Origin: Haloarcula limicola
GTDB taxonomy: Archaea > Halobacteriota > Halobacteria > Halobacteriales > Haloarculaceae
Direction of reading: 5' to 3'
Assembly: GCF_010119205.1 (NCBI RefSeq)
Contig: NZ_WRXM01000005.1
Coordinates: 124,001-188,000 of the forward strand
Length of the DNA: 64,000 bases
The translations under genes and the position numbers were made by a program. Below are positions 1 through 64,000 of the stretch, piece after piece (the first letter of the stretch is position 1; the number at the start of each line of letters is the position of its first letter). The notes under the pieces are model-generated. The model did no database searches, was not told where the DNA came from, and worked only from the letters and a program-made list of their open reading frames with translations.

Positions 1-2
1 CG

Positions 3-404
3 GTAGACGCGGACGTTTCGGTGGTGGCCGTCGGAACAGCACCGACTGGCACGACGCCCGAGACCGGCTTGACGGTCGGGCTTGTTGTCGACGAGATACA
101 CGAAGACGCCCGTGGGTACGACCATTGGAACAAGAACGACGAGTACCTCGTCTTCCGGAACGAGGGCGACGAGGCACTGGACCTTACCGGGTGGACCGTC
201 CAGAACGAGGACGGTCACACCTACCAGTTCCCCGAAGAGTTCCACTTAGGGTCTCGGAAAACGGTAACGCTCTATACAGGGTCCGGCGACGACAGCGACG
301 ACCGACTTCACTGGGGGGCCAAACGTGCGGTTTGGAAGAACACGGGTGACGAGGTTACCGTGAGCGACGATGAAGGACGCAGCGTGATACGAGAATCGTA
401 CTGA
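3..404 (+). CDS. Lamin-tail-domain protein, C-terminal part (5' end outside window)
   Basis: The reading frame is open back to the left edge, so this is probably the C-terminal part of a longer protein and not a complete gene; a GTG at 21 is an internal codon. The visible residues form a lamin-tail (LTD) beta-sandwich: a D-E-Y-L-V-F-R-N-E-G-D start, LTGWTVQNEDG, then YQFPEEF and a final AVWKNTGDEVTVSDDEG strand pair. These are hallmarks of LTD domains, which in haloarchaea often end secreted nucleases or metallo-beta-lactamase/ComEC-like proteins. The domain is probably extracellular. The identity of the N-terminal part cannot be judged. Confidence 0.75.
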   Translation, partial: VDADVSVVAVGTAPTGTTPETGLTVGLVVDEIHEDARGYDHWNKNDEYLVFRNEGDEALDLTGWTVQNEDGHTYQFPEEFHLGSRKTVTLYTGSGDDSDDRLHWGAKRAVWKNTGDEVTVSDDEGRSVIRESY

Positions 405-450
405 ATGGAGCTGCCGTAGACACTTGGGTCCCACGAGGACGCGGTTAGTC

Positions 451-630
451 GTGAGATTGGTGCCGCGAACCAGTCCCCGGACGGGCCCGCTGTCTCGACG
501 CTCGTCGTCCGGTCACCGATACAGGGAGTGATAGCCAAGCAAAGTCAAAACCCCGTTCGTCGACGGTTGAACCGCCAGTACACGTACCAGGCGATCAGCG
601 TTGCGAAGCAGTGGCCAGAGTTCGCGACGG
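451..630. repeat. Degenerate mobile-element relic, copy 1 (blocks A then B)
   Basis: Two blocks here recur at 12312-12520. Block A (about 451-533) contains GAACCAGTCCCCGGACGGGC and ends CAGGGAGTGA. Block B (about 534-630) begins CCAAGCAAAGTC and ends in GAGTTCGC. On the minus strand, block B in copy 1 reads ATLIAWYVYWRF-like and in copy 2 ATLIARYVF-stop-RFE, consistent with the decayed C-terminus of a transposase, but the family is not recognised. In copy 1 the order is A-B and in copy 2 it is B-A. No intact gene is seen between 405 and 838. Confidence 0.45.
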
Positions 631-838
631 AACAGAGAGATGGATGCGGCGTGTTTTTCACCAAGGACGATGTGGCGACCCCGTTGACCGCCGAGCTGGG
701 GAAACGTGCCGGATACAGTAGATGTCTTCATTGCGGATCTCTTGGTTCCTCTCAAACGGTCTCTAAGAGAAAAAGAGATCACTCCTCGCTGTCAAAATAA
801 CGACTCAAGCGAGGGGTAGTATCCGATCAGGCGCGACT

Positions 839-1153
839 TCACGGACAAGACTCGACACGGTTTGTGTTGGCATCGTACTCCACCACACCGAAATCATCCA
901 TCTTTGGAAGGTGAAGGTGATGAAGTGTGACTGCAACCTGCTTGATGCGCTCTTCAGTGGCTGTGTCCGTATCGTTTTCTCGAGTGGCGACAGCCGCCGC
1001 CAGCGCCTCGAGTTCAACCGGGGTAGTCTGTTCCGTGAGTACCTTGAGCGTCGTTCTTCGTCGGTCTGACGAGAGTATTTCGTAGTACTCACTGTTACTC
1101 AACTGCTCGAGTGCCGGGTACGCGCTCGTTCCCTGTGGTGTGGACTGGCTCAT
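839..1153 (-). CDS. DUF7344-type winged-helix protein
   Basis: This is a 104-residue soluble protein with the layout of the haloarchaeal DUF7344 winged-helix family: an N-terminal SEYYEILSSDRRRTTLKVL helix set, a middle helix with acidic linker, then the conserved LHHLHLPKMDDFGVVEYD recognition/wing segment and a last beta strand. Such proteins are presumed transcription regulators or adaptors; no target is known. It is transcribed away from the giant sensor at 1387, with about 230 bp shared between them, so control of the neighbour is possible but unproven. Length is typical for the family. Confidence 0.75.
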   Translation of the reverse strand: MSQSTPQGTSAYPALEQLSNSEYYEILSSDRRRTTLKVLTEQTTPVELEALAAAVATRENDTDTATEERIKQVAVTLHHLHLPKMDDFGVVEYDANTNRVESCP

Positions 1154-1299
1154 AGTTGTGCTCTCTCATCCAACCGGCGCCCGCCGGCGTAACTGCTATT
1201 CAGACCCCATCGCCCGTAACATCATACTCTACGTGATTAGGCACCGTCCGAGAATATGCTGTATCCCGTCAGTTTCATTTCCGACCTCTCATATTCGGA

Positions 1300-1307
1300 A
1301 ATATATA
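1300..1307 (+). promoter_or_regulatory. Probable TATA box for the PAS/GAF sensor
   Basis: AATATATA lies in an AT-rich patch preceded by CGGAA, resembling a BRE-TATA pair. It is about 80 bp before the ATG at 1387, so it would give a 5' leader of roughly 55 nt. The call rests on composition and position only. Confidence 0.35.
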
Positions 1308-1386
1308 GAAAACCTATCCTCTTCTATTGCACAGGGCACCCTCCAACAGCGGAGTGTTGATACTGGTCGGCCGTGAGTATACTGTA

Positions 1387-4300
1387 ATGGCCAATAGCCC
1401 GTTAACGGATGCACTTCGGGAAACACTCGTGCTCTTCGAGGAAGCCGGCGTCCCATGGACGACGACTGAGGTAGCGGACCGCCTCGACCTTGGCCGACGA
1501 AGCACATACGAACGATTAGAGCGCCTCGTCGATGCAGACCGACTCGATACCAAGAAAGTGGGTGGGAATGGGCGCGTGTGGTGGCGACCACGTGAGCACT
1601 CTGACTCCGCTACACCCGACTGGGAGGCAACAACCGGGTCCCTAGCTAGCAACGTACTCGACACCGCCGACGTCGGTATATTCATCCTTGATTCGGAGTT
1701 CGAGGTAGCGTGGATCAACGAGGCCGCCGAGCGGTATTTTGGCATCGAACGTGAGTGGGTGCTCGGCCAAGCTAAGCGGACACTCGTCGACGAGTCCATC
1801 GCACCAGTTATCGAGAACTCGGAGTCGTTTGTCGATACCGTCCTGGCGACATATGAAGACAACACGGACACCGAACGCTTCGAGTGTCACGTGACTCCTG
1901 GCGACGGACGCGAGGAGCGATGGCTCGAACACCGGAGTACGCCCATCGACTCGGGTGCGTACACTGGCGGCCGGGTCGAACTATATTACGACGTGACTGA
2001 CCGAAAACGAGAGGAGAGCGCCCACCGGACCGACCGCAAACAATTGGCGTCCCTCGTCAATGCGGTTGAGGAGTATGCCATTTTCCTGCTTGACCCCGAT
2101 GGCCACGTTCAGACGTGGAATCCCGGCGCGGCGCGTATCAAGGGGTACGATGCCGAGGATATCATCGGCGAGCACATCTCGACGTTCTACACCAATGTGG
2201 ACTGCACTGCGGGTGTTCCGGCTGAGAACCTAGCGAAAGCAGCCGAAAAGGGGTGGATCGAAGACGAGGGGTGGCGTATGCGCGCCGACGGCTCTCGGTT
2301 CTGGGCAAATGTCACTATCACGGCAATCCGAGATGACGACGGGACCCTCGATGGATACGCGAAGGTTACCCGCGACATGACTAGCCGTCGGGAACGGGAA
2401 CGACAGCTGCGACGTGAACGAGATCTCACCGACCGGATTGTCAACATGAGTCCAGTGGGTATCATGGTCCTCGACAGTGACGGAAATCACGTCCGAATAA
2501 ACGAACGTGCGAAGGATGTCCTTGAGATACCAGACAATCAAACGGAGTCCTATTCACGTAGCGATCGGACGGTATACGACGTAGATGGGAACCTCGTGTC
2601 ACCCGACGAGCATCCTGCCGCTCGGACGTTAGAGACTGGCGAAGCCGTATTCGACTGGGAAGCGAAGGTCGAACTCCCGGACGGCGGGCATCGGTGGCTG
2701 TCAGTGAACGCGGCACCGGTATTCGATGATAACGGAGTAATCGAACGCGTAATCGTCACTGGCGAGGACATTACACGGCTCAAATCACAGGCCCAGCGTC
2801 TCGAACGCCAGCGTGACGATCTCGAAAGTGAGCTCGAAACCATTTTCGAGCGTGTCGACGACGGGTTTGTCGCGCTTGATGACGACCTCCGGTTCACGTA
2901 CGTCAACGAGCGGGCGGGCGAGTTCTTGAAGCGGTCGCCGGCCGAACTTCTAGGCACGTACATCTGGGAGGCGCTCGAACCGGGGTCGAAAGTGGTAGAC
3001 GCCTTCGAGGAGGCCCTCGAAACCCAGCAGTCTCTCTCCTTTGAGGAGTTCTACGACCCCATCGGAGCTTGGTTTGAAAGTCATGTGTATCCTTCCGAGG
3101 ATGGTCTGTCGGTCTACTTCCGCGATGTGACCAGACGCAAGGAGCGAGAACGCCAACTCGAAGAGTACGAGACGATTGTGGAGACGGTGGCCGATGGCGT
3201 CTACGCAGTCGACGAGAACTACCGATTTACGGCGGTGAACGAGGGATACACGGAGCTGGTCGGCTACGATCGCGAGGAACTGCTTGGCAGTCATATTACT
3301 GCGGTAGTCGACGAAGAAGCACTCGCGGTCGGAGAGCAACGACGCAAAGCACTCCTCGATAGCGAGGACGACACGGGAAGCGTCGAACTCGAAATCGAGA
3401 CGGCGACCGGTGAACGGCTCACAGTTGAGAGCCGTTATGCAGAACTTCCGTCCGATGGCGAGTTCGAGGGAACCGCTGGCGTTGTCCGAGACATTACCGA
3501 TCGGAAGAAACGTGAGCGGCAACTCGAGGAATACAGGCGCCACTTCGAGACGCTTATCGAGAACTTCCCTGCTGGGGCCGTCGCCCTTGTCGACGAGAAC
3601 CTCCGGTATACTACGTTCGCGGGGACGCCAGAGGGAGCGACAAACGTGACGAGAGCGGATCTCGAGGGGTCACTCGCTCGTGATGTCCTCCCATCCCAAA
3701 TCGCAGATGTCGTCATCCCACGATATGAGGACGCACTTAGTGGTCAAAGCTCCGAGTTCAGGGATGTAATCGACGGGAGGATCTACCAGTTTCACTTCGT
3801 TCCCGTCCGCGACGACGATGGCGATATCTTTGCCGCTACGGCAATGTCCCAGGACATCACGGAATTGAAAACACGCGAACGGGAACTCGAGACCCGTGTC
3901 CGCCAACAGGAAGTCGTCACTAACCTGGGGCAGCGCGCCTTGGCAGACCGAGACCTCGACGAACTGATGGCGGAGGCCGCCGAGCTCGTCGCGGAAACGC
4001 TCGATAACGACTACTGTAAAGTCCTGGACCTCGACGCCGATGCAGAGGAACTCCTGCTCCGTCAGGGCGTTGGCTGGGATGACGGTATCGTCGGCGAGGC
4101 GACCGTCTCATCCGCCGAGGCTGATTCGCAGGCGGCGTATACGCTGGCATCTAAGGCACCCGTCAGTACCGAGGACCTCGACACGGAGACGCGCTTCAGC
4201 GGACCGGATCTGCTTACGAACCATGACGTCCACAGCGGGATCAGCACAATCATTGGCCCCCATGATGATCCGTGGGGCATCCTGGGAACCCACGACACCG

Positions 4301-5649
4301 AGTGTACGCGATTCTCAGACCACGACATCAACTTCGTCCAGTCAATTTCCAACATCCTCGCAGGTGCTATCGAGAGTCACGGCCACGAACGGGAACTTCT
4401 CCGTCAGCGTGAGGAACTCGCCGCACTGAACAACATCAACCAGGTCGTCCAGGGGATTACCGACGCAGTCATCGACCAGTCAACACGCGAGGAAATCGAA
4501 ACGATCGTCTGCGAGCGCCTCGCTGCCGCTGATTCGTACTCGTTCGCCTGGATCGGCGACGTCGATGCCACTACGGAGACCGTGGACCTCCGGGCCGAGG
4601 CGGGTGTCGAAGGGTATCTCGACGACATCACTATCACCATCGACCCGGACGATGACCGGAGCAAGGGTCCGACGGGACGAGCGTTCCACACCGGCGAGGT
4701 GCAGACGTTGCACGAACTCTCAGCTGACGACCGCTACGATCCCTGGCGCAGCACCGCTGAAGAGTATGGCTTCCGGTCGTCGGCTGCGATCCCGATCGTC
4801 CACGAGAACACTACCTACGGGGTGTTGAACGTCTACGCCGAGCGCCCAAACGCGTTCAGAGGACACGAGTGTAACGTGATCGTGCAACTCGGTGAAATCG
4901 TTGGCCACGCAATCGCCGCCGTCGAGCGGAAACGCGCGCTGTTGAGCGATGAAGTCGTCGAACTACAATTCCAGATCGAGAACGTTTTCGAGTCACTGGG
5001 CATTGACGGTCGTGAGACAGAACCGATCTACCTTGAACAGACGGTTCCGATTGCCAACGATGACTACCTCCTCTTCGGGCGGACGACGCCGGCAGGTATT
5101 GATACCGTGGAAAAGATAGTCGAGGGAATTCCCTTTTACGAAAGTGTCACCTTCCGCGACGATGGTGATGAGGTTGTGTTCGAACTTCGGGTCTCTGAAC
5201 CCCCGATTCTGTCTGTCATTGCCTCGCTGGGCGGTTCCATTCCCGAGGCCGTCATCGAAGGGGGCGATTATCGCCTGACGGTCCACCTTCCGCCGAGCGG
5301 GGACGTTCGGGAAGTAATCGATCAGATACAGGAGGTGTATCCCAATGCGAATCTGCTGAAGCGCCACCAACGATCGCTCCATGGTCATGGCGAACCCACG
5401 GCTCCCGAATTGATGTCCGACCTGACCGCACGACAGCGGTCCGCGCTGGAAACCGCCTTCCATACTGGCTTTTTCCAGTGGCCTCGTGAGACCTCAGGCG
5501 AAGAAGTCGCTTCGTTACTCGATGTTTCGCCGCCGACGTTCCACCAGCACCTTCGGAAAGCAGAGCAGAAGGTGTTCGAATCGGTGCTCTCGTCTAGGAC
5601 TTCGACCAGAACGGCTCGCCGGGCCTGGGTCGTCCTAAACGCGGACTAG
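1387..5649 (+). CDS. Multi-PAS/GAF sensor with N-terminal winged helix and C-terminal bacterio-opsin-activator-type HTH_10
   Basis: This is a cytoplasmic sensor-regulator of about 1420 residues. Approximate layout: winged helix (1-70), six PAS domains (90-850, most ending in a DITDRK/RERER-type linker), two GAF domains (about 855-1185), a bacterio-opsin-activator-type domain (about 1190-1340) and an HTH_10 domain (about 1350-1410, with LTARQRSALETAFHTGFFQ and LLDVSPPTFHQHLRKAEQK). No histidine kinase (H-box, N-box) is present, so signals probably pass directly to DNA binding. A longer frame starts at 1327, but ATG 1387 (MANSPLTDALRETL) matches the normal start of the winged-helix domain. Having DNA-binding domains at both ends is notable. 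Ligands are unknown; redox, light or small molecules are typical for PAS/GAF proteins. Confidence 0.9.
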   Translation: MANSPLTDALRETLVLFEEAGVPWTTTEVADRLDLGRRSTYERLERLVDADRLDTKKVGGNGRVWWRPREHSDSATPDWEATTGSLASNVLDTADVGIFILDSEFEVAWINEAAERYFGIEREWVLGQAKRTLVDESIAPVIENSESFVDTVLATYEDNTDTERFECHVTPGDGREERWLEHRSTPIDSGAYTGGRVELYYDVTDRKREESAHRTDRKQLASLVNAVEEYAIFLLDPDGHVQTWNPGAARIKGYDAEDIIGEHISTFYTNVDCTAGVPAENLAKAAEKGWIEDEGWRMRADGSRFWANVTITAIRDDDGTLDGYAKVTRDMTSRRERERQLRRERDLTDRIVNMSPVGIMVLDSDGNHVRINERAKDVLEIPDNQTESYSRSDRTVYDVDGNLVSPDEHPAARTLETGEAVFDWEAKVELPDGGHRWLSVNAAPVFDDNGVIERVIVTGEDITRLKSQAQRLERQRDDLESELETIFERVDDGFVALDDDLRFTYVNERAGEFLKRSPAELLGTYIWEALEPGSKVVDAFEEALETQQSLSFEEFYDPIGAWFESHVYPSEDGLSVYFRDVTRRKERERQLEEYETIVETVADGVYAVDENYRFTAVNEGYTELVGYDREELLGSHITAVVDEEALAVGEQRRKALLDSEDDTGSVELEIETATGERLTVESRYAELPSDGEFEGTAGVVRDITDRKKRERQLEEYRRHFETLIENFPAGAVALVDENLRYTTFAGTPEGATNVTRADLEGSLARDVLPSQIADVVIPRYEDALSGQSSEFRDVIDGRIYQFHFVPVRDDDGDIFAATAMSQDITELKTRERELETRVRQQEVVTNLGQRALADRDLDELMAEAAELVAETLDNDYCKVLDLDADAEELLLRQGVGWDDGIVGEATVSSAEADSQAAYTLASKAPVSTEDLDTETRFSGPDLLTNHDVHSGISTIIGPHDDPWGILGTHDTECTRFSDHDINFVQSISNILAGAIESHGHERELLRQREELAALNNINQVVQGITDAVIDQSTREEIETIVCERLAAADSYSFAWIGDVDATTETVDLRAEAGVEGYLDDITITIDPDDDRSKGPTGRAFHTGEVQTLHELSADDRYDPWRSTAEEYGFRSSAAIPIVHENTTYGVLNVYAERPNAFRGHECNVIVQLGEIVGHAIAAVERKRALLSDEVVELQFQIENVFESLGIDGRETEPIYLEQTVPIANDDYLLFGRTTPAGIDTVEKIVEGIPFYESVTFRDDGDEVVFELRVSEPPILSVIASLGGSIPEAVIEGGDYRLTVHLPPSGDVREVIDQIQEVYPNANLLKRHQRSLHGHGEPTAPELMSDLTARQRSALETAFHTGFFQWPRETSGEEVASLLDVSPPTFHQHLRKAEQKVFESVLSSRTSTRTARRAWVVLNAD

Positions 5650-6174
5650 GGGAACGCTTACGACGAATGAGGGATGTACATGTATCGATACGCCGTCCCA
5701 ACCCGAGGTCAGGCAGGTGCCGTAGGCGGAGACGACAGCAACCGATGAGTAGACCTTCGAACCGACGCTTTCGCCACCGGACCAAGAGCGCGATACTGAC
5801 ACGACGGACCATCTGCGACAGTTCGGCTACCTAACCTGAGCGCGCAATGGCTGAATTACTGAAGAGTAAGCTGATCACGTCTGCCTTCTCATCGCTCACC
5901 TCGCTAAGATAGCAGGTAGGTCAGGCCACTCGGTCCAAACACAAGCTCACAAACCAGCCCTCACCATTACTCACACCGCCGAACCTGGACCGATTCCGCA
6001 GTCACAGTCACCGCACACCCGTTGAACTGCAGGGAGACTTCCGCATGGGACTGTGCCGACCCAGCCACATCGTCAAACATCCTGTTGAGGTGTGGACGAG
6101 TGCTGCTCGGCCGAGTGACACTCACATCGTACACACGAAAACGGCTACGTGCGTTGGCTTACAATGGACACATC
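5650..6174. other. Gene-poor spacer
   Basis: No convincing coding frame is seen on either strand between the sensor and the antitoxin at 6175. The short frames present have irregular composition and no motif. The stretch may contain decayed mobile DNA, but no terminal repeat was recognised. Confidence 0.5.
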
Positions 6175-6477
6175 ATGGGCACCGATAAGAAGCGCGTGCA
6201 GTTTCGGGCCCCAAATCGACTCATCGACCGAGCCGACGCACTGGCCGCAGTCCTTGGGGAAGACCGAACAGACGTCCTCGTGACCGCACTTCGGGAGTAC
6301 CTCCAAGACGCCGCTCACGACGACGCACGCACCCAGGAGATTGCTGCCGCCTATTACGACGATGAGATCACCTTCGAGCAGCTCAAAGCGCTCGTCGGCG
6401 CCGAAGAGGCGGCAAACCTCCGAGTGTTGAAACAGCAGTTGGACGAGGACTTCATCGACGAAGTCGCTGACGCATAG
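6175..6477 (+). CDS. Antitoxin of a PIN-type toxin-antitoxin pair (ribbon-helix-helix-like)
   Basis: This 100-residue protein has an RHH-like N-terminus (KKRVQFRAPNRLIDRADALA, then GEDRTDVLVTALREYL) and an acidic C-terminal half (ITFEQLKALVGAEEAANLRVL) that would bind the toxin. The ATG at 6175 was chosen because an upstream in-frame ATG at 6022 would add a stretch of poor composition. The stop codon touches the toxin start (TAG then ATG, no gap), so the two are translationally coupled. It probably neutralises the PIN protein and represses the operon. Length and layout fit haloarchaeal UPF0175/RHH antitoxins. Confidence 0.8.
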   Translation: MGTDKKRVQFRAPNRLIDRADALAAVLGEDRTDVLVTALREYLQDAAHDDARTQEIAAAYYDDEITFEQLKALVGAEEAANLRVLKQQLDEDFIDEVADA

Positions 6478-6990
6478 ATGTCGCGGCTTATCGCAGACGC
6501 CTCCGCCCTCGTGAGTCTCGGGATCGTTACTGACAACGACCCCGATCCACTCACACTTTGTCTCTCCAAGTACGAGGTCGTCGTCCCAACGGTGGTCATC
6601 GATGAACTCCGGGAGATTGCCTCCTACGATGACGTCCATGGGCACGCCGCGTCCGCCGTACTCGACCAAGCGGAGTCATTCACGACACAGTCGGTCGACC
6701 TTGATGCCGAGTTTCCGCTCGATGACGGTGAAAACGCGGCGGTCACACTCGCGAACGAACGTGAGGCTGCACTCTTCCTCTGTGACGAATTCAATCAGCT
6801 TGGCTTGATTCACGCCTCACTCGCTGATACCCGGCTCGTGATGACACCGACACTGCTCTCAGTTCTCGTTCGAACTGACCACCTATCAGCGGCCGATGCG
6901 TGGCTGCTCCTCGATGAGATTAGCGACGCCCGTAGCTGGGGCGCGAACAGCTACGTGCAGCGAGCTCGCTCGTTGCTCGAAGCGCCCTGA
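6478..6990 (+). CDS. PIN-domain toxin (VapC-like ribonuclease)
   Basis: This 170-residue PIN-fold protein has metal-binding acidic residues at D7 (IADASALVSLG), E43 (VVIDELREI), D82/E85 and D103 (LFLCDEFNQ). PIN toxins cleave RNA, usually tRNA or rRNA, with Mg2+ or Mn2+. It directly follows its antitoxin gene with no spacing. It is somewhat longer than the ~130-residue VapC average, with an extra C-terminal helical part (HLSAADAWLLLDEISDARSWG) typical of the DUF3368-like group of PIN proteins. Its 3' end abuts the remains of another toxin gene on the opposite strand. Confidence 0.85.
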   Translation: MSRLIADASALVSLGIVTDNDPDPLTLCLSKYEVVVPTVVIDELREIASYDDVHGHAASAVLDQAESFTTQSVDLDAEFPLDDGENAAVTLANEREAALFLCDEFNQLGLIHASLADTRLVMTPTLLSVLVRTDHLSAADAWLLLDEISDARSWGANSYVQRARSLLEAP

Positions 6991-7107
6991 CACCGAGGCT
7001 GTCGCCGCTCGATCTCATCGACTTCCTCCCGCCCCTGAAACCGCACATCGCGTAGACGACATCTCCTCGCTCGAAAATTGGTGGCGCTTCCGCCTCGGTC
7101 ACTATTC
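6990..7107 (-). pseudogene. Truncated PemK/MazF-like toxin
   Basis: On the minus strand a GTG overlaps the stop codon of the winged-helix gene at 7102. It begins VTEAEAPPIFERGDVVYA, which matches the start of haloarchaeal PemK/MazF toxins (PxFERGDVV, then DPFK). After about 17 residues the frame loses similarity, and the DNA runs into the end of the PIN toxin gene on the other strand. A full MazF-like protein needs about 110-150 residues, so the toxin is broken. The overlap suggests it was once translated with its antitoxin-like partner. Confidence 0.5.
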
Positions 7108-7470
7108 GGTTTCCTCGCTCGGATGTGGCTCGCTGGCGGCGTGGTCGCGCCACGATTCTTTGTCTTCCGTACCGAACTGCTCGTTGAATAGAGCCGTCGC
7201 CCGCTCGTAGCCACTATACCCGTCGAGTCGATCGGTGTCATCGGTTATCGCCCAGTACATCGCTTTGTGTTCGACGAGGTCGCGATCCTTCAATCGCGAG
7301 AGTGCGGTGCTGACCGCGCCCTCGTCAACATCGATCTGAGAGGCGATCTCACGGGCCTTGAACGCCCGATCTTCGTTGGCAACGAGAAATCCGAGGACTT
7401 GATCGGGGACGGAGAGGTCCGCGAGTTCATCCTCGCTCGTGTTCTCGAATGTGTCTCGATCGATAGACAT
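7102..7470 (-). CDS. MarR-like winged-helix protein, probable orphan antitoxin
   Basis: This 122-residue protein carries a winged helix (SVPDQVLGFLVANEDRAFKA, IASQIDVDEGAVSTALSRLK, DRDLVEHKAMYWAI) and an acidic tail (YSGYERATALFNEQFGTEDK). In haloarchaea this family is commonly paired with a downstream PemK/MazF toxin. Here the downstream toxin is only a stub starting at 7107, so this appears to be an antitoxin left without its toxin. It would act as a DNA-binding repressor. The ATG at 7470 begins MSIDRDTFENTSEDEL, normal for the family. Confidence 0.75.
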   Translation of the reverse strand: MSIDRDTFENTSEDELADLSVPDQVLGFLVANEDRAFKAREIASQIDVDEGAVSTALSRLKDRDLVEHKAMYWAITDDTDRLDGYSGYERATALFNEQFGTEDKESWRDHAASEPHPSEETE

Positions 7471-7567
7471 CGTTGAGTGAATCTACGTCGCCCACCGTGA
7501 AGAGCGTTAGATTTGAAAACGACGAAAATACTGAAAGCAATGATATTGAATCCGCATGTGACATCCT

Positions 7568-7587
7568 CCGCACCGTGAACGGTGCGG
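7568..7587. repeat. Hairpin of IS200/IS605-like end
   Basis: CCGCACCGT and ACGGTGCGG form a perfect 9-bp stem with a 2-nt loop, directly preceded by TGTGACATCCT. The layout TGACATCC plus GC-rich hairpin is typical of the ends of haloarchaeal IS1341-type (tnpB) elements, but no transposase gene is nearby. The rest of 7471-7863 shows no gene. Confidence 0.5.
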
Positions 7588-7863
7588 CTTCCCAGCATCA
7601 GAATACCAGCTAAGTGCTGCTGTTGCTGGCAGAGGGTTCCGACCCGTGGAAGGCCGAGAAGGTCATCTGCGAGAGGGTCTCGTTCGTCTCTCGGTGGGTC
7701 GTGGCACTGTCACAGGCGCTCCCATTCTGTGAAAGAGGAATCATGCAATCTGCCGGCTCCCGTACGGTGGCTAAATAAATCGACCGTTCAGGCAGAAGCA
7801 CCCAGAGCTAATCAGTGAGGCGCAACGAAAGACACAGTATTCTGTGCCAGCATAGATTACTGT

Positions 7864-8094
7864 ATGCCCAGTATTACAGTCAATGTGGACGACGACCTCA
7901 AAGCGCGAATGGAGAACCACCCGGAAATCAACTGGAGTGAAGTCACGCGACAAGCCATCCAAGAGAAAATCGAAGCGCTCGAAGTGATGGACGAACTCAC
8001 CGGGGAAAGCGAACTCACCGAGAATGACGTGCAGGAAATCGCCGATAAAATCAACAAGCGTGGACGCCAGCGTGTCGACGAGGAATCGGTGTAG
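7864..8094 (+). CDS. Antitoxin, VapB-like
   Basis: This 76-residue protein starts SITVNVDDDLKARMENHPE and continues INWSEVTRQAIQEKIEAL. The beta strand followed by two helices is the ribbon-helix-helix DNA-binding fold. The C-terminal part (LTENDVQEIADKINKRGRQR) is charged and probably wraps the toxin. The toxin gene follows 9 nt downstream. A short inverted repeat (CACAG-TATT-CTGTG, 7833-7846) lies 18 nt before the start and could be an operator. It has the usual length for VapB antitoxins. Confidence 0.85.
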   Translation: MPSITVNVDDDLKARMENHPEINWSEVTRQAIQEKIEALEVMDELTGESELTENDVQEIADKINKRGRQRVDEESV

Positions 8095-8103
8095 ACTCGA
8101 CGA

Positions 8104-8520
8104 ATGAAGCTGGTCATCGATGCCAACGTCGATATCTCCGCGCTCATCGCGGATTCGAAAACGCGAGCGCTAATCGTTACCCTGGATCCGGATCTGTTGA
8201 CTCCTGCATTCGTCCACGAAGAAGTCGAGACCTACGAAGACCTGATCGTCGAGAAATCCGGGATGGAACCAGAGCGAGTCACGCAGTTTCTCGATCTCTT
8301 GTTCCAGTACATCGAGGTCGTTCCAGCCGACGATTTTTATCCGGTTATCGAGAGAGCAGAAGCAGAACTCGGTGAGACCGATCCTGACGATGTGCTCTAT
8401 CTCGCGTGTGCACTCGCGAGCGATGCAGCCATCTGGAGCGATGACGCTGATTTCGACGAACAGACGCTCGTGGAGACCTACTCGACGAGCGATGTGGTTG
8501 ACTCGTTCGACACGCGGTAA
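8104..8520 (+). CDS. PIN-domain toxin (VapC-like)
   Basis: This 138-residue PIN nuclease has acidic residues at D6 (VIDANVDISALI), E40 (FVHEEVETYED), D96 (TDPDDVLYLACAL) and D113/D114 (AIWSDDADF), forming the expected metal site. It is cotranscribed with the VapB-like protein at 7864. Its family is the PIN_5-like group, in which the conserved ending is IWSDDxDF. It would cut RNA when released from the antitoxin. The protein is full length and undamaged. Confidence 0.88.
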   Translation: MKLVIDANVDISALIADSKTRALIVTLDPDLLTPAFVHEEVETYEDLIVEKSGMEPERVTQFLDLLFQYIEVVPADDFYPVIERAEAELGETDPDDVLYLACALASDAAIWSDDADFDEQTLVETYSTSDVVDSFDTR

Positions 8521-8636
8521 TCCAAAATCAGCTCCGACTGGTTGACCAAGTTAGGGCCGCCTCTAACACCTTTTGTCTGGTAGCTGCAGGTGCCGGGAGC
8601 GACCCACTCTTTTTCAGAAGTGAAGAGTGTTCGTAA

Positions 8637-8688
8637 CACGAATGGAGCGACCAGTCCCGATCTACTGTTCATAACGGGTGTGACATCC
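8637..8688 (+). repeat. Dispersed repeat R, copy 1
   Basis: The core GGAGCGACCAGT lies within a ~50-bp block that ends ATAACGGGTGTGAC. Copies occur at 9597-9645 and 20371-20419. Copy 1 runs into TGTGACATCC and a strong hairpin (8696-8726, arms GATGTCT/AGACATC), which resembles the IS200/IS605-like end at 7568. The surrounding interval 8521-8795 has no gene. Confidence 0.55.
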
Positions 8689-8795
8689 TTTCCAGCCGAA
8701 GATGTCTATCCAAGACATCTCGGCACAAACGAGAAGCCGTATCGAGACCCTCAACGAATAGACAAGCGTCGTACGATCGCCACAGCGGGTTTCGG

Positions 8796-9227
8796 TTACT
8801 CTTCAAACGGATTGTCGGGCGTCGTGAGACGAGTGATCGCAGCGACACTATCGAATCCGTCATCGAAGCTGTAGAGATAGTCGATCTCTTCTCGCTGCAT
8901 CGCTGCGACGATGATTGCATCGGTCAGGGAGAGTGACTCGTATCGTCGAAATAACGATCGGCCGGCGTCGAAGTCAACCTTCGGCGTCTGCTGCAGCGAG
9001 AACCCACTGCTCTCGATGAGTGCATCGAGCGTTTCAGTCGCGATGTCGTGTCCAGCTCTTGCCTGGAGGTAGTTGAGTGTCTCTTCGAGTACATCACTGA
9101 GGACGTACGCCGTCGGGAGTGTGCCTTGGTCGATAGCCTGTGCGATCGCCGCTCCACGCTCGTGGTTTTGGTCGCGAGTGAGACGTGCTGCGATGAGAAT
9201 ATTCGCATCGACAACGACGACGGCCAT
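8796..9227 (-). CDS. PIN-domain toxin paired with AbrB-type antitoxin
   Basis: This is a 143-residue PIN nuclease: D7 (VVDANILIAARL), D45/E48 (SDVLEETLNYL), D103 (SLTDAIIVAAM) and D122/D123 (YSFDDGFDSV) form the metal site. Its start codon overlaps the stop of the AbrB-type gene at 9227 (CTGATGG), indicating coupled translation. The ending SFDDGFDxVxxITRL is typical of PIN toxins partnered by AbrB/SpoVT proteins in haloarchaea. The pair is bracketed by two copies of repeat R (8637 and 9597), which could have helped it to move. Confidence 0.88.
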   Translation of the reverse strand: MAVVVVDANILIAARLTRDQNHERGAAIAQAIDQGTLPTAYVLSDVLEETLNYLQARAGHDIATETLDALIESSGFSLQQTPKVDFDAGRSLFRRYESLSLTDAIIVAAMQREEIDYLYSFDDGFDSVAAITRLTTPDNPFEE

Positions 9228-9475
9228 CAGTAGTCGCCCGCAATGAGATCGTGATCGTCGGCCGCGTCAGTTGGTTCGCCGATATCGACTGGCTCCAACT
9301 CCGAGAACGCACCATACTGTTGTTTCACGAGTGTGACTGAGAGTTGCCCGTCTTCGTCGACGTGCCACCGGAGTTTGTCGCCTGCTTCGACACCCGCCTC
9401 TCGTCGGATCGCTGCCGGGACGGTAACCGAGAAACTCTCATTCACCGTCGTTTCGTCTTCCACCTCGTGGGACAT
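9227..9475 (-). CDS. AbrB/SpoVT-type antitoxin
   Basis: This 82-residue protein has a swapped-hairpin AbrB domain: TTVNESFSVTVPAAIRREAG, VEAGDKLRWHVDEDGQLSV. The C-terminal tail (FSELEPVDIGEPTDAADDHD) is acidic and probably binds the PIN toxin. The ATG at 9475 (MSHEVEDETTV) is preferred over the frame start at 9517, since the extra residues are not family-like and would run through the probable operator. It should act as antitoxin and autorepressor. Confidence 0.85.
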   Translation of the reverse strand: MSHEVEDETTVNESFSVTVPAAIRREAGVEAGDKLRWHVDEDGQLSVTLVKQQYGAFSELEPVDIGEPTDAADDHDLIAGDY

Positions 9476-9504
9476 AGACGCAGATTCGGCGTGGTCACAA
9501 AAAT

Positions 9505-9520
9505 AATTTGTCCCCAAATT
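9505..9520. promoter_or_regulatory. Inverted repeat upstream of the AbrB/PIN pair
   Basis: AATTTG-TCCC-CAAATT is a 6-4-6 inverted repeat 30 bp before the antitoxin ATG, inside an AT-rich patch that also looks like the TATA region on the minus strand. An AbrB-type autoregulator binding here would block transcription. Confidence 0.4.
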
Positions 9521-9596
9521 TGCCCGTTCGTGCTGTCATAGAGTGCAGCAACTGGGTGCGACCCCAGTTGTGCAGGCGTGGAGTGAGTGGTCGTCA

Positions 9597-9645
9597 CATG
9601 AACGGAGCGACCAGTTCCGATTCCCGGCTCACAACGGGTGTGACG
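9597..9645 (+). repeat. Dispersed repeat R, copy 2
   Basis: It shares GGAGCGACCAGT and ACAACGGGTGTGAC with copies 1 and 3. It is preceded by a hairpin at 9549-9570 (CAACTGGG/CCCAGTTG). It lies 960 bp from copy 1 in direct orientation, with the AbrB/PIN genes between them. Confidence 0.55.
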
Positions 9646-9766
9646 GACCGTCTCCAGAAAGGGTTTGAGGACTGCTCAAGGCAAGATCACGAGCGTAGCG
9701 ATAACCGAATCGTGCGAGTGGGCACTCTCCTACAACATTTTTCATAGTGGCCGGCCCAGCGTCTGT

Positions 9767-11361
9767 ATGAGTTCGCCGTACCCGGAGACGCTCCCCAGCC
9801 TGTTCGATCAGGCTCTACGGAAGTACGCCGACCGCCCCGCGCTCCAAGACGGGACCCAATCACTAACATACGGAACCATTGACGAGCGGTCGGAGCGGAT
9901 GGCCAGCGCACTAGCGTCGCTCGGTATCGGGCTCGAAGATCGGGTTGGCGTTCTCCTCGAGAATGCGGCGAACGTGCCGGTCGTCGACATCGGTATCTTA
10001 CGGGCCGGCGGCACCCGTCTTCCGCTCAATCCACAGCACAGCGTCGACGAGTTACGGTATCTCCTTTCTGACTCCCAGGCGGAGACGGTCGTCTGTGACG
10101 CGGCGCGACTTGAAGCGCTCAACGCCGTCTCATCGGCGGTCGACTCGCTCCAACGGTGATTGTTGTCGGTGCCGACGGCGATGACTCGATCTCAATGGAC
10201 GGCATCGATGTCCACCGATACGAAACCCTCCTTGACAGTCACGACGGCGAGTTCGATCGTCCCTCTCCCTCCCCGGAAGCCATCGCCGGCCACTTCTACA
10301 CCGGCGGGACAACGGGCGAACCGAAGGGGGTTCTATACACCCATCGATGCCTCGTGGAGAATCTCCAGGCGCATCTGCTCGAGTTCGGATTCGCGGGAGA
10401 CGATGTCGGGCTGTTGACGACACCACTGTCGCACTCGGCCGGAACGTTCTGTCTGGCGGCGCTTCTCGGGGGTGGCAAAGTGCTGATCCGGGACCAGTTC
10501 GATCCGGACGAAGCGGCCGAGATTATCGAGCACGCCGGCGTGACGTGGACATTTCTCGTCCCGACGATGATCTATCGCTTGCTCGACGCAGATAGCCTCG
10601 CGGCCGTCAACCACTCATCGCTCACCCGAATTATCTACGGTGCCGCGCCAATGCGGACCGACCGGCTCAAAGAGGGTATCGAGCGAATTGGGCCTGTCTT
10701 TCACCAGTTCTACGGACAGACAGAAGTCCCGAACCTCATCACGACGTTTCCGCCGGCAGAACATGCCCAGGCTGCTGAGGCAGGCGACCTCGCCCGTCTG
10801 CAGTCCGCCGGGACGCCTTGCCTCCGAGCGACTGTCGAGGTCCGCGACGCGGACACGGATGACCCGCTCCCGCCCGGCGAAACTGGAGAGATTGCCGTCG
10901 CCGCGCCGTACGCGTTCGAGGAGTACTTTGGTCGGCCTGAGACGACAGCCGAGACCCGTCGCGATGGCTGGGTGTATACCGGTGATATTGGCAGACTCGA
11001 CGACGCGGGCTACCTCACATTAGTCGATCGGAGTAGTGACGTCATCGTCACCGGCGGCATGAACGTCTACGGCCGGTCCGTCGAACAGGTCCTGCGGGAG
11101 CATCCAGACGTCGCAGAGGCTATCGTCGTCGGTGTTCCAGACGAGGAGTGGGGCGAGGCCGTCCATGCCGTGCTGGTGCCAGCGGAAACGACGATCGACC
11201 GCGAGAGTGTCGAGACAGTGGCCGACGAGCGGTTGGCGCCGTACAAGAAACCGAAGTCCTATGAGATCATCGAGTCGCTCCCGACGACTAATCTCGGTAA
11301 GATCGACCGAAGCAAAATCAGGGAGCGATATTGGGACGACGAGGCGCGCTCGATTCACTAA
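9767..11361 (+). pseudogene. AMP-forming acyl-CoA synthetase, frameshifted
   Basis: Two adjoining frames make one ANL-superfamily acyl-CoA ligase. The N-terminal part (9767-10159) has LFDQALRKYADRPAL and the GILRAGGTRLPLNP region. The second part (10156-11361) has the P-loop YTGGTTGEPKGVLYTH, YGAAPMRTDR, the A8-type core YTGDIGRLDDAGYL and the catalytic lysine region TTNLGKIDRSKIRERY. The frames join at a TGA overlapping a GTG near 10157; one extra base there would read through as QRVIVVG. Total length (about 530 residues) equals a normal ligase, so this is most simply a recent single-base deletion. Without it, the enzyme would activate a carboxylic acid to its CoA thioester using ATP. Programmed frameshifting or a sequencing error are alternatives. 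Confidence 0.75.
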
Positions 11362-11374
11362 CCGGAGGTGCCGC

Positions 11375-11467
11375 TCAGTTCGACAGCGTCGCCTCGACTC
11401 GCTCGAACGTCGCGTGTAGCCGGTCGACGATGTCATCGGCCGCTGCGCGGTCGATAGTCAGTGGCGG
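11375..11467 (-). pseudogene. C-terminal fragment of a class III aminotransferase
   Basis: Read on the minus strand this gives PPLTIDRAAADDIVDRLHAT, then FERVEATLSN and a stop. The PPLTIDxxxADxIVxRL ending is typical of PLP-dependent class III aminotransferases (GABA, diaminobutyrate or acetylornithine type). Only about 30 residues remain. The fragment breaks exactly where the aldehyde dehydrogenase fragment begins on the other strand. Confidence 0.5.
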
Positions 11468-12286
11468 CTACAGATTCCCGATGACCGAGTCGCGAACGTT
11501 ATCAGAGACGACCGGATTGCGGCGGTTACGCTCACCGGAAGCACTCGCGCCGGGCGGGCGGTGGCCGCCGAAAGTGGCGAGGCCCTCAAAAAGACCGTCC
11601 TCGAACTCGGCGGAAGCGACCCGTTCATTGTCCTCGACGATGCGCCGATCGAAACGGTCGCCGAGCGTGCTGCGTCGGCCCGCACACTGAACGCTGGACA
11701 GTCGTGCATCTCCGCTAAACGAATCGTCGTCCACGATGGAATTGCCGACGAGTTTCTCAGCGCGTTCACGCGGGAGATGAAATCGCTTACCGTCGGCGAT
11801 CCTGCCGACGAAGCGACGGACATCGGCCCCTTAGCCAGAGCCGACCTACTCGAACAACTTGATGAGCAAGTCCAAGCTTCCGTTGATGCCGGTGCTACTA
11901 TCGTTACGGGTGGCGAACCGCTCTCCCGAACAGGATACTTCTATCCGCCAACAGTATTGACTGCTGTTCCAGATGGGTGTCCAGCTGCTGAGGAAGAGCT
12001 TTTCGGACCGGTCGCAACTGTCACCTCCGTCTCCGACGAGGAGACGGCGGTCAGCGTCGCGAACGACTCTCAGTACGGTCTTGGGGCGAGCGTCTGGACC
12101 GGAGATACCGACCGCGGTGAAAATCTCGTCTCCAAAATCGAATCTGGGAATGTCTTCGTTAATCAGATTGTACAGTCCGATCCGCGACTCCCTTTTGGCG
12201 GTATCGAGCAGTCGGGATACGGGTCGGAACTCTCCGATCACGGTATTCGAGAGTTCACCAATCCGAAAACGGTTTGGGTTGAATGA
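11468..12286 (+). pseudogene. Aldehyde dehydrogenase, C-terminal half only (succinate-semialdehyde type)
   Basis: The frame enters directly inside an ALDH without a start: IPDDRVANVIRDDRIAAV, TLTGSTRAGR, then the general-base glutamate in VLELGGSDPF, the catalytic cysteine in NAGQSCISAKR, EELFGPVATV, and the final LPFGGIEQSGYGSEL and FTNPKTVWV. About 220 N-terminal residues with most of the NAD-binding fold are missing. An internal GTG/ATG could still be used, but a functional enzyme is unlikely. It abuts a truncated aminotransferase. Aminotransferase plus semialdehyde dehydrogenase suggests that a GABA-like degradation locus was deleted. Confidence 0.8.
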
Positions 12287-12311
12287 CTCACCTCTTTCTT
12301 CGCGAACTGTC

Positions 12312-12520
12312 GCCAAGCCAAAGTCAAGACGAGGTTCGTCGAGCGCTCGAACCGCTAGAACACGTATCGGGCGATTAGCGTCGCCAAGCGCTGATTAGAG
12401 TTCGCCACTGAGCGAACCGACGGGAGTGGCGTGTCGTGAGATCGGTGCCGTGAACCAGTCCCCGGACGGGCCCACTGCCTCGACGCTCTCCGTCCAGTCA
12501 CCGTTACAGGGAGTGAGAAT
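12312..12520. repeat. Degenerate mobile-element relic, copy 2 (blocks B then A)
   Basis: Block B (about 12312-12410, GCCAAGCCAAAGTCAAGACG onward) is followed by block A (about 12437-12520, with GAACCAGTCCCCGGACGGGC). The two blocks are clearly related to 534-630 and 451-533 but in reversed order, on the same strand. No intact transposase is present. Confidence 0.45.
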
Positions 12521-12540
12521 ACGACTCTATTAGCGACTCG

Positions 12541-12651
12541 CGTTCCCAGGATCGGGGAACCGTCGAGCTCGTCGACAAAGATGGCCTTGAGACAGTCCTG
12601 AACGAAGCCGCACGTATCGAGTGGGACAAACAGGTTGCCGCTAACGACTAA
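12541..12651 (+). pseudogene. Short C-terminal gene fragment
   Basis: The frame reads RSQDRGTVELVDKDGLETVL, then NEAARIEWDKQVAAND and a stop. The even, acidic composition is typical of real haloarchaeal protein, and it has no start codon of its own. It resembles the end of a small DNA-binding or antitoxin-like protein, but the family is not recognised. It directly follows the relic repeat. Confidence 0.3.
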
Positions 12652-12701
12652 TGTGGTGCCTCTGGTAGTTATTGTATCCTTAGAGAGGCAAAATTAATAC
12701 G

Positions 12702-12797
12702 CTACACCGGCGGTTCGAGGAGTTCATATTCCTCCCCAAGTAGCTCCCATACTTCGTGGGCTTCTGCAAGCGAATCGATGTCTTTCCGAGCGGTTAG
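12702..12797 (-). pseudogene. Short C-terminal gene fragment after the HalOD1 gene
   Basis: The minus-strand frame reads YHYLTARKDIDSLAEAHEVW, then ELLGEEYELLEPPV and a stop. It has real-protein composition but no start. It touches the end of the HalOD1 gene at 12794 in another frame, so an insertion or deletion probably joined them. Function unknown. Confidence 0.3.
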
Positions 12798-13117
12798 GTA
12801 GTGGTAGCATCAGATTCGGGCTGAATGTAGATATTGCTGCCACACTTGACCGAGACCCGGCAGCCACTGTAATTAAACGAAAGAATGCCATCAGTGGCTG
12901 ACTCAGCAACCGCCTCAAGTGCTTCGGGATTGATGGTATTACGAAGCGGAGTGAGAGTGACCGGGTCCTTACCAACGGCAGCCGCGACGGAACAAATAAT
13001 TAGTGTACTGAGTGGCTGGTCCGAATAGCGTTCCAGATCTACTGCGTACCGCCCATCGTCGAGCTCCTTGAGTTTAATCCCAGTAGTCTGGTCCCGTAAT
13101 GGGTTCTGTGCGCTCAT
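12794..13117 (-). CDS. HalOD1 output-domain protein
   Basis: This 107-residue protein matches the halobacterial output domain 1: YSDQPLSTLIICSVAAAVGK, PVTLTPLRNTINPEALEAV, and the ending GILSFNYSGCRVSVKCGSNI. HalOD1 is found alone or fused to response regulators and is thought to transmit signals; its mechanism is unknown. ATG 13117 (MSAQNPLRDQTTG) is preferred over an upstream frame start at 13270, which would cross an AT-rich promoter region. It is transcribed away from the small gene at 13249. Confidence 0.8.
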   Translation of the reverse strand: MSAQNPLRDQTTGIKLKELDDGRYAVDLERYSDQPLSTLIICSVAAAVGKDPVTLTPLRNTINPEALEAVAESATDGILSFNYSGCRVSVKCGSNIYIQPESDATTT

Positions 13118-13248
13118 TCTTGCTACGTCAGTCCGTATTATTAGCTGTCCTATAACCCTGCTCACATATAGTTGATAACCAATCAGTACTATCCTATAAG
13201 CAATAAAAGAATGGTTAACAAACAAAGTGGGCCCTGTGCCTGTGGTTG

Positions 13249-13419
13249 ATGGAAGATCAGACCTCTCCAACCGATTTCTCGCTCAACATTCAAGAATCCG
13301 ATGAGATTGCCGAGGTATTTGTCGGGTATAGAACAACAGATGGGGAGGAAATCATCCTTACCTCAGCAGAACTGCCTGTCAGGGCTACTCTCCAAAGCAG
13401 CAAGCTTCAAACCGAATAG
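13249..13419 (+). CDS. Small hypothetical protein (56 residues)
   Basis: ATG 13249 opens a short acidic frame (MEDQTSPTDFSLNIQESDEI, later VGYRTTDGEEIILTSAELPV) ending at TAG 13417-13419. The CCTATAAGCAA sequence near 13190 could be its TATA region. The residue use is typical of haloarchaeal proteins. It is divergent from the HalOD1 gene. No family recognised; expression is unproven. Confidence 0.45.
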   Translation: MEDQTSPTDFSLNIQESDEIAEVFVGYRTTDGEEIILTSAELPVRATLQSSKLQTE

Positions 13420-13449
13420 CTGTGATTTCAAACAGGAGATGGTGAGTGT

Positions 13450-13640
13450 TGGAGTGTATTGACATCCGCGAAGCGACGTTCATCCGCGAGACGATGCAAG
13501 CCAGAAGTCCCGTGCTTAGCGATGGAGCGGGTGGTACAAACAAGAACAGTCGTCCGTTACGATGTCGAATCGCTTCGTGCGACTAATATTCTTGACAGCC
13601 ACCAACGACTGAAGTCGTGAGCTTTCTCCTTGCTTTTGTG
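13450..13640 (+). repeat. 3'-end relic of an IS200/IS605-like (tnpB) element
   Basis: The block contains a TnpB-tail-like RSPVL codon run near 13500 and a terminal ACGACT-GA-AGTCGT hairpin (13605-13618) flanked by AGCTTTCTCC. The same hairpin type occurs at 23180 and 23566. There is no transposase frame. The rest of 13641-13851 holds nothing recognisable. Confidence 0.4.
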
Positions 13641-13851
13641 TAACGGACCGCCGTTCTCTTCTGGTGTCTTTGCCTCGAAGGGGGGCAAATAAGTTACGGA
13701 TGCATTGAACAGTTGATTGGCAGAGTGGCCCCCGGTATGCTGTGGATTTCACACTTGGGAAACAGGAATCTTATCCGGAAGCGCCTTCAGGGCGCCGCAT
13801 CGGTAGATGCTTTCTCGTTTCCACTCGTCATTGATTCGATTCACGAGTGCC

Positions 13852-14484
13852 TCATCGTGGTTCGATGGTGACTGACAGGTCGTCGATATAGTGGGTCGCG
13901 TCGGCTTCCCAGATAACGGCGGTTCCGACAGCAAAATATAGTGTGTCAGTCGATAGTTCCGGAGTTGTCCACTCAAAACTGTATTCTCGCCAGCCATCCG
14001 ACAACCAGAGCGGTTCTCGAAGCCCGCCAAACGGTGTTTCTCCGAATTCGGTTGAATTCACGCCAAGTTGTGGGAAGTCTTCTTCGACTTCCGCGGGTTC
14101 CGGACCGAGTCGCATTACTGCATGACGGATCGTGTTGAACGATTCCGACTCGCTCCAGAATTGCCCTGTCGCCTTGATCTGGTATGCCTGTCCGGGTTCA
14201 ACAGCGATCGGATGGGCTCCCCAAGTCACGCCGTCGTCGTAATCGCCCTCGTTCCATACTCGAAGCGAGCGGTTGCCCTCGGCCGATTCTGCCCCGGAGA
14301 TGTCTACCTCCCACTCGAAATCCGCGAGGTCTACTTCCGGACCGATTGTCGCACGAGTATCCCACTCACTGAGACCGTCTTCGAATCCTTCGGTAAAGTC
14401 AGAGGTGTTACTCTGGCCGATACAGCCCGCAATGCCAGTGATGCCAATTGCGGCACTAGTCTGGAGTAGATCACGACGAAGCAC
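13852..14484 (-). CDS. Tat-type lipoprotein with carbohydrate-binding-like domain
   Basis: GTG 14484 starts VLRRDLLQTSAAIGITGIAGC, a twin-arginine signal ending in a lipobox, so the mature protein would be lipid-anchored at Cys and face outside. The body (about 190 residues) is beta-rich: FTEGFEDGLSEWDTRATIGP, NRSLRVWNEGDYDDG, VEPGQAYQIKATGQFWSES, YIDDLSVTIEP, a jelly-roll arrangement like CBM4/9 or related modules. A TATA-like TTATAC lies about 25 nt before the start, which would make the transcript nearly leaderless. The frame continues to 14883, but the upstream part is a separate relic. Ligand unknown. Confidence 0.7.
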   Translation of the reverse strand: MLRRDLLQTSAAIGITGIAGCIGQSNTSDFTEGFEDGLSEWDTRATIGPEVDLADFEWEVDISGAESAEGNRSLRVWNEGDYDDGVTWGAHPIAVEPGQAYQIKATGQFWSESESFNTIRHAVMRLGPEPAEVEEDFPQLGVNSTEFGETPFGGLREPLWLSDGWREYSFEWTTPELSTDTLYFAVGTAVIWEADATHYIDDLSVTIEPR

Positions 14485-14630
14485 ACATCTAAAAATAGTA
14501 CAAGAGGTATAACTACTGGGTCTCTGTTCACTATTGTATCGCATCAAAATAGCCTCTACAGCGATTAATATTGGCGTAGACCTGGTTTGTGTACGTTTAA
14601 CGGAGCAATCCCTTGAGACTTGGTTACTCA

Positions 14631-14649
14631 CTCTCTCTCTCTCTCTCTC
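14631..14649. repeat. (CT)n simple repeat
   Basis: Nineteen bases of alternating CT. It lies between the lipoprotein gene and a stretch (about 14655-14780, minus strand) with a membrane-helix-like frame (YLGIAIVCLFTGVFVTLCAP), probably a decayed membrane protein gene. Confidence 0.7.
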
Positions 14650-14790
14650 GAACGGACTGTTAGGCAACCGCGGCCACAGAATCCCGCTGATCCAAGCCAT
14701 GTATGGTGCACAGAGCGTCACGAAGACACCGGTGAACAGACAGACGATTGCAATTCCCAAGTAGATACTAGCTGGTAGCGCCGACTCTGC

Positions 14791-14928
14791 TTCGAGGTCC
14801 AGAACATGGTCTTTACGCGCATCGACGACGGGAAGATCGTCGAACGATGGGTGCAGCCGGATACGCTTGGCATGCTGGCCCAACTCGGAATCGTCTCACC
14901 GCCGAGTGACGTCCCAGTCCAGTCGTGA
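14791..14928 (+). pseudogene. C-terminal fragment of a SnoaL-like/ester cyclase protein
   Basis: The frame reads FEVQNMVFTRIDDGKIVERW, VQPDTLGMLAQLGIVSPPSD and VPVQS before a stop. The pattern DGKIVERWxxxDxxGxLxQLG is the C-terminal signature of SnoaL-like polyketide cyclase/ester cyclase proteins, which need about 130-150 residues. Only about 45 residues survive, without a start. Confidence 0.6.
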
Positions 14929-14963
14929 CCGTCTCGGAGACACTTTCTTAAGAGAAGATTCCC

Positions 14964-15272
14964 ATGGAAATCGTATTCATCACGTACGAATCAGCGTTGG
15001 CGGTTGACGAGATCGACTCGCTGTTCCGAGAACGCGCCGAGCGGTATCGTGCGATGGATGGGTTGCTCCAGAAGTTCTATCTCCGCGATGAGAAGAATGG
15101 ACGGGTCGGTGGGATCTACGTTTTCGAGTCCGCGGCGTCTGCAGATGCGCTATTCGAGTCAGACATTCATGCTAGCCTGAGAGAAGCATACAAGGTACGG
15201 GACATCGACATCGCACGGTATCAGGTGATGTTCCCCCTCTACGAGTCCGCAGATTTTCCTGAGTCACCCTAG
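14964..15272 (+). CDS. YdhR-type putative monooxygenase (dimeric alpha-beta barrel)
   Basis: This 102-residue protein begins MEIVFITYESALAVDEIDSL and continues RYRAMDGLLQKFYLRDEKN, VGGIYVFESAASADALFES and IDIARYQVMFPLYE. This is the dimeric ferredoxin-like ABM/YdhR fold: putative small cofactor-free monooxygenases or stress proteins, substrate unknown. It is complete and follows the truncated SnoaL-like fragment by 35 nt. It is a single gene; the next operon begins 360 bp downstream. Confidence 0.8.
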   Translation: MEIVFITYESALAVDEIDSLFRERAERYRAMDGLLQKFYLRDEKNGRVGGIYVFESAASADALFESDIHASLREAYKVRDIDIARYQVMFPLYESADFPESP

Positions 15273-15469
15273 CTTCGATTCTTGACCGCTTTCAGGGCAA
15301 TCGATTCGCACTGTCATCGGTAGCTGTGAGTCCGTTCACGGAGCGTTTGCGTTGGTGCTGACTACGCGCGGTGTCTGCGTGGGCGACGAAAGGAATAGTA
15401 TCTTCTAACGAGCTCCGCCCTCGAACTCTCAGCTCACACTTTGGCAGTTACGAGCCGCACCTGAATAGC

Positions 15470-15494
15470 GTATCTGTATCAGGTATACAGATAC
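15470..15494. promoter_or_regulatory. 10-bp inverted repeat, 5-nt loop
   Basis: GTATCTGTAT-CAGGT-ATACAGATAC is a perfect 10-bp inverted repeat 140 bp before the metal transporter start. It could be an operator or, as RNA, a hairpin after the YdhR-type gene. No poly-T follows, so a terminator is less likely. Confidence 0.45.
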
Positions 15495-15574
15495 AAGAGA
15501 TGCACGGGACACGACCCACAGATCCGGCCGAACAGTCGCGTCCATCCTGCCCGGCGCTATTGCTACGACCGAAA

Positions 15575-15583
15575 CCTATACAT
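15575..15583 (+). promoter_or_regulatory. TATA box of the metal-transport operon
   Basis: CCTATACAT preceded by CGAAA (BRE-like), with the next inverted repeat at the expected start of transcription about 25 nt downstream. Confidence 0.5.
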
Positions 15584-15603
15584 GAGGGTAGAGAAAACCA
15601 TAG

Positions 15604-15619
15604 ATTAGACGAGTCTAAT
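15604..15619. promoter_or_regulatory. Probable DtxR-family operator
   Basis: ATTAGAC-GA-GTCTAAT is a 7-2-7 inverted repeat located about 25 nt after the TATA box and 16 nt before the ATG of the binding-protein gene. The operon's last gene encodes a DtxR-family repressor. Position at the start of transcription fits metal-dependent repression. Confidence 0.55.
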
Positions 15620-15635
15620 TGAGAGTTTAGATATA

Positions 15636-16718
15636 ATGCCATACGAGAGAGAGCCCAAACGAACGATGACGCGACGAGACGCGCTACGCGCTGGCGGTGC
15701 AGCGGTGCTGGGGGGGTTGGCTGGGTGCACGGCGCTGCCGAGCGCACCGATACAGGCTGGAAGTGATAGTGACGAGGGAAGCGACGATCCGGTCGTCGTG
15801 GCCTCGTTCTTCAGTTTCTTCGACTTCGGCCGGCAGATCGCTGATGGAACCCCACTGACGGTGGAAAATCTCGTGCCAACGGGGTTGCACGGCCACGGTT
15901 GGGAGCCCAATGCCAGTATCACACAGCGCATCATTGAGGCGGACGCGTTCATCCACGTCGGGGAGGACTTCCAGCCCTGGGCCGACCGCGCCATCCGGAC
16001 AATCAAGGGTGACGACGTGGACACAGCCCTAATTAACGCCCGGCAAGGCATCGAGCTGGTAGACTTAGCCACGTCCCTTGACCGCGAGGAGGAAGGTGTC
16101 GGCGCTCAGCGCGGCCAGGATCCACACTTTTGGCTGGATCCTCGGCGCGCAAAGGCGTCTGTCGACAACATCGCGACCGGGTTCGCTGAGATCGTTCCGG
16201 AGCATGCTGAGACCTTTCGTGAAAATGCCGAGACGTACAAGTCCGAGGTTCTTGCCAGCATAGACGCGGACTATCAGGCAATCTTCGACCGAGCTCAACG
16301 CGACATCGTCCAGCTGGCCGCGCACAACGCGTTCCAATACATTGGCGTGCGCTACGGCGTACGGATGCGACCGTTAGTGACGAACCTCGCGGCGAGCGGC
16401 GACGTCAAGCCCGCCGACATTCAGGAGGCGGCGACGGTCATCCGCGAGAACGATATTCGGTATATCGCCAACGGTATCTTTGAGTCCCAGCGCCCGGCCC
16501 AGCAGCTCGTCCGCGAGACGAATGTCGAGGCGTACTTCCCCGTGACACCATACGCCGGCGTCCGCGAGGAGTGGGTCGAGGAGAACTGGGGCTACGAGGA
16601 GATAGCGTACAACATCAACATGCCCACGTTTGAGATCGTCCTCGGGAACAAGACACCTGCGGACGCCACTCCGCGGGAGGGGTGGATCGAGCAGTGGCGA
16701 AACTTCGAACCAATATGA
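15636..16718 (+). CDS. Metal ABC transporter, substrate-binding lipoprotein (ZnuA/TroA family)
   Basis: This 360-residue cluster A-I binding protein has a twin-arginine signal (TMTRRDALRAGGAAVLGGLA then GC lipobox). Metal ligand regions are visible: GLHGHGWEP, QDPHFWLDPR and LAAHNAFQYIGVRYG, with the fourth ligand probably in GIFESQ. The family binds Mn2+, Zn2+ or Fe2+; the DtxR-type regulator favours Mn or Fe. The acidic histidine-rich loop of Zn-specific ZnuA is absent. It is the first gene of a four-gene operon in which each later start overlaps the previous stop. It resides on the outer face of the membrane. Confidence 0.9.
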   Translation: MPYEREPKRTMTRRDALRAGGAAVLGGLAGCTALPSAPIQAGSDSDEGSDDPVVVASFFSFFDFGRQIADGTPLTVENLVPTGLHGHGWEPNASITQRIIEADAFIHVGEDFQPWADRAIRTIKGDDVDTALINARQGIELVDLATSLDREEEGVGAQRGQDPHFWLDPRRAKASVDNIATGFAEIVPEHAETFRENAETYKSEVLASIDADYQAIFDRAQRDIVQLAAHNAFQYIGVRYGVRMRPLVTNLAASGDVKPADIQEAATVIRENDIRYIANGIFESQRPAQQLVRETNVEAYFPVTPYAGVREEWVEENWGYEEIAYNINMPTFEIVLGNKTPADATPREGWIEQWRNFEPI

Positions 16719-17539
16719 GTACACAGGATACCGATTCCGTAACGGCAGCTGATACAGACGAGCGGGCGACTACCGAGACGGATACGGATACACCGTCGAG
16801 CAATCCAGTTGTCGACCTCACGGACGTTACCTTCGGCTATACAGCGACGCCCGTGGTCGAAGATATCTCACTAGAAATCTACCCGGGTGAGTACGTTGCC
16901 ATTGTGGGGCCAAACGGCTCCGGGAAGTCGACGCTAATGCAGCTGATGTTGGGACTGCTCGAGCCAGACACTGGGACGGCACATCTGTTCGGCGAACATG
17001 CTAACCGGTTCGACGACGGGGAGCGAATCGGCTACGTCGCCCAGCAGGCTAACGCCGCGAAGGAAATGCCGATCACTGTCCGCGAGGTAGTGAAGATGGG
17101 TCGGTTCCCACACATCGGGTTTGGACGCCTGTCGAGTGAGGACTGGACCATCGTCGACGACGCGCTCACGACCGTCGGGATGAGTGCATTCGCTGACCGG
17201 CGCGTCACACAGCTGTCGGGTGGCCAACGCCAGCGCGCATTCATCGCACGGGCACTGGCAAGCGAGGCCGAGCTGCTCGTACTTGATGAGCCGACTGTCG
17301 GCGTCGACGCCGAGTCGGTCGACGCCTTCTACGAGTTACTGGCGACGCTCAACGCGGAGGGTATCACTGTCCTCCTTATCGAGCACGATCTCGGAGCGAT
17401 TGTCGAGCACGCCGACCGCGCTGTCTGCCTGAATCGCGAGGTCTACTTCGACGGCCCGACCGGCGAATTCGTCGACAGCGACGCGCTGGCTCGGGCGTTT
17501 GGGACCGAGGCAGGGTTTCTCACGGGGGCAAACAGATGA
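16715..17539 (+). CDS. Metal ABC transporter ATP-binding protein
   Basis: This 274-residue ATPase has Walker A GPNGSGKST, Q-loop YVAQQAN, signature LSGGQRQR, Walker B LLVLDEPT and switch histidine IEHDLG. The ATG at 16715 overlaps the preceding stop (ATGA). Its N-terminus has an unusual Asp/Thr-rich extension of about 30 residues before VVDLTDVTFGY. It energises the adjacent membrane permease; the closest functional class is MntB/ZnuC. Confidence 0.92.
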   Translation: MSTQDTDSVTAADTDERATTETDTDTPSSNPVVDLTDVTFGYTATPVVEDISLEIYPGEYVAIVGPNGSGKSTLMQLMLGLLEPDTGTAHLFGEHANRFDDGERIGYVAQQANAAKEMPITVREVVKMGRFPHIGFGRLSSEDWTIVDDALTTVGMSAFADRRVTQLSGGQRQRAFIARALASEAELLVLDEPTVGVDAESVDAFYELLATLNAEGITVLLIEHDLGAIVEHADRAVCLNREVYFDGPTGEFVDSDALARAFGTEAGFLTGANR

Positions 17540-18624
17540 GCGTGGGCGTCCCAGCCACTCTTCTGCCAAGTGTCCTCGCCGTGGGTGTGGACCTATCGCT
17601 AGTCGTCCCGCTGCAGGGCGGACTCGGCGCCATCGGCGACCTGATCTTCGGTGTCCTTCTGTGGTTCTTGGAGCAGTGGTACTGGTTGATGGACTGGGTG
17701 TACTATTTCACGGGTCTCGAGATGCTGAACCCGCGCTACCGGTTTATGCACCGGGCGCTGCTCGTCGGACTCTGCGTCGGCGTGATGGCGCCGCTTATCG
17801 GGACGTTTCTCGTCCACCGACAACTTGCACTCATCGGCGATGCGCTGGCCCACACCGGATTTGCCGGAGTCGCCATTGGACTATTCCTGAACGCCGTCAT
17901 CGACCTGGGGGTCTCGCCCTACCTCACCGCCGTCGTTGTGGCGATGATTGCCGCGCTATTCATCGAGCTCATTTCTGAGGCCACGGATGCCTATAACGAT
18001 GTCTCGATGGCGATCGTCTTATCGACAGGCTTCGCGTTGGGGACGACGCTTATCAGCCTTAACGCAGGGGGCCTCGCCGTCGGCGTCAACCAATTCCTCT
18101 TTGGCAACCTCTCGACGGTGTCACCGCAAAGCGCAGCAATCCTCCTGGTGCTGTTCGCCGTCATCGTCGGGACAGTAGCCGTGACGCGCAACCAACTCCT
18201 GTACGTCACCTTCGACGAGACCGCGGCCGCAGTTTCTGGCATCTCTGTCAACTGGTACAATCGAGTGATGGTCATGCTGACGGCGATGGTCGTCGTCGGC
18301 GCAATGCAGATCATGGGGGTCATCCTCGTCGCGGCGATGCTCGTGGTTCCAGTCGCTGGCGCAACCCAGGTGTCCCGAAGTTTCTCCGAATCGCTTGTTG
18401 TCTCGGTCGTCCTCGCGGAACTCGCAGTGTTACTGGGGATCGCCGTCGCCTACTACGGCGGCGTCACGGCCGGTGGCGTCATCGTCCTCGTCGCCGTGGG
18501 CATCTACATCTGTGCCGTCGCGCTGGGGAAGGTTCAGTCCGCTCGTCGTGAACAGGACACACCTGATATGGGTAGCATCGAGGGCAATAATACTGAGATG
18601 GGCACCGGAATGGGGGATGACTGA
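17536..18624 (+). CDS. Metal ABC transporter permease (ABC-3 family)
   Basis: This 362-residue membrane protein has about nine hydrophobic segments, including RALLVGLCVGVMAPLIGTFL, ALIGDALAHTGFAGVAIGLF and the late LLGIAVAYYGGVTAGGVIVL. The HxxxAHTGFAG and GTALISLNAG motifs are characteristic of the ZnuB/MntC ABC-3 family. The N-terminal 80 residues (LWFLEQWYWLMDWVYYFTGL) are an extra membrane segment. The hydrophilic C-terminus ends MGTGMGDD. Start overlaps the ATPase stop by 4 nt. It forms the metal channel in the membrane. Confidence 0.9.
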   Translation: MSVGVPATLLPSVLAVGVDLSLVVPLQGGLGAIGDLIFGVLLWFLEQWYWLMDWVYYFTGLEMLNPRYRFMHRALLVGLCVGVMAPLIGTFLVHRQLALIGDALAHTGFAGVAIGLFLNAVIDLGVSPYLTAVVVAMIAALFIELISEATDAYNDVSMAIVLSTGFALGTTLISLNAGGLAVGVNQFLFGNLSTVSPQSAAILLVLFAVIVGTVAVTRNQLLYVTFDETAAAVSGISVNWYNRVMVMLTAMVVVGAMQIMGVILVAAMLVVPVAGATQVSRSFSESLVVSVVLAELAVLLGIAVAYYGGVTAGGVIVLVAVGIYICAVALGKVQSARREQDTPDMGSIEGNNTEMGTGMGDD

Positions 18625-19385
18625 TGGGCATAGCTAGTGGGGGCGACCCATCAGACGGTCACACCCGAAATGACAAGGGTGGGCAGCCGAATAGATCGAC
18701 AGGAATGCTGAGCGCGGTCATGGAGGACTACATCAAGGCGATTTATACCATCGAGAGGGATAGCGATGGGCGAGTGTCGACCTCCGCGCTTGCCGACCAT
18801 CTCGAGGTCACCGCACCGACCGTCACCTCCATGCTGAAAAAGCTCGAAGAACGCGGCCTGGCCGACCGTGAGGAGTACAAAGGTGTACGGCTCACGGAAG
18901 AGGGCAAACTCGTCGCTCTCGAGATCCTCCGGCACCATCGTCTTCTCGAAGCGTTCTTGACCGACCAACTCGATTATGACTGGGCTGACGTCCATGACGA
19001 GGCCGACAGACTCGAACACCACGTCTCCGAGGAGTTGACCAACCGCATTGCCGAGGCCCTAGGTAACCCCCCAGTTGACCCGCACGGCGATCCGATTCCC
19101 GACGCCAACCTATCCGTTCCCACGGAGAGCGACACCATTCGTCTTGCCGACGCTAACGAGGGCAAGCGTGTAACTGTCCGGCGAATCCGCCACCAAGGTG
19201 ACGCGGAATTGCGTTACCTCGCAGATGCCGGCGTTCGACCGGAGGTCGAGCTCACAATAGTTGATGTCGCGCCATTCGGGATGATCACCGTCGAGACACC
19301 AGCAGGCGAGCAGAGCCTCCCGGAAGACATTTCACAACTCATCGAGGTTGTTCCAGTGGCCGCCGCAGACGGCGTCGAGATGTAG
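18624..19385 (+). CDS. DtxR/SirR-family metal-dependent transcription repressor
   Basis: This 253-residue regulator has an N-terminal winged helix (MEDYIKAIYTIERDSDGRV, VTAPTVTSMLKKLEERGLAD), a dimerisation/metal domain (ILRHHRLLEAFLTDQLDYDW, EADRLEHHVSEELTNRI, NPPVDPHGDPIP) and a C-terminal FeoA-like SH3 domain (RVTVRRIRHQGDAELRYLAD onward). HHRLLE and DRLEHHVS supply the metal ligands. ATG 18624 overlaps the permease stop; an alternative ATG at 18705 is closer to family starts. It most likely represses this operon at 15604-15619 when Mn or Fe is plentiful. Confidence 0.9.
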   Translation: MGIASGGDPSDGHTRNDKGGQPNRSTGMLSAVMEDYIKAIYTIERDSDGRVSTSALADHLEVTAPTVTSMLKKLEERGLADREEYKGVRLTEEGKLVALEILRHHRLLEAFLTDQLDYDWADVHDEADRLEHHVSEELTNRIAEALGNPPVDPHGDPIPDANLSVPTESDTIRLADANEGKRVTVRRIRHQGDAELRYLADAGVRPEVELTIVDVAPFGMITVETPAGEQSLPEDISQLIEVVPVAAADGVEM

Positions 19386-19432
19386 GTACGGCCATCATCC
19401 GACGAGGATTCCTGATGCACTCGAAAGTGAAC

Positions 19433-20131
19433 TTAGGACCTCATCTGCTGAATCAGTTCTCGAATTGCATCCTGCTTCTGGTACCCGATCACAGAAAAAA
19501 GGATGACAGCGCTGATAAGCACCAGTGCCGAGGTGACCTGCCCATTGGCTAACTCCCCGCCAGCGTAGACGGTGATAACGTACGCCGGGAAACGACCGAC
19601 GATAATAACGGCGAGAAACGTCCGGAGTCGCCACGTCGTAAGGCCACTCAGAAAACAAATCGCGTCGTCCGGGAGCCCAGGAATGAGCACGAATGCTAGT
19701 AGTCCTGGGATGCCAACTCGATCGACGAACCCATCGAAGCGGGTCATCACATCTTCGTGGAGCAGACGTTCGACCAGCGGTCGCCCAAACCGCTTGGCGA
19801 GGCTGAACGCGACTGCACTTCCCAGCAACACACCGGCAAGACTGTATACGGTTCCCGCAACCGGGCCAAACAGGTATCCAGCGACGAGTGCGAGGATTTG
19901 TCCAGGTATCGGAGCGACGATGACCTGGAGGGCTTGGAGAAGGACGAAGACGAGTGGCGCGAAAACACCAAATTGACTAATCCACTCACGGAGTGCCTGA
20001 GCGTCGAAAATAAACGGTGCGTACTGACGAGCACCAAGATATGCAGCCACGAATGCAATAGTCAAAAAGACGAGTCCCACTACTCCGCGCCAGAGAGCAG
20101 CTCTAGAGGAGAAGACACGCATTCGTTTCAT
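19433..20131 (-). CDS. TVP38/TMEM64-family membrane protein (DedA-like)
   Basis: This protein of about 232 residues has five to six membrane segments. The VTT-domain signature is clear: LQALQVIVAPIPGQILALVA, GYLFGPVAGTVYSLAGVLLG, SAVAFSLAKRFGRPLVERL and VDRVGIPGLLAFVLIPGLPD. Family members scramble or flip lipids or carry polyisoprenoid carriers. ATG 20131 or 20122 are likely starts; the longer frame to 20233 adds a Cys-rich segment not typical of the family. It ends tail-to-tail with the DtxR-type gene. Confidence 0.85.
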   Translation of the reverse strand: MKRMRVFSSRAALWRGVVGLVFLTIAFVAAYLGARQYAPFIFDAQALREWISQFGVFAPLVFVLLQALQVIVAPIPGQILALVAGYLFGPVAGTVYSLAGVLLGSAVAFSLAKRFGRPLVERLLHEDVMTRFDGFVDRVGIPGLLAFVLIPGLPDDAICFLSGLTTWRLRTFLAVIIVGRFPAYVITVYAGGELANGQVTSALVLISAVILFSVIGYQKQDAIRELIQQMRS

Positions 20132-20370
20132 CACGAGTCGCAAGACAGCATGAATCTTGTCCCCTGGCCACGTTTCTCGACAGTCCTCGCCACAGCAGAA
20201 AAGTGCAGTACCTCTTTTTCGCAACCAGTACAACTGTTAGTGTACAGGGCTTCCAGATCCCGTTTCTGCGACCGCCATTGGACGCAGTGACCCTGCCACC
20301 GGCACTGCTGTGTGCTAGCTGTCGGAACCAAGACTAGCTCAGTAGCTGCAAGAGTGGAGTGTGCAATCAT

Positions 20371-20419
20371 AAACGAACGGAGCGACCAGTCTCAAATTGT
20401 GGTTCACAATGGGTATGAC
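20371..20419 (+). repeat. Dispersed repeat R, copy 3
   Basis: It contains GGAGCGACCAGT and GGTTCACAATGGGTATGAC, related to the copies at 8637 and 9597. Again it lies beside a PIN toxin module (20702-21405). The stretch 20420-20701 has no gene; it contains short GC-rich inverted segments of mobile-element type. Confidence 0.5.
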
Positions 20420-20701
20420 GAACATCAACCCCAGCAGCATACCTTAGCTTCAGACCACCTCAGTACCAACGAATTCAGAACCACTATGCAGATAATAACT
20501 ACGGGTACTTAGAACAATAGTGGTGGTGAAGGGGAATCACATAGTGTCACACGCACTTTTCCCCACCCCTTCGCTTCGGTGATAGTGGAGTGACCCACAC
20601 GTACTGAAGTGCATCTCTCTCGTCGACAGACAACGCTAGCTCTGCCGATGCCCGAGGCAGCCATTGCCGTCGGCTGGTGACAGCGACCAGTACCGAGCAT
20701 C

Positions 20702-21103
20702 TCAATACGATTCGACAGGCACGCCGTCGAACGCCTCGAAATCAGCCGTATTCTGTGTCACGACAGTCGCTCCGAGTTCTTTCGCGACGGCTGCGATCAG
20801 AAGATCGCCGGTAAGGGCATTGATTGTGTCTTGCTTCAACTCGTCGTCTTGGCGTAAGCCCGCCTCTAGCTCTCCGGCGACGACGGCGTGATCGAACTCG
20901 AAGGGGATGATGGTCGTCCACTCGAACTTTGCGCGCAGTTCAGTCGGGCTGAGCTTCCCCTGTATCGCCCGCCCAACCGCGAGTTCCTTCATATTCAATG
21001 TCGTCGTCACGAACTCGTGGTCGTCGTGGGCCGCCAGATATTCCTCGATCGACATCCGGCCGGCCCAATAGTGAATGAGAAAGGTCGTATCGAGGAGTTT
21101 CAT
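20702..21103 (-). CDS. VapC-type PIN toxin
   Basis: This 133-residue PIN ribonuclease has D5 (KLLDTTFLIHYW), E40 (TLNMKELAVGRA), D100 (LTGDLLIAAVAKELG) and D121 (TQNTADFEAFDGV). The last motif is typical of classical VapC. Its ATG overlaps the antitoxin stop (21100-21103, ATGA). It is predicted to cleave tRNA or rRNA. The usual start MKLLDTTFL was chosen over a longer frame to 21127. Confidence 0.9.
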   Translation of the reverse strand: MKLLDTTFLIHYWAGRMSIEEYLAAHDDHEFVTTTLNMKELAVGRAIQGKLSPTELRAKFEWTTIIPFEFDHAVVAGELEAGLRQDDELKQDTINALTGDLLIAAVAKELGATVVTQNTADFEAFDGVPVESY

Positions 21104-21405
21104 TCGTCCCGGTCCTGGTCCCCGCACGTAGACTCTGACTCCGTCTCCATCGCATCAGCGAGTTCTTCGAGTGCGTCTTGCTGGCGTGTTGCGAGGCCGC
21201 TACTCGTCTGCGTGCGAGACTCGGCGGCGATGCGTTCGAGAGCCGCTGCCGCGTCTGATTCTAGTCCCCCAAACCCGTCGCGCCAGTCGCCCGGCGATTC
21301 GTCTAACAGCCTGTCCATCAGGTCCGTGAAACTCTCACCCTCGCGCTTTCTGGCTTTCAGGCGCTCATACACGTCGTCTCGAACGCCGATGGTTTTCGTC
21401 CCCAT
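21100..21405 (-). CDS. VapB-type antitoxin (DUF217-like)
   Basis: This 101-residue protein starts MGTKTIGVRDDVYERLKARK, followed by GESFTDLMDRLLDESPGDWR. This is the haloarchaeal VapB layout, in which KTIGVRDDVYERLKxxKREGESF forms a ribbon-helix-helix DNA-binding fold. The Ala/Glu-rich C-terminus (AAAALERIAAESRTQTSSG) likely interacts with VapC. ATG 21405 is 1 nt from the 26-bp palindrome and is chosen over GTG 21456, which would read through the palindrome. Confidence 0.9.
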   Translation of the reverse strand: MGTKTIGVRDDVYERLKARKREGESFTDLMDRLLDESPGDWRDGFGGLESDAAAALERIAAESRTQTSSGLATRQQDALEELADAMETESESTCGDQDRDE

Positions 21406-21406
21406 A

Positions 21407-21432
21407 CTTTGTGTTTGTGTACACAAACACAA
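21407..21432. promoter_or_regulatory. 26-bp perfect palindrome, VapBC operator
   Basis: The half-site is ACACAAACACAAA and its exact complement lies opposite, centred between 21419 and 21420. It lies directly before the antitoxin ATG. An RHH antitoxin dimer pair bound here would block transcription start. Confidence 0.75.
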
Positions 21433-21477
21433 AATACTGTCCTCACTCACCACCAACGCCGACTCGATACCGCCGTT

Positions 21478-21999
21478 TCACTCCCGGTCGACAGTGAAAA
21501 CTCGGTCGTCGCTCCCTGGAGTCTCGTAGGCCACCTCGACGACGCGTGGCTGTCCCTCGGCCACCGTCACGACACACCGGAAATCGTAGCTCGCGTTCCC
21601 ACACTCGACGGTCGCCGTCTCGTCATAGGGAGAATACTCACCGACGACGAGGGTGAGGCGTCCAGCATCGACAGTGTAGCCGACGGACTCCAGTGTTGGT
21701 TCGTTGCAGTGAGCAGGATCCATGCTCCCAGTCACGGTCACGTGCTGCCCATCGAAGGTCGCATTGACATCCTCCTCAGTCGGGGCGTGACTATCAACAA
21801 CCCGAAAGGTCGCCGTGACACCGTCGGCAGTCTGCTGGATCGCAGTCGGCGTGTTCTGGGGCTTCGCTGGTGAGGAGGTGGGCGCCTGATCAACACCGCC
21901 GGGGGTTGTCAACGGGTCGGTAGTTGTGTCCGTCTCCCTGAGACAGCCAGCAAGTGTGACACTACCAGCGACGGCAGCGAGGAGGGCTCGTCGGCGCAT
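21478..21999 (-). CDS. Predicted lipoprotein of unknown function
   Basis: ATG 21999 opens MRRRALLAAVAGSVTLAGCL, an RR-type signal with an AGC lipobox, so the protein would be exported and lipid-anchored. A low-complexity Thr/Pro linker follows (TDPLTTPGG, TSSPAKPQNTPT), then a beta-rich domain of about 110 residues with two cysteines in TVECGNASYDFRCVVTVAEG and another in MDPAHCNEPTLESVGY. No family is recognised. Its upstream region faces the inverted-repeat site at 22081. Confidence 0.75.
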   Translation of the reverse strand: MRRRALLAAVAGSVTLAGCLRETDTTTDPLTTPGGVDQAPTSSPAKPQNTPTAIQQTADGVTATFRVVDSHAPTEEDVNATFDGQHVTVTGSMDPAHCNEPTLESVGYTVDAGRLTLVVGEYSPYDETATVECGNASYDFRCVVTVAEGQPRVVEVAYETPGSDDRVFTVDRE

Positions 22000-22080
22000 A
22001 ACTCGAACCTTACACCACGTAAATAAACAACTGGGGGCCGCTCTAGTTTCGCTTTGACCCTTTCGAGTGGAGCGACGGTA

Positions 22081-22124
22081 GCTAACCAACAATCCTAAGT
22101 GAATCTCGACCACTGTTGGTTAGC
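22081..22124. promoter_or_regulatory. Conserved inverted-repeat site, copy 1
   Basis: GCTAACCAACA, 24 nt, then TTGGTTAGC, ending 2 nt before the ATG at 22127. The same halves with the same 24-nt spacing occur at 46578-46621 and 53877-53920. Arms CTAACCAA/TTGGTTAG are perfect inverted repeats. Confidence 0.7.
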
Positions 22125-22126
22125 AA

Positions 22127-22486
22127 ATGAGCAACCGTTCCCATGCCGAGGCGGCACTTGCAGAACTCCAGAAGGTAGACAGAGCGTCGTTGGACGAGTC
22201 AGCGGCCACGACCTACGACCAGACAGCCGATCACCTCGAATCCCTTCTCGATGACCTCAACACAGCAACCACGGACGACCGGCCGACCGACGTCAAGACC
22301 CCGGACGACTGGGACGAGGATGAGTGGACAGACCAACTCCAAGCGGCGCGTGAGAAAGCGGCACTGCCGCCGACCAAGGGAACGCTCACAACGAAGACGA
22401 TCGACGACCGTGACTACTACTATCTCCAGTGGCGAGACGGTGAGATCATCAGGAGCCAATACGTGGGTCCGGTCGATCCAGCTTGA
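22127..22486 (+). CDS. Small YYYLQW-motif protein (DUF6788-like)
   Basis: This 119-residue acidic protein has an N-terminal helical part (AEAALAELQKVDRASLDESA, HLESLLDDLN) and a C-terminal beta-hairpin module: KGTLTTKTIDDRDYYYLQWR then IIRSQYVGPV. The module (KGTxxxKxxxxRxYYYLQWRxG...YxGPV) is shared with DUF6788-like proteins of mobile DNA. Function unknown; DNA contact is possible given the basic, aromatic hairpin. A second locus at 46220-46575 has the same gene, broken by a frameshift, and both have the same upstream inverted-repeat site. Confidence 0.75.
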   Translation: MSNRSHAEAALAELQKVDRASLDESAATTYDQTADHLESLLDDLNTATTDDRPTDVKTPDDWDEDEWTDQLQAAREKAALPPTKGTLTTKTIDDRDYYYLQWRDGEIIRSQYVGPVDPA

Positions 22487-22625
22487 ACGAACTACAAATC
22501 ACGAACAAAGCACCATCCCACCCCTTGGTTCCGCTGTTAGCGGTCCAAACTATGACTTCTTCGTAGTCGACGAACACGAAATCAGCCTAGAGAAACAACC
22601 CAACCCACCTGACGAACTGGGGACC

Positions 22626-23007
22626 CACACACCCCTCGTCCAGAGTGAAAACCGAGGCAGAGTAGGCGGGGCAGTCCACATGAAAGAGGGGTGGACTGAA
22701 CATGAAAATGCCGAAAAAGACAAACAGAAGAGCGATACCAGCAGATACCAGGATGTCAGTTATCTGAAAAGTGAGAGTAAGTTTCGCTTGAGTCGAACGA
22801 ATGGCGTATTCGTTCTTCTGTATGCTGAATGCACTTGGAGGATTGTTGGTGAAGATAGCTAATAAATCTTCTAGGTAGCAGCAGAGTGTAATCTGCATAT
22901 TATTGAGATGGTATCTACATCAAGTTCATAGGCTACTTTGCTGTTATCCAGTTAGTTTTCTCCAATCCCGTCGCTACATCAGTTACACTCTGGACGAGGG
23001 GTGTGTG
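22626..23007. mobile_element. 382-bp element with perfect 22-bp terminal inverted repeats
   Basis: CACACACCCCTCGTCCAGAGTG at 22626-22647 is matched exactly in reverse complement at 22986-23007. A third, two-mismatch copy of the right end lies at 23602-23623. The inside has no transposase; a weak minus-strand frame (22587-22898) contains a membrane-helix-like stretch (ILVSAGIALLFVFFGIFMF). No target duplication is obvious. It resembles a MITE (non-autonomous transposable element). Confidence 0.6.
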
Positions 23008-23109
23008 CCTTCCCTTCGCCACAGAGACCGATCCTTTGAATCTCTGGTGTGGCTCAACAGAGTACTGCGCTGGGAATGGCCCCTCTCTGTACGAGAGTCA
23101 AAGCCAATC

Positions 23110-23205
23110 TACAAGCGGAGCAGGCCGAGTGCCGCGGGGCTCAAGCCCCGAGGTAGTTCACAGAGATTCAAGGAGGAAGCCCACGACTTCAGTCGTGGGA
23201 GGAGT
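23110..23205 (+). repeat. Orphan tnpB-type 3' end (omega-RNA-like hairpins)
   Basis: A GC-rich stem (GGGGCTCAAGCCCC), the GTAGTTCACAGAG segment and a terminal CCCACGACT-TC-AGTCGTGGG hairpin (23180-23199) are arranged as in the 3' guide-RNA scaffold and right end of haloarchaeal IS1341/IS605 elements. No tnpB gene is present. It may still be transcribed. Confidence 0.45.
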
Positions 23206-23549
23206 CCGACTGTCCCCCGCAATCCACCACCGATGGCACGGCCGGTTTCGCCACCCGAGGAGTTAAATGTTAACACGCCCATATCTGTGATACACTCCCG
23301 GTCGGCCAAATGTGTCGTCCGTGGAGGGGCCTCCGTAGATACGCCTTGAAATCGCGAACGGATGACACAGCGCCTCTCTGGTCGGATTCCCCGACCATGA
23401 AGTGGTGGGAGTCCACCGATGATTAAAGCGGTGTGAAGCAGATTCGGACGCAGACCACAGGTCGGAAAACCACGCAGGAACTCCTTCCGTGTGCCCGACC
23501 TTCTGTTGTACAACCCGCCCTCGACGGCGGAAGAAGTGTGGGCCGAAAC

Positions 23550-23585
23550 CCCCCGCGGGGGAAAGCCCACGACTGAAGTCGTGGG
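23550..23585 (+). repeat. Second orphan IS200/IS605-like end
   Basis: The CCCCCGCGGGGG palindrome (23550-23561) is followed by the CCCACGACT-GA-AGTCGTGGG hairpin (23566-23585). It is nearly identical to the hairpin at 23180. Between 22487 and 23747 no real gene is seen; the region is a build-up of element ends. Confidence 0.5.
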
Positions 23586-23747
23586 TAACTTACGATGAAT
23601 ACACTCTGCACGAGGGGTGTGTCTCTCTTCGTAATCCCCCAGTATTCTGGAGATGGAATCCACAGTTAGTAATATGAGAGGCCTGCAGTCCCCCTATCAG
23701 CTTTGGCTGGACTACGAACTCCCGGACGATCTTGGAACAGTAGAGCA

Positions 23748-24227
23748 TCACCGATCAAGACCAATCAGTTCCTCAATTTCCTCCGTCAGTGCCTCTTGGT
23801 CGCCGATATGCACGGTCAGAACGGGGATCGGTGAGAGGCGGACTACTTTCTCTGCCACACTTCCGAGTAGATAGCGTTCAAACCCGGTCTTCCCGCGAGT
23901 CCCCATCACAATGAGATCGATATCGTTCTCCATCGCGTAGGTAATGATGACAACGGCGGGGTCGCCCCACCGCACTTCTTGGACAGCCTCACACTCCGCC
24001 TCGGTAACCTGTTCTGCAACTGCCCGCGTGGCATCATACCCGTCGTTTTCCAATGCCGAGTTCACTTGGTCTCGTGCATCGTCAGGGACTGACATATATG
24101 CCCGCTCGTCCACAACATAGAGTGAGTGCACCCGCCCTCCAGATCTCTCCACAATACCAAGTGCCTGCTCTGTGACCTGCTCCATCCCGCTGCTTCCATC
24201 TGTCGGAACTAGGATTTCGTCGTACAT
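23748..24227 (-). CDS. Universal stress protein (UspA family)
   Basis: This 159-residue cytoplasmic protein begins MYDEILVPTDGSSGMEQVTE, a typical Usp strand-loop with Asp for nucleotide binding. It ends in the ATP-binding motif VMGTRGKTGFERYLLGSVAE and PIPVLTVHIG. The G-2x-G-9x-G-S pattern is present, so it probably binds ATP. It is a single gene convergent with nothing to its left and preceded by the lyase gene on the same strand after about 120 bp. Role: stress or metabolic adaptor. Confidence 0.92.
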   Translation of the reverse strand: MYDEILVPTDGSSGMEQVTEQALGIVERSGGRVHSLYVVDERAYMSVPDDARDQVNSALENDGYDATRAVAEQVTEAECEAVQEVRWGDPAVVIITYAMENDIDLIVMGTRGKTGFERYLLGSVAEKVVRLSPIPVLTVHIGDQEALTEEIEELIGLDR

Positions 24228-24349
24228 GTCTAATTGAAGCGCCTATTGACACATAAGGATAGGGACAGATTGGGTCAAGTGACATCAGAGACGGTCTAAA
24301 TTTCTCCGCTAAAGTAAGTCAGATTTCTGGAGGTGAACCTCAAAACGAT

Positions 24350-25708
24350 TCACGAGTTCGATGATCGAGAGTTGAGTGACTCAAGGACTGAGTCGACGAG
24401 TACCTCCGAGAGACCAGTATACGCTGTAGGGTCCGTGAGCGACTCGATTCGGTTCTCAGAAAGATGTTCAGTGACACGGTCGTCCGCTAGTAGACAGTCT
24501 CGGAGATCTCGTCCTGTCTCAATCGCTTGCATCGCATTATCGTGAACCACACTGTGCGCAGTCTGGCGGCCGACATGTTCTGCCAGCGCAATCATGATCG
24601 CTTCGGACATCACCAGTGAGCCCGCTTCTTGAAGATTCTGCTCCATCGTATCTTGGTGAATCTCGAGTCCGCTAAGATTCTCTTTCGTATTTTTGAGCAT
24701 CCGACCGAGATAGCAGCAGGACGTCGGAATGATAGCAAACTCAGCGTACCAAGCTGAGCGATCACGATCGCCCATCGGTTCCATTAGTTCGTTCATCGTA
24801 TCTGCGTGTGATCGCACAAGTCGTGCCAGCCCCACATTCAACTGCGAGAACACGGGATTTTGTTTATGCGGGTTCGTACTGCTTCCTAACGTATTTCCGG
24901 GAATTGTTTCGTCAAGCTCATCGATTTCTGGCCGGTTGAGAAAGAGTATCTCTCGCGACATTCTGCTTAGTAGGCCAGCGATCATCGCGAACACGTTCAG
25001 CAGTTCCGCAAATCGGTCTCGGGTAGCTGTCCAGCTGGTTCGTGGCGCGTTCAACCCCAGCTCGTCGGCAAACGAGTCCACTATCTGAACCCCGTTATCT
25101 TCGATCGCAGAAAGCGTACCGCTCGCACCAGAGAGATGAACGACAAATAGCCGTTCGGCAAGGTTATCCAGTCGACAGATATGCCGATCTATTTCATCCA
25201 CCCACGTCGCTGCCTTGTGACCGAATGTAATTGGTGGACCGTTCATAAATTGGGTTCGACCGACCATCGGTACGTCACGGTAGGTTCCAGCCAACTCAAC
25301 CAACTGGTCACGAATGGATAGGGCATCGCGTATGATGCACTCGTAAGCTTCCTGCAGTTGTAGAACTATGATAGTATCAGAGATATCTTGTGTCGAGGCC
25401 CCCCAATGAACGTACTCGCCCGCGGCTCCAAGGTCCTCTTTCCACGCTTCGATTATACTCATCGAAAACAGACCGATTTCCGCAACATTGGCTGCAACCT
25501 GTTCGAGATCGAGATGGTTGAGTGACGCTTTCTCGGTGATCGCCTCAGCGCAGTCAGCTGGGACTATCCCGTGTTTCGCTTCCGCTCTCGCTAGTGCAGC
25601 CTCTACTTCCAGGAATTTCGTGATGAAAGCCTCTTCGTGGAAAATATTCCGCATCTCACTCGTACTGAACGTATCCCTAAAGAGGACACCACCAAGTAGA
25701 GGGTTCAC
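24350..25708 (-). CDS. Fumarase/aspartase-superfamily lyase (adenylosuccinate lyase/PcaB-like)
   Basis: This 452-residue homotetrameric lyase has the superfamily signature GSSTNPHKQNP (usual GSSxMPxKxNP) plus VHWGASTQDISDT and MVGRTQFMNGPPITFGHKAA. Its layout is closest to 3-carboxy-cis,cis-muconate cycloisomerase/adenylosuccinate-lyase-like proteins. A purine role is unlikely, because no pur gene is nearby and the signature is unusual (T-N-P-H in place of M-P-x-K). It starts at GTG 25708. It is a single gene, adjacent to the sulfonate-like island across an AT-rich spacer. Substrate unknown; most members release fumarate or isomerise a carboxymuconate. Confidence 0.8.
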   Translation of the reverse strand: MNPLLGGVLFRDTFSTSEMRNIFHEEAFITKFLEVEAALARAEAKHGIVPADCAEAITEKASLNHLDLEQVAANVAEIGLFSMSIIEAWKEDLGAAGEYVHWGASTQDISDTIIVLQLQEAYECIIRDALSIRDQLVELAGTYRDVPMVGRTQFMNGPPITFGHKAATWVDEIDRHICRLDNLAERLFVVHLSGASGTLSAIEDNGVQIVDSFADELGLNAPRTSWTATRDRFAELLNVFAMIAGLLSRMSREILFLNRPEIDELDETIPGNTLGSSTNPHKQNPVFSQLNVGLARLVRSHADTMNELMEPMGDRDRSAWYAEFAIIPTSCCYLGRMLKNTKENLSGLEIHQDTMEQNLQEAGSLVMSEAIMIALAEHVGRQTAHSVVHDNAMQAIETGRDLRDCLLADDRVTEHLSENRIESLTDPTAYTGLSEVLVDSVLESLNSRSSNS

Positions 25709-26163
25709 GTTTACTTTGACAACCCTTCTCGTCTTATTCTCTTCGTTAAATTACTTAAAAGGGAAGATTCCTCTAGTCGTTCGCTGAATCTCTATTTGTT
25801 GCTCCTAATCTTACTCTCTTATTCTACAGACGCACACACATACAGACATTATATTAATATATCATAGGTAGTACTATCAAAAATAGACGTATATGTTTAT
25901 AAATGGAGATTTGTGTCTATAATTGGCAATTCTTAGTTGATATTAGGCATATAGATGGGTCATTCGAAGATTCGAAATGGGATGTCACTGCGAGAAGTTA
26001 AATTGGCGAACGGAAGTTGACGAGTAGTTCGATATCGCTCTAACTAAATTATTATAGATTTAAACTATATTCGAATTATATTATATATTACATAGGTGGA
26101 AAAGATAGTAGAAATAGAATAAACCTGAGCCCCCTTTTGATTCGAGGGGCCATTATTAAGCCA
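25709..26163. other. AT-rich spacer
   Basis: The stretch is strikingly AT-rich compared with the GC-rich neighbourhood (for example TTATATTAATATATCATAGG and TATATTATATATTACATAGG). No coding frame, hairpin or known repeat was recognised. It marks the left boundary of the metabolic island and may hold promoters for the lyase gene (minus strand). Confidence 0.7.
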
Positions 26164-27162
26164 TCAAAATATCACTCGTATAGCGAAGAGACTCACAGTA
26201 CTGATAATAAGAAGATAGAACAACACTGTCAGAAACGGCCGGACACCGGTTTGTCGGAGGTTCTTGGTCTGGATCCCACAGCCCAGTCCGACGAAGGCGA
26301 AGACGAACAGCCAGTCCGAGGCCATCCCGACGGTGTCTACAAATCCCGTCGAGATACCGGGCAGATTAGCGATGGCGGCGACGAGGAAGAAACCGACGAG
26401 AAACTTCGGGAACTGTTCCCAGAACATCCGCGGAGACGCCCGTTCGTCGCTGTTGAGCGAGTAGGAAAACGAGTACGCGAGGACAACTAGTCCGATAAGT
26501 GAGTTCCGCGTGAGCTTCGTCAGCGTCGCCCACTCGCCAGCGGTCTGGCTGTAAGCGAAGCCTGCGGCGGCAACCGGGCCGGTGCTGAACATGCTAAGTC
26601 CGGACCAGATCCCGAACGATACTGAGGACATATCCAAGACGCTCCCCGCTATGGGGAACGCGACCAGCGTGAGCGCGTCGAAGACGAGGATCGTCGCGGT
26701 GGCGTACGCGATGTCGTTCTCCGATGCGTCGATAGTCCCTGCGACGGCGAGGACCGCGGAGACGCCGCAGATACTCGATCCGGTCGCCAGCAGCGCCGGG
26801 GTTCGCCCAGTGAGACCGAAAACGTAGCGAGCGAGGAACTCGACTACGAGAATTCCGAACGCGACGACTGCGACGGTCAGACCGAGGATCCGCGGTCCGG
26901 CGTCGATGACATCGCTCAATGAGATGCTGGCCCCCAACAGGACGATGCCGACTTCTAAGAGGAGTTTGTACGCGTCGACGCCCGGTTCCAGCGACTCTGG
27001 GAGCCCGTAGGTGTTGCTGAGGAGCGCACCGAACAGCACGGCGAAGATGAGCGGCGTTCCCCACCCGAGAAACGACGCGGAGAGTTTCGCGGCGACGCCG
27101 AGACTCACCAGTAAGAGGAGTCCAGGGAGGAGCGTCCGCGTCGACCGAGGCCCGTCACCCAT
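26164..27162 (-). CDS. YeiH-family putative sulfate exporter
   Basis: This 332-residue membrane protein has about ten helices and the YeiH (UPF0324) signature regions: GTPLIFAVLFGALLSNTYGL, EVGIVLLGASISLSDVIDAG, TGSSICGVSAVLAVAGTIDA and DALTLVAFPIAGSVLDMSS. The family is annotated as putative sulfate exporters, by association with sulfonate catabolism. The start is 1 nt after the stop of the small membrane protein at 27164, so the two are coupled. It ends at the AT-rich spacer. In this context it would discharge sulfite or sulfate. Confidence 0.85.
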   Translation of the reverse strand: MGDGPRSTRTLLPGLLLLVSLGVAAKLSASFLGWGTPLIFAVLFGALLSNTYGLPESLEPGVDAYKLLLEVGIVLLGASISLSDVIDAGPRILGLTVAVVAFGILVVEFLARYVFGLTGRTPALLATGSSICGVSAVLAVAGTIDASENDIAYATATILVFDALTLVAFPIAGSVLDMSSVSFGIWSGLSMFSTGPVAAAGFAYSQTAGEWATLTKLTRNSLIGLVVLAYSFSYSLNSDERASPRMFWEQFPKFLVGFFLVAAIANLPGISTGFVDTVGMASDWLFVFAFVGLGCGIQTKNLRQTGVRPFLTVLFYLLIISTVSLFAIRVIF

Positions 27163-27163
27163 C

Positions 27164-27298
27164 TCACACCAGCACGAGCGCGGCGAGACAGAGGGCGAGA
27201 CCGAGGATGGTCGCTTGCCAGCCTCGTTCTAATTCGTGCCACCAGCGATGGACAGTGCTAACGCTACTCGTGGTGGGGAGAGTCTGCTGGACTTTCAT
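27164..27298 (-). CDS. Small membrane protein (44 residues)
   Basis: ATG 27298 opens MKVQQTLPTTSSVSTVHRWW, then HELERGWQATILGLALCLAA and LVLV, which is a single C-terminal membrane helix. It ends 1 nt before the YeiH-type start. Small membrane subunits of this type accompany many secondary transporters. The longer in-frame start (27349) gives an unlikely N-terminus. Confidence 0.55.
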   Translation of the reverse strand: MKVQQTLPTTSSVSTVHRWWHELERGWQATILGLALCLAALVLV

Positions 27299-27446
27299 GA
27301 TACCGTTGCTCGCACAATTGAGACGGAAATACTTTAATTTACTGCACAAGGTCGCTCGCTCGGTGCGAGAGCGCTGTCTTGAGGCCGTCGGACGAGAGCG
27401 GAATTGGCTCGAGAGCGACCGAGAAACGGATCGAAGTCGAGACCGA

Positions 27447-29390
27447 CTAGTTCAGGTTGAGTCGGGGGAGCGCTCTGTCTCGGTCGTAGGCTTCGGTCAG
27501 CACCATCAGCCCGGCACAGAGGAGACCGACGAGGATGAGCATGGGCAGACCGACCGGCATGACCTGCGGCGGGACCATCAACAGGAGCGAACTGAGAATG
27601 GCGAACCCGCGTGCGACCTTGTTCTCGACCGGCCAGCCCCACAGGCCGATCTGGATGAGGATGACGGCCAGGCCGAGCGCCAGCGTGTCGATGACGATGT
27701 CGGTCACCGGCATCTGCAGCAGGATGGCCGGACGGTAGACGTACCGCAACGGGATGATGAACGTCGGCAGGACCATCTTCATCGCCTTGAGCGCGACCGT
27801 GATCGGGTCGGCGTCCGCGACCTGTCCCGCGGCGAAGGCGGCGAGCGCGACGGGCGGGGTGATCGTCGAGTACACCGCGAAGGTGAAAATGAAGAACTGC
27901 GCTTTCAGGCCGCCCATGTCCACGGCGACGAGCGCGGGGCCGAGCAGCGCGGCCGCGAGGATGTAGGCCGCGGTGGTGGGCATCCCGAACCCGAGGACGA
28001 TGGAGAAGGCGGCGACCAGCACCAACAGCAGGATGACGACGCCGCCGGCCAGCGCGACGACCCACTGCCCGAAGATGACGCCCAGTCCGGAGGTGTTGAG
28101 CGTTCCGAGGACGATAGAGGCACACGCCGTCGCCATCGCGATCTGGGTCGCGTTGCGAGCGCCCTTGTCCAGCGCGATCGCCAGTTCGTCGACGCCGACC
28201 CGAGACTGGGGCTGCAGCGCGGCGACGAACATCAGGACGATGACGCTGAAGAAGACGGCGCGGTAGATGGTGTAGCCCTCGAAGAGCATGTAGAAGAGGA
28301 CGACGATGGTGACGAAGAAAGAGGCGGCGTAGCCGGGCTGTGATTTCAGCACCTCCGTCGGCGTCTGGATCTCCGCTTCGGGGATCGGCTGAATCCCCTG
28401 ATTTATGGTCTCCGCGTGGACGGAGAAGTAGACCGAGAGGTAGTACAACGCCGCTGGTATCACCGCCGCGAGGGCGATGACGATGTAGTCGATGCCGAGG
28501 AACTGCGCCATGATGAACGCCCCGGCACCCATGATGGGCGGCATGATCTGGCCGCCACACGAGGCGGCGACTTCGGTTGCCCCGGCGAAGGAGTTCTTGT
28601 AGCCGAACTTCTTCATCGTCGGGATGGTGAAGATGCCGGTCCCGTAGACGTTCGCCGCCGCGCTCCCCGAGAGGCTGCCGAAGAGCGTGCTGGCGACGAC
28701 GGCGATCTTCGCCGCGCCGCCCTGCCGTCGACCGACCAACGCCTTCGCGAAGTCGAGCAGGAATCGGCCCGCGCCGGTCACTTCGAGGAACGCCGCCATG
28801 ACCACGAACAGGAAGATGAACGTCGCGGAGACGCGTGTCGGGATACCCCAGAGGCCGTTCGTCGTGACGAACAGGCCGTCGACCCAGTTCGAGGTCGGGA
28901 CGGCCGGGCTGGTGAACGGCGCGGGGAGCATGTTCGAGAAGAACCCGCCGACCAGAATCATCGTCACGATGGCCGCGAGCAGTCGGCCGACGATCCGCCG
29001 CGTGGCCTCGATGACGAGGACGATCGAGATGACCGTGTAGACGAAGTCGAGCTGGGCCGGCGCGGTCACGTACGCCGTCTTGTTCAGCATCCGATTGTAG
29101 TTCGTGATGACGTAGGCCATCCCGCTCAGCGAGAGCGCTATCAGGACGAGATCGATGAGCCGATATCTGATCTCGTGCCGTCCCATGAACGGGACGATCG
29201 CGAAGGTGAGCGCAGCTAGGAGATAGACGTGTGCGGAGCGCTGGACGAGCGATCCGAAGATACCGAACGCGCCCGTATAGAGGTGAAACAGCGACGTAAC
29301 GATCGCCAGCAGCGAGATAGCGAACTGGCCGCTCGTGCGTAGTTTGCCGGATAGTGCGTCGTCGGTCGTCGATTGCGTTGTCGTTGTCAT
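27447..29390 (-). CDS. TRAP transporter fused permease (TAXI type, DctQM fusion)
   Basis: This 647-residue fused 4TM-12TM permease has an N-terminal DctQ-like block (about residues 20-160), then a DctM domain with FGSLSGSAAANVYGTGIFTI, GQIMPPIMGAGAFIMAQFLG, GFGMPTTAAYILAAALLGP and TPPVALAAFAAGQVAD. All are signatures of the TRAP fused subunit, coupled to Na+. It works with the TAXI receptor at 30771. An extra C-terminal hydrophobic part (ILQMPVTDIVIDTLALGLAV) is typical of the TAXI-linked group. Substrates of TRAP systems are organic anions such as dicarboxylates, sulfonates or glutamate. Confidence 0.93.
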   Translation of the reverse strand: MTTTTQSTTDDALSGKLRTSGQFAISLLAIVTSLFHLYTGAFGIFGSLVQRSAHVYLLAALTFAIVPFMGRHEIRYRLIDLVLIALSLSGMAYVITNYNRMLNKTAYVTAPAQLDFVYTVISIVLVIEATRRIVGRLLAAIVTMILVGGFFSNMLPAPFTSPAVPTSNWVDGLFVTTNGLWGIPTRVSATFIFLFVVMAAFLEVTGAGRFLLDFAKALVGRRQGGAAKIAVVASTLFGSLSGSAAANVYGTGIFTIPTMKKFGYKNSFAGATEVAASCGGQIMPPIMGAGAFIMAQFLGIDYIVIALAAVIPAALYYLSVYFSVHAETINQGIQPIPEAEIQTPTEVLKSQPGYAASFFVTIVVLFYMLFEGYTIYRAVFFSVIVLMFVAALQPQSRVGVDELAIALDKGARNATQIAMATACASIVLGTLNTSGLGVIFGQWVVALAGGVVILLLVLVAAFSIVLGFGMPTTAAYILAAALLGPALVAVDMGGLKAQFFIFTFAVYSTITPPVALAAFAAGQVADADPITVALKAMKMVLPTFIIPLRYVYRPAILLQMPVTDIVIDTLALGLAVILIQIGLWGWPVENKVARGFAILSSLLLMVPPQVMPVGLPMLILVGLLCAGLMVLTEAYDRDRALPRLNLN

Positions 29391-29406
29391 GGATAGCTCC
29401 GTTCGG

Positions 29407-29727
29407 TCAGCCGATGATTCGGACGAGGACGATCGCGGCGAAAGCGACGCCGAGCGCCCAGATTACGAGTCGTTTCGCCCCCCGGTTCCACGTGGTCTCG
29501 AGCAACGTCGCCCTGAGCCCGAGGAACCCGTGCGTGAACACGGCGACGAGCGTCAGGTCGAGCAGCGGTTGATAGATCCCCAGCCCGTAGAGCGCCGTAA
29601 GTCCGAAGACCTGCACGGCGACGTGGACCGCTAAGAGAAGCACGAGCAAGACCGCGGTCGCGCGGTGGAGTATCCAGGGCGCGTATCCCACCGTCGCGGG
29701 CGACCGGGTAGCTGTTGCACCGCTCAT
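29407..29727 (-). CDS. SdhD/FrdD-like membrane anchor
   Basis: This 106-residue protein has three membrane helices and is transcribed just after the partner at 29724 with a 4-nt overlap. The first helix reads HRATAVLLVLLLAVHVAVQV with two His in HR and AVHV positions suitable for haem b, and the later segment has FTHGFLGLRATLLETTWN. This matches cytochrome b-type anchors of succinate dehydrogenase/fumarate reductase. The start at 29727 (MSGATATRSPATV) is inside a longer accidental frame. Its catalytic partners are probably the FrdA/FrdB-like genes at 37995-40515. Confidence 0.8.
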   Translation of the reverse strand: MSGATATRSPATVGYAPWILHRATAVLLVLLLAVHVAVQVFGLTALYGLGIYQPLLDLTLVAVFTHGFLGLRATLLETTWNRGAKRLVIWALGVAFAAIVLVRIIG

Positions 29728-30086
29728 ATGATCACCCACGTCAGTACGGCCGTGAGACCGGTGGCAACGACGGTTCCCTTGAACAGTTGCTCGATGTGGT
29801 CCACACCCCGACTGGAGGATTCGACGACGAGTAGCCGGAGTCCGTTGATGCCGTGGAAGAAGAGGACGCTCAGCACCGCGACCGTGAACAGCTTGCCCGA
29901 GGGGGGTTGCACGCTCGTCGAGGCACCGGTGAGCATCGGGGCGACGAGGTGATAGCCGACCCAGCCGAGCAACAGCCACCCCGTCACTCGATGGAGCGCA
30001 AACGCGACGTGCGGGACGGAGAACTCCCGCCACGACCCGATATTGGAGACTTCCCGGCGGTACACCTTCGTGCTCTCTTTTCCCAT
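29724..30086 (-). CDS. SdhC/FrdC-like cytochrome b subunit
   Basis: The protein of about 120 residues has three membrane helices. It shows HRVTGWLLLGWVGYHLVAPM with haem-ligand-type histidines, followed by FHGINGLRLLVVESSSRGVD, typical of the SdhC family (HG-NG-R). ATG 30086 (MGKESTKVYRREV) is preferred over an in-frame ATG at 30101. It overlaps the SdhD-like gene. Together they would hold the flavoprotein/iron-sulfur pair on the membrane and pass electrons to or from menaquinone. Confidence 0.82.
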   Translation of the reverse strand: MGKESTKVYRREVSNIGSWREFSVPHVAFALHRVTGWLLLGWVGYHLVAPMLTGASTSVQPPSGKLFTVAVLSVLFFHGINGLRLLVVESSSRGVDHIEQLFKGTVVATGLTAVLTWVII

Positions 30087-30273
30087 GGTATACTTCCACA
30101 TCCAACGTTAGTATAATATAGGTTTTGCTAAGAGACCTGTCATTATGTCTGCAGTCTACAGGTCTCGCTGTGAGAACGGCGTCGCTGACACGCCCCGTCG
30201 CAGGGTGGAACAAGGCAGGTCGTGCCACGTGTCCACACGCGGCAGTAGATTTATGGTGGCGTAACGGCCATCC

Positions 30274-30600
30274 ATGTGCATGGTCAACATCATCGAGCTG
30301 GTCCCGATGAAGATACTGTTCGTCGTCATCTTCAGCCTGCTCCCCATCGCTCTCACGCTCCGTGAAGTCGGCTACGAGAACGTCTCGACGACGAGCTGGG
30401 TCGGGTTCGGGTTGTTGTTTCTCGGCGTCCTCCTCACTTACGTCGTCGCCAACACGGTCACGAGCGTCCAGATGCAGACGTACCTCTGGCCGCTGCTGTC
30501 GATCTCCGCGGTCGGGCTGTTGCTCTATCGGCGCGAGCTGAAACACCAGGACCGCTTCGACGAGCAGTCCGTCGAGCGCGGTGGAACAGACTACAGCTAA
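30274..30600 (+). CDS. Small membrane protein
   Basis: This 108-residue protein has three hydrophobic segments (KILFVVIFSLLPIALTL, WVGFGLLFLGVLLTYVVANT, YLWPLLSISAVGLLLYRREL) and a charged tail. ATGTGCATGGTCAAC at 30274 starts it; a TTTATGG sequence about 25 nt upstream could be its TATA region. It is on the opposite strand to its neighbours. No family recognised. Being inside the transport cluster, it may be an accessory to it. Confidence 0.6.
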   Translation: MCMVNIIELVPMKILFVVIFSLLPIALTLREVGYENVSTTSWVGFGLLFLGVLLTYVVANTVTSVQMQTYLWPLLSISAVGLLLYRRELKHQDRFDEQSVERGGTDYS

Positions 30601-30770
30601 GCCGACTCGATCTCGCTTCGAAGCGGTCGAATCGGCCGATCCAGTTTTCGGGTCTTCACACCGCCTTGCTGACGGTCGCGTTCGACGGCGAGAGCCGACA
30701 GCGTTCTCCGTCAGCCGGCGCAACTGGTCTCTCGGCGAGAAAATAATCGGACAGCGAGAGAAGTCCGCTT

Positions 30771-31895
30771 TCAGAAGTCCCCGACACCCTCTTCCTTGTA
30801 GGCTTTCGCGGCGCCGGGGTGGATCTCGAACGGACACGGGTTGGTCATATCGCTCCCGACCTCGAACGGGCTGAGCAGCCCGGTCGACTGCTGAATCTGG
30901 TCTGCTCTCGCCATGACGCCCTTCGTCACCGTGTAGACGGCCTCCTCGGAGACGCCCTTGTGCGTGTTGATGAGACCGCTGTCCTGCATGCATTTGAGCG
31001 GCTCCTGCTGCTGGGGGAAGACGCCTTCGAGGTCGGCTTTCAGGACGCCGTACTGCTCTTTGATCTGCGTCCGGAACTCCTCTTTCCAGTCGAGGTACTT
31101 CACTTCCGAACCCGACGCGATGTTGTTGAGCCAGCCGAGGTCGCGGCCGCCGACGGCGAGGATGGCGTCGACCTGTCCGTCGGAGAACAGCTGTGCGGCG
31201 TCGTTCCAGCCGACCCGGCGGTAGGACCCGCCGAGTTCCTGTATCGCACTCTGAGAGTAGTTCAGGTTCTCCAGGACGGTGTCCCACAGGTAGCCGCCGA
31301 AGGTCCCCTTCGGTTGGTTCGTCACGTTGATGGCGTAGTCGTCTTCCGCGGCCGCCGTCAGCGTGTCGTACGGGAAATCAGCCTGTGCGACCACGAAGAA
31401 GAACAGCTCGCTCTGGTCTGCGAGGACGCTCCGGAGATTGCTCGGCGGCTGCTCCCAGTCCTGATCGGAATAGGGGCCGTCGACGTTCTTCGCGAGCGTG
31501 CCCGCGGCGAGCGTCGTGTGCCCGAGGTCGATCTCCTGGTTTTGGAGCCGCGTGTTGTTCCCCACCCAGCCGCCGGGGAGGATGTTGTACGTCAGTTTCG
31601 GATACTCGGCGGAGGCACCCGACAACATCGCGTTCATGATGGCGTAGCCGGTCCCGCCGGGGGACCCGCCTGCCGTCTCCAGCAGGATCTGACCGCTGCT
31701 ACCGCCACCGCCGTCGCCCGACTGAGTTCCGTTCCCCGACCCGCCGTCGCCGCCGCTCGTCCCGCCGCCACCATCGCCGCCATCGCCAGTGCTGTCTTCC
31801 GTACAACCCGCTAACCCCGCGATTCCTGCCGCTCCGGTTATCTTCAGTACTCGACGGCGCGATACCCTATCTACCGATTGCTTTCTTCCTGTCAT
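30771..31895 (-). CDS. TAXI-family TRAP solute-binding lipoprotein
   Basis: This 374-residue exported receptor has an RR signal (SRRRVLKITGAAGIAGLAGC) and a long Gly/Ser/Asp linker (GDGGDGGGGTSGGDGGSGNG), typical of haloarchaeal lipoproteins. The NMT1/TAXI domain follows: ILLETAGGSPGGTGYAIMNA, NNTRLQNQEIDLGHTTLAAG, FVVAQADFPYDTL and FPQQQEPLKCMQDSGLINTH. It delivers substrate to the fused permease at 27447. ATG 31895 (MTGRKQSVDRV) is used because the upstream frame lacks features. The substrate is unknown, but in this context an organic anion such as sulfolactate is a candidate. Confidence 0.9.
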   Translation of the reverse strand: MTGRKQSVDRVSRRRVLKITGAAGIAGLAGCTEDSTGDGGDGGGGTSGGDGGSGNGTQSGDGGGGSSGQILLETAGGSPGGTGYAIMNAMLSGASAEYPKLTYNILPGGWVGNNTRLQNQEIDLGHTTLAAGTLAKNVDGPYSDQDWEQPPSNLRSVLADQSELFFFVVAQADFPYDTLTAAAEDDYAINVTNQPKGTFGGYLWDTVLENLNYSQSAIQELGGSYRRVGWNDAAQLFSDGQVDAILAVGGRDLGWLNNIASGSEVKYLDWKEEFRTQIKEQYGVLKADLEGVFPQQQEPLKCMQDSGLINTHKGVSEEAVYTVTKGVMARADQIQQSTGLLSPFEVGSDMTNPCPFEIHPGAAKAYKEEGVGDF

Positions 31896-32063
31896 GACAC
31901 GACACACCGTGACACACACGAACAATAATAATAATATTATCGGTTATCACGGCCCTCGCAGAAGATTATTCGAGTCGTATTCTTTCGAATATATCGCGAG
32001 CGATCGTCCGAAGGCCGGAACTACCCTACCCTTTAATAGCTATTCTCGTCACAACAGCAAACG

Positions 32064-32507
32064 ATGTACAGCATACTACTCGCCGTAGACGACGACCGAG
32101 AGACCGCGGACCACCTCGTAGACGCCGTCGGGCGACTCATCGATGCCGTCGACCGGTGCGAGATCACGCTCGTTCACGTGTTCAGAAACGCCCAGATCTC
32201 ACAGCGCGTCTCGATCCACCAGCTGGCGAGCGGGTACGACGACGAGGCGTTCGATCACCAGATTCCCGTCAGCGTCCAGGAGACGGCGGAGGCGCTCGAA
32301 GCGTCGTCGGCGACCGTCGAACTGGAGTTCGCCAGCGGGGAGCCATCCTCGGAGATAACCCGCATCGCGAGGGCCAGAGACGTCGATAACATCCACATCG
32401 GCGGGAAGAACACGTCGCCCGCAGGCAAGGCGATCTTCGGCAGCGTCACCCAGTCGGTCATCTTCGGAACGGACGTTCCGGTGACCGTCTGTGGGAAGTC
32501 AAAGTAG
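32064..32507 (+). CDS. Universal stress protein (UspA family), short
   Basis: This 147-residue protein starts MYSILLAVDDDRETADHLVD and ends in GGKNTSPAGKAIFGSVTQSV and VPVTVCGK. The GGxxxxPxGKxxxGSVxxxV pattern indicates ATP binding. It is divergently placed from the TRAP receptor and precedes the Ldh2-type gene tail-to-tail. UspA proteins often accompany TRAP transporters as regulators. A TTTAATA motif about 30 nt before the start may be the TATA box. Confidence 0.88.
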   Translation: MYSILLAVDDDRETADHLVDAVGRLIDAVDRCEITLVHVFRNAQISQRVSIHQLASGYDDEAFDHQIPVSVQETAEALEASSATVELEFASGEPSSEITRIARARDVDNIHIGGKNTSPAGKAIFGSVTQSVIFGTDVPVTVCGKSK

Positions 32508-32515
32508 AGGGCGGC

Positions 32516-33514
32516 CTACTCGCGTAGCTCTCTCACCTGTTCCCAGAGGTCGGCGGGGACGTCGATACGCTCTCGCGTGCGGTCGCGGCTGACGGAATGT
32601 TCGCCCGGAAGCCGGATTTCCTCGACCGTCGCGTTCGTCTCTGTCTGCTTGAGTGCGCGCAGGAACGCCGACATTCGATCGACAGCGCCTCGTGAACCCA
32701 GCACTGCGGGGTCGATAGCGAGGAAGAGGTCGCCCTTCGTACAGGGGTCTTCCGTGTGATACGTGCCGGTCACGTCCTCGCCCATCGCCGCGCCGACCAG
32801 CCCGCCGGCCAGCACTTCGACGGCGATCGCCAACCCCGAGCCTTTCGGCCCGCCGAACGGCAGGATGGTGCCCTCCAACGCGGCTTCGGGGTCCGTCGTC
32901 GGTTCGCCCTCGGCGTCCAACGCGACCCCCTCGGGAATCGATTCGCCCGCCTCCCGCTTTTCGAGGACGGTCCCGCGGGCGATAGCCGAGGTGGACATGT
33001 CGAGGTTGAAGACGGGGTCGGTCGGCAGCCCGATGGCGATCGGGTTCGTTCCCAATACGGGTTCAACGCCGCCGTAGGGCGGCATCGCCGGCTCCGTGTT
33101 CGTCATCGCGATGCCGACGTAGCCCTCGCGCTGGAGTTGATCCGTGTAGTACCCCAGCATCCCGAGGTGGTTCGAGTCGTTGACGCCCACCGCACCGACG
33201 CCGAACTCGTCGGCGCGGTCCATCACCTCACCCGTTGCCGCCGACGCCACGACCGGGCCCAGACGGGACCCGCCGCTGAGCGTCGCCGCGCCGCCGCGCT
33301 CGGCGACGACTTCGATCTCGCCCGCGGGATCGACGTTGCCGTGTTCGATGCCGCGGACGAACCGCGGCAGTCGCAACAGGCCGTGGGAGTGCTTGCCGCG
33401 GGCGTCCGCGCTCACCAGCACTTGCGCCGTCTGTTCGGCGTCGGCGTCGCTGATACCATGGGCGCGAAAGGCGTCGGCGGCGACCGAAACCACACGTGAC
33501 CGATCGAGTTCCAT
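32516..33514 (-). CDS. Ldh2/ComC-family NAD(P)-dependent dehydrogenase (malate/L-sulfolactate type)
   Basis: This 332-residue member of the Ldh2/MDH2 oxidoreductase family has GKHSHGLLRLPRFVRGIEHG, VNDSNHLGMLGYYTDQL with the catalytic His, TNTEPAMPPYGGVEPVLGTN and FNLDMSTSAIARG. Family activities include malate, ureidoglycolate and (R)-sulfolactate dehydrogenation (ComC). It lies 1 nt after the UxaA/SuyB-type gene, so they are co-transcribed. With SuyAB-type lyase alongside, sulfolactate or another 2-hydroxy acid is the likely substrate. The C-terminus (EIRLPGEHSVSRDRTRERID) is normal. Confidence 0.88.
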   Translation of the reverse strand: MELDRSRVVSVAADAFRAHGISDADAEQTAQVLVSADARGKHSHGLLRLPRFVRGIEHGNVDPAGEIEVVAERGGAATLSGGSRLGPVVASAATGEVMDRADEFGVGAVGVNDSNHLGMLGYYTDQLQREGYVGIAMTNTEPAMPPYGGVEPVLGTNPIAIGLPTDPVFNLDMSTSAIARGTVLEKREAGESIPEGVALDAEGEPTTDPEAALEGTILPFGGPKGSGLAIAVEVLAGGLVGAAMGEDVTGTYHTEDPCTKGDLFLAIDPAVLGSRGAVDRMSAFLRALKQTETNATVEEIRLPGEHSVSRDRTRERIDVPADLWEQVRELRE

Positions 33515-33515
33515 C

Positions 33516-34688
33516 TTACGTCGAGGGACCGATGCGGTGGATGGCGAACTGGCTCTCGCCCAGCGCCTCGCTCAGGGTGACCTTGCCGTTCACCACGTCG
33601 ACGATCTCGTCCCAGAGCTGGTCGGTCGCCCACTCGAAGGACTCGTCGCCGACCAGGGCTTCGCTGACGTCGACGTCGGTCTCCTCGGGGACGCGTTCGG
33701 CGCTTCCGGGATTCCCGGTGATCTTGATCGTCGGCATCACCGCGTTCGAGAGCGTGTGGCCCTGTCCCGTCGAGATGACCATGAAGTGCGCGCCGCCCGC
33801 GCCGATCCCTGTTACGGATTCGGCACCGTGGCCGGGCGTATCCATGATGTACATCCCCGAATCGCGGGGAATCTTCGCGCCGTAGTCGATGATATCTTGG
33901 ATGGGGCCGTCGCCGGACTTGACGAGCGCACCGAGCGATTTCTCCTCGATAGTGGTGAGTCCGCCGTCCATGTTGTCCGGGGTAGGCTGTGCGCCGCGGA
34001 CGTCGTAACCCGTAGCCTGAAGCCGTTCGTCCCAGTGCCCGACGCGTTCGAGGATCTCCTGTTTTACTTCGTCGTTGACCGCGCGCTCGGCGAGTTCGTT
34101 CTCACCGCCGAAGAACTCGGGCGTCTCGGCGAAGCAACCGCGCCCGCCGTGCTCGTCGATGAGTCGCCAGACGGCGTTGGCCGTCGCCTTGTGCTGGCAG
34201 AGCCCGCTGGTCGTGTCCGAAGTGGCGCAGTTGATGCCGAAGGTCAGGTTCGACATGTCCGAGGGGACGCGCTTCTGGGCGCTGGCGTCCTGTGCGATCT
34301 CCTGGGCGGAGTTGACTGTCCGCTTCAGGGCGTTCATGACGCCTTTCTCTCGGTGAATGTTGACCGAGTCGCTCGGTCGGCCCGTTTCAGCGATGTCTTC
34401 TGCGAGTTCGTCGCCGTCGACGATTTCGCCGGCGTGGGCGACGACGACCGCGCCGTAGGTGTTGGGATGCGTTGCGTACCCCAGCAGGGTGCGATAGGTC
34501 TGGAAGACGTCGGGTTTGGTCTGACAGCGCCCGAGCGGGTGGGTGATCGGAATGGCGTCTTCGACGATGTCCGCTGCCCGCTTGACCGTATCGTTGGCGT
34601 AGGGTGCCGTCGAGACGATGACCGTGTGGTTGCGAATGCCGACGCTGCCGTCGTCGCGTTCGTATCCGAGGAATTGGTTGTCGTTCAT
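33516..34688 (-). CDS. UxaA/SuyB-family lyase, large subunit (altronate dehydratase or sulfolactate sulfo-lyase type)
   Basis: This 390-residue protein starts NDNQFLGYERDDGSVGIRNH, the FLGYxRxDGxxGxRNH opening of UxaA/SuyB/GarD proteins. Internal motifs are THPLGRCQ, GLCQHKATANAVWRL, GINCATSDTTSG and MDTPGHGAESVTGIGAGGAH. The family dehydrates sugar acids or, in SuyB, eliminates sulfite from (R)-sulfolactate to give pyruvate. ATG 34688 follows GTG 34700; the small subunit stops at 34693. Neighbours are a ComC-type dehydrogenase and sulfite/sulfate exporter-like proteins, which favour the sulfo-lyase reading. A galactarate/altronate-type role cannot be ruled out, but no hexonate genes are seen here. 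Confidence 0.8.
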   Translation of the reverse strand: MNDNQFLGYERDDGSVGIRNHTVIVSTAPYANDTVKRAADIVEDAIPITHPLGRCQTKPDVFQTYRTLLGYATHPNTYGAVVVAHAGEIVDGDELAEDIAETGRPSDSVNIHREKGVMNALKRTVNSAQEIAQDASAQKRVPSDMSNLTFGINCATSDTTSGLCQHKATANAVWRLIDEHGGRGCFAETPEFFGGENELAERAVNDEVKQEILERVGHWDERLQATGYDVRGAQPTPDNMDGGLTTIEEKSLGALVKSGDGPIQDIIDYGAKIPRDSGMYIMDTPGHGAESVTGIGAGGAHFMVISTGQGHTLSNAVMPTIKITGNPGSAERVPEETDVDVSEALVGDESFEWATDQLWDEIVDVVNGKVTLSEALGESQFAIHRIGPST

Positions 34689-34692
34689 TGTC

Positions 34693-35016
34693 TTACTCAC
34701 TCACTACCTTCGCTTGGTCGTCGTCGGCGAGGTCGCCGCGACCGTAATTCGACTCGACGTTGTGGACGTGAACCCGGTCACCGGGTTCGATATCTTCTGT
34801 CGCGTTACCGATGCTCTTGCCGTACTTCGTGATGGTCTCACCGTTCGGAATCGGCTGGATGGCGAACTTGTGTCCGAAGCCGATGTCCTCCGCTATCTCG
34901 ATGGTCTTCGTCTCGCCGTCGATGTTCAGTTCGATCGATTCTCCGCCTTGCATGTCTCGCAGTACCGTCGCGACGTTGTCGCTCGGCTCTACGATTGCTA
35001 CGTGCCTTTCTACCAT
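34693..35016 (-). CDS. SAF-domain small subunit (UxaA-N/SuyA type)
   Basis: This 107-residue protein carries the SAF domain of altronate dehydratase-type enzymes: HVAIVEPSDNVATVLRDMQ, IGFGHKFAIQPIPNGETITK, YGKSIGNATEDIEPGDRVHV and the ending HNVESNYGRGDL. SuyA and stand-alone UxaA N-terminal subunits are about 100 residues long. It is directly followed by the large subunit with an almost touching start. The HVHN ending binds the metal or substrate in related enzymes. It is the first gene of a minus-strand group (34693, 33516, 32516), divergent from the TauE-like gene. Confidence 0.85.
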   Translation of the reverse strand: MVERHVAIVEPSDNVATVLRDMQGGESIELNIDGETKTIEIAEDIGFGHKFAIQPIPNGETITKYGKSIGNATEDIEPGDRVHVHNVESNYGRGDLADDDQAKVVSE

Positions 35017-35240
35017 GGCTCGTTCATACGTCTACGAGATTCGATTAAATAATTTTGGGTAGCGGTTAGTGCGAGCGGCCGGTTGGCGTCACTCTCTGAA
35101 CCCTTCGTGGCAGGGGAGTACGAACCGACCGTTTCGAGTGCCGTTCCCGGGCGCAGTTCGACTCTGACACGCGAGCGTCGCCGCGCCTGTCAGTATTCGT
35201 ACGGAATCTTTTTACTCACCTCTCTTGTAGTCCGGCCAAT

Positions 35241-36008
35241 ATGGCTGCCCCACTGGCCGGAGTGAGCAATTTCTCACCGCAGACCATCGCGTACGGACTC
35301 GCCGTCCTCCTCCTCGGCGGTTTCGTGAAGGGAACCGTCGGGTTCGCCGTCGGACTGGTCGTCGTCGCCGGACTCGTCCAGGTCTTCCCGGCGAAGGAAG
35401 TGACGATCATCCTCTCGGTCCCGTTCTTGCTGTCGAACGTGATCGTCCTGAAAGAGGAAGGCGTCCCGTCCCGCTTTCTCAGACAGCAGGTCCCGTTCAT
35501 CGGCGCGCTGTTCGTCGGTCTCGTCCTGGGTGTCATCCTCCTGAGCATCATCTCCTCGCAGGTGCTGTATCTCCTGCTGGCCGCCTACATCGCGCTGTTC
35601 CTCGCGATAAGCCAGGACAAGCTCGTCGCCTACGCGGAGAAGACCGGTCTGAGCGTCGGCAGCGGTCTCTTCGCGGGACTGCTCGGCGGTGTCATCGGCG
35701 TCCCGGGACCGCCCCTCGTAGTCCACACCTACATTCAGGTCGCAGAGGAAAACACCGAGTTCGTCGCCGGCGTCTCCTCGCTCTTCCTCGTTGCACACCT
35801 CCTCCGTATCGGAATCCTCGCAAGCGACAGATTGCTCGGGGTCCGTGGACTCGTCATCGGGGTGCTTCTGACGATTCCCATCTGGATCGGTGTCGTCCTC
35901 GGCGTTCGGTTCCGGGACTATATTCCGGACAGACGCTTCGAACAGACGATCAAGGTCTTCCTCGCAATCATCGGCGTCCGGTTGCTGATGAACGGATTGT
36001 CGCTGTAG
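35241..36008 (+). CDS. TauE/SafE-family membrane exporter
   Basis: This 255-residue protein has about eight membrane helices: GLAVLLLGGFVKGTVGFAVG, GGVIGVPGPPLVVHTYIQVA and the last VFLAIIGVRLLMNGLSL, which are TauE/SafE (DUF81) signatures. Members export sulfite or sulfoacetate in sulfonate degraders. It is transcribed away from the SuyA-type gene across about 220 bp and followed by a small membrane gene at 36072. Membrane location is certain; the substrate is inferred from its neighbours. Confidence 0.88.
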   Translation: MAAPLAGVSNFSPQTIAYGLAVLLLGGFVKGTVGFAVGLVVVAGLVQVFPAKEVTIILSVPFLLSNVIVLKEEGVPSRFLRQQVPFIGALFVGLVLGVILLSIISSQVLYLLLAAYIALFLAISQDKLVAYAEKTGLSVGSGLFAGLLGGVIGVPGPPLVVHTYIQVAEENTEFVAGVSSLFLVAHLLRIGILASDRLLGVRGLVIGVLLTIPIWIGVVLGVRFRDYIPDRRFEQTIKVFLAIIGVRLLMNGLSL

Positions 36009-36071
36009 CGCCGTCACAGCCCCTCGTCGCTGTGGGCAAGCTATTTGTCCCCGTATCACGTGCTACCACGC

Positions 36072-36329
36072 ATGTCAACGGATGCAATGGAAGAAGAGGC
36101 CGAGCTGTCCGGTAGCGACTGGTCGGACTCACCGTTTCCGGACAGCCTGATTCACGCGTGGCTGTCGTTGCTCGAAGCGGCGATGCTCGGCGGGCTGACC
36201 ACGTTCGTGATCACCATGCTGGAGGGGGGAGAGATCATCCCGAACGTCCTCGCGGAACTCCGAGTCGGACTCGGCGTCTTCGCGATTACGTTCGTCGTTC
36301 TCGTCTACGTCCGACACTTCCGCGACTGA
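36072..36329 (+). CDS. Small two-helix membrane protein
   Basis: This 85-residue protein has an acidic N-terminus (MSTDAMEEEAELSGSDWSDS) and two hydrophobic segments (LIHAWLSLLEAAMLGGLTTF, LRVGLGVFAITFVVLVYVRH). ATG 36072 was chosen over an in-frame 36045 start. It follows the TauE-like gene by 63 nt on the same strand, so it may be an accessory subunit. No family recognised. Confidence 0.6.
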   Translation: MSTDAMEEEAELSGSDWSDSPFPDSLIHAWLSLLEAAMLGGLTTFVITMLEGGEIIPNVLAELRVGLGVFAITFVVLVYVRHFRD

Positions 36330-36374
36330 GAGCCGAACGATCGAAAACGGTGATGAGCGGTCAGGGCGATATCG

Positions 36375-37877
36375 CTACTGCGTGAGCTCTTCGAGGCGCT
36401 CTGAGCGCATCTCTTCGGCCGCGTCGAGGCTCTCGCGGAGGTCATTGACCCGGACGCGGTGTTCGTCGACGGTCGCGCGCTGGTCCTGAATCCGTCGGCG
36501 CACCTCTTTCGGTGCGGGACCGCCCGGCCCGTCGTGGACTTCGACAAACGCCTCCGGGTCGAGCGCCGCCTGGACGAACTCGTCGTCGATATCCAGTCGC
36601 TCGCCGACTATCTCTTCTGCGGACTCGTTGACGAGGTCGCTGCCGACGTCGGAGGCGGTCATGTCACTGTTGATCGCCCGGAGCACCATGTCGCCGACGA
36701 TGCGGTGAGCGGTCCGATAAGAGAGGTCCGTGTTCCGGTGGATCCGCGAGGCGAGTTCGGTACAGGAGGCGAACCCGTCTTCGGCCTCTCGCATCATCGC
36801 CTCCGCGTCGAAGGTGGTCGACTCGATAGTCCCGTTCAGGAGCCGGAGCGACCGACTCGTCTCGTCGAACGCCTCGAAGAGGGGGTAGACCGCGTCCTCC
36901 TCGACGTCCTTGATGTCTTGGTAGTTCGTGTTGTGGAGCGTCTCTTGGACCGAGGTGGCCTTCGCGGTGACGTGGCCCGACCGGGCGCGGACGTACTCGA
37001 AGGGGTAGGGGTTCTTCTTCTGTGGCATCATGCTGCTGGACCCGGCGTACTCGTCGCCGATCTCGGCGAAGCCGAACTCGCGCGTGTGCCACGTGTAGAC
37101 GTCCTGGCAGAAGCGGCTGAGCGTCGTCATCATGTTCGCCATCGCGGAGGCCGGTTCCATGTGGTGGTCGCCGCCGGCCACGCAGTCGATGGTGTTGTTC
37201 TTGAACCCGTCGAAACCGAGCAGTTCGGCGACCAGCTCGCGATCTAGTGGATATGACGCACCGGCCAGCGCCCCACAGCCGAGGGTACACTCGTTGACGG
37301 TATCGTAGGAATCGTACAGTCGGTCGAAGTCCCGTTCGAGCGCGCTCGTGATGGCGAGGATGTAGTGGCCAACGGTGGAGATCTGGGCGTGCTGGTAGTG
37401 CGTCCACTGAGGCATGACGGTCTCGACCTCGCGCTGAGCGATATCCAGTAACGTTTCCCGGAGGTCGTTCAGCTGGTCGAGGACGGTGATGAGACGCTCG
37501 CGCGTCTCCATGCGGGCGAGCGGTTCCGGCCGGGTCCGGCCGATGTTGATGTTGCCCGCGATCTCCTCGGTTGTCTCCTCTATCAGCACCTGCTCCATAT
37601 GGGAGTAGAAGTACTCGTAGTCCGGGTTGTACTCCCCGAGGGCTTCAGAGCCTTCTTCTTGTAGGTCTTCGAGTGCTTCGAGGAGCGTCGCGCCCTCTGA
37701 CTCGGGGACGAGGTCGGTCTCGACGAGCATCAGGACCCACGCTTTGTTCGTCTCGACGAGGTGGTCGAAGTAGTGTTCGCGTTTGAACTCGTAGACCGGC
37801 TCTTCGATGGTCTCCGTGTATATCTCTCCGGGTGACGCCTCTAATCGCTCCCGCGAGATACTGTCATCTCCTGTCAT
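36375..37877 (-). CDS. ArgH-like lyase (argininosuccinate lyase superfamily), probably new specificity
   Basis: This protein of about 500 residues has the fumarase/aspartase signature SSSMMPQKKNPYPFEYVRAR and ArgH-like blocks: GNINIGRTRPEPLARMETRE, QWTHYQHAQISTVGHY, CTLGCGALAGASYPLDRE. Argininosuccinate lyase splits to arginine plus fumarate, and EDDS lyase is a close relative. There is no argG or other arginine gene here. It stands next to FrdA/FrdB-like genes, in opposite orientation, in a catabolic island, so an aspartate- or succinate-containing substrate giving fumarate is plausible. ATG 37877 or 37883 are possible starts. The C-terminal tail (VRRRIQDQRATVDEHRVRVN) is a normal helical end. 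Confidence 0.82.
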   Translation of the reverse strand: MTGDDSISRERLEASPGEIYTETIEEPVYEFKREHYFDHLVETNKAWVLMLVETDLVPESEGATLLEALEDLQEEGSEALGEYNPDYEYFYSHMEQVLIEETTEEIAGNINIGRTRPEPLARMETRERLITVLDQLNDLRETLLDIAQREVETVMPQWTHYQHAQISTVGHYILAITSALERDFDRLYDSYDTVNECTLGCGALAGASYPLDRELVAELLGFDGFKNNTIDCVAGGDHHMEPASAMANMMTTLSRFCQDVYTWHTREFGFAEIGDEYAGSSSMMPQKKNPYPFEYVRARSGHVTAKATSVQETLHNTNYQDIKDVEEDAVYPLFEAFDETSRSLRLLNGTIESTTFDAEAMMREAEDGFASCTELASRIHRNTDLSYRTAHRIVGDMVLRAINSDMTASDVGSDLVNESAEEIVGERLDIDDEFVQAALDPEAFVEVHDGPGGPAPKEVRRRIQDQRATVDEHRVRVNDLRESLDAAEEMRSERLEELTQ

Positions 37878-37994
37878 ACACATCCGGAGTTCGGGGTATT
37901 GGTATATAAAAGTGGGTCACGAACCGAACACGAACCCGTCCCCCTTGTTCACACTACCCAATAGACTAAAGTGGGCAGGAACGTAACTCCGGCC

Positions 37995-39752
37995 ATGGCA
38001 GCGTACGAGGAGCGAGAGACAGATATCCTGATCGTCGGTGCCGGGGGCGCTGGCATGTTCGCGGCGCTGTACGCGGACGATAACACCCCCGACGACACCG
38101 ACATCACGGTCGTCGTGAAGAAACTGGCCGGTAAGAGCGGCTGTACGCGCATGGTACAGGGTGGGTACAACGCCGTGTTACATCCCGAGGACTCTATCGA
38201 CCGCCACTACGAAGACACGATCAAGGGCGGGAAGTTCCTCAACGACCAGGAGATCGCCCGCGAACTCGTCGAGGGCGCGCCGAAGATAATCCGCAAACTG
38301 GAGAACGAACTCGGCGTCTTCTTCGACCGCGACGAGGACGGCCACATCCACCAGAAACCCTTCGCCGGGCAGTCCTTCGACAGGACGGTCCACAAGGGCG
38401 ACCTCACCGGCATCGAGATCATGACCAAACTGCGCGACGAGTTGCTCACCCGCGACGTCGAGTTTCTCGAAGAGACGCGAGCCATCGACATTCTGACCGA
38501 CGAGTCCGGAGCCGGCGCGGCCGGATCGCTGTTGTTGGACATGCGGAGAGGCGAGTTCATCGCGATGGCGTCGCGGATGACCCTCTTGGCGACCGGTGCC
38601 GGCGCAACGATGTACAATATCTCGACGCCCGCTCTGGAGAAGTCGGCCGACGGGCAGGCGATGGCCTACCGGCGCGGTGCCCGGTTCCAAGACATGGAGA
38701 TGATGCAGTTCCACCCGACCGGTCTCCTCGCCGGGGATACGAAGCTCACGGGCGGCGTCATCGAGGAGGGCATCCGGGGCGAGGGCGCGCACCTCTACAA
38801 CGGCGAGGACGAGCGCTTCCTGCGCGAGTACGCGCCCGAGACGATGGAGCGGTCCTGCCGTGACGTGGTCTCCATCGCGAGCTACAAGGAGATCATGGCG
38901 GGCCGCGGGACCGAGAACGGCGGCGTCTGGCTCGACGCGACCCACCTCGGTGCGGACGTCGTCGAGGAGAAGTTCCCGGGCATGACCGAGCGGACGCGAA
39001 ACGTCGGACAGGACCTCTCGAACACCCGCGTCGAAGTCTCGCCGACGTCGCACTACCACATGGGCGGGGCCGTCATCGACGAGCAGTGTCACAGCGACGT
39101 CCCGCGGTTGTTCGTCGCCGGCGAGGACGCCGGCGGCGCACACGGGGCGAACCGCCTGGGCGGAAACGGCGTCGTCGACTCGACCGTCCTCGGGAAGTGC
39201 GCCGGCGAGGCGATGGCCGAGGAGTTCCACGACCACGAGATCGGCGATATCTCACACTCACAGGTGACAGACATCATCGACCGGGTCACCGCGCCCCTAG
39301 AGCGGGAGGAAGGCGAGGACATCTACGAACTCAGAGAGGACCTCGAGATGACGATGTGGGAGTGCGTCGGCGTCGTCCGCGAGGAGTCGGAGCTGGAGGA
39401 GAGCCTCGATCGCATCGAATCGTACAAGGAACGGCTGGAGCGGGTCTCGGTCCCGGGGAGCAAGCGATACAACCTGACGTGGAACGAGGTTATGGACGTT
39501 CGGAATCTCATTATCGCCGCCGAGATGGTCGCCCGCAGCGCGCTCTTCCGCGAGGAGAGCCGCGGTGCGCACTACCGCAACGACTTCCCCGAACCCGACG
39601 ACGAGAACTGGCTGGCGAACGTCTACGTCCAACAGGGCGACGACGGTATGGAGACGTCACGCGAAGACGTCCGCTTTACGCGGATTCACCCCTCCGAGTT
39701 AGAGGTCGAGCCGACCATTCCGAACACCGACGCAGTACAGGGCGACGACTGA
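37995..39752 (+). CDS. FrdA/SdhA-like flavoprotein
   Basis: This 585-residue FAD protein begins with the Rossmann motif DILIVGAGGAGMFAALYADD. It has the FAD-contact loop GKSGCTRMVQGGYNAV, HPTGLLAGDTKLTGGVIEEG, the active-site block SPTSHYHMGG and GGAHGANRLGGNGVVDSTVL. The residue that is covalently bound to FAD in SdhA/FrdA (His in S-H-T-V-A/S-A-Q/E-G-G) is Cys50 here (G-C-T-R-M-V-Q-G-G), so the FAD is probably not His-linked. ATG 37995 (MAAYEERETDIL) was chosen over 37971. It is followed by the FrdB-like gene 25 nt downstream; the probable membrane subunits are at 29407-30086. Role: fumarate/succinate or a related dicarboxylate redox reaction. Confidence 0.85.
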   Translation: MAAYEERETDILIVGAGGAGMFAALYADDNTPDDTDITVVVKKLAGKSGCTRMVQGGYNAVLHPEDSIDRHYEDTIKGGKFLNDQEIARELVEGAPKIIRKLENELGVFFDRDEDGHIHQKPFAGQSFDRTVHKGDLTGIEIMTKLRDELLTRDVEFLEETRAIDILTDESGAGAAGSLLLDMRRGEFIAMASRMTLLATGAGATMYNISTPALEKSADGQAMAYRRGARFQDMEMMQFHPTGLLAGDTKLTGGVIEEGIRGEGAHLYNGEDERFLREYAPETMERSCRDVVSIASYKEIMAGRGTENGGVWLDATHLGADVVEEKFPGMTERTRNVGQDLSNTRVEVSPTSHYHMGGAVIDEQCHSDVPRLFVAGEDAGGAHGANRLGGNGVVDSTVLGKCAGEAMAEEFHDHEIGDISHSQVTDIIDRVTAPLEREEGEDIYELREDLEMTMWECVGVVREESELEESLDRIESYKERLERVSVPGSKRYNLTWNEVMDVRNLIIAAEMVARSALFREESRGAHYRNDFPEPDDENWLANVYVQQGDDGMETSREDVRFTRIHPSELEVEPTIPNTDAVQGDD

Positions 39753-39777
39753 ACGCGATCTATCACACGACTCGACG

Positions 39778-40515
39778 ATGACCACGAGCAACGTAACCGT
39801 TCACCGGTACGACCCCGAGATAGACGACGAACCGACGTTCGAAAACTACGAGGTGCCTGTATCGGAGGCCACCTCGGTGCTGGACACGCTGTTTCACATT
39901 CAGGAGGAGCAAAAGGAGAACCTCTCCTTTCGGTTCTCATGCCGGCAGGGCGTCTGCGGGAGCTGCGGGATGGAGATCAACGGCGAGGCGCGCCTCGCGT
40001 GTCAGACCGCGGTCTCCGACCTCGACGATCCCGACGACATCCGCGTTCGCCCGCTGTACAATTTACCGGTCATCAAGGACCTCACCGTCGACATGGACGA
40101 CTTCTTCGAGAAGTTCGTCGAGATCGACCCCTCGTTCGAGTCCGAATCGCTCGACGAAACGACGGACACGGCGGTAATCGACCCCGACTCAACGGAGCGA
40201 CAGCGCATCGCGCCGCGGACGGATTGCATCGGCTGTGGAGCCTGTTTCTCCGGCTGTAGCGTCGCCGGGGAGACGTATCTCGGCCCGGCAGCCATCAACA
40301 AGGCGCTGACGCTGATCGAGGACTCCCGGGACGACAAGACCGAGGAGCGACTCGAACGGCTTCAGGAGCAAGACGGGGTCTGGGGCTGTCACACCCAGGG
40401 GAACTGCTCGAACGTCTGCCCGAAGGACATCCCCATCTCCGAGGGGATACAGTACCTCAAACGGGAGGCGATCAAACACGGCGTGAAGGACGCGCTGTTC
40501 CCGAGCAGCGACTGA
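39778..40515 (+). CDS. FrdB/SdhB-like iron-sulfur protein
   Basis: The 245-residue protein has a [2Fe-2S] ferredoxin domain (FRFSCRQGVCGSCGMEING, LACQTAV) and a C-terminal cluster domain with DCIGCGACFSGCSVAGETYL and WGCHTQGNCSNVCPKDIPIS. The order C-x4-C-x2-C then C-x2-C-x2-C and C-x5-C-x3-CP fits the [2Fe-2S], [4Fe-4S] and [3Fe-4S] set of SdhB/FrdB proteins. It transfers electrons between the flavoprotein and the membrane quinone subunits. The start follows the flavoprotein stop by 25 nt. Confidence 0.9.
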   Translation: MTTSNVTVHRYDPEIDDEPTFENYEVPVSEATSVLDTLFHIQEEQKENLSFRFSCRQGVCGSCGMEINGEARLACQTAVSDLDDPDDIRVRPLYNLPVIKDLTVDMDDFFEKFVEIDPSFESESLDETTDTAVIDPDSTERQRIAPRTDCIGCGACFSGCSVAGETYLGPAAINKALTLIEDSRDDKTEERLERLQEQDGVWGCHTQGNCSNVCPKDIPISEGIQYLKREAIKHGVKDALFPSSD

Positions 40516-40523
40516 GGCACGGC

Positions 40524-40548
40524 GTTCTGTTTCTGGTCTTTTTCCCCC
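40524..40548 (+). terminator. Probable transcription terminator after frdB-like gene
   Basis: The T-rich run GTTCTGTTTCTGGTCTTTTT lies within 35 nt of the frdB-like stop. Archaeal termination commonly uses such oligo-T runs without a stable hairpin. Confidence 0.4.
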
Positions 40549-40671
40549 GCTGACGATCGAGTTCAACGGAGAGAAACGACCGTAGCACCGTCATATCCTC
40601 GTCTGGCCGGCCGTCGCGTTGTTTGATGATAGTGAACAAGATATATATCCCAGGGGAGGGTATGAAGAGGT

Positions 40672-41436
40672 ATGACACACGGAAACGAGACGAAAACGAT
40701 TCTCTCGGACGAACGCTTACTCGACCTGATCGAGGCGCTCCACGAGCGCTCGACGGCCGGCGTCACCGAGCTGGCCCAGGCGACGGACCTCTCGAAGGGA
40801 GCCGTACACGCGCATCTGGCGACGCTCGAAGGCCGAGGGTTCGTCGTCAACAACGAGGGCCGGTATCGCCTCGGTCTCGAATTCCTCCGACATGGTATCC
40901 CCGTCAGAAACCAGTACGAGTACGAAGCGATGTGTGCGAAGGCCGAGCAACTTGCCGAGGAAACCGGCGAACGCGTCTGGGCGCAGGTCGAAGAGAACGG
41001 GATGGCGTACTACGTCTGCGGGGCCAGAGGCGAACACCACATCGAGCCGCCCGTCCGTATCGGTGAGCGCGCCCACCTCCACCAGATCGCGGGCGGGAAA
41101 GCGATGCTGTCGTGTCTAACCGACGACCGAATCCGCGAGATCGTGGCCAAACACGGCCTCCCGGCGGCGACGGAACACACCATCACGGACGAGGAGACGC
41201 TGTTCGCTGAGATTGAACGCATCCGCGAACGGGGATACGCCTATAACCGCGAGGAGTCCGTTTTGGGCCTACACGCGGTCAGCACGCCGATAAAGAAGGA
41301 CGCGCACGGTGTCTACGGTGCGCTAGTCATCTCGGGACCGGCGAACCGGCTCACGGGAGAGAAGCTGGAATCGGAGTTGCCGAAGCTCCTGCTCGGCGCG
41401 GTGAACGAACTGGAGATAAACATCAGATACAGCTGA
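40672..41436 (+). CDS. IclR-family transcription regulator
   Basis: This 254-residue protein has an N-terminal winged helix (RLLDLIEALHERSTAGVTEL, ATDLSKGAVHAHLATLEGRG) and a C-terminal IclR effector domain (YRLGLEFLRHGIPVRNQYEY, GERAHLHQIAGGKAMLSCL, GYAYNREESVLGLHAVSTPI). In haloarchaea such proteins regulate carbon catabolism. It directly follows the island on the + strand, with its own TATA-like AAGATATATATCCC about 40 nt before the ATG. It is the best candidate for control of the transporter, lyase and Frd-like genes. Confidence 0.9.
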   Translation: MTHGNETKTILSDERLLDLIEALHERSTAGVTELAQATDLSKGAVHAHLATLEGRGFVVNNEGRYRLGLEFLRHGIPVRNQYEYEAMCAKAEQLAEETGERVWAQVEENGMAYYVCGARGEHHIEPPVRIGERAHLHQIAGGKAMLSCLTDDRIREIVAKHGLPAATEHTITDEETLFAEIERIRERGYAYNREESVLGLHAVSTPIKKDAHGVYGALVISGPANRLTGEKLESELPKLLLGAVNELEINIRYS

Positions 41437-41465
41437 ATACACGTCTCTACTGCCGATTTTATATA

Positions 41466-41481
41466 TACTCGACTTCGAGTA
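41466..41481. promoter_or_regulatory. 7-2-7 inverted repeat in AT-rich patch
   Basis: TACTCGA-CT-TCGAGTA lies beside TTTTATATATA. No gene starts on the + strand downstream before 42 kb. It could be part of a small promoter or an RNA hairpin after the IclR gene. The rest of 41437-41794 shows no gene. Confidence 0.4.
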
Positions 41482-41794
41482 AGATAACACATGTACGGAC
41501 ATTATATCTTCTGACCCTGTGCCAGTCATCGGTCCAGATACGTTCCGGCGCCGTTAGATGCGAGTGAACACGCGCCGATTACGCGCCGCTCGGGTAGGGC
41601 TGTGCCGAACGGAGAGGCGAGACTGACACCGATCCCATCCAAGAAACACACGCTTATAATAACTAACGTACGTCTGTTATCGGGAACTGTCCGTCACGTC
41701 AGTAAATCCTACACAAACGTTAAAAGAATACACTCGATCTCTCAATACTGTCGACAGATGTTCACTGCGGTTGAACGGCGTGCAATTCCGGTCG

Positions 41795-42313
41795 TCACCT
41801 GACGACGACTGCGCCTTTCATCCCCATGGACTTGTGCGGCGTACAGTAGTAGAGGTGCGTCCCACTATCTTCGAAAGTATGTTCGTAGGTAGTGCCTGAC
41901 TCGGCGACCGGCGATCCGGAATCGAGCGGGCCATCGCCCTGTGAGACGACGTTGTGAGCGTTTCCTTCGCCAGTCCACTCCCACATGACGGTCGTCCCGG
42001 ACGAGATCTCGATCGCGACCGGAGCGTAGGCGTAGGCCCCTCCGTTACCCTCAGCCCCGACTTTGACCGAGACGGCGTCCGAGGACGCTTTCACTACGAG
42101 GTCCCCGTCGAAGTTCGCCGAGTTGCTGAGGTACTCAGAAACCTCGCTTCCAGCCGGTGTCGTCTGTGCTGCCCCGCCGGAGTCGCCGCTGCCGTCGCCG
42201 TTCGAACCGCCGCTCGATCCGTCGCTTGACCCGCCACAGCCGGCGAGGAGTCCGACACTCGAAACGACGGCGATGCGACGGGCGAAGCTACGTCTGTTCA
42301 GCTGGCTCGTCAT
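41795..42313 (-). CDS. Halocyanin-like blue copper lipoprotein
   Basis: This 172-residue protein has a twin-arginine signal with lipobox (NRRSFARRIAVVSSVGLLAG then C), a Gly/Ser-rich linker and a cupredoxin domain. Copper ligands are visible: NAHNVVSQGD (His) and YYCTPHKSMGMKG (Cys, His, Met), with the beta strand VMWEWTGEGN. This is the type 1 copper site of halocyanins, electron carriers at the outer face of the membrane. ATG 42313 (MTSQLNRRSFARR) precedes the RR motif as expected. Confidence 0.92.
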   Translation of the reverse strand: MTSQLNRRSFARRIAVVSSVGLLAGCGGSSDGSSGGSNGDGSGDSGGAAQTTPAGSEVSEYLSNSANFDGDLVVKASSDAVSVKVGAEGNGGAYAYAPVAIEISSGTTVMWEWTGEGNAHNVVSQGDGPLDSGSPVAESGTTYEHTFEDSGTHLYYCTPHKSMGMKGAVVVR

Positions 42314-42376
42314 GTAACTGACCTTCCTATTCGAGATATAAAAGCAGTTTTCTACCGGTGATTTTTTCACCATCTC

Positions 42377-43993
42377 TCAGAATCCGACGGCGTTCCCATC
42401 CTTTCGCGGATCGGTCGCCGCCGAGAGCGTCCCATCGTCGTATCGGGCTAGTTGACCGCCACCGAACGCGCCGAACGGGAGGACCTCAATATCATGTCCT
42501 CGCCTAGAGAGCTTCGAGCCGACTCGGCCGGCGAGTCCCTCTTCGACCGCGAGGCGGCCGTTGGCCTTATATCGCCATCGGGGCTGTTCAACGGCGGTCT
42601 GCAGCGAGTGGTCGTAATCCAGGATATTCGAGAGCAGTTGGAGGTGGCCCTGTGGCTGCATGAACCCGCCCATGACGCCGAAGCCGAGCCAGTCATCGTC
42701 GCCGAGTCGTGTGATCGCGGGGATGAGGGTGTGGAACGGTCGCTTCCGCGGCTCGATACGGTTCGGGTTGTCGGACGAGAGCGAGAAAGAGCCCCCGCGG
42801 TTCTGGAGCGCGATTCCTGTGTCGCCGGCGACGATGCCGCTGCCGAATTGCTTGTAGCGAGAGTTGATGAACGTCACGACGTTTCCCGCGGCGTCCGCGG
42901 CGGTGAGTAAGACCGTATCGGCATGTTCGGCTCGGGGGACGCCGAGCGGCACGTCTGTGAGCGCCGTCTCGCCGATGTGTTCAGCTCGCTCCGCCGCGTA
43001 GGACTTCGACGCCAGCGGGGGGCTCTCCTCAAACGTCGGGTCGGTAATGTAGTGGTGGCCGTCCCGGAAGGCGAGCTTGAGCGCTTCAGCGAAGTAGTGG
43101 ACGCGCTCGGCGGCGTCGTACCGATGGCTTCCCGCGTCGACTTCCTCGGCGAGATTGAGCGCTTCAAGCGCGATGAGGCCCTGATTGTTCGGCGGGAGTT
43201 CGAAGACCTCCGCGCCGCGATAGGTCGTGCTCACCGGATCGACCAATTCCGGCTCGAAGGCGGCGAGGTCCTCGGTCGTCAGTAGGCCGCCATGGGACTG
43301 GACCGTCTCGGCGATGGCCTGCCCGATTTCGCCCTCGTAGACGGCTTCCGCGCCGTGAGTAGCGATACGCTGTAGCGACCGACTGAGGTTTTCGAGCCGC
43401 ATCTCCTCGCCGGCACGCGGGGCGCGTCCGTCCTTGAGGAACTGTTCGCGACCGTTCGCGTCAACGAACTGGTCGCTCGCGACCTGCCAGTCGTCGGCGA
43501 TCACTTCTGTAACCGGGAAGCCCTCCGTCGCGTAGTCGATCGCGGGTTGCAGCACGTCCGCCAGCGTCAGTTTCCCGAATTCCGAAACGGTCAGTTCCCA
43601 CCCTTTAGCCGCTCCCGGCACGGTCACGGCGAGCGGCCCACGAAACGGCATCGATGCATCTCCCGGCGAGACGCCCTGGTGCTCGGCTGCGAGCGCGCGA
43701 ACTCGGTCGCGGGTCGCCTCGGCCGGGGTGAACCCACAGCTTCGCATCCCGCCGACCTCGCCGTCCGCGGTTCGAAAACACGCGAAGGCATCCCCACCAA
43801 GCCCCGTGTTCACCGGTTCGACGACGCTGAGCGCGGCGGCCGTCGCCACCGCCGCGTCGAAGGCGTTGCCGCCCGCACGCAGCGTATCGAGCCCCGCTTC
43901 GGCCGCAAGGGGTTGGCTCGTCGCCACGACGCCGTGTGGCGCGTATACCGTCGAGCGCTCCGAGACGAGCGCGTCCGTGTTACTAGCTCGCAT
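42377..43993 (-). CDS. Gamma-glutamyltransferase family protein
   Basis: This 538-residue Ntn-hydrolase-type protein has the N-terminal GGT segment (VVATSQPLAAEAGLDTLRAG, GGNAFDAAVATAAALSVVEP, TGLGGDAFACF). The autocleavage threonine is in EHADTVLLTAADAAGNVVTF, followed by INSRYKQFGSGIVAGDTGIA and later GGFMQPQGHLQLLSNILDYD. No signal peptide is visible, so a cytoplasmic location is likely. It may cut gamma-glutamyl compounds or, as many relatives, acylate other amines. It stands alone on the minus strand beside the halocyanin-like gene. Confidence 0.9.
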   Translation of the reverse strand: MRASNTDALVSERSTVYAPHGVVATSQPLAAEAGLDTLRAGGNAFDAAVATAAALSVVEPVNTGLGGDAFACFRTADGEVGGMRSCGFTPAEATRDRVRALAAEHQGVSPGDASMPFRGPLAVTVPGAAKGWELTVSEFGKLTLADVLQPAIDYATEGFPVTEVIADDWQVASDQFVDANGREQFLKDGRAPRAGEEMRLENLSRSLQRIATHGAEAVYEGEIGQAIAETVQSHGGLLTTEDLAAFEPELVDPVSTTYRGAEVFELPPNNQGLIALEALNLAEEVDAGSHRYDAAERVHYFAEALKLAFRDGHHYITDPTFEESPPLASKSYAAERAEHIGETALTDVPLGVPRAEHADTVLLTAADAAGNVVTFINSRYKQFGSGIVAGDTGIALQNRGGSFSLSSDNPNRIEPRKRPFHTLIPAITRLGDDDWLGFGVMGGFMQPQGHLQLLSNILDYDHSLQTAVEQPRWRYKANGRLAVEEGLAGRVGSKLSRRGHDIEVLPFGAFGGGQLARYDDGTLSAATDPRKDGNAVGF

Positions 43994-44112
43994 TACAGAG
44001 AGGAGCGAACCTAGATTGAAATTCCATTAGGTAAGAGCAAATATATCCTGTTATAGGTCGAGACGATAGGTACGACCTGATTGTTTAACCTCGGGGCATC
44101 CACCCTTCCCCA

Positions 44113-44436
44113 ATGTCACAGCACACCGTTATCGTTACGGATCACGACTTCGAGGACCTGTCCATCGAATGCGAAGGGCTCGCTGACGTCGCCGACGTCG
44201 TCGAACTCATCGGCGACGTGGGCGAGGACGCCGCCGACGCGCTCGGAGCAGATGTGGTCGCCAGCGACCCGTTCCTCTCCGCGGAAGACGTAGCGGACGA
44301 CCTTCCCCCGCGACGGTCCTTTCAGCACCCACCGATTATACGAACCCATACCGGTGACTCGAACCACGAGATACTCGGCATAGTCTGCGAAATCCTCAAC
44401 GAGCTGGACGATTCGGCCCAAATCGATTGTTTCTAG
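44113..44436 (+). pseudogene. N-terminal fragment of a D-2-hydroxyacid dehydrogenase (CtBP-like)
   Basis: The first 60 codons (MSQHTVIVTDHDFEDLSIEC, then LADVADVVELIGDVGEDAAD) match the start of haloarchaeal NAD-dependent D-2-hydroxyacid dehydrogenases. After about residue 60 the similarity is lost and the frame ends at 107 residues, against about 320 for the family. The Rossmann domain is absent. It lies just upstream of the tyrosine recombinase and might have been cut by a past integration. Confidence 0.6.
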
Positions 44437-44627
44437 GAATACCATTGCACTCACTCGCCATATTTCAGAACGTCTCCTGATAGCTATCCACAGCCTCATT
44501 TCCGTGATGTCGCTGTTGACGTCAACAGAAGCGGGGGGATCATCAGTCCTAAACTACGCGACACGACCGAACAGAACAAGCGGGGCGAGTGCGGAGTGAA
44601 AAGTAGAATCGCTATTCGGCTCGCCAC

Positions 44628-45860
44628 TTATACGTCAGAATCGATCTCATCAAGAGCTTCTGTCGCAACATCCCCCAGCTCCCCGGCTTCGATATGTGAA
44701 TATCGCTCTCGTACCATCTCCTCGGAGTTGTCGAGATAGCGGGCTGCAACCGTATATCCGAACGCTCTAACGAGGACCTCTCCCATCCCCCGTCGACCGC
44801 CGTGCGGAGCAAGATAGTCGTGTTTCGGATGGTCGATGTCGATCTCCGCCGCGTCTGAGAGTCGCTGGAGAATCGATCGTGCACCGTCCGTTGTAATCGA
44901 CGGCGGTCGCACGTCTTCCTCAAGCGCTAGCAACAGGTCGCGCGCGTACTCGTCACGTCGCTCATCGATTGCGTCTGGGCGTTCCCCTCGGTCAGCCAGT
45001 TCGCCCTGCACGAGCGTTGCGAGCGTTCGCTGGTCGAACGTCGGGAACACTGGCCAGCGCTCAGTCGGTGGGTCAATGAGCTTGCGGTAGCTCCGCAGCG
45101 GCGAAATCACGGGGTCGGGGAGGCTTGCGGCATCCCACCGCTGTTTCTTCCGGTAGACGTCCATACTTCCATCCTCGAGCGAGATATCCTCCCAGCGAAC
45201 CCCGCGCCGGCGCGGATCGTTCGGATCTCGGAGCAGTTCGCCAACGCGAACGGCTGTGTACGCGAGCACGAACACGAGCGCACGGTCACGAGCTGCTTTC
45301 AGTGCTATGTATCGCGCCCGCTGCTTATCGAGAGATTCAGTATCCTCCGGAAGTGTCGTGTACGTCTCGATAGCGTCTCGGGCCCGCTCGTCGACGTGGC
45401 GGGTGAGTGCGTGACGCTGCTCAGACGTCCAGGCCTGCTGATCACCAGGCTTGCGACCGTCGTCATCGGGCAGTGGTGCCATCGCACTCGCCCGCTGGGC
45501 GTAGTGCGCTTCGAGATACCCTTCGTTGACGCACCAGCCACACCACGCAGAGATATAGCGATAATAGGTTTGTACGGTATTCTGCTTGAGCCCTCGATCA
45601 CCAGCGAGATGGCGAGCGTATTCACGGAAGACGCGTTCGTCGAGGTCTTCGAAGGTGGGTTCCCGGTCAACGTCGTTGGGGACGACCCCGGTCCAGTCAT
45701 CGTCACCGCGGTCACCGGCAGTCCACTCAACGAACCGCTCGAGTTCGCGTGCTGCGTTGCGCCGATAGTTTCCGCCGTCACCACCACGGCCTTTCCCCTT
45801 GTCCTGGAGGTACCGCTCGAAGCTGTCCGCAAGCGATGTCGAAAGTGCGCGGTCAGGCAT
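44628..45860 (-). CDS. Tyrosine recombinase/phage-type integrase
   Basis: This protein of about 410 residues has a SAM-like N-terminal core-binding domain (SLADSFERYLQDKGKGRG, NTVQTYYRYISAWCGWCVNE) and a C-terminal catalytic domain. Active-site residues are visible: Arg in YTAVRVGELLRDPN, His-x-x-Arg in APHGGRRGMGEVLVRAF and the nucleophile Tyr in EEMVRERYSHIE. It would catalyse site-specific integration/excision of a mobile element. ATG 45860 (MPDRALSTSLADS) is preferred over GTG 45953. A strong inverted repeat lies upstream. No attachment site or tRNA gene was found. Confidence 0.9.
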   Translation of the reverse strand: MPDRALSTSLADSFERYLQDKGKGRGGDGGNYRRNAARELERFVEWTAGDRGDDDWTGVVPNDVDREPTFEDLDERVFREYARHLAGDRGLKQNTVQTYYRYISAWCGWCVNEGYLEAHYAQRASAMAPLPDDDGRKPGDQQAWTSEQRHALTRHVDERARDAIETYTTLPEDTESLDKQRARYIALKAARDRALVFVLAYTAVRVGELLRDPNDPRRRGVRWEDISLEDGSMDVYRKKQRWDAASLPDPVISPLRSYRKLIDPPTERWPVFPTFDQRTLATLVQGELADRGERPDAIDERRDEYARDLLLALEEDVRPPSITTDGARSILQRLSDAAEIDIDHPKHDYLAPHGGRRGMGEVLVRAFGYTVAARYLDNSEEMVRERYSHIEAGELGDVATEALDEIDSDV

Positions 45861-45977
45861 CACCCGGACCTCCCTGTTCCTGCGAGCCCGGTCTTGGCTG
45901 CTCTCCCCCGGGTGAAGCAACGTTCTGAATCGAGTGCAGCATTCGGGCTTCACCGACGGCGTCGGGGTACTAAAAAC

Positions 45978-46007
45978 TGGTCGTGATTATGCTCGTAATC
46001 ACGACCA
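45978..46007. promoter_or_regulatory. 12-bp inverted repeat upstream of the integrase
   Basis: TGGTCGTGATTA-TGCTCG-TAATCACGACCA, a perfect 12-bp inverted repeat with a 6-nt loop. It is 25 nt before the longest integrase start and could be an operator, or a recombinase core or arm site. A further perfect palindrome (TATAGCGCTATA) lies at 46093-46104 in an AT-rich stretch. Confidence 0.55.
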
Positions 46008-46219
46008 CTTGGCATATTCGACTTATCGACAGAATTCGATAGTTTAGAGCCACCTAACGTCGAATTTCTACACTGGGAGATTTTATATATCATATAGCGC
46101 TATACAAAATCCCGTGCCGCTCTATCTGTTGAGAAGGGGTTCCCAGCAACTCTTTCCGACTCTTTGTCTCTTCAGGCACAGAATCGGCTTTATGTCTTAT
46201 TTAGGGAAGCCAAGTAGAA

Positions 46220-46575
46220 TTACGCCGGCTCGACCGGCCCGACGTATTGGCTCTTGATCTGGTCGCCCTCTCGCCACTGCAGGTAGTAGTAACTTCGCCC
46301 ATCGATACGCTTCGTCGTTAGAGTCCCTTTTCCAGTCGGGACATTGGCTTTCTTACGGGCGATTTCGAGGACCTTGTCCCAATCCTCGTCATCATCCCAC
46401 CTATCAGGGGCCTCGATGTCTTGCTCCTTTTCGGCGCTTGGCTGTCATCGAGAACCTCAACTAGCGCCTCGACGGCGATGACCGCGTCTTCGTGAACTAC
46501 TTCTACATGGTTGCTGTCTGGTTCGATGTCTTGCAGTGTCTCCAGTGCTCGCATTGCTTGATCGGCGTCGTTCAT
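46220..46575 (-). pseudogene. Frameshifted relative of the YYYLQW-motif protein
   Basis: The frame from ATG 46575 gives MNDADQAMRALETLQDIEPD and VVHEDAVIAVEALVEVLDDS, then diverges. In the +1 frame the sequence continues as EKEQDIEAPDRWDDDEDWDK, ARKKANVPTGKGTLTTKRID and SYYYLQWREGDQIKSQYVGP before the TAA at 46220. One frameshift therefore separates two halves of a protein homologous to 22127-22486. The upstream inverted-repeat site is conserved. Confidence 0.75.
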
Positions 46576-46577
46576 GG

Positions 46578-46621
46578 GCTAACCAATACGAGCCGGATAA
46601 TTAGCTATTTTGTTGGTTAGT
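46578..46621. promoter_or_regulatory. Conserved inverted-repeat site, copy 2
   Basis: Reading toward the gene: ACTAACCAACA, 24 nt, TTGGTTAGC, then 2 nt and the ATG at 46575. Same geometry and same start-codon distance as the site at 22081, although the gene is frameshifted. Confidence 0.7.
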
Positions 46622-46763
46622 TTGAGAATATCTCTACTATCGAAGTGTGATTGATACATGGTTTCTGAAAAGTAGTACTGGATATTGACCAACGTCTCAC
46701 CGACTCCCCAGATTCGCTACGGCCGCCGGTCGTTCCAGTCGGGTTCGCTACCGTATTATCGAC

Positions 46764-47039
46764 GTGGCGATCGTGGTACTCCCGCTCGGCCGTCACAGGC
46801 CTGGTCAGAAGGGCCGCGAAACAGATTTTCGAGACGTCCTAGCAGTTGCAGAAGAAATCGACCTCAAGACAGTCACACCTCGCTTGCAGCGGGGCGATGA
46901 AGATGCGCTACGTGAGCAACTCAAGCCTGGACTGGAGATTTTAGAGAGTGACGAACTCAAGCACGGCTTTCGGAGTGACGTTGGAGCATCTGCTGTCTCA
47001 GAAGAGACAGTTACCGCTCTCCAAGAGTATCTGTCTTAG
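46764..47039 (+). CDS. Hypothetical protein or gene fragment
   Basis: GTG 46764 starts a 91-residue frame (VAIVVLPLGRHRPGQKGRET, FRDVLAVAEEIDLKTVTPRL, LEILESDELKHGFRSDVGAS, VSEETVTALQEYL) with real-protein composition. The frame is open further upstream (RSSRVRYRIID), so this could be the C-terminal part of a decayed gene. No family recognised. No gene is seen between 47040 and 47299. Confidence 0.4.
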   Translation: MAIVVLPLGRHRPGQKGRETDFRDVLAVAEEIDLKTVTPRLQRGDEDALREQLKPGLEILESDELKHGFRSDVGASAVSEETVTALQEYLS

Positions 47040-47299
47040 CAGATTGATCAGCTGAGCTGACAACGATTACGGGCCTTGTCGATCAATACCCAAGAGACAG
47101 GCATCGCCAACCGAGTCTGCATATCCACCCTCCGGATTTCACGAGAGTTTCTAGAGAAAATGTGGGAGTTCTCGAAAATGCGATTGCGCAACTTCACACT
47201 GAGAACCGATGGAGAAACTCGTCGAACGGAACCGTGTTTCCGCCCTGACTGTTCTACAAGCGAATAGTTAATTATCTCACAACTCGTCCGTGCTAGACG

Positions 47300-49168
47300 A
47301 TGGCACCCACTGCCGGAGTGCCCGATACACTCGCTCGACCAACCCGCCGTCGATTCCTGCAGACGCTCGGAATCAGCACGGCGGCCTCGCTAGCCGGCTG
47401 TGGATTATTCGGCAGCGACAGTAGTGACAACGCGGCCCCACCGGCATCGGGTAGCGAGTCTCCGTCGTCCGATCCAGGAGATCCGGCCGGGGAATTTGTC
47501 GGTGTCGTCGGGTCCGATGCCAATTCGTTGAACTGGCTCTTTACAAACGATACGACATCGGGCGCATTCGTTGGCTTGACGTTGGACGGAGCCTGGGCAG
47601 TCGACGACGACCAGAACGTGTTCCCCCTCTGGGCGGAGCCATCGACCGACGATGGACAGATCTATCGAATCACACTCCGAGAGAACCTCCAGTGGGGCGG
47701 CGGCTACGGACAGATGACCGCGGATGATTGGGTGTATATGATTCGGAACGTCTTCCAGGGGGAAGACAACTGGGCGGGCTACACGAGTGCGGGCGATTGG
47801 TTCCGGCAGGGTGAGCCAATTCCAGTTGAGCAAATCGATGACCGCACGTTCGAGATTCGACTTCCGGAAGTTGACCCGTCGTTTCCGCTGAAACCCATCT
47901 TGTGGGGGCAGAACTGCCTTCCACGAGGAATTCTTGAGAAATATGTCCCGGAGAAGGATGCGGCGGGACTCCAGCGAGATGAGGAAATAACCACGCTCCA
48001 GTATACAGGGAATCTCGGTCCGTACACTTTCGACCGATGGCAGCGGGAATCGCAGTTTGTCGCCACGCGAAACGAGGATTATTATATCCGTGAGGTAGCG
48101 GGTCTCGGCGACGAATGGCAGAATGCGCCATACTTCCAGTCGTATCGAATCCAGGTGATTGCTGAAGAGTCCTCGCGACTTAACGCACTGCGTAACGGGG
48201 AGGTAACGACTGCTGGAATTCCGCCGAAGAACGCCCAAGAGTTTCGGGATCTCGAAAGCGTTGACGTCTACGTCCAGCCCCAGCCGTTCGTCCAGGCGAT
48301 TAAGTTTAACATGCGCGCAAACGGCTGGCGCCCGTTTCGAGAGGTTGCGGTTCGGCAAGCGTTTGCCTGTGCAATCGACAAGCGAGTCCTCGCGGAGAAT
48401 CTCTATCGCGGCTTCGCCGAACCAGCGTTTACGATGCAGCCGCGTTTTTCCAAGTGGTACGTCGAGGAGGGACTGCAACAGTATCTGTTCGGCATTGACG
48501 ATCTCTATGGGCAGGAACCGGCCATGACTCGCATGCGGCAGGGCATCGAGGGGACAGGCTATCGCTACGACGGGACAACGCTCGTAGGTTCCGACGGTGC
48601 ACCGGTGCGGCTATCGCTATATGCCAGTTCAGCGAGCGAGACGAATCAGACGCTGGCCGAACTTCTCGCCCAAGAGATCGAATCGAATCTCGGTATCGCC
48701 GTTCGCATCGAAACGATTCCCGGCAACACATTTCAGCAAAAGTACGCCGCGAACGCGCCACCAAGGGGGCGAGAAGTTCCGTGGAGCGCGGGGACGTTCA
48801 ACGGGGGGCCGCGCGACATCTCGGTCAGTCAGGAACCGTGGGACATGTCCGTCGTCCTCGGATTCAATACGTATCCCCGGACACCGAGTTCGAGTGCCAC
48901 GTTCTTCGACGAGCGGGGGAATATCAACTACTACGGCTACGTTCCGGAATCGAATATCCCGGAACTGTACGCTGAAGCGTCCCAGACTATCGACGAACAG
49001 CGACGGCGTGAACTATTCGGAGAGGTATTTCGGAAGCTCGCCCGCGAACAACCCTTTGGCTTCCTCTTGCTCCCGTCGAACATCGTTGGCGCACAAGACG
49101 AACTCGTTGGGCCGACGGAGACGTTCGCCAGCGGGTGGAATGCTCAGACGTACTACTTCGACCAATGA
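47300..49168 (+). CDS. Dipeptide/oligopeptide ABC transporter, substrate-binding lipoprotein
   Basis: This 622-residue SBP_bac_5-family receptor has a twin-arginine signal with lipobox (TRRRFLQTLGISTAASLAGC) and a Ser/Asp-rich linker. The body shows ENLQWGGGYGQMTADDWVYM, IRNVFQGEDNW and KPILWGQNCLPRGILEKYVP, and ends normally. It is the first gene of a five-gene operon in which each later start overlaps the preceding stop. It captures peptides or related solutes outside the cell. Confidence 0.92.
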   Translation: MAPTAGVPDTLARPTRRRFLQTLGISTAASLAGCGLFGSDSSDNAAPPASGSESPSSDPGDPAGEFVGVVGSDANSLNWLFTNDTTSGAFVGLTLDGAWAVDDDQNVFPLWAEPSTDDGQIYRITLRENLQWGGGYGQMTADDWVYMIRNVFQGEDNWAGYTSAGDWFRQGEPIPVEQIDDRTFEIRLPEVDPSFPLKPILWGQNCLPRGILEKYVPEKDAAGLQRDEEITTLQYTGNLGPYTFDRWQRESQFVATRNEDYYIREVAGLGDEWQNAPYFQSYRIQVIAEESSRLNALRNGEVTTAGIPPKNAQEFRDLESVDVYVQPQPFVQAIKFNMRANGWRPFREVAVRQAFACAIDKRVLAENLYRGFAEPAFTMQPRFSKWYVEEGLQQYLFGIDDLYGQEPAMTRMRQGIEGTGYRYDGTTLVGSDGAPVRLSLYASSASETNQTLAELLAQEIESNLGIAVRIETIPGNTFQQKYAANAPPRGREVPWSAGTFNGGPRDISVSQEPWDMSVVLGFNTYPRTPSSSATFFDERGNINYYGYVPESNIPELYAEASQTIDEQRRRELFGEVFRKLAREQPFGFLLLPSNIVGAQDELVGPTETFASGWNAQTYYFDQ

Positions 49169-50133
49169 GGTGGTACGTCGCTCGCCGGCTTCTCTGGGCC
49201 GTCGCCGCGACATTCATCGTCCTCTCGATCACATGGGCGCTGCTGTACGCGACCGAACAACAGGCACTCACCGCTATCCAGTTCGAAGCCGCGGTCTCCG
49301 GTAGTGACGCCGAGGCCGCGAGGGAGGCTTACGAACAACAACGTGGCCTAAATCGTCCGCTCTGGCGGCAGTACACCGATTACATGACCAGTATGGCGAC
49401 GTTCAACTGGGGATACAGTCTCTCTCGAGGCCAACCAGTGACCGCGGCAATCGCCGAGGCCTTGCCGTATACGATGATGTACTCCGTCCCGTGGACAATT
49501 CTCACGATTCTGTGCGGATTGTCTATTGGGCTGTACTCGGCGACCCACCAGTACTCCCGGTTCGACTACGCTGCGACGTTCATCGCCTTCTTTGGGTACG
49601 CGATTCCGAATTTCTGGTTCGGTATTGTTTTGTTAGTGTTGTTCGGCGTCCAACTTGACTGGGTCCCGATCGTCTTCGACCCGAACGTACCCGTGTTCAG
49701 TTTGGCTAATGGGAGACAGCTCATTCTGCCTGTTTTTGTCCTGACCACGGGGTCGATAGCCAGCCTGACGCGGTACACACGGGCAGAAGCGCTGGAATAC
49801 GTTGAAGCGACGTTTACGAAGACGGCGAGAGCGAAAGGCGTCTCGGAGCGGCGGATACTGCTGTTGCACGTCCTCAGACCCGCAGCCGTCCCGCTCTCGA
49901 CGATTCTGGTGGCCGACCTGCTTGGACTGTTCATCGCCAGTTCCTATCTCGTTGAAGTCGTCTTCGGCATCCCCGGACTGGGACAGTTAAGTTTCAAAGC
50001 CATTCAAAACCAGGACACGCCGCTGGTCCTTGCGACGACGCTCATCGGCGTCTTCATCGCGATCGTCGGGAACTTGCTTCAGGACATTGCCTACACTGTA
50101 CTGGACCCCCGAATCGAATACGGTGATCGCTGA
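49165..50133 (+). CDS. Dipeptide/oligopeptide ABC transporter permease (DppB type)
   Basis: This 322-residue protein has six helices starting with MRWYVARRLLWAVAATFIVL, the AEALPYTMMYSVPWTILTIL segment and the ABC coupling motif EYVEATFTKTARAKGVSERR (EAA-x-G). It also has VVFGIPGLGQLSFKAIQNQD, typical of DppB/OppB. ATG 49165 overlaps the previous stop (ATGA). Confidence 0.92.
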   Translation: MRWYVARRLLWAVAATFIVLSITWALLYATEQQALTAIQFEAAVSGSDAEAAREAYEQQRGLNRPLWRQYTDYMTSMATFNWGYSLSRGQPVTAAIAEALPYTMMYSVPWTILTILCGLSIGLYSATHQYSRFDYAATFIAFFGYAIPNFWFGIVLLVLFGVQLDWVPIVFDPNVPVFSLANGRQLILPVFVLTTGSIASLTRYTRAEALEYVEATFTKTARAKGVSERRILLLHVLRPAAVPLSTILVADLLGLFIASSYLVEVVFGIPGLGQLSFKAIQNQDTPLVLATTLIGVFIAIVGNLLQDIAYTVLDPRIEYGDR

Positions 50134-51308
50134 TGAGCTCGGATACGCCTCGGCGACGATTCGAGGACATCGAGTGGGAGGCTAACGGCGGCTTTGCTTT
50201 GAGCAGGCAGACTGCAGGATTGGTACTGACACTGGGCGGGCTCACCATCGTGTTCGTCATCGATTACCTCCAAGCGGGACCGTTGTTCACACCGAATCCA
50301 GTGCTCCGGGAGGGATGGGACCTCACGCAGTTAGACTGGCTGTTCATGCTCTCACTCACGCTATTTGCGTTTTATGTCGTTGTCCCGCTGGTGCAACACC
50401 GGCGGATGACCGCCTACTACTGGCGGGAGTTCCGAAAAAACCGGGCGGCCGTCGTCAGCCTTGTGTACTTACTCATTATTTTTACACTCGGACTCGTGGG
50501 GCCATTGCTCGTCGCGAGACCACAAGTCACACTGCTACAGAGTTACCAGCCACCTATCGGATTCACCGTTGACAGTGCTGTCCCGTTGCAGTGTGTCGGT
50601 GACCTTGGAGACGGCCGGTGTCACGGGAGCTGGCAGTTCCCACTCGGGACCACCGGTAACGGAAAAGATATCCTTGCCCTCGTGGTCCTCGGGATGCGGG
50701 TGTCGATACGGATCGGGCTGATAACGTCGTTTCTCATCGTCGGTATCGGTGCGACTGTGGGCACCGTCGCCGCCTACGTCGGTGGGGTGGTCGACGAAGT
50801 TCTGATGCGGTATGTCGACATTCAACAGGTCTTTCCGTCGTTTCTGCTGTACCTGCTGCTCATCTACCTCTTTGGCGGAAGCCTACTGATGTTCATTCTC
50901 GTTTTCGGACTCTTCAGCTGGGGCGGGACAGCGCGTCTCGTCCGGAGTGCGTCACTTCAACGGTCCCAAGAGCCATATGTCGACGTGGCACGCTGTGCTG
51001 GTGCGGATACGAAACACATTATCCTGCGGCACATTCTCCCAAACATTTCGGGCACCGTCATCACGAACCTGACGCTGCTCATACCGGGCCTAATCTTGTT
51101 CGAAGCCGGGTTGGCGTTCCTCTCGCTCGGTGATCCGACGATCCCATCGTGGGGACAGACTATTGCCGCAGGGCGGTCTGATCTCCGAACCGCGTGGTGG
51201 GTCTCGACGATTCCCGGTGTCTTCCTATTTCTCACTATCCTGGCGTTCAACTTTGTCGGTGACGCGTTCCGGAACGCGCTCGATCCGCGCTCGGAGGTGA
51301 ACCAGTGA
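50133..51308 (+). CDS. Dipeptide/oligopeptide ABC transporter permease (DppC type)
   Basis: This 391-residue permease has an extra N-terminal part with three hydrophobic segments (TAGLVLTLGGLTIVFVIDYL, TQLDWLFMLSLTLFAFYVVV). The canonical DppC domain follows (KNRAAVVSLVYLLIIFTLGL, NGKDILALVVLGMRVSIRIG, EPYVDVARCAGADTKHIILR). The EAA-like loop precedes RHILPNISGTVITNLTLLIP. The start overlaps the DppB stop by one base. Confidence 0.92.
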   Translation: MSSDTPRRRFEDIEWEANGGFALSRQTAGLVLTLGGLTIVFVIDYLQAGPLFTPNPVLREGWDLTQLDWLFMLSLTLFAFYVVVPLVQHRRMTAYYWREFRKNRAAVVSLVYLLIIFTLGLVGPLLVARPQVTLLQSYQPPIGFTVDSAVPLQCVGDLGDGRCHGSWQFPLGTTGNGKDILALVVLGMRVSIRIGLITSFLIVGIGATVGTVAAYVGGVVDEVLMRYVDIQQVFPSFLLYLLLIYLFGGSLLMFILVFGLFSWGGTARLVRSASLQRSQEPYVDVARCAGADTKHIILRHILPNISGTVITNLTLLIPGLILFEAGLAFLSLGDPTIPSWGQTIAAGRSDLRTAWWVSTIPGVFLFLTILAFNFVGDAFRNALDPRSEVNQ

Positions 51309-52357
51309 GTCAACAACAGGAGACGGCCGATGACACCCGGTACGAACCGCTGCTATCGGTTCGGAATCTCACCGTTGAGTTCGAGACCGATCGGGGACGA
51401 CTCCGAGCGATAGATGGTATCGACTTCGACGTGCAACGAGGCGAAACCGTCTGTATCGTCGGCGAGAGCGGGAGTGGAAAGACCGTCACGGCTGAGACGA
51501 TAACTAAACTGATCCCAATGCCGCCCGGGCAGATCACGAGCGGCGAGGTGTTCCTCGATGGGCGGGACCTAGTACCGCTCTCGGAGCGTGACCTGCGCGC
51601 CATTCGAGGCGCTCGTATCGCCCACGTATTTCAAAACCCCGAGGATGCACTCAACCACTGCTTCACCGTTGGCTGGCAGATCCGTGAAGCGATCCAAACC
51701 CACGACGACGTCGGTGACACGGCAGCACGAGAGCGTGCCATTACGCTCCTTGATCAGGTCGGTATTCCCGATGCAGCGACGCGGTACGACGACTATCCCC
51801 ACGAGTTTTCCGGCGGCATGAAACAGCGTGTGGTCATCGCGATGGCGCTGGCGGCGACGCCGGACTTGCTCATCGCCGATGAGCCGACGACCGCGCTCGA
51901 CGTAACTATCCAAGCACAGCTGTTGGACCTCTTTGACTCCCTTCAACAGGAGTACGGGATGGCGATCTTGCTTATCACACACGACCTCGGCGTCGCCGCC
52001 GAACTTGCCGATCGAATGGTCGTCCTGTACGCCGGGAAGGTGATGGAGCGAGGGAGCGTCTATGACGTGTTCGATAGGCCCGCTCACCCATACACGCAGG
52101 CTTTGTTCGACTGTCTTCCCGGCCGAGGGTGGGCGCTCCGGACTATCGAGGGGCGACTACCTGATCTGTATCACCCACCTGCAGGGTGCCGGTTTGCCAG
52201 CCGATGTGAGTACGCCCGGGCGGAGTGTAGCACTGGCGACCAACCCCCGCTGTACGATGTCGGCAACGGCCAAGCGGCCTCCTGTGTGTACTACGGACCG
52301 GATGGTGACCCCGCGGCACTTCGAAACGACCGTCCGGGTGGTGACGCTGATGGGTGA
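51305..52357 (+). CDS. Dipeptide/oligopeptide ABC transporter ATPase (DppD type)
   Basis: This 350-residue ATPase starts at GTG 51305, overlapping the preceding stop. It has Walker [11 protein letters not shown], signature FSGGMKQRV, Walker [15 protein letters not shown] and the OppD-type C-terminal Cys cluster ([15 protein letters not shown]), which binds a [4Fe-4S] cluster in some relatives. It powers uptake by the DppBC channel together with the DppF-type partner. Confidence 0.93.
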
Positions 52358-53636
52358 CGTGGCGCTGTTCGAGGTGACGAATCTCACGAAACACTTCCCG
52401 ATCACGAAAGGCGTTCTTCGACGACAAATTGGGGCTGTCAGGGCCGTTGACGGTATCGACCTTACGGTTCAGCGCGGTGAGACCGTTGGCCTCGTCGGCG
52501 AATCTGGCTGTGGGAAATCGACCGCCGCACGGACGATGCTTCGCCTCGAAGAACCGACGAGCGGCTCGATTCGGTTCGATGGACGAGAGGTTACGGAGAT
52601 GTCGGGCGACGCGCTCACGGCGTTTCGGCGGAACGCACAGATGATATTTCAGGATCCGAGCGCCAGTTTCGACCCGCGAATGTCCATTGGTGAATCCGTC
52701 GCCGAACCGCTTGGTATCCATGGCATTACCGACCGGACGCTTCGCCGAGAGGTTGTAACGGATCTGTTAGAGCGTGTCGGCTTATCGGCGAACGATATCG
52801 ATAGATATCCGCACGAGTTCTCCGGCGGACAGAAACAGCGCATCGCACTCGCCCGGGCGCTCGTCTTGGGCCCGGATCTCCTGCTCGCTGACGAACCGAC
52901 CAGCGCGTTAGACGTCTCCGTAAAGTCCGAGATTCTTACCCTCATCGCGGATATTCAACGGGAGTTCGACCTCGGAGTCCTTTTCATAAGTCATGATATG
53001 GGGGTCGTTCGGCAGATCTGTGACCGCACCCTTGTAATGTATTTGGGCGAAATCGTCGAAGCCGCCCCGACCAAGCGTCTCTTTGAGTCTCCACAACACC
53101 CATATACAGAGGTTCTCGTTGCATCGATTCCAACTATCGATCCTCGGAAGCGTGGCCACCGAGTCAGGTTGCGTGGCGCCGTCCCATCTCCGAGTGACCC
53201 GCCAAGTGGTTGCCGGTTCCACACTCGGTGTCCAAAAGTTATCCCACCCGAGGGATATGACCTTGAACAGCGCAACTGGCGAGCAATCCTTGACTTCCGA
53301 CTTCGACTTGCCAAGGAGCAAATCGAGCCTGAAGCCCTTCGAGCGACCGTCGCTACCGAGACCGCCTGTCCCAGTGAACACGTCGCGGACGACCACATTC
53401 AAGAGACCATTCGAGCGGCTCTTGACCTGCCACGGTCCCTTGATGATCCCCAAGCCGATGCAATTCTTACTGCGGCGTTGAACCGCGTCCTCACCGACGA
53501 TGTGACTGGTGCACACGAGCTCCTCGCTGATGCATTTCCAACGATCTGTGCACGCGACACCCCGGACACTGTGTGGCTTACCGATGAACACTCTGCCGCC
53601 TGTCACCTCTTGGAGTCAGACGACGCACGCTACTAG
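52350..53636 (+). CDS. Dipeptide/oligopeptide ABC transporter ATPase (DppF type), long C-terminus
   Basis: This protein of about 428 residues has Walker A GESGCGKSTA, signature FSGGQKQRI, Walker B LLLADEPTSALDV and CRFHTRCPKVIPPEG. After the ATPase domain comes a C-terminal extension of about 110 residues (WRAILDFRLRLAKEQIEPEA, DLPRSLDDPQADAILTAALN), seen in haloarchaeal relatives. ATG 52350 overlaps the DppD-type end by 8 nt. It completes the five-gene operon. Confidence 0.92.
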   Translation: MGDVALFEVTNLTKHFPITKGVLRRQIGAVRAVDGIDLTVQRGETVGLVGESGCGKSTAARTMLRLEEPTSGSIRFDGREVTEMSGDALTAFRRNAQMIFQDPSASFDPRMSIGESVAEPLGIHGITDRTLRREVVTDLLERVGLSANDIDRYPHEFSGGQKQRIALARALVLGPDLLLADEPTSALDVSVKSEILTLIADIQREFDLGVLFISHDMGVVRQICDRTLVMYLGEIVEAAPTKRLFESPQHPYTEVLVASIPTIDPRKRGHRVRLRGAVPSPSDPPSGCRFHTRCPKVIPPEGYDLEQRNWRAILDFRLRLAKEQIEPEALRATVATETACPSEHVADDHIQETIRAALDLPRSLDDPQADAILTAALNRVLTDDVTGAHELLADAFPTICARDTPDTVWLTDEHSAACHLLESDDARY

Positions 53637-53876
53637 TCGGTTCAGAGTGGCTAATTTCCGTATTCGCTTGTCAGCATTGTTGTCGTAGTCTCTCACCGCT
53701 CAGACAGCACTACAGCGTGGATTTTCTGCCCCCCGAAGGAGGTGCGGGGGCGTACCCGAGAGCGCGTCCCGACAGAATCTAATGGCGACGATTCAAACCG
53801 ACCTTCCCGACGCAGCGGCGTCCAGCCAGCAGCGACCGAGTAGCGCAGTAGGGAGAGGGATTACCGCCTGCAACCA

Positions 53877-53920
53877 GCTAACCAACAAAACAGCGATATC
53901 TCACCCCCATCTTGGTTAGC
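53877..53920. promoter_or_regulatory. Conserved inverted-repeat site, copy 3 (no gene behind it)
   Basis: GCTAACCAACA, 24 nt, TTGGTTAGC, same as at 22081 and 46578. Here the 2-nt AA spacer is followed by CGCGGTG and not ATG. It lies between the dipeptide operon and the polyamine-type operon; 53637-53975 contains no real gene. It may be a relic of a lost gene or a site for a shared factor. Confidence 0.6.
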
Positions 53921-53975
53921 AACGCGGTGATCCTGACGGGCGTCGCGGCCCGCCACTCGAGACGGAATCGAGGCG

Positions 53976-54770
53976 TCAGGAGGAGGTGAGACGGCGACTG
54001 GACAGTGCGACCACGAGCATGATGACGATAAGCACGACCGAGAGCGCGTTGATCGTCGGCGTCAGTCCCGTCCGGAGCATTGTGTAGATAACGACCGGAA
54101 CAGTGCTCGTGCCGGGAGAGATCAGAAATTGCGTCGCGGTAAACTCGCCAAACGAGACGACAAAGGCGATGAACCCGCCGGCGAGGATGGCCGGTGAGAT
54201 GATTGGTCCAGTCACGTTGCGGAACGTCGTTACCGGGTCAGCACCGAGCACCCGCGACGCGCGTTCGAGGTCCTCGTCGAACGTCAGCAATTCTGATCGG
54301 ACGAGCAGGAACACATATGGAAGCGAGAGCACAGTATGACCCAGAACGAGTGCTGGGTAACCAGACGGAAGCTGAATCGTCCCAAAGTATCGGACAAGCG
54401 CAATGCCTGTGATGACAGGCGAGATGATCATCGGCAGCAACATTACAGTCGAGACCTGCTGTTTGTAGGGGAACTCAGCGCGCACAAATCCGATCGCCGC
54501 GATAGTGCCGATGATACCCGAGAGAATCGCTGATGCCGTCGCGACGACCAGGCTCACCGTCAGTGCATTGATCAGCTTGTCGTCCTGCAGGAGCTGCTCA
54601 TACCACGCTAGCGAGACGCCCTCCTGTGGAATTGCCGGGAACGACTGCGTGGTGAACGACGTCAGCACGACGATGATGACTGGCAAGAGCAGGAAGGCAA
54701 ACACCACGGCGATGATGGCACGGAACGAAAGCCCGCGCAGTCGCGTTGTGGCGCTCGTGCTCGTGCTCAT
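53976..54770 (-). CDS. Spermidine/putrescine-type ABC permease (PotC type)
   Basis: This 264-residue permease has six helices and typical PotC segments: FAFLLLPVIIVVLTSFTTQ, VMLLPMIISPVITGIALVRY, the coupling motif EDLERASRVLGADPVTTFRN and FIAFVVSFGEFTATQFLISP. It is the last gene of a four-gene minus-strand operon, overlapping the PotB-type gene by 4 nt. It forms half of the membrane channel. Confidence 0.9.
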   Translation of the reverse strand: MSTSTSATTRLRGLSFRAIIAVVFAFLLLPVIIVVLTSFTTQSFPAIPQEGVSLAWYEQLLQDDKLINALTVSLVVATASAILSGIIGTIAAIGFVRAEFPYKQQVSTVMLLPMIISPVITGIALVRYFGTIQLPSGYPALVLGHTVLSLPYVFLLVRSELLTFDEDLERASRVLGADPVTTFRNVTGPIISPAILAGGFIAFVVSFGEFTATQFLISPGTSTVPVVIYTMLRTGLTPTINALSVVLIVIMLVVALSSRRLTSS

Positions 54771-55630
54771 ATTTTCTCGAGCACCTCCTGCAGGCTGAAG
54801 ACCGCATTAAACACAAACAAGAGTGCGACGAGTAGCACGGTGTAGACGATAGCAAGCGCCGACGCGAACTGGATATTGAAGTTATCCAAGAACGCCTGGG
54901 CGATAACATTCGCGATCATGGTCTGCCGTGGGCCACCGAGCACTGCCGGCCCGAGGAATGACCCGGCAGCGAGGATGAACACGATGAGCCCAGCGGCGAC
55001 CAACCCGGGGAGACTCAAGGGGAAAATGACCTTTGCGATAGTCCGCCATTTGTTAGCGCCGAGTACCCGCGACGCATTGATCAGCTCCTCGTCGATGGCG
55101 TTCAGCGAGTTATACAGTGGCAGAACAGCAAACGGGAGATAGACGTTCGCCAGACCGATGATGACTGCTGGCGTAGTAAACAAGAGCCCCGGCTCGATGC
55201 CTGTCAAGTCGGCGAATGGGCCCGCCGGTGATAGAAACAGCAGAATACCGAAGTATCGGACAATGTAGGCAATCCACAGCGGCACAATGATCAGCGTCAT
55301 CGCAATACGAACCCGCTCCGTGGCGAAGGCGAGGTAGTACGAGAGCAAGTACGCCAAGGCCAGTGTCACGACCGTCGTGACGATCCCGAACAGGAACGAC
55401 CGGACGAACGCGTCAATATAGATCCCGTTCAGCACACGCCGATAGGACTCGAATGGCGTCGCCGAGTCGAGGTGCAGACTCTCCGGGACCAACAACAGAA
55501 CGGGGAGGATGAAAAAGAGCCCAACGAATCCAATCCCGAACAGTGCGAGATGCCGATTCGAAACGTGTCCCTCGAGGCCCTCGCCGACGGTGTGGATAAG
55601 ACCGCTCAGCCCGGGTTGTTTAACACTCAT
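54767..55630 (-). CDS. Spermidine/putrescine-type ABC permease (PotB type)
   Basis: This 287-residue permease has helices such as FGIGFVGLFFILPVLLLVPE and ALAYLLSYYLAFATERVRIA, and the coupling motif DEELINASRVLGANKWRTIA. It pairs with the PotC-type protein. The start overlaps the ATPase stop at 55627 (4 nt), so translation is coupled. Confidence 0.9.
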   Translation of the reverse strand: MSVKQPGLSGLIHTVGEGLEGHVSNRHLALFGIGFVGLFFILPVLLLVPESLHLDSATPFESYRRVLNGIYIDAFVRSFLFGIVTTVVTLALAYLLSYYLAFATERVRIAMTLIIVPLWIAYIVRYFGILLFLSPAGPFADLTGIEPGLLFTTPAVIIGLANVYLPFAVLPLYNSLNAIDEELINASRVLGANKWRTIAKVIFPLSLPGLVAAGLIVFILAAGSFLGPAVLGGPRQTMIANVIAQAFLDNFNIQFASALAIVYTVLLVALLFVFNAVFSLQEVLEKI

Positions 55631-56670
55631 AAAACAATCACCCGCTCGGCGTCAAACCGAATGAAGACGTCGTCACCGATCTCGATATCGGGGAATCGTT
55701 CTGTGTGAGCGAGCGCTGTCGTCCCGTCCGCGAGTTCGATGGACATCTCGGCTCGGTTACCGAGATTCGAGATGTCGATAACGGTGCCAGGGAATTCGTT
55801 TGTGGCCCCTGTCGGCTCGGTGCCCACGTTGATATCCTCCGGCCGAACGTATACCGAGACGCTCTCCCCGGCGCCATGGGACGTATCGGGCAACGTAATG
55901 GCCTTACTGTCATTGTGGACGACGGCATGACTGTCCTCGTGGGTAACCTCGCCGGCAAACTGGGTGGACTTGCCGACGAACTCGGCGACGAACGGATTGG
56001 TTGGCCGCTCGTAGATGGCTTCCGGCGAGTCCATTTGCTGAGCCCGACCATCGTTAAGAACGATCACCTTATCCGACATCGACAGGGCGTCCTCCTGGTC
56101 GTGCGTGACATAGAGCGTCGTGACACCGACCTCGCGCTGGACGCGGTGGAGCCAGCCCCGCATCTCCTCGCGGAGCACCCGGTCCAACCCCGTCAGGGGC
56201 TCGTCCAGCAGGAGAATGTCGGGTTCGTACGCCAGTGCCCGTGCCAGCGAGACGCGCTGCTGCTGGCCGCCGGAGAGTTCGCCGGGACGGTGATCCCCGT
56301 GCTCAGGCATGTCGACCAACTCGAGTGACTCTTCGACTCGGTCGGAAACGTCGGCCTTGGAGTAGCCGTGCATCTTCAGCCCGTAGGCGATGTTCTCTCG
56401 GACGGTCATATGCGGGAACAACGCCGTCGACTGGAACGCCATCCCGATATTGCGTTTCTCCGGGGGCAGGTCAGTCACGTCATCGCCACGGAGGTTGATC
56501 TGCCCCTCGGTCGGCTCCACGAGCCCGGCGATAGAGTGTAGGGTCGTTGACTTGCCACAGCCCGAGGGCCCCAGTAGCGTGACGAATTCCCCCTCCTCGA
56601 TGCGGAAAGAGAGGTCCTGTACTGCACAGAGATCGCCGTAGTACTTGGTGAAGCCGTTGACTTCGAGCAT
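55627..56670 (-). CDS. Spermidine/putrescine-type ABC ATPase (PotA type)
   Basis: The 347-residue ATPase has Walker A GPSGCGKSTT, Q-loop MAFQSTALF, signature LSGGQQQRVS, Walker B DILLLDEPLTGLD, switch THDQEDA, and a C-terminal TOBE domain (YVRPEDINVGTEPTGATNEF). ATG 56670 (MLEVNGFTKYYGDL) is preferred over 56712, since the extra residues overlap the receptor gene. Confidence 0.92.
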   Translation of the reverse strand: MLEVNGFTKYYGDLCAVQDLSFRIEEGEFVTLLGPSGCGKSTTLHSIAGLVEPTEGQINLRGDDVTDLPPEKRNIGMAFQSTALFPHMTVRENIAYGLKMHGYSKADVSDRVEESLELVDMPEHGDHRPGELSGGQQQRVSLARALAYEPDILLLDEPLTGLDRVLREEMRGWLHRVQREVGVTTLYVTHDQEDALSMSDKVIVLNDGRAQQMDSPEAIYERPTNPFVAEFVGKSTQFAGEVTHEDSHAVVHNDSKAITLPDTSHGAGESVSVYVRPEDINVGTEPTGATNEFPGTVIDISNLGNRAEMSIELADGTTALAHTERFPDIEIGDDVFIRFDAERVIVL

Positions 56671-56675
56671 TAGTA

Positions 56676-57833
56676 TTAGCCCTGTTTGATCTTCTCGAGT
56701 CGCTGAGTCCAAGCCTCCTGCTTGGGGAGAACCTTCTCCCAGTTACGGAAGGCCAGATCCTCCGCAGGCGCGTAGTCAGGCAGCTGTGTCATCTTTTCAG
56801 GCGGGTTCTTCACCTGCACGGTGTAGTTCATCTTGTCCGACAGCGTCAGGAGGTGTTTGCGCTGGTAGGTGTGGTTCAACAGCTCGTGGGCCAAGTCGCG
56901 GCTCTCAGAGCCCTTGACCACGGCGAGGTTGTCAGCCCACCCCATTGCGCCTTCCTTCGGAATCACGTACTTGATCTGGTCGAAGCCCTCCTCCTGCAGG
57001 GCAAGGACGCGACCGCCCCAAGCCTCACAGATCCAAGCGTTTTCCTGTCGGAGGTAGCGGATAGAGGTGGCGCCGTCACCCCAGTAGGAGAAGACGTTCT
57101 GGTCTTCCTTTTTCGCCCGCGCAAACATCTCGTCCGTCTTCGCCTGGTCACCGGGCACGTTGTTGATGTTGAGCCCGGCAGCGGCCGCGCTGTTCGACAG
57201 TCGGTCGATAGTGCGGTCGATGAGCGAGACCTTGCCCTCGTATTTCGAGTCCAGAATCGCGTCCCAAGAGTTCAGCTCGCCGTCGACTTTCTCACTATTG
57301 TACGCATAGCCGGTCGCGCCGTTCTCACGGATGAGCCCCATTGTGTCCCCATCACGCATGTTGAACGACAGCGACCGAGCGGACTCCTTGATATTTTTCT
57401 CGTAGTTGGGAACCTTCGAGAGGTCGATGGGCTCGAGGACATCTTCCTTCTGGGCCCGCGCCATTCCCGTGTCGTTGAGCGCAACGATGTCGAAGGAGCC
57501 GGGATTCTGCTTGATAAGCGAGATCATCTCCGTCGTCCCGCCTGCAGAGGTCCCCTGAACCTTCACACCGGACTCTCCAGCCCACGGCTCGAAGACGGAC
57601 ATCTGGGCGGCCTGCGTGTTCCCGCCGAAGCCGAGGAACCGAAGCTTGCCGCTCCCGCTGCCACCACTGCTCCCAGTGGTACTCCCATTGTCTCCGCCAC
57701 TACCATCACCGCCGCCGTCACCGCCATCGCCACCATCACCGCCGCTACATCCTGCGAGTGCGGTTAGCGTTCCAGCACCGACTGCTGTCAGTATGTCACG
57801 CCGTCTATGTGTGTCTTTGTGGGACATCGCCAT
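56676..57833 (-). CDS. Spermidine/putrescine-type ABC substrate-binding lipoprotein (PotD type)
   Basis: This 385-residue protein has an RR signal with lipobox (HRRRDILTAVGAGTLTALAG then C) and a Gly/Asp linker. The body shows LRFLGFGGNTQAAQMSVFEP, GTSAGGTTEMISLIKQNPGS and NGATGYAYNSEKVD, typical of type-II extracellular binding proteins of the PotD/Fbp group. It is the first gene of the operon, divergent from the enoyl-CoA hydratase gene at 57976. The solute is probably a cationic or amino compound, not necessarily a polyamine. Confidence 0.88.
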   Translation of the reverse strand: MAMSHKDTHRRRDILTAVGAGTLTALAGCSGGDGGDGGDGGGDGSGGDNGSTTGSSGGSGSGKLRFLGFGGNTQAAQMSVFEPWAGESGVKVQGTSAGGTTEMISLIKQNPGSFDIVALNDTGMARAQKEDVLEPIDLSKVPNYEKNIKESARSLSFNMRDGDTMGLIRENGATGYAYNSEKVDGELNSWDAILDSKYEGKVSLIDRTIDRLSNSAAAAGLNINNVPGDQAKTDEMFARAKKEDQNVFSYWGDGATSIRYLRQENAWICEAWGGRVLALQEEGFDQIKYVIPKEGAMGWADNLAVVKGSESRDLAHELLNHTYQRKHLLTLSDKMNYTVQVKNPPEKMTQLPDYAPAEDLAFRNWEKVLPKQEAWTQRLEKIKQG

Positions 57834-57975
57834 GCGAACCTTCTACACACTAATATAATAATCTTTCGCAGATATCACCCCTATATTCGGTAGAGTTCCG
57901 ACTATACTCGGCTAACTTTAGAATGAGCCAAAACTTATGTGGTTGAGGTCTGAGAGTCTAGGTAGCGAATTGATC

Positions 57976-58776
57976 ATGACAAAGACCAACACGGCGCCGG
58001 AGTCCCCGACGGTATACCAGCGAGAGGGTGACGTTGCAAGCATCCGACTGAATAGACCGGATTCGCTCAACGCAGTTACGCCCGAACTGTACGCGGGCAT
58101 CCAGGACGGCCTTGACCGGGCCGAAGCCGAAGATGCCCGGGTCGTTGTTCTTGAGGGAGCCGGCCGGGCGTTCTGTGTCGGTGCGGATATGGAACAACAC
58201 AGCGAGACCGACCGGTCGGCCAAAGAGCGCCGGGAATATGTCTGGCAGGCCCAAGATGCCTGTAAAGCAGTCCAAACACATCCGCGGCCGGTGGTTGCGA
58301 AGGTCCAAGGCTATGCGATCGGGGCTGGCGCCGAGCTCGCGTTGAGCGCAGATTTCATCCTGATGGCTGAGGAGGCTGAGATGCGGTTCCCCGAGGTCGG
58401 AATCGGGACGTACATTGGCGGCGGCGTTACGTACACGCTCACGCAACGCGTCGGTCGAGCCCGGGCCAAAGAGCTGATCTTATCGGCTGCGACGCTGACC
58501 GGCGAGGAGGCTGCTGAGGAGGGGGTCGTGACGAGTTATCACCCAGCGACTGCGCTTGACAACGCTGTCGACGAGCTCGCGACTGATCTCGCGGGGAACG
58601 CTCCGATTTCGATGGAGTTCGCCAAAACCCAGTTCGGCCGCGTCGGAGAGGCAAATCGAGCGGATATGCTGACCGCCGAAGCCGAGGCCCTGCTGGCCTG
58701 TATGACCACTGACGACTGGCAAGAGGGGATCGACGCGTTTGCCGAGGACCGCGACCCCACGTTCGAGGGACACTGA
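57976..58776 (+). CDS. Enoyl-CoA hydratase/isomerase family protein (copy 1)
   Basis: This 266-residue crotonase-fold enzyme has RLNRPDSLNAVTPELYAGIQ, the oxyanion block EGAGRAFCVGADM and KVQGYAIGAGAELALSADFI, and the second catalytic region RFPEVGIGTYIGGGVTYTL. Both acidic positions of a classical hydratase (Glu in GAGAE and Glu in FPE) are present. It heads an operon continued by the acyl-CoA synthetase 2 nt after its stop. Hydration of an enoyl-CoA intermediate is likely. ATG 57976 (MTKTNTAPESP) was chosen over 57937. Confidence 0.9.
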   Translation: MTKTNTAPESPTVYQREGDVASIRLNRPDSLNAVTPELYAGIQDGLDRAEAEDARVVVLEGAGRAFCVGADMEQHSETDRSAKERREYVWQAQDACKAVQTHPRPVVAKVQGYAIGAGAELALSADFILMAEEAEMRFPEVGIGTYIGGGVTYTLTQRVGRARAKELILSAATLTGEEAAEEGVVTSYHPATALDNAVDELATDLAGNAPISMEFAKTQFGRVGEANRADMLTAEAEALLACMTTDDWQEGIDAFAEDRDPTFEGH

Positions 58777-58778
58777 CG

Positions 58779-60980
58779 ATGGCGGGTGCACCCACCGACA
58801 TCGAGCGGATCATGGCTCCCGACGCTGTCGCCGTGGTCGGGGCCTCCACGGACGAGACCAAGCGCGGCCATCAGGCTATCGTAACCCTCCAGGAGGGTGG
58901 CTACGAGGGGGACATCTACCCGGTCAACCCGAACGCCGAGGAGATCCGCGGGCTCGACGTCTACCCCGCTGTCTCGGCCATCCCCGGCCGCGTCGACCTC
59001 GCGCTTATCGTCACGCCTGCACATATCGTCCCCAGCGTGCTCGAGGACTGTGCGGAGACTGACCTCGCCGGCGCCGTCGTTATCGCTGTCGGATTCAGCG
59101 AGGCGGGCGAAAACGGCGAACAACTCGAGGCGGAGATCGTCTCGCTCGCCCGCGAACACGGGATTCGCCTCATCGGGCCCAACACGTCCGGCATGATCAA
59201 CGTCCACCGAGGTCTGAACCTCGTCGGCGCCGATACCGTGCCGGAGGGGAGCCTCGCACTGCTCTGTCAGAGCGGCAACATGGCTATCTCGCTGTTCACC
59301 GAGGCCGCCACGCGCGAAGGCGTCGGCTTCAGCCACTACGTCGGCGTCGGTAACGAGGCCGACCTGCAGTTTCATGAGTATTTGCCGTTCCTCGACGCCG
59401 ACCCCGAGACCGACGCCATCGTCTGCTACGTGGAGGGGATGAGCGACGGCAGGGCCTTCCTCCAGGCGGCCCGAGACATCGTTCCGGAGACGCCTATCGT
59501 CGTCCTCAAGAGTGGCCGCTCGGACGTCGGCAAACGCTCTGCCTCCTCGCACACGGGTTCGCTGGCGGGTGATGCGGCTGTAACTGATGCCGTCCTTGAA
59601 CAGGCCGGTGTCGTGAGCGTCGAGCGCTCCGATGAACTGCTGTCGGTCGCGAACGCACTTTCGTCGCTGCCTCGTGCCGATAGCCCGAACGTGGGCATCC
59701 TCGCCGACGGCGGGGGACATGCGACGCTCGCGGCCGACGCATGCAGCGAACGCGGACTCTCAATCCCCCGATTGACCGACCAGACCCAAGAACGGCTTCA
59801 AGCGGTCCTCCCGGATGCGGCCAGTGTCGTCAATCCAGTCGACGTCGCGGGGGGAACCGACAACGACCAGTCCGTGTTCGTCGATTGTGCGGCAGCTATC
59901 ATCGCTGACCCGAACGTGGATGCACTCATGTTGACGGGTCTGTTCGGCGGCTATGGCGTCCGCTTTGCCGAACAGTACACCGACGTCGAAATCGAGGCCG
60001 CTCGGGAACTGGCATCGCTTGCGGCCGACCACGACACACCGCTGGTCGTCCAGAGTGCCTACGAGGGATTCGATACTGAACCGCACGCTGTGCTTCGCGA
60101 GCAGGGCATCCCGGTTGTCGAATCACTGGATGTGGCGACCGCGAGTTTGTCGGCACTGGCCACCTATGGCGACCGGGTCGCGGTCGCCGACCAGAGCAGT
60201 GACTTCCAGCTGCCTGCAGCCACCACCGACGATACGCTCGCCGACACCATCGGCAACGGTCGCACCCAGCTCTCGGAGTTCGAGGCCAAACGAGCCCTCG
60301 CCGATGACGGATTCCCTGTCACACCATTTGACCTCGCGACCAGTGCCGATGAGGCGGCGGCGCTAGCGGCCGATATCGACGGTCCCGTCGCGATGAAAGT
60401 GGTGTCGCCCGACATCGTCCACAAGTCCGACGCGGGCGGGGTCGCTCTCAACGTGGGATTGGACGCAGCTGCGGCGACCTATGAGGACCTGTGCTCGGCA
60501 GCCGCCGAATACGACCCCGACGCGAGTCTCGACGGGGTCCTGATTTCACCGATGCGGGACGCGGGTGTCGAGCTCATCATCGGCGTCGTCGACGACGACC
60601 AGTTTGGCCCGGTCGTGATGTGTGGCCTCGGCGGCGTGTTCGTGGAGGTTCTCGAAGACATCGCCTTCCGTGCCCTCCCGCTGACCGAGGCCGACGCTCG
60701 GGCGATGCTCGATGATATCGAGGCCCAGGAGCTATTAGACGGGGCTCGCGGGAACCCACCCGTCGACCGCGATGCGGTCGTTGACCTGCTAGTCGCGGTC
60801 TCGACGTTCGTGCAGGCCAACCCGTCGGTGACCGAACTCGACTTGAATCCGGTGTTCGCCGACGCAGATGGCGTCGAAATCGTCGATGCGGCCATCACAC
60901 TTGACGAACAGCCCCAACAACATACAAAGAACGAGGACACAGAATCCGCAGCGCCATCACAAGGAGAGACCGATGATTGA
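58779..60980 (+). CDS. ADP-forming acyl-CoA synthetase (acetate-CoA ligase family)
   Basis: This 733-residue alpha-beta fusion begins with a CoA-binding domain (AVVGASTDETKRGHQAIVTL) and a ligase-CoA domain with the phosphohistidine-type SASSHTGSLAGDAAVTD. The ATP-grasp part follows (LVAVKVVSP-like AMKVVSPDIVHKSDAGGVAL, GPVVMCGLGGVFVEVLEDIA, VTELDLNPVF). It activates an organic acid with CoA, either direction, coupling to ADP/ATP. It sits between two enoyl-CoA hydratase-family genes and overlaps the next start by 8 nt. It would supply the CoA thioester for the crotonases. Confidence 0.92.
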   Translation: MAGAPTDIERIMAPDAVAVVGASTDETKRGHQAIVTLQEGGYEGDIYPVNPNAEEIRGLDVYPAVSAIPGRVDLALIVTPAHIVPSVLEDCAETDLAGAVVIAVGFSEAGENGEQLEAEIVSLAREHGIRLIGPNTSGMINVHRGLNLVGADTVPEGSLALLCQSGNMAISLFTEAATREGVGFSHYVGVGNEADLQFHEYLPFLDADPETDAIVCYVEGMSDGRAFLQAARDIVPETPIVVLKSGRSDVGKRSASSHTGSLAGDAAVTDAVLEQAGVVSVERSDELLSVANALSSLPRADSPNVGILADGGGHATLAADACSERGLSIPRLTDQTQERLQAVLPDAASVVNPVDVAGGTDNDQSVFVDCAAAIIADPNVDALMLTGLFGGYGVRFAEQYTDVEIEAARELASLAADHDTPLVVQSAYEGFDTEPHAVLREQGIPVVESLDVATASLSALATYGDRVAVADQSSDFQLPAATTDDTLADTIGNGRTQLSEFEAKRALADDGFPVTPFDLATSADEAAALAADIDGPVAMKVVSPDIVHKSDAGGVALNVGLDAAAATYEDLCSAAAEYDPDASLDGVLISPMRDAGVELIIGVVDDDQFGPVVMCGLGGVFVEVLEDIAFRALPLTEADARAMLDDIEAQELLDGARGNPPVDRDAVVDLLVAVSTFVQANPSVTELDLNPVFADADGVEIVDAAITLDEQPQQHTKNEDTESAAPSQGETDD

Positions 60981-61770
60981 ACTCGATGCCCCGCTGACGG
61001 TCGAACAGGTCACAGATCACATCGCGACAGTCACGTACGACCGGCCCGAAGCGATGAATGCATACAACGAATCGTTACTTCGGGGGACAGTCGAGGCATT
61101 CGAGCGCCTCGACGACCGCGAAGCGGTGCGTGCAATCGTACTCACGGGTGCCGGCGACGCCTTCTGTGCCGGTGTCGATTTGGATGATATGCCCCTGACG
61201 CCGGAAATGGACTTCGCCGAGTACGAGGCGGGACTGGGCCTCTTCCAGGCTGTCGTGCGGACGCTGCGCAGTATCGACACCCCTGTCATCGCAGCGGTGA
61301 ACGGCTATGCACTCGGCGCCGGCTGTGATACCGCTCTGGCATGTGACTTCCGACTTACCAGCGACGAGGGTGTTATCGGTGAGACGTTCATCGATGTCGG
61401 GTTCGTCCCTGGCGACGGCGGGGCCTATCTCCTGCCGCGGCTCATCGGCGAGGCCCGAGCAAAGGAACTCATCTTCACCGGCCGGAAGCTCGTCGGCGAG
61501 GAGATCGTCGAGTGGGACCTCGCCCTCGAGCAGGTGCCGGCCGATGACCTCCTCGATGCCGCCATCGAATTCGCCGAGCAGCTGGCCGGTCGCCCACCGA
61601 TTGCCCTTGGCCAGAGCAAGCAGTTGGTCAACGAGAGCTTCGATGTCGACCTCGAACAGGCGCTGAGCGACGCGACGCGTGCCCAGCGGATCTGCTCGCA
61701 GACACACGACCACGCGGAGGCCGTCGAAGCGTTCGCCGAAGACCGCGACCCCGAGTTTGAGGGCCGGTAG
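60973..61770 (+). CDS. Enoyl-CoA hydratase/isomerase family protein (copy 2, Asp-type active site)
   Basis: This 265-residue crotonase-fold protein has TGAGDAFCAGVDLDDMPLTP, the oxyanion block AVNGYALGAGCDTALACDF and TFIDVGFVPGDGGAYLLPRL. The two glutamates of classical hydratases are replaced by aspartates (GAGCD and FID), as happens in isomerases, dehalogenases and some hydrolases of the family, so the reaction likely differs from copy 1. It overlaps the upstream synthetase by 8 nt. ATG 60973 (MIELDAPLTVEQ) is the family-like start. Confidence 0.88.
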   Translation: MIELDAPLTVEQVTDHIATVTYDRPEAMNAYNESLLRGTVEAFERLDDREAVRAIVLTGAGDAFCAGVDLDDMPLTPEMDFAEYEAGLGLFQAVVRTLRSIDTPVIAAVNGYALGAGCDTALACDFRLTSDEGVIGETFIDVGFVPGDGGAYLLPRLIGEARAKELIFTGRKLVGEEIVEWDLALEQVPADDLLDAAIEFAEQLAGRPPIALGQSKQLVNESFDVDLEQALSDATRAQRICSQTHDHAEAVEAFAEDRDPEFEGR

Positions 61771-61771
61771 G

Positions 61772-62560
61772 ATGGACCGAACCACCGTCAGCGTTGTTCA
61801 GTTCGAGAGCAGTCTCGGCCCGGCCGATGATGGGACCCGCGAACGGATGGCCGACGCCATCTCGGCCGCCAATGCGGACTTGGTCGTGTTCCCCGAACTC
61901 GCGACGACTGGCTACCATATCTTCGATGATCTCCCGGATGTGGCTGAGCCCGTCCCCGGGCCGACGACCGAGCGACTGGGCGAGGCAGCTGCGGCGGCCG
62001 ATACGGCGGTTCTGTTCGGGATGCCCGTTCGCGAGGACTCGCAGGTGTACAATAGTGCGGTCTGGCTCGACGCGGACGGCGCGGTGCATACCCGCTACGA
62101 CAAGCGCCACTGCTGGGGGACTGAACAGGCCAGCTTCGCGACCGGCGACGAGTACGTTGTCGTCGACGCCCCGTTCGGGCGGGTCGGCATTCAGATCTGT
62201 TACGATCTGAACTTCCCGGCTTCGAGCGCAGCGCTCGCGCGCGCTGGCTGTGATATTCTCGTCAATATCTCGGCTTGGACCGCCCGCTTAGAACGGGACT
62301 GGCAGACGCTGCTTCCAGCACGAGCAGTTGAGCAGGGAGCCTACGTCGTTGGCTGCAACCAAGCCGGAACGGAGGCTGGGCGGACGTTCTGTGGTCGAAG
62401 CGCCGTCTTCGAACCGGACGGGACCCGTATCGCTGAACTGGGCGATAGCCCCGGCCAGCTGTCTGTCCCGCTCGAGCCAGAGATAGTGGCTGCCGAACGC
62501 CGTCGCAATCCCATGCGCGAGGACCGTCCGGCGACTGACGCCGACGCGAGCGAGTGGTAG
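61772..62560 (+). CDS. Nitrilase/carbon-nitrogen hydrolase (amidase) family protein
   Basis: This 262-residue protein has the Glu-Lys-Cys triad: Glu in VVFPELATTGYHIF, Lys in TRYDKRHCWGTEQ and Cys in VGIQICYDLNFPASSAA. Members cleave amides or nitriles to acid plus ammonia. ATG 61772 follows the crotonase stop by 1 nt. In this operon the enzyme could remove an amide nitrogen from the imported compound to release the acid which the ADP-forming synthetase activates. Confidence 0.9.
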   Translation: MDRTTVSVVQFESSLGPADDGTRERMADAISAANADLVVFPELATTGYHIFDDLPDVAEPVPGPTTERLGEAAAAADTAVLFGMPVREDSQVYNSAVWLDADGAVHTRYDKRHCWGTEQASFATGDEYVVVDAPFGRVGIQICYDLNFPASSAALARAGCDILVNISAWTARLERDWQTLLPARAVEQGAYVVGCNQAGTEAGRTFCGRSAVFEPDGTRIAELGDSPGQLSVPLEPEIVAAERRRNPMREDRPATDADASEW

Positions 62561-62634
62561 CTGTCGCCGAGATGAATTGTAATTGGTCCAGAAAACCGGC
62601 GGGCGAATTGGAATGATACCAATCTATTAATCCC

Positions 62635-63153
62635 ATGGCAGCCATAGATAACTCGATGACGCAGGTCACGCTCGACGAAGTCGACTTCCAGATACTGCAG
62701 CGTTTAGACGAGAACGGTGACATTGATGTCGACGAGCTGAGTGACGAACTCGATGTCAGCACCTCAACCATCTACTATCGGATGGAGAAGTACCGGGAGA
62801 AAGGCATCGTGCAGGGAAAGATCGCCAAGCTTGATCCCCAGAGGCTCGGCCTTGGGATGACAGCGATTACCGAGATCAACGCGGACTATGACGGCCCAGG
62901 CTATGAGGAGGTCGCAGAGAAAATCACCAATCTCTCGGGCGTCCAGCGCGTCTTCTTCATGCTTGGAGAGATGTCGTTCTATGTGCTCTCCCGTGTGCGG
63001 GACCACGAGCACCTCCAGACGCTCATGGAGGACATCATTCAGACTGAGGGTGTCGAGAACTCGACGACCAACATCGTCCTCCGATCGTTCAAAGATGAGG
63101 ACCGTCTGTTGGTGAACTATGACGAGGAGGACTTGGAAGCCCTGTACAGCTGA
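62635..63153 (+). CDS. Lrp/AsnC-family regulator
   Basis: This 172-residue protein has an N-terminal HTH (LDEVDFQILQRLDENGDIDV, LDVSTSTIYYRMEKYREKGI) and a C-terminal ligand-sensing alpha-beta domain (LGMTAITEINADYDGPGYEE, VQRVFFMLGEMSFYVLSRVR). It follows the catabolic operon and is the likely regulator of this and the divergent transporter. Similar proteins at 63911 suggest duplication of the family here. Its own ATG at 62635 lies 74 nt after the nitrilase stop. Confidence 0.9.
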   Translation: MAAIDNSMTQVTLDEVDFQILQRLDENGDIDVDELSDELDVSTSTIYYRMEKYREKGIVQGKIAKLDPQRLGLGMTAITEINADYDGPGYEEVAEKITNLSGVQRVFFMLGEMSFYVLSRVRDHEHLQTLMEDIIQTEGVENSTTNIVLRSFKDEDRLLVNYDEEDLEALYS

Positions 63154-63180
63154 CGACGACCGGGAGCGTAATCTGATTAG

Positions 63181-63300
63181 TTGGAGTCGGACATCGTCAG
63201 TCGGCACTTCGGCTTGGACCCGGACAACTCGGCGTTCTATCTGGCGGCGTGGGACGAGGACGCGCCAGGCAGCTGGGGGAGCCTCTCAGAGCGTCCGTGT
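63181..63300 (+). pseudogene. Fragment of an ArdC-like ssDNA-binding/antirestriction protein
   Basis: The frame has IVSRHFGLDPDNSAFYLAAW then DEDAPGSWGSLS; the LDxxNSAFYLAAWxxDxP pattern is typical of haloarchaeal ArdC-like proteins of plasmids. It begins at a TTG, loses similarity after about 35 codons and is followed by another broken plasmid-type gene. Confidence 0.5.
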
Positions 63301-63331
63301 TCAAATGTCTACAGACGCACGCCACTCTTAG

Positions 63332-63850
63332 TCAGCGGCAGCTATCGACGACGCGAAGCAAGCCGAGTATGTCGGATTCCTGCATCGGGAACCCTTTGTC
63401 ATTGACGCCTACGCGCTGGGATTCGCAGTCGCTGTTCGCGAGGACTATTCCTATCAATCCTCACTGCGGAACGCTGACGTCCCGGTCGAGATTCTGGACA
63501 ACGACTTTCGGAATCCCGACCTAGACCGCTACATTGAGCACTTCGAGCGGTATGAACCAGCTGTGGGCTTCGATTGCGTGCTCGTGAACTCCGCCGAAGG
63601 GACGGCGATGTGTGACGAGCGGCTCTTTATCGAAATCCACAGAATCGGCCCCGACGATATCCTGGCTCATTCGGACGAGCCAGCGATCCGTGATGAGGAG
63701 ACCGTTATCTACAACCTCCGGGATGGATGCTTGGATTCGGGTACTTTCCCGAGATCGCCTTTGACATCGACGAGTACGCCGCCAGAATTCGCTGAGGCAG
63801 AAAAACAGAAGGAGGTATACTCTCCTCAATATTTGTTTTGGAGTCGATAG
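63332..63850 (+). pseudogene. Broken DUF6610-like plasmid gene
   Basis: The frame opens without a start: AAAIDDAKQAEYVGFLHREP, FVIDAYALGFAVAVREDYSY and NPDLDRYIEHFERYEPAVGF. This resembles the N-terminal half of haloarchaeal DUF6610 plasmid/provirus proteins. After the PAVG motif it continues into a different sequence (CVLVNSAEGTAMCDERLFIE). A stop lies 1 codon upstream in frame (63329). With the ArdC-like piece it suggests a damaged plasmid insertion. Confidence 0.5.
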
Positions 63851-63910
63851 AATGTAAATCAGGTCGGAAGATATTCAATAGCGGGGTGCAAATTAGATAG
63901 TACGTCAACG

Positions 63911-64000
63911 ATGGACGAAAAGGACATTCAAGTTCTCGCCGCAATCGCCAAATTGGGAACTGGCAGTCCCGAGAAACTCTCAGAGGAGACCGACATCCCG
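63911..64000 (+). CDS. Lrp/AsnC-type HTH protein, N-terminal part (3' end outside window)
   Basis: ATG 63911 opens MDEKDIQVLAAIAKLGTGSP then EKLSEETDIP, which continues off the right edge. The start DEKDxxVLxAIAxLGxGSPEKLSEETDIP is the usual N-terminal helix-turn-helix of haloarchaeal Lrp/AsnC regulators. A TTAGATAG sequence about 20 nt before the ATG might be its TATA region. Confidence 0.7.
   Translation, partial: MDEKDIQVLAAIAKLGTGSPEKLSEETDIP

Follow-up and report, generated by a model that had tools for sequence, protein, structure and literature searches.

Three exact copies of the inverted repeat CTAACCAA-N26-TTGGTTAG, 42 bp each, lie in the window, by which we mean the whole 64,000-nucleotide stretch analysed here, part of the 202-kb contig C5 of Haloarcula limicola. 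The pattern has 0 matches in 100 dinucleotide shuffles, which bears out the inverted repeat that a preliminary description had noticed at three loci. Site 1 (22082..22123, also readable as CTAACCAAC-N24-GTTGGTTAG) stands 3 nt 5' of the ATG of an intact gene (22127..22486, + strand) for P0001, a 119-aa protein of the YYYLQW family and the proposed site-binding protein. Site 2 (46579..46620; the - strand reads CTAACCAACAAAATAGCTAATTATCCGGCTCGTATTGGTTAG) stands 3 nt 5' of the ATG of a decayed YYYLQW gene, whose N-terminal half (46318..46575, - strand; an intact relative is found in L461) is an 85-aa frame with a frameshift after VLDDSQ and whose C-terminal half (46223..46444, - strand) lies in another frame, QPSAEKEQDIEAPDRW...YYYLQWREGDQIKSQYVGPVEPA. 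The equal gap to the two start codons was correctly described: it is 3 nt from the end of TTGGTTAG, or 2 nt if the repeat is counted one base longer. The two downstream genes are indeed homologous, the second being frameshifted. Site 3 (53878..53919) is a dispersed copy amid converging genes, a + strand gene that ends at 53636 and a - strand gene that ends at 53976, and, as had been reported, no gene follows it: there is no start codon behind it. A second decayed LQW copy on C5, L472 (7900-9500 of the contig), is a fragment that has a broken N-terminus and is not preceded by a site, which brings the LQW copies on this contig to one intact and two decayed. Some 700 bp upstream of site 1, the - strand encodes at 20702-21405 of the window what by eye is a VapBC-like pair, a PIN-like toxin with a small antitoxin. 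Very similar tyrosine-recombinase-like proteins (MPDR[AT]LSTSL..) are found near the decayed LQW gene (window 44628-45860) and, on the 98-kb contig C6, downstream of parA-orfB (92279-93511).

From its translation, the family alignment and an AlphaFold model (mean pLDDT 81.6, pTM 0.43), P0001 is predicted to consist of a helical N-terminal part (helices 3-15, 24-49 and 64-77) and a C-terminal three-stranded sheet, KGTLTTKTIDDRDYYYLQWRDGEIIRSQYVGPV (strands 86-92, 95-104 and 107-115). The protein has no Pfam, NCBIfam or PDB sequence match and its model no PDB fold match; a ParB/Srx domain was not found in the YYYLQW protein in the Pfam, NCBIfam and PDB searches, the model does not resemble a PadR-like winged helix-turn-helix (the fold search gave no match), and there is no ParA-type ATPase next to the window gene. 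Of 391 Halobacteria genomes sampled, 285 encode a member of the family, as do 226 named plasmids.

The whole genome (7 contigs, 3.9 Mb) contains eight exact sites, four on C5 and four on C6, and the reversed control pattern has 0 matches genome-wide. Exact sites are absent from the contigs other than C5 and C6, where a search with shorter arms also found none, and in Haloarcula limicola they are confined to these two plasmid-sized contigs. A ninth site, on C6, is a T..A variant (87350-87390), and the C6 paralogue, a 107-aa YYYWQW protein, starts 14 nt after this T..A site; C6 has C-type sites and no LQW gene. Two lone CTAACCAA half-sites, their partners absent, were seen at C6 46544 and 72042; exact half-sites on C5 are always paired. 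Individual genomes of the genus Haloarcula contain up to 18 matches to the site pattern (reversed control, 0) and up to 25 to the sister pattern TTAACCAAC..GTTGGTTAA. A restriction to plasmids, true for Haloarcula limicola, was rejected as a general rule, given that the sites of G033 lie in the 805-1103 kb stretch of a 3.5-Mb contig. Strictly fixed spacing was rejected as well: the preliminary description had the same spacing at all copies, which holds within the window and fails across 125 distinct sites, whose lengths range from 38 to 43 bp (41 or 42 bp in 109). That description had also read AT-rich parts of the spacer as TATA candidates. An AT-rich centre does exist, but 80 C-type sites outside the list of family-adjacent sites share it, so a TATA box was rejected as its sole cause; being also present in dispersed sites that lie away from the family's genes, the AT-rich centre belongs to the site as such and is not just a TATA box. 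We found no paper describing these repeats.

What links the sites to the proteins is the covariation of site type with the C-terminal domain. The YYYLQW genes with a site have C..G in 17 of 20 cases, T..G in two, C..A in one and T..A in none, six more being siteless in the searched span; mixed T..G sites are those of the LQW genes in G015 and G028. All 43 YYY/YRYWQW genes with a site have T..A and none C..G (5 more siteless in the searched span), and all three YFYWQW genes have TTACCCCAC..GTGGGGTAA sites. Comparing the site types of YYYLQW with those of YYY/YRYWQW genes gives a Fisher p of 3e-15, which overstates the evidence because clades are not independent. Sites of the TTACCCCAC type occur in four of 32 genus genomes, and three of these (G014, G024, G027) have a YFYWQW gene; the fourth, G034, has a family relative with a stop codon, its type unread. 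At the genome level, using presence lists from our own tally, genomes with an LQW gene or its remnant contain more C-sites, and those with a WQW gene more T-sites; G007, G009, G030 and G035 keep 9-15 C-sites, and only interrupted or decayed LQW genes were found there. Family genes that have a site mostly start 1-17 nt 3' of it, and some (L402, L403, L404, G014:C11) were seen to have a second site just downstream in addition to the upstream one. A protein of another genus (L060) is a chimera of a WQW-like N-terminus and an LQW C-terminus, and its site is C..G.

Haloviruses encode related proteins. In ChaoS9, whose three sites lie in front of gp49 and at the ends of orc1 and gp80, the ATG of gp49 (YYYYQW) follows a T..A site at a distance of 1 nt. 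The N-terminus of gp49 recurs in PhiH1_250 and its phiCh1 counterpart, which differ from gp49 at the C-terminus and go with a further type, CTTATCAAACA, in the form TTATCAAACA..TGTTTGATAA at a constant 44 bp. The chimera, these shared N-termini with differing C-termini and sites, and the type counts lead us to conclude that, on sequence comparison, the site sequence follows the C-terminal domain, through few independent events. The C-terminal half of PhiH1_250 matches DUF6788 (PF20586) with E 3.7e-5, just under the cut-off, whereas YYYLQW and YYYWQW proteins reach no Pfam family cut-off. Of the three phiH1 sites, one is at the start of the PhiH1_245-250 operon, with the mapped transcription start T8 inside its right arm; another is immediately upstream of the start of parA, and the third separates the converging genes repH and imm. 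Viruses of the phiH group have a ParA-type ATPase gene, and the provirus state of phiH1 and phiCh1 is a circular plasmid (PMC6471424); the family gene is listed as uncharacterised in the ChaoS9 and phiH1 papers.

Placement was assessed for 66 sites, a set that includes many orthologues and hence not independent cases, with gene calls that are our own codon-score calls. None of the 66 lies inside predicted coding sequence, though 66-87% of each region is coding; 32 are in tandem, 23 in divergent and 11 in convergent intergenic orientation, against a background of 216:100:83, and the divergent excess is largely due to the family's own genes. The sites cluster near the protein gene, at a geometric-mean distance of 13 kb compared with 68 kb for random placement on the contig, on contigs that we chose and with one length being a lower bound. 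The preliminary description had proposed a genome-wide motif search listing downstream genes, and had counted against its own reading a motif at random places unrelated to gene starts. That counter-evidence is half present: most sites are not tied to promoters, yet their placement is clearly not random, as they are intergenic, conserved and clustered at the protein gene. Among the neighbours, Orc1/Cdc6 lies within 7 kb in 17 of 18 WQW loci, one of them a fragment, many of these loci sharing one plasmid backbone and so not being independent; the queries used found no close ParA at the 18 WQW loci (flanks up to 7 kb), and 10 LQW genes have a ParA-type Walker ATPase motif no more than about 2 kb away. 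The gene orfB (L486, L487, L424; after parA in phiH1, phiCh1 and pNG500) encodes a protein that by eye is ribbon-helix-helix-like with a disordered N-terminus; this protein has no Pfam match and may partner ParA in the manner of ParG. At L338, L358, L368 and L380, two sites spaced by about 355-360 bp recur upstream of a gene for a 182-aa protein (MDRTDWPTPGPNEPVPAWDEYRQL..); this pair is conserved in several species, its second site sometimes being T..A or mixed.

Could the arms instead pair in RNA, as hairpins or terminators? A perfect inverted repeat of 8-13 bp beside start or stop codons is what invites this idea, but there is no Rfam match, and no pairing covariation is seen beyond position 1. 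In the 125-site set, position 1 is symmetric in 122 of 125 sites, positions 2-8 are fixed by the search pattern itself, and at positions 10-18 cross-dyad matches are close to or below expectation with a small excess at 15 (position 10: 102 matches against 99.8 expected). RNA structure was rejected on these grounds and we consider it extremely improbable; the symmetric position 1, with no pairing at positions 10-18, points to two identical protein-bound half-sites rather than an RNA stem. Remains of mobile elements (MITE/SMR) or site-specific recombination sites would also be expected in many plasmid copies, intergenic and at gene boundaries, and haloarchaea have many small inverted-repeat elements (PMC3119063). 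This origin is nonetheless very improbable, given that spacers are mostly unrelated between loci, leaving no copied unit and no shared crossover sequence, that the sites follow the protein type, and that collinear orthologous sites on related plasmids of G008, G014 and G015 keep their arms (119/120 and 97/100 identical) while their spacers diverge (99/129 and 73/109).

Protein-bound sites need not belong to the YYYxQW proteins, which would be mere neighbours if it were orfB that bound the sites and these served as centromeres for ParA and orfB. The gene order parA, orfB, site, LQW in pNG500 and pHsi540 and the presence of parA-orfB in viruses fit such a view, and orfB may be a centromere binder of its own. 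We judge it improbable, however: G011 encodes twice a ParA 95% identical to that of C6 and has no site and no intact YYYxQW gene, which argues against ParA/orfB as owner of the sites, the queries used found no parA close to many-site WQW loci, and the site type tracks the YYYxQW C-terminal domain. Unlikely, if to be taken more seriously, is a plasmid-wide transcriptional regulator of the KorB/KorA kind that represses itself and a regulon through many plasmid promoters, with partition uninvolved. Sites directly 5' of the family's own genes, the phiH1 sites at the operon start overlapping T8 and upstream of parA, and dispersed sites 20-80 nt before some genes all favour it. On the other side, convergent regions hold dispersed sites at background rate (11/66 against 21%), examples being site 3 of the window and, in phiH1 and phiCh1, the site that follows repH, and several sites overlap the preceding gene, providing its stop codon via their TAA. 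Operators preferentially at the promoters of many plasmid genes were not found, since the orientation classes of the dispersed sites resemble background.

We therefore favour, with a probability of roughly 0.6 for the reading as a whole, a plasmid-maintenance protein that binds DNA, regulates its own gene and has dispersed, centromere-like sites. The inverted repeats would be two-half-site DNA targets of a family of small plasmid proteins of haloarchaea with a YYYxQW beta-sheet domain at the C-terminal end, and a dimer or two-armed protein would read two 9-10-bp arms whose centres are about three helical turns apart. That the YYYxQW family binds these sites is very likely, being the simplest account of the covariation between the C-terminal domain and the type of site. 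Autoregulation is likely, one site covering the start of the gene that encodes the protein: in most family loci with a site the start codon follows within 1-17 nt, and the phiH1 site overlaps the mapped start T8. The self-regulating YYYLQW protein of the preliminary description thus appears well supported at the sequence level; its dedicated regulator was partly right, as a promoter operator alone leaves the dispersed sites unexplained and can be only part of the story, given that most sites are not tied to promoters and convergent regions hold them at background frequency. These other sites, intergenic around the replication/partition region, would probably be centromere-like (parS-like) loading sites for replicon maintenance, a function exerted beside Orc1/Cdc6 and often ParA. 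This partition or maintenance role is plausible, at somewhat less than even odds, and fits sites that are dispersed, conserved, intergenic, close to the protein gene, beside replication/partition genes, and present in viruses with plasmid-provirus relatives; the alternative would be a regulatory or DNA-organising role. Weighing against the favoured reading are the many C-sites of G007, G009, G030 and G035, where the LQW genes found are all broken, the C-sites of C6, which has no LQW gene, the WQW loci at which the queries used found Orc1 and no close ParA, the possibility that orfB binds a centromere itself, and the failure of the fold search to recognise a known DNA-binding fold.

Such an arrangement has partial counterparts. 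Bacterial ParABS systems have several conserved intergenic inverted-repeat parS sites around maintenance genes, and the YYYxQW system likewise has several conserved intergenic inverted repeats clustered at maintenance genes; it differs in that its proteins have no ParB/CTPase homology, the half-sites are 18-25 bp apart and one site lies right beside the start codon of the protein's gene. Global plasmid regulators of the KorB type are autoregulated plasmid proteins with many dispersed operators; many dispersed sites and proposed autoregulation are shared, but the sequence is unrelated and the dispersed sites have no promoter preference. In the AspA-ParB-ParA system of the archaeal plasmid pNOB8, AspA is a winged-helix protein with one 23-bp site, whereas the YYYxQW system has a three-stranded sheet domain, split sites of 38-44 bp in many dispersed copies, and frequent linkage to Orc1 instead of ParA.

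The form of archaeal plasmid centromeres, their clustered or dispersed arrangement and the segregation of multiple replicons in haloarchaea have been listed as open questions (PMC5120986). With its four or more sequence types and a matching protein family, the site described here is a concrete genome-wide candidate for an archaeal plasmid centromere, for which ChaoS9 and the phiH1 L region offer small natural test systems, and it provides haloarchaeal genetics with a predictable candidate protein-DNA code. More tentatively, the family might represent a new class of archaeal replicon segregation, in which an autoregulated centromere-binding protein of unrecognised fold loads at dispersed sites and its C-terminal domain can be exchanged, each version dictating a site type (C..G, T..A, TTACCCCAC, CTTATCAAACA) specific to the replicon. 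If so, co-resident haloarchaeal megaplasmids and plasmid-proviruses would segregate independently.
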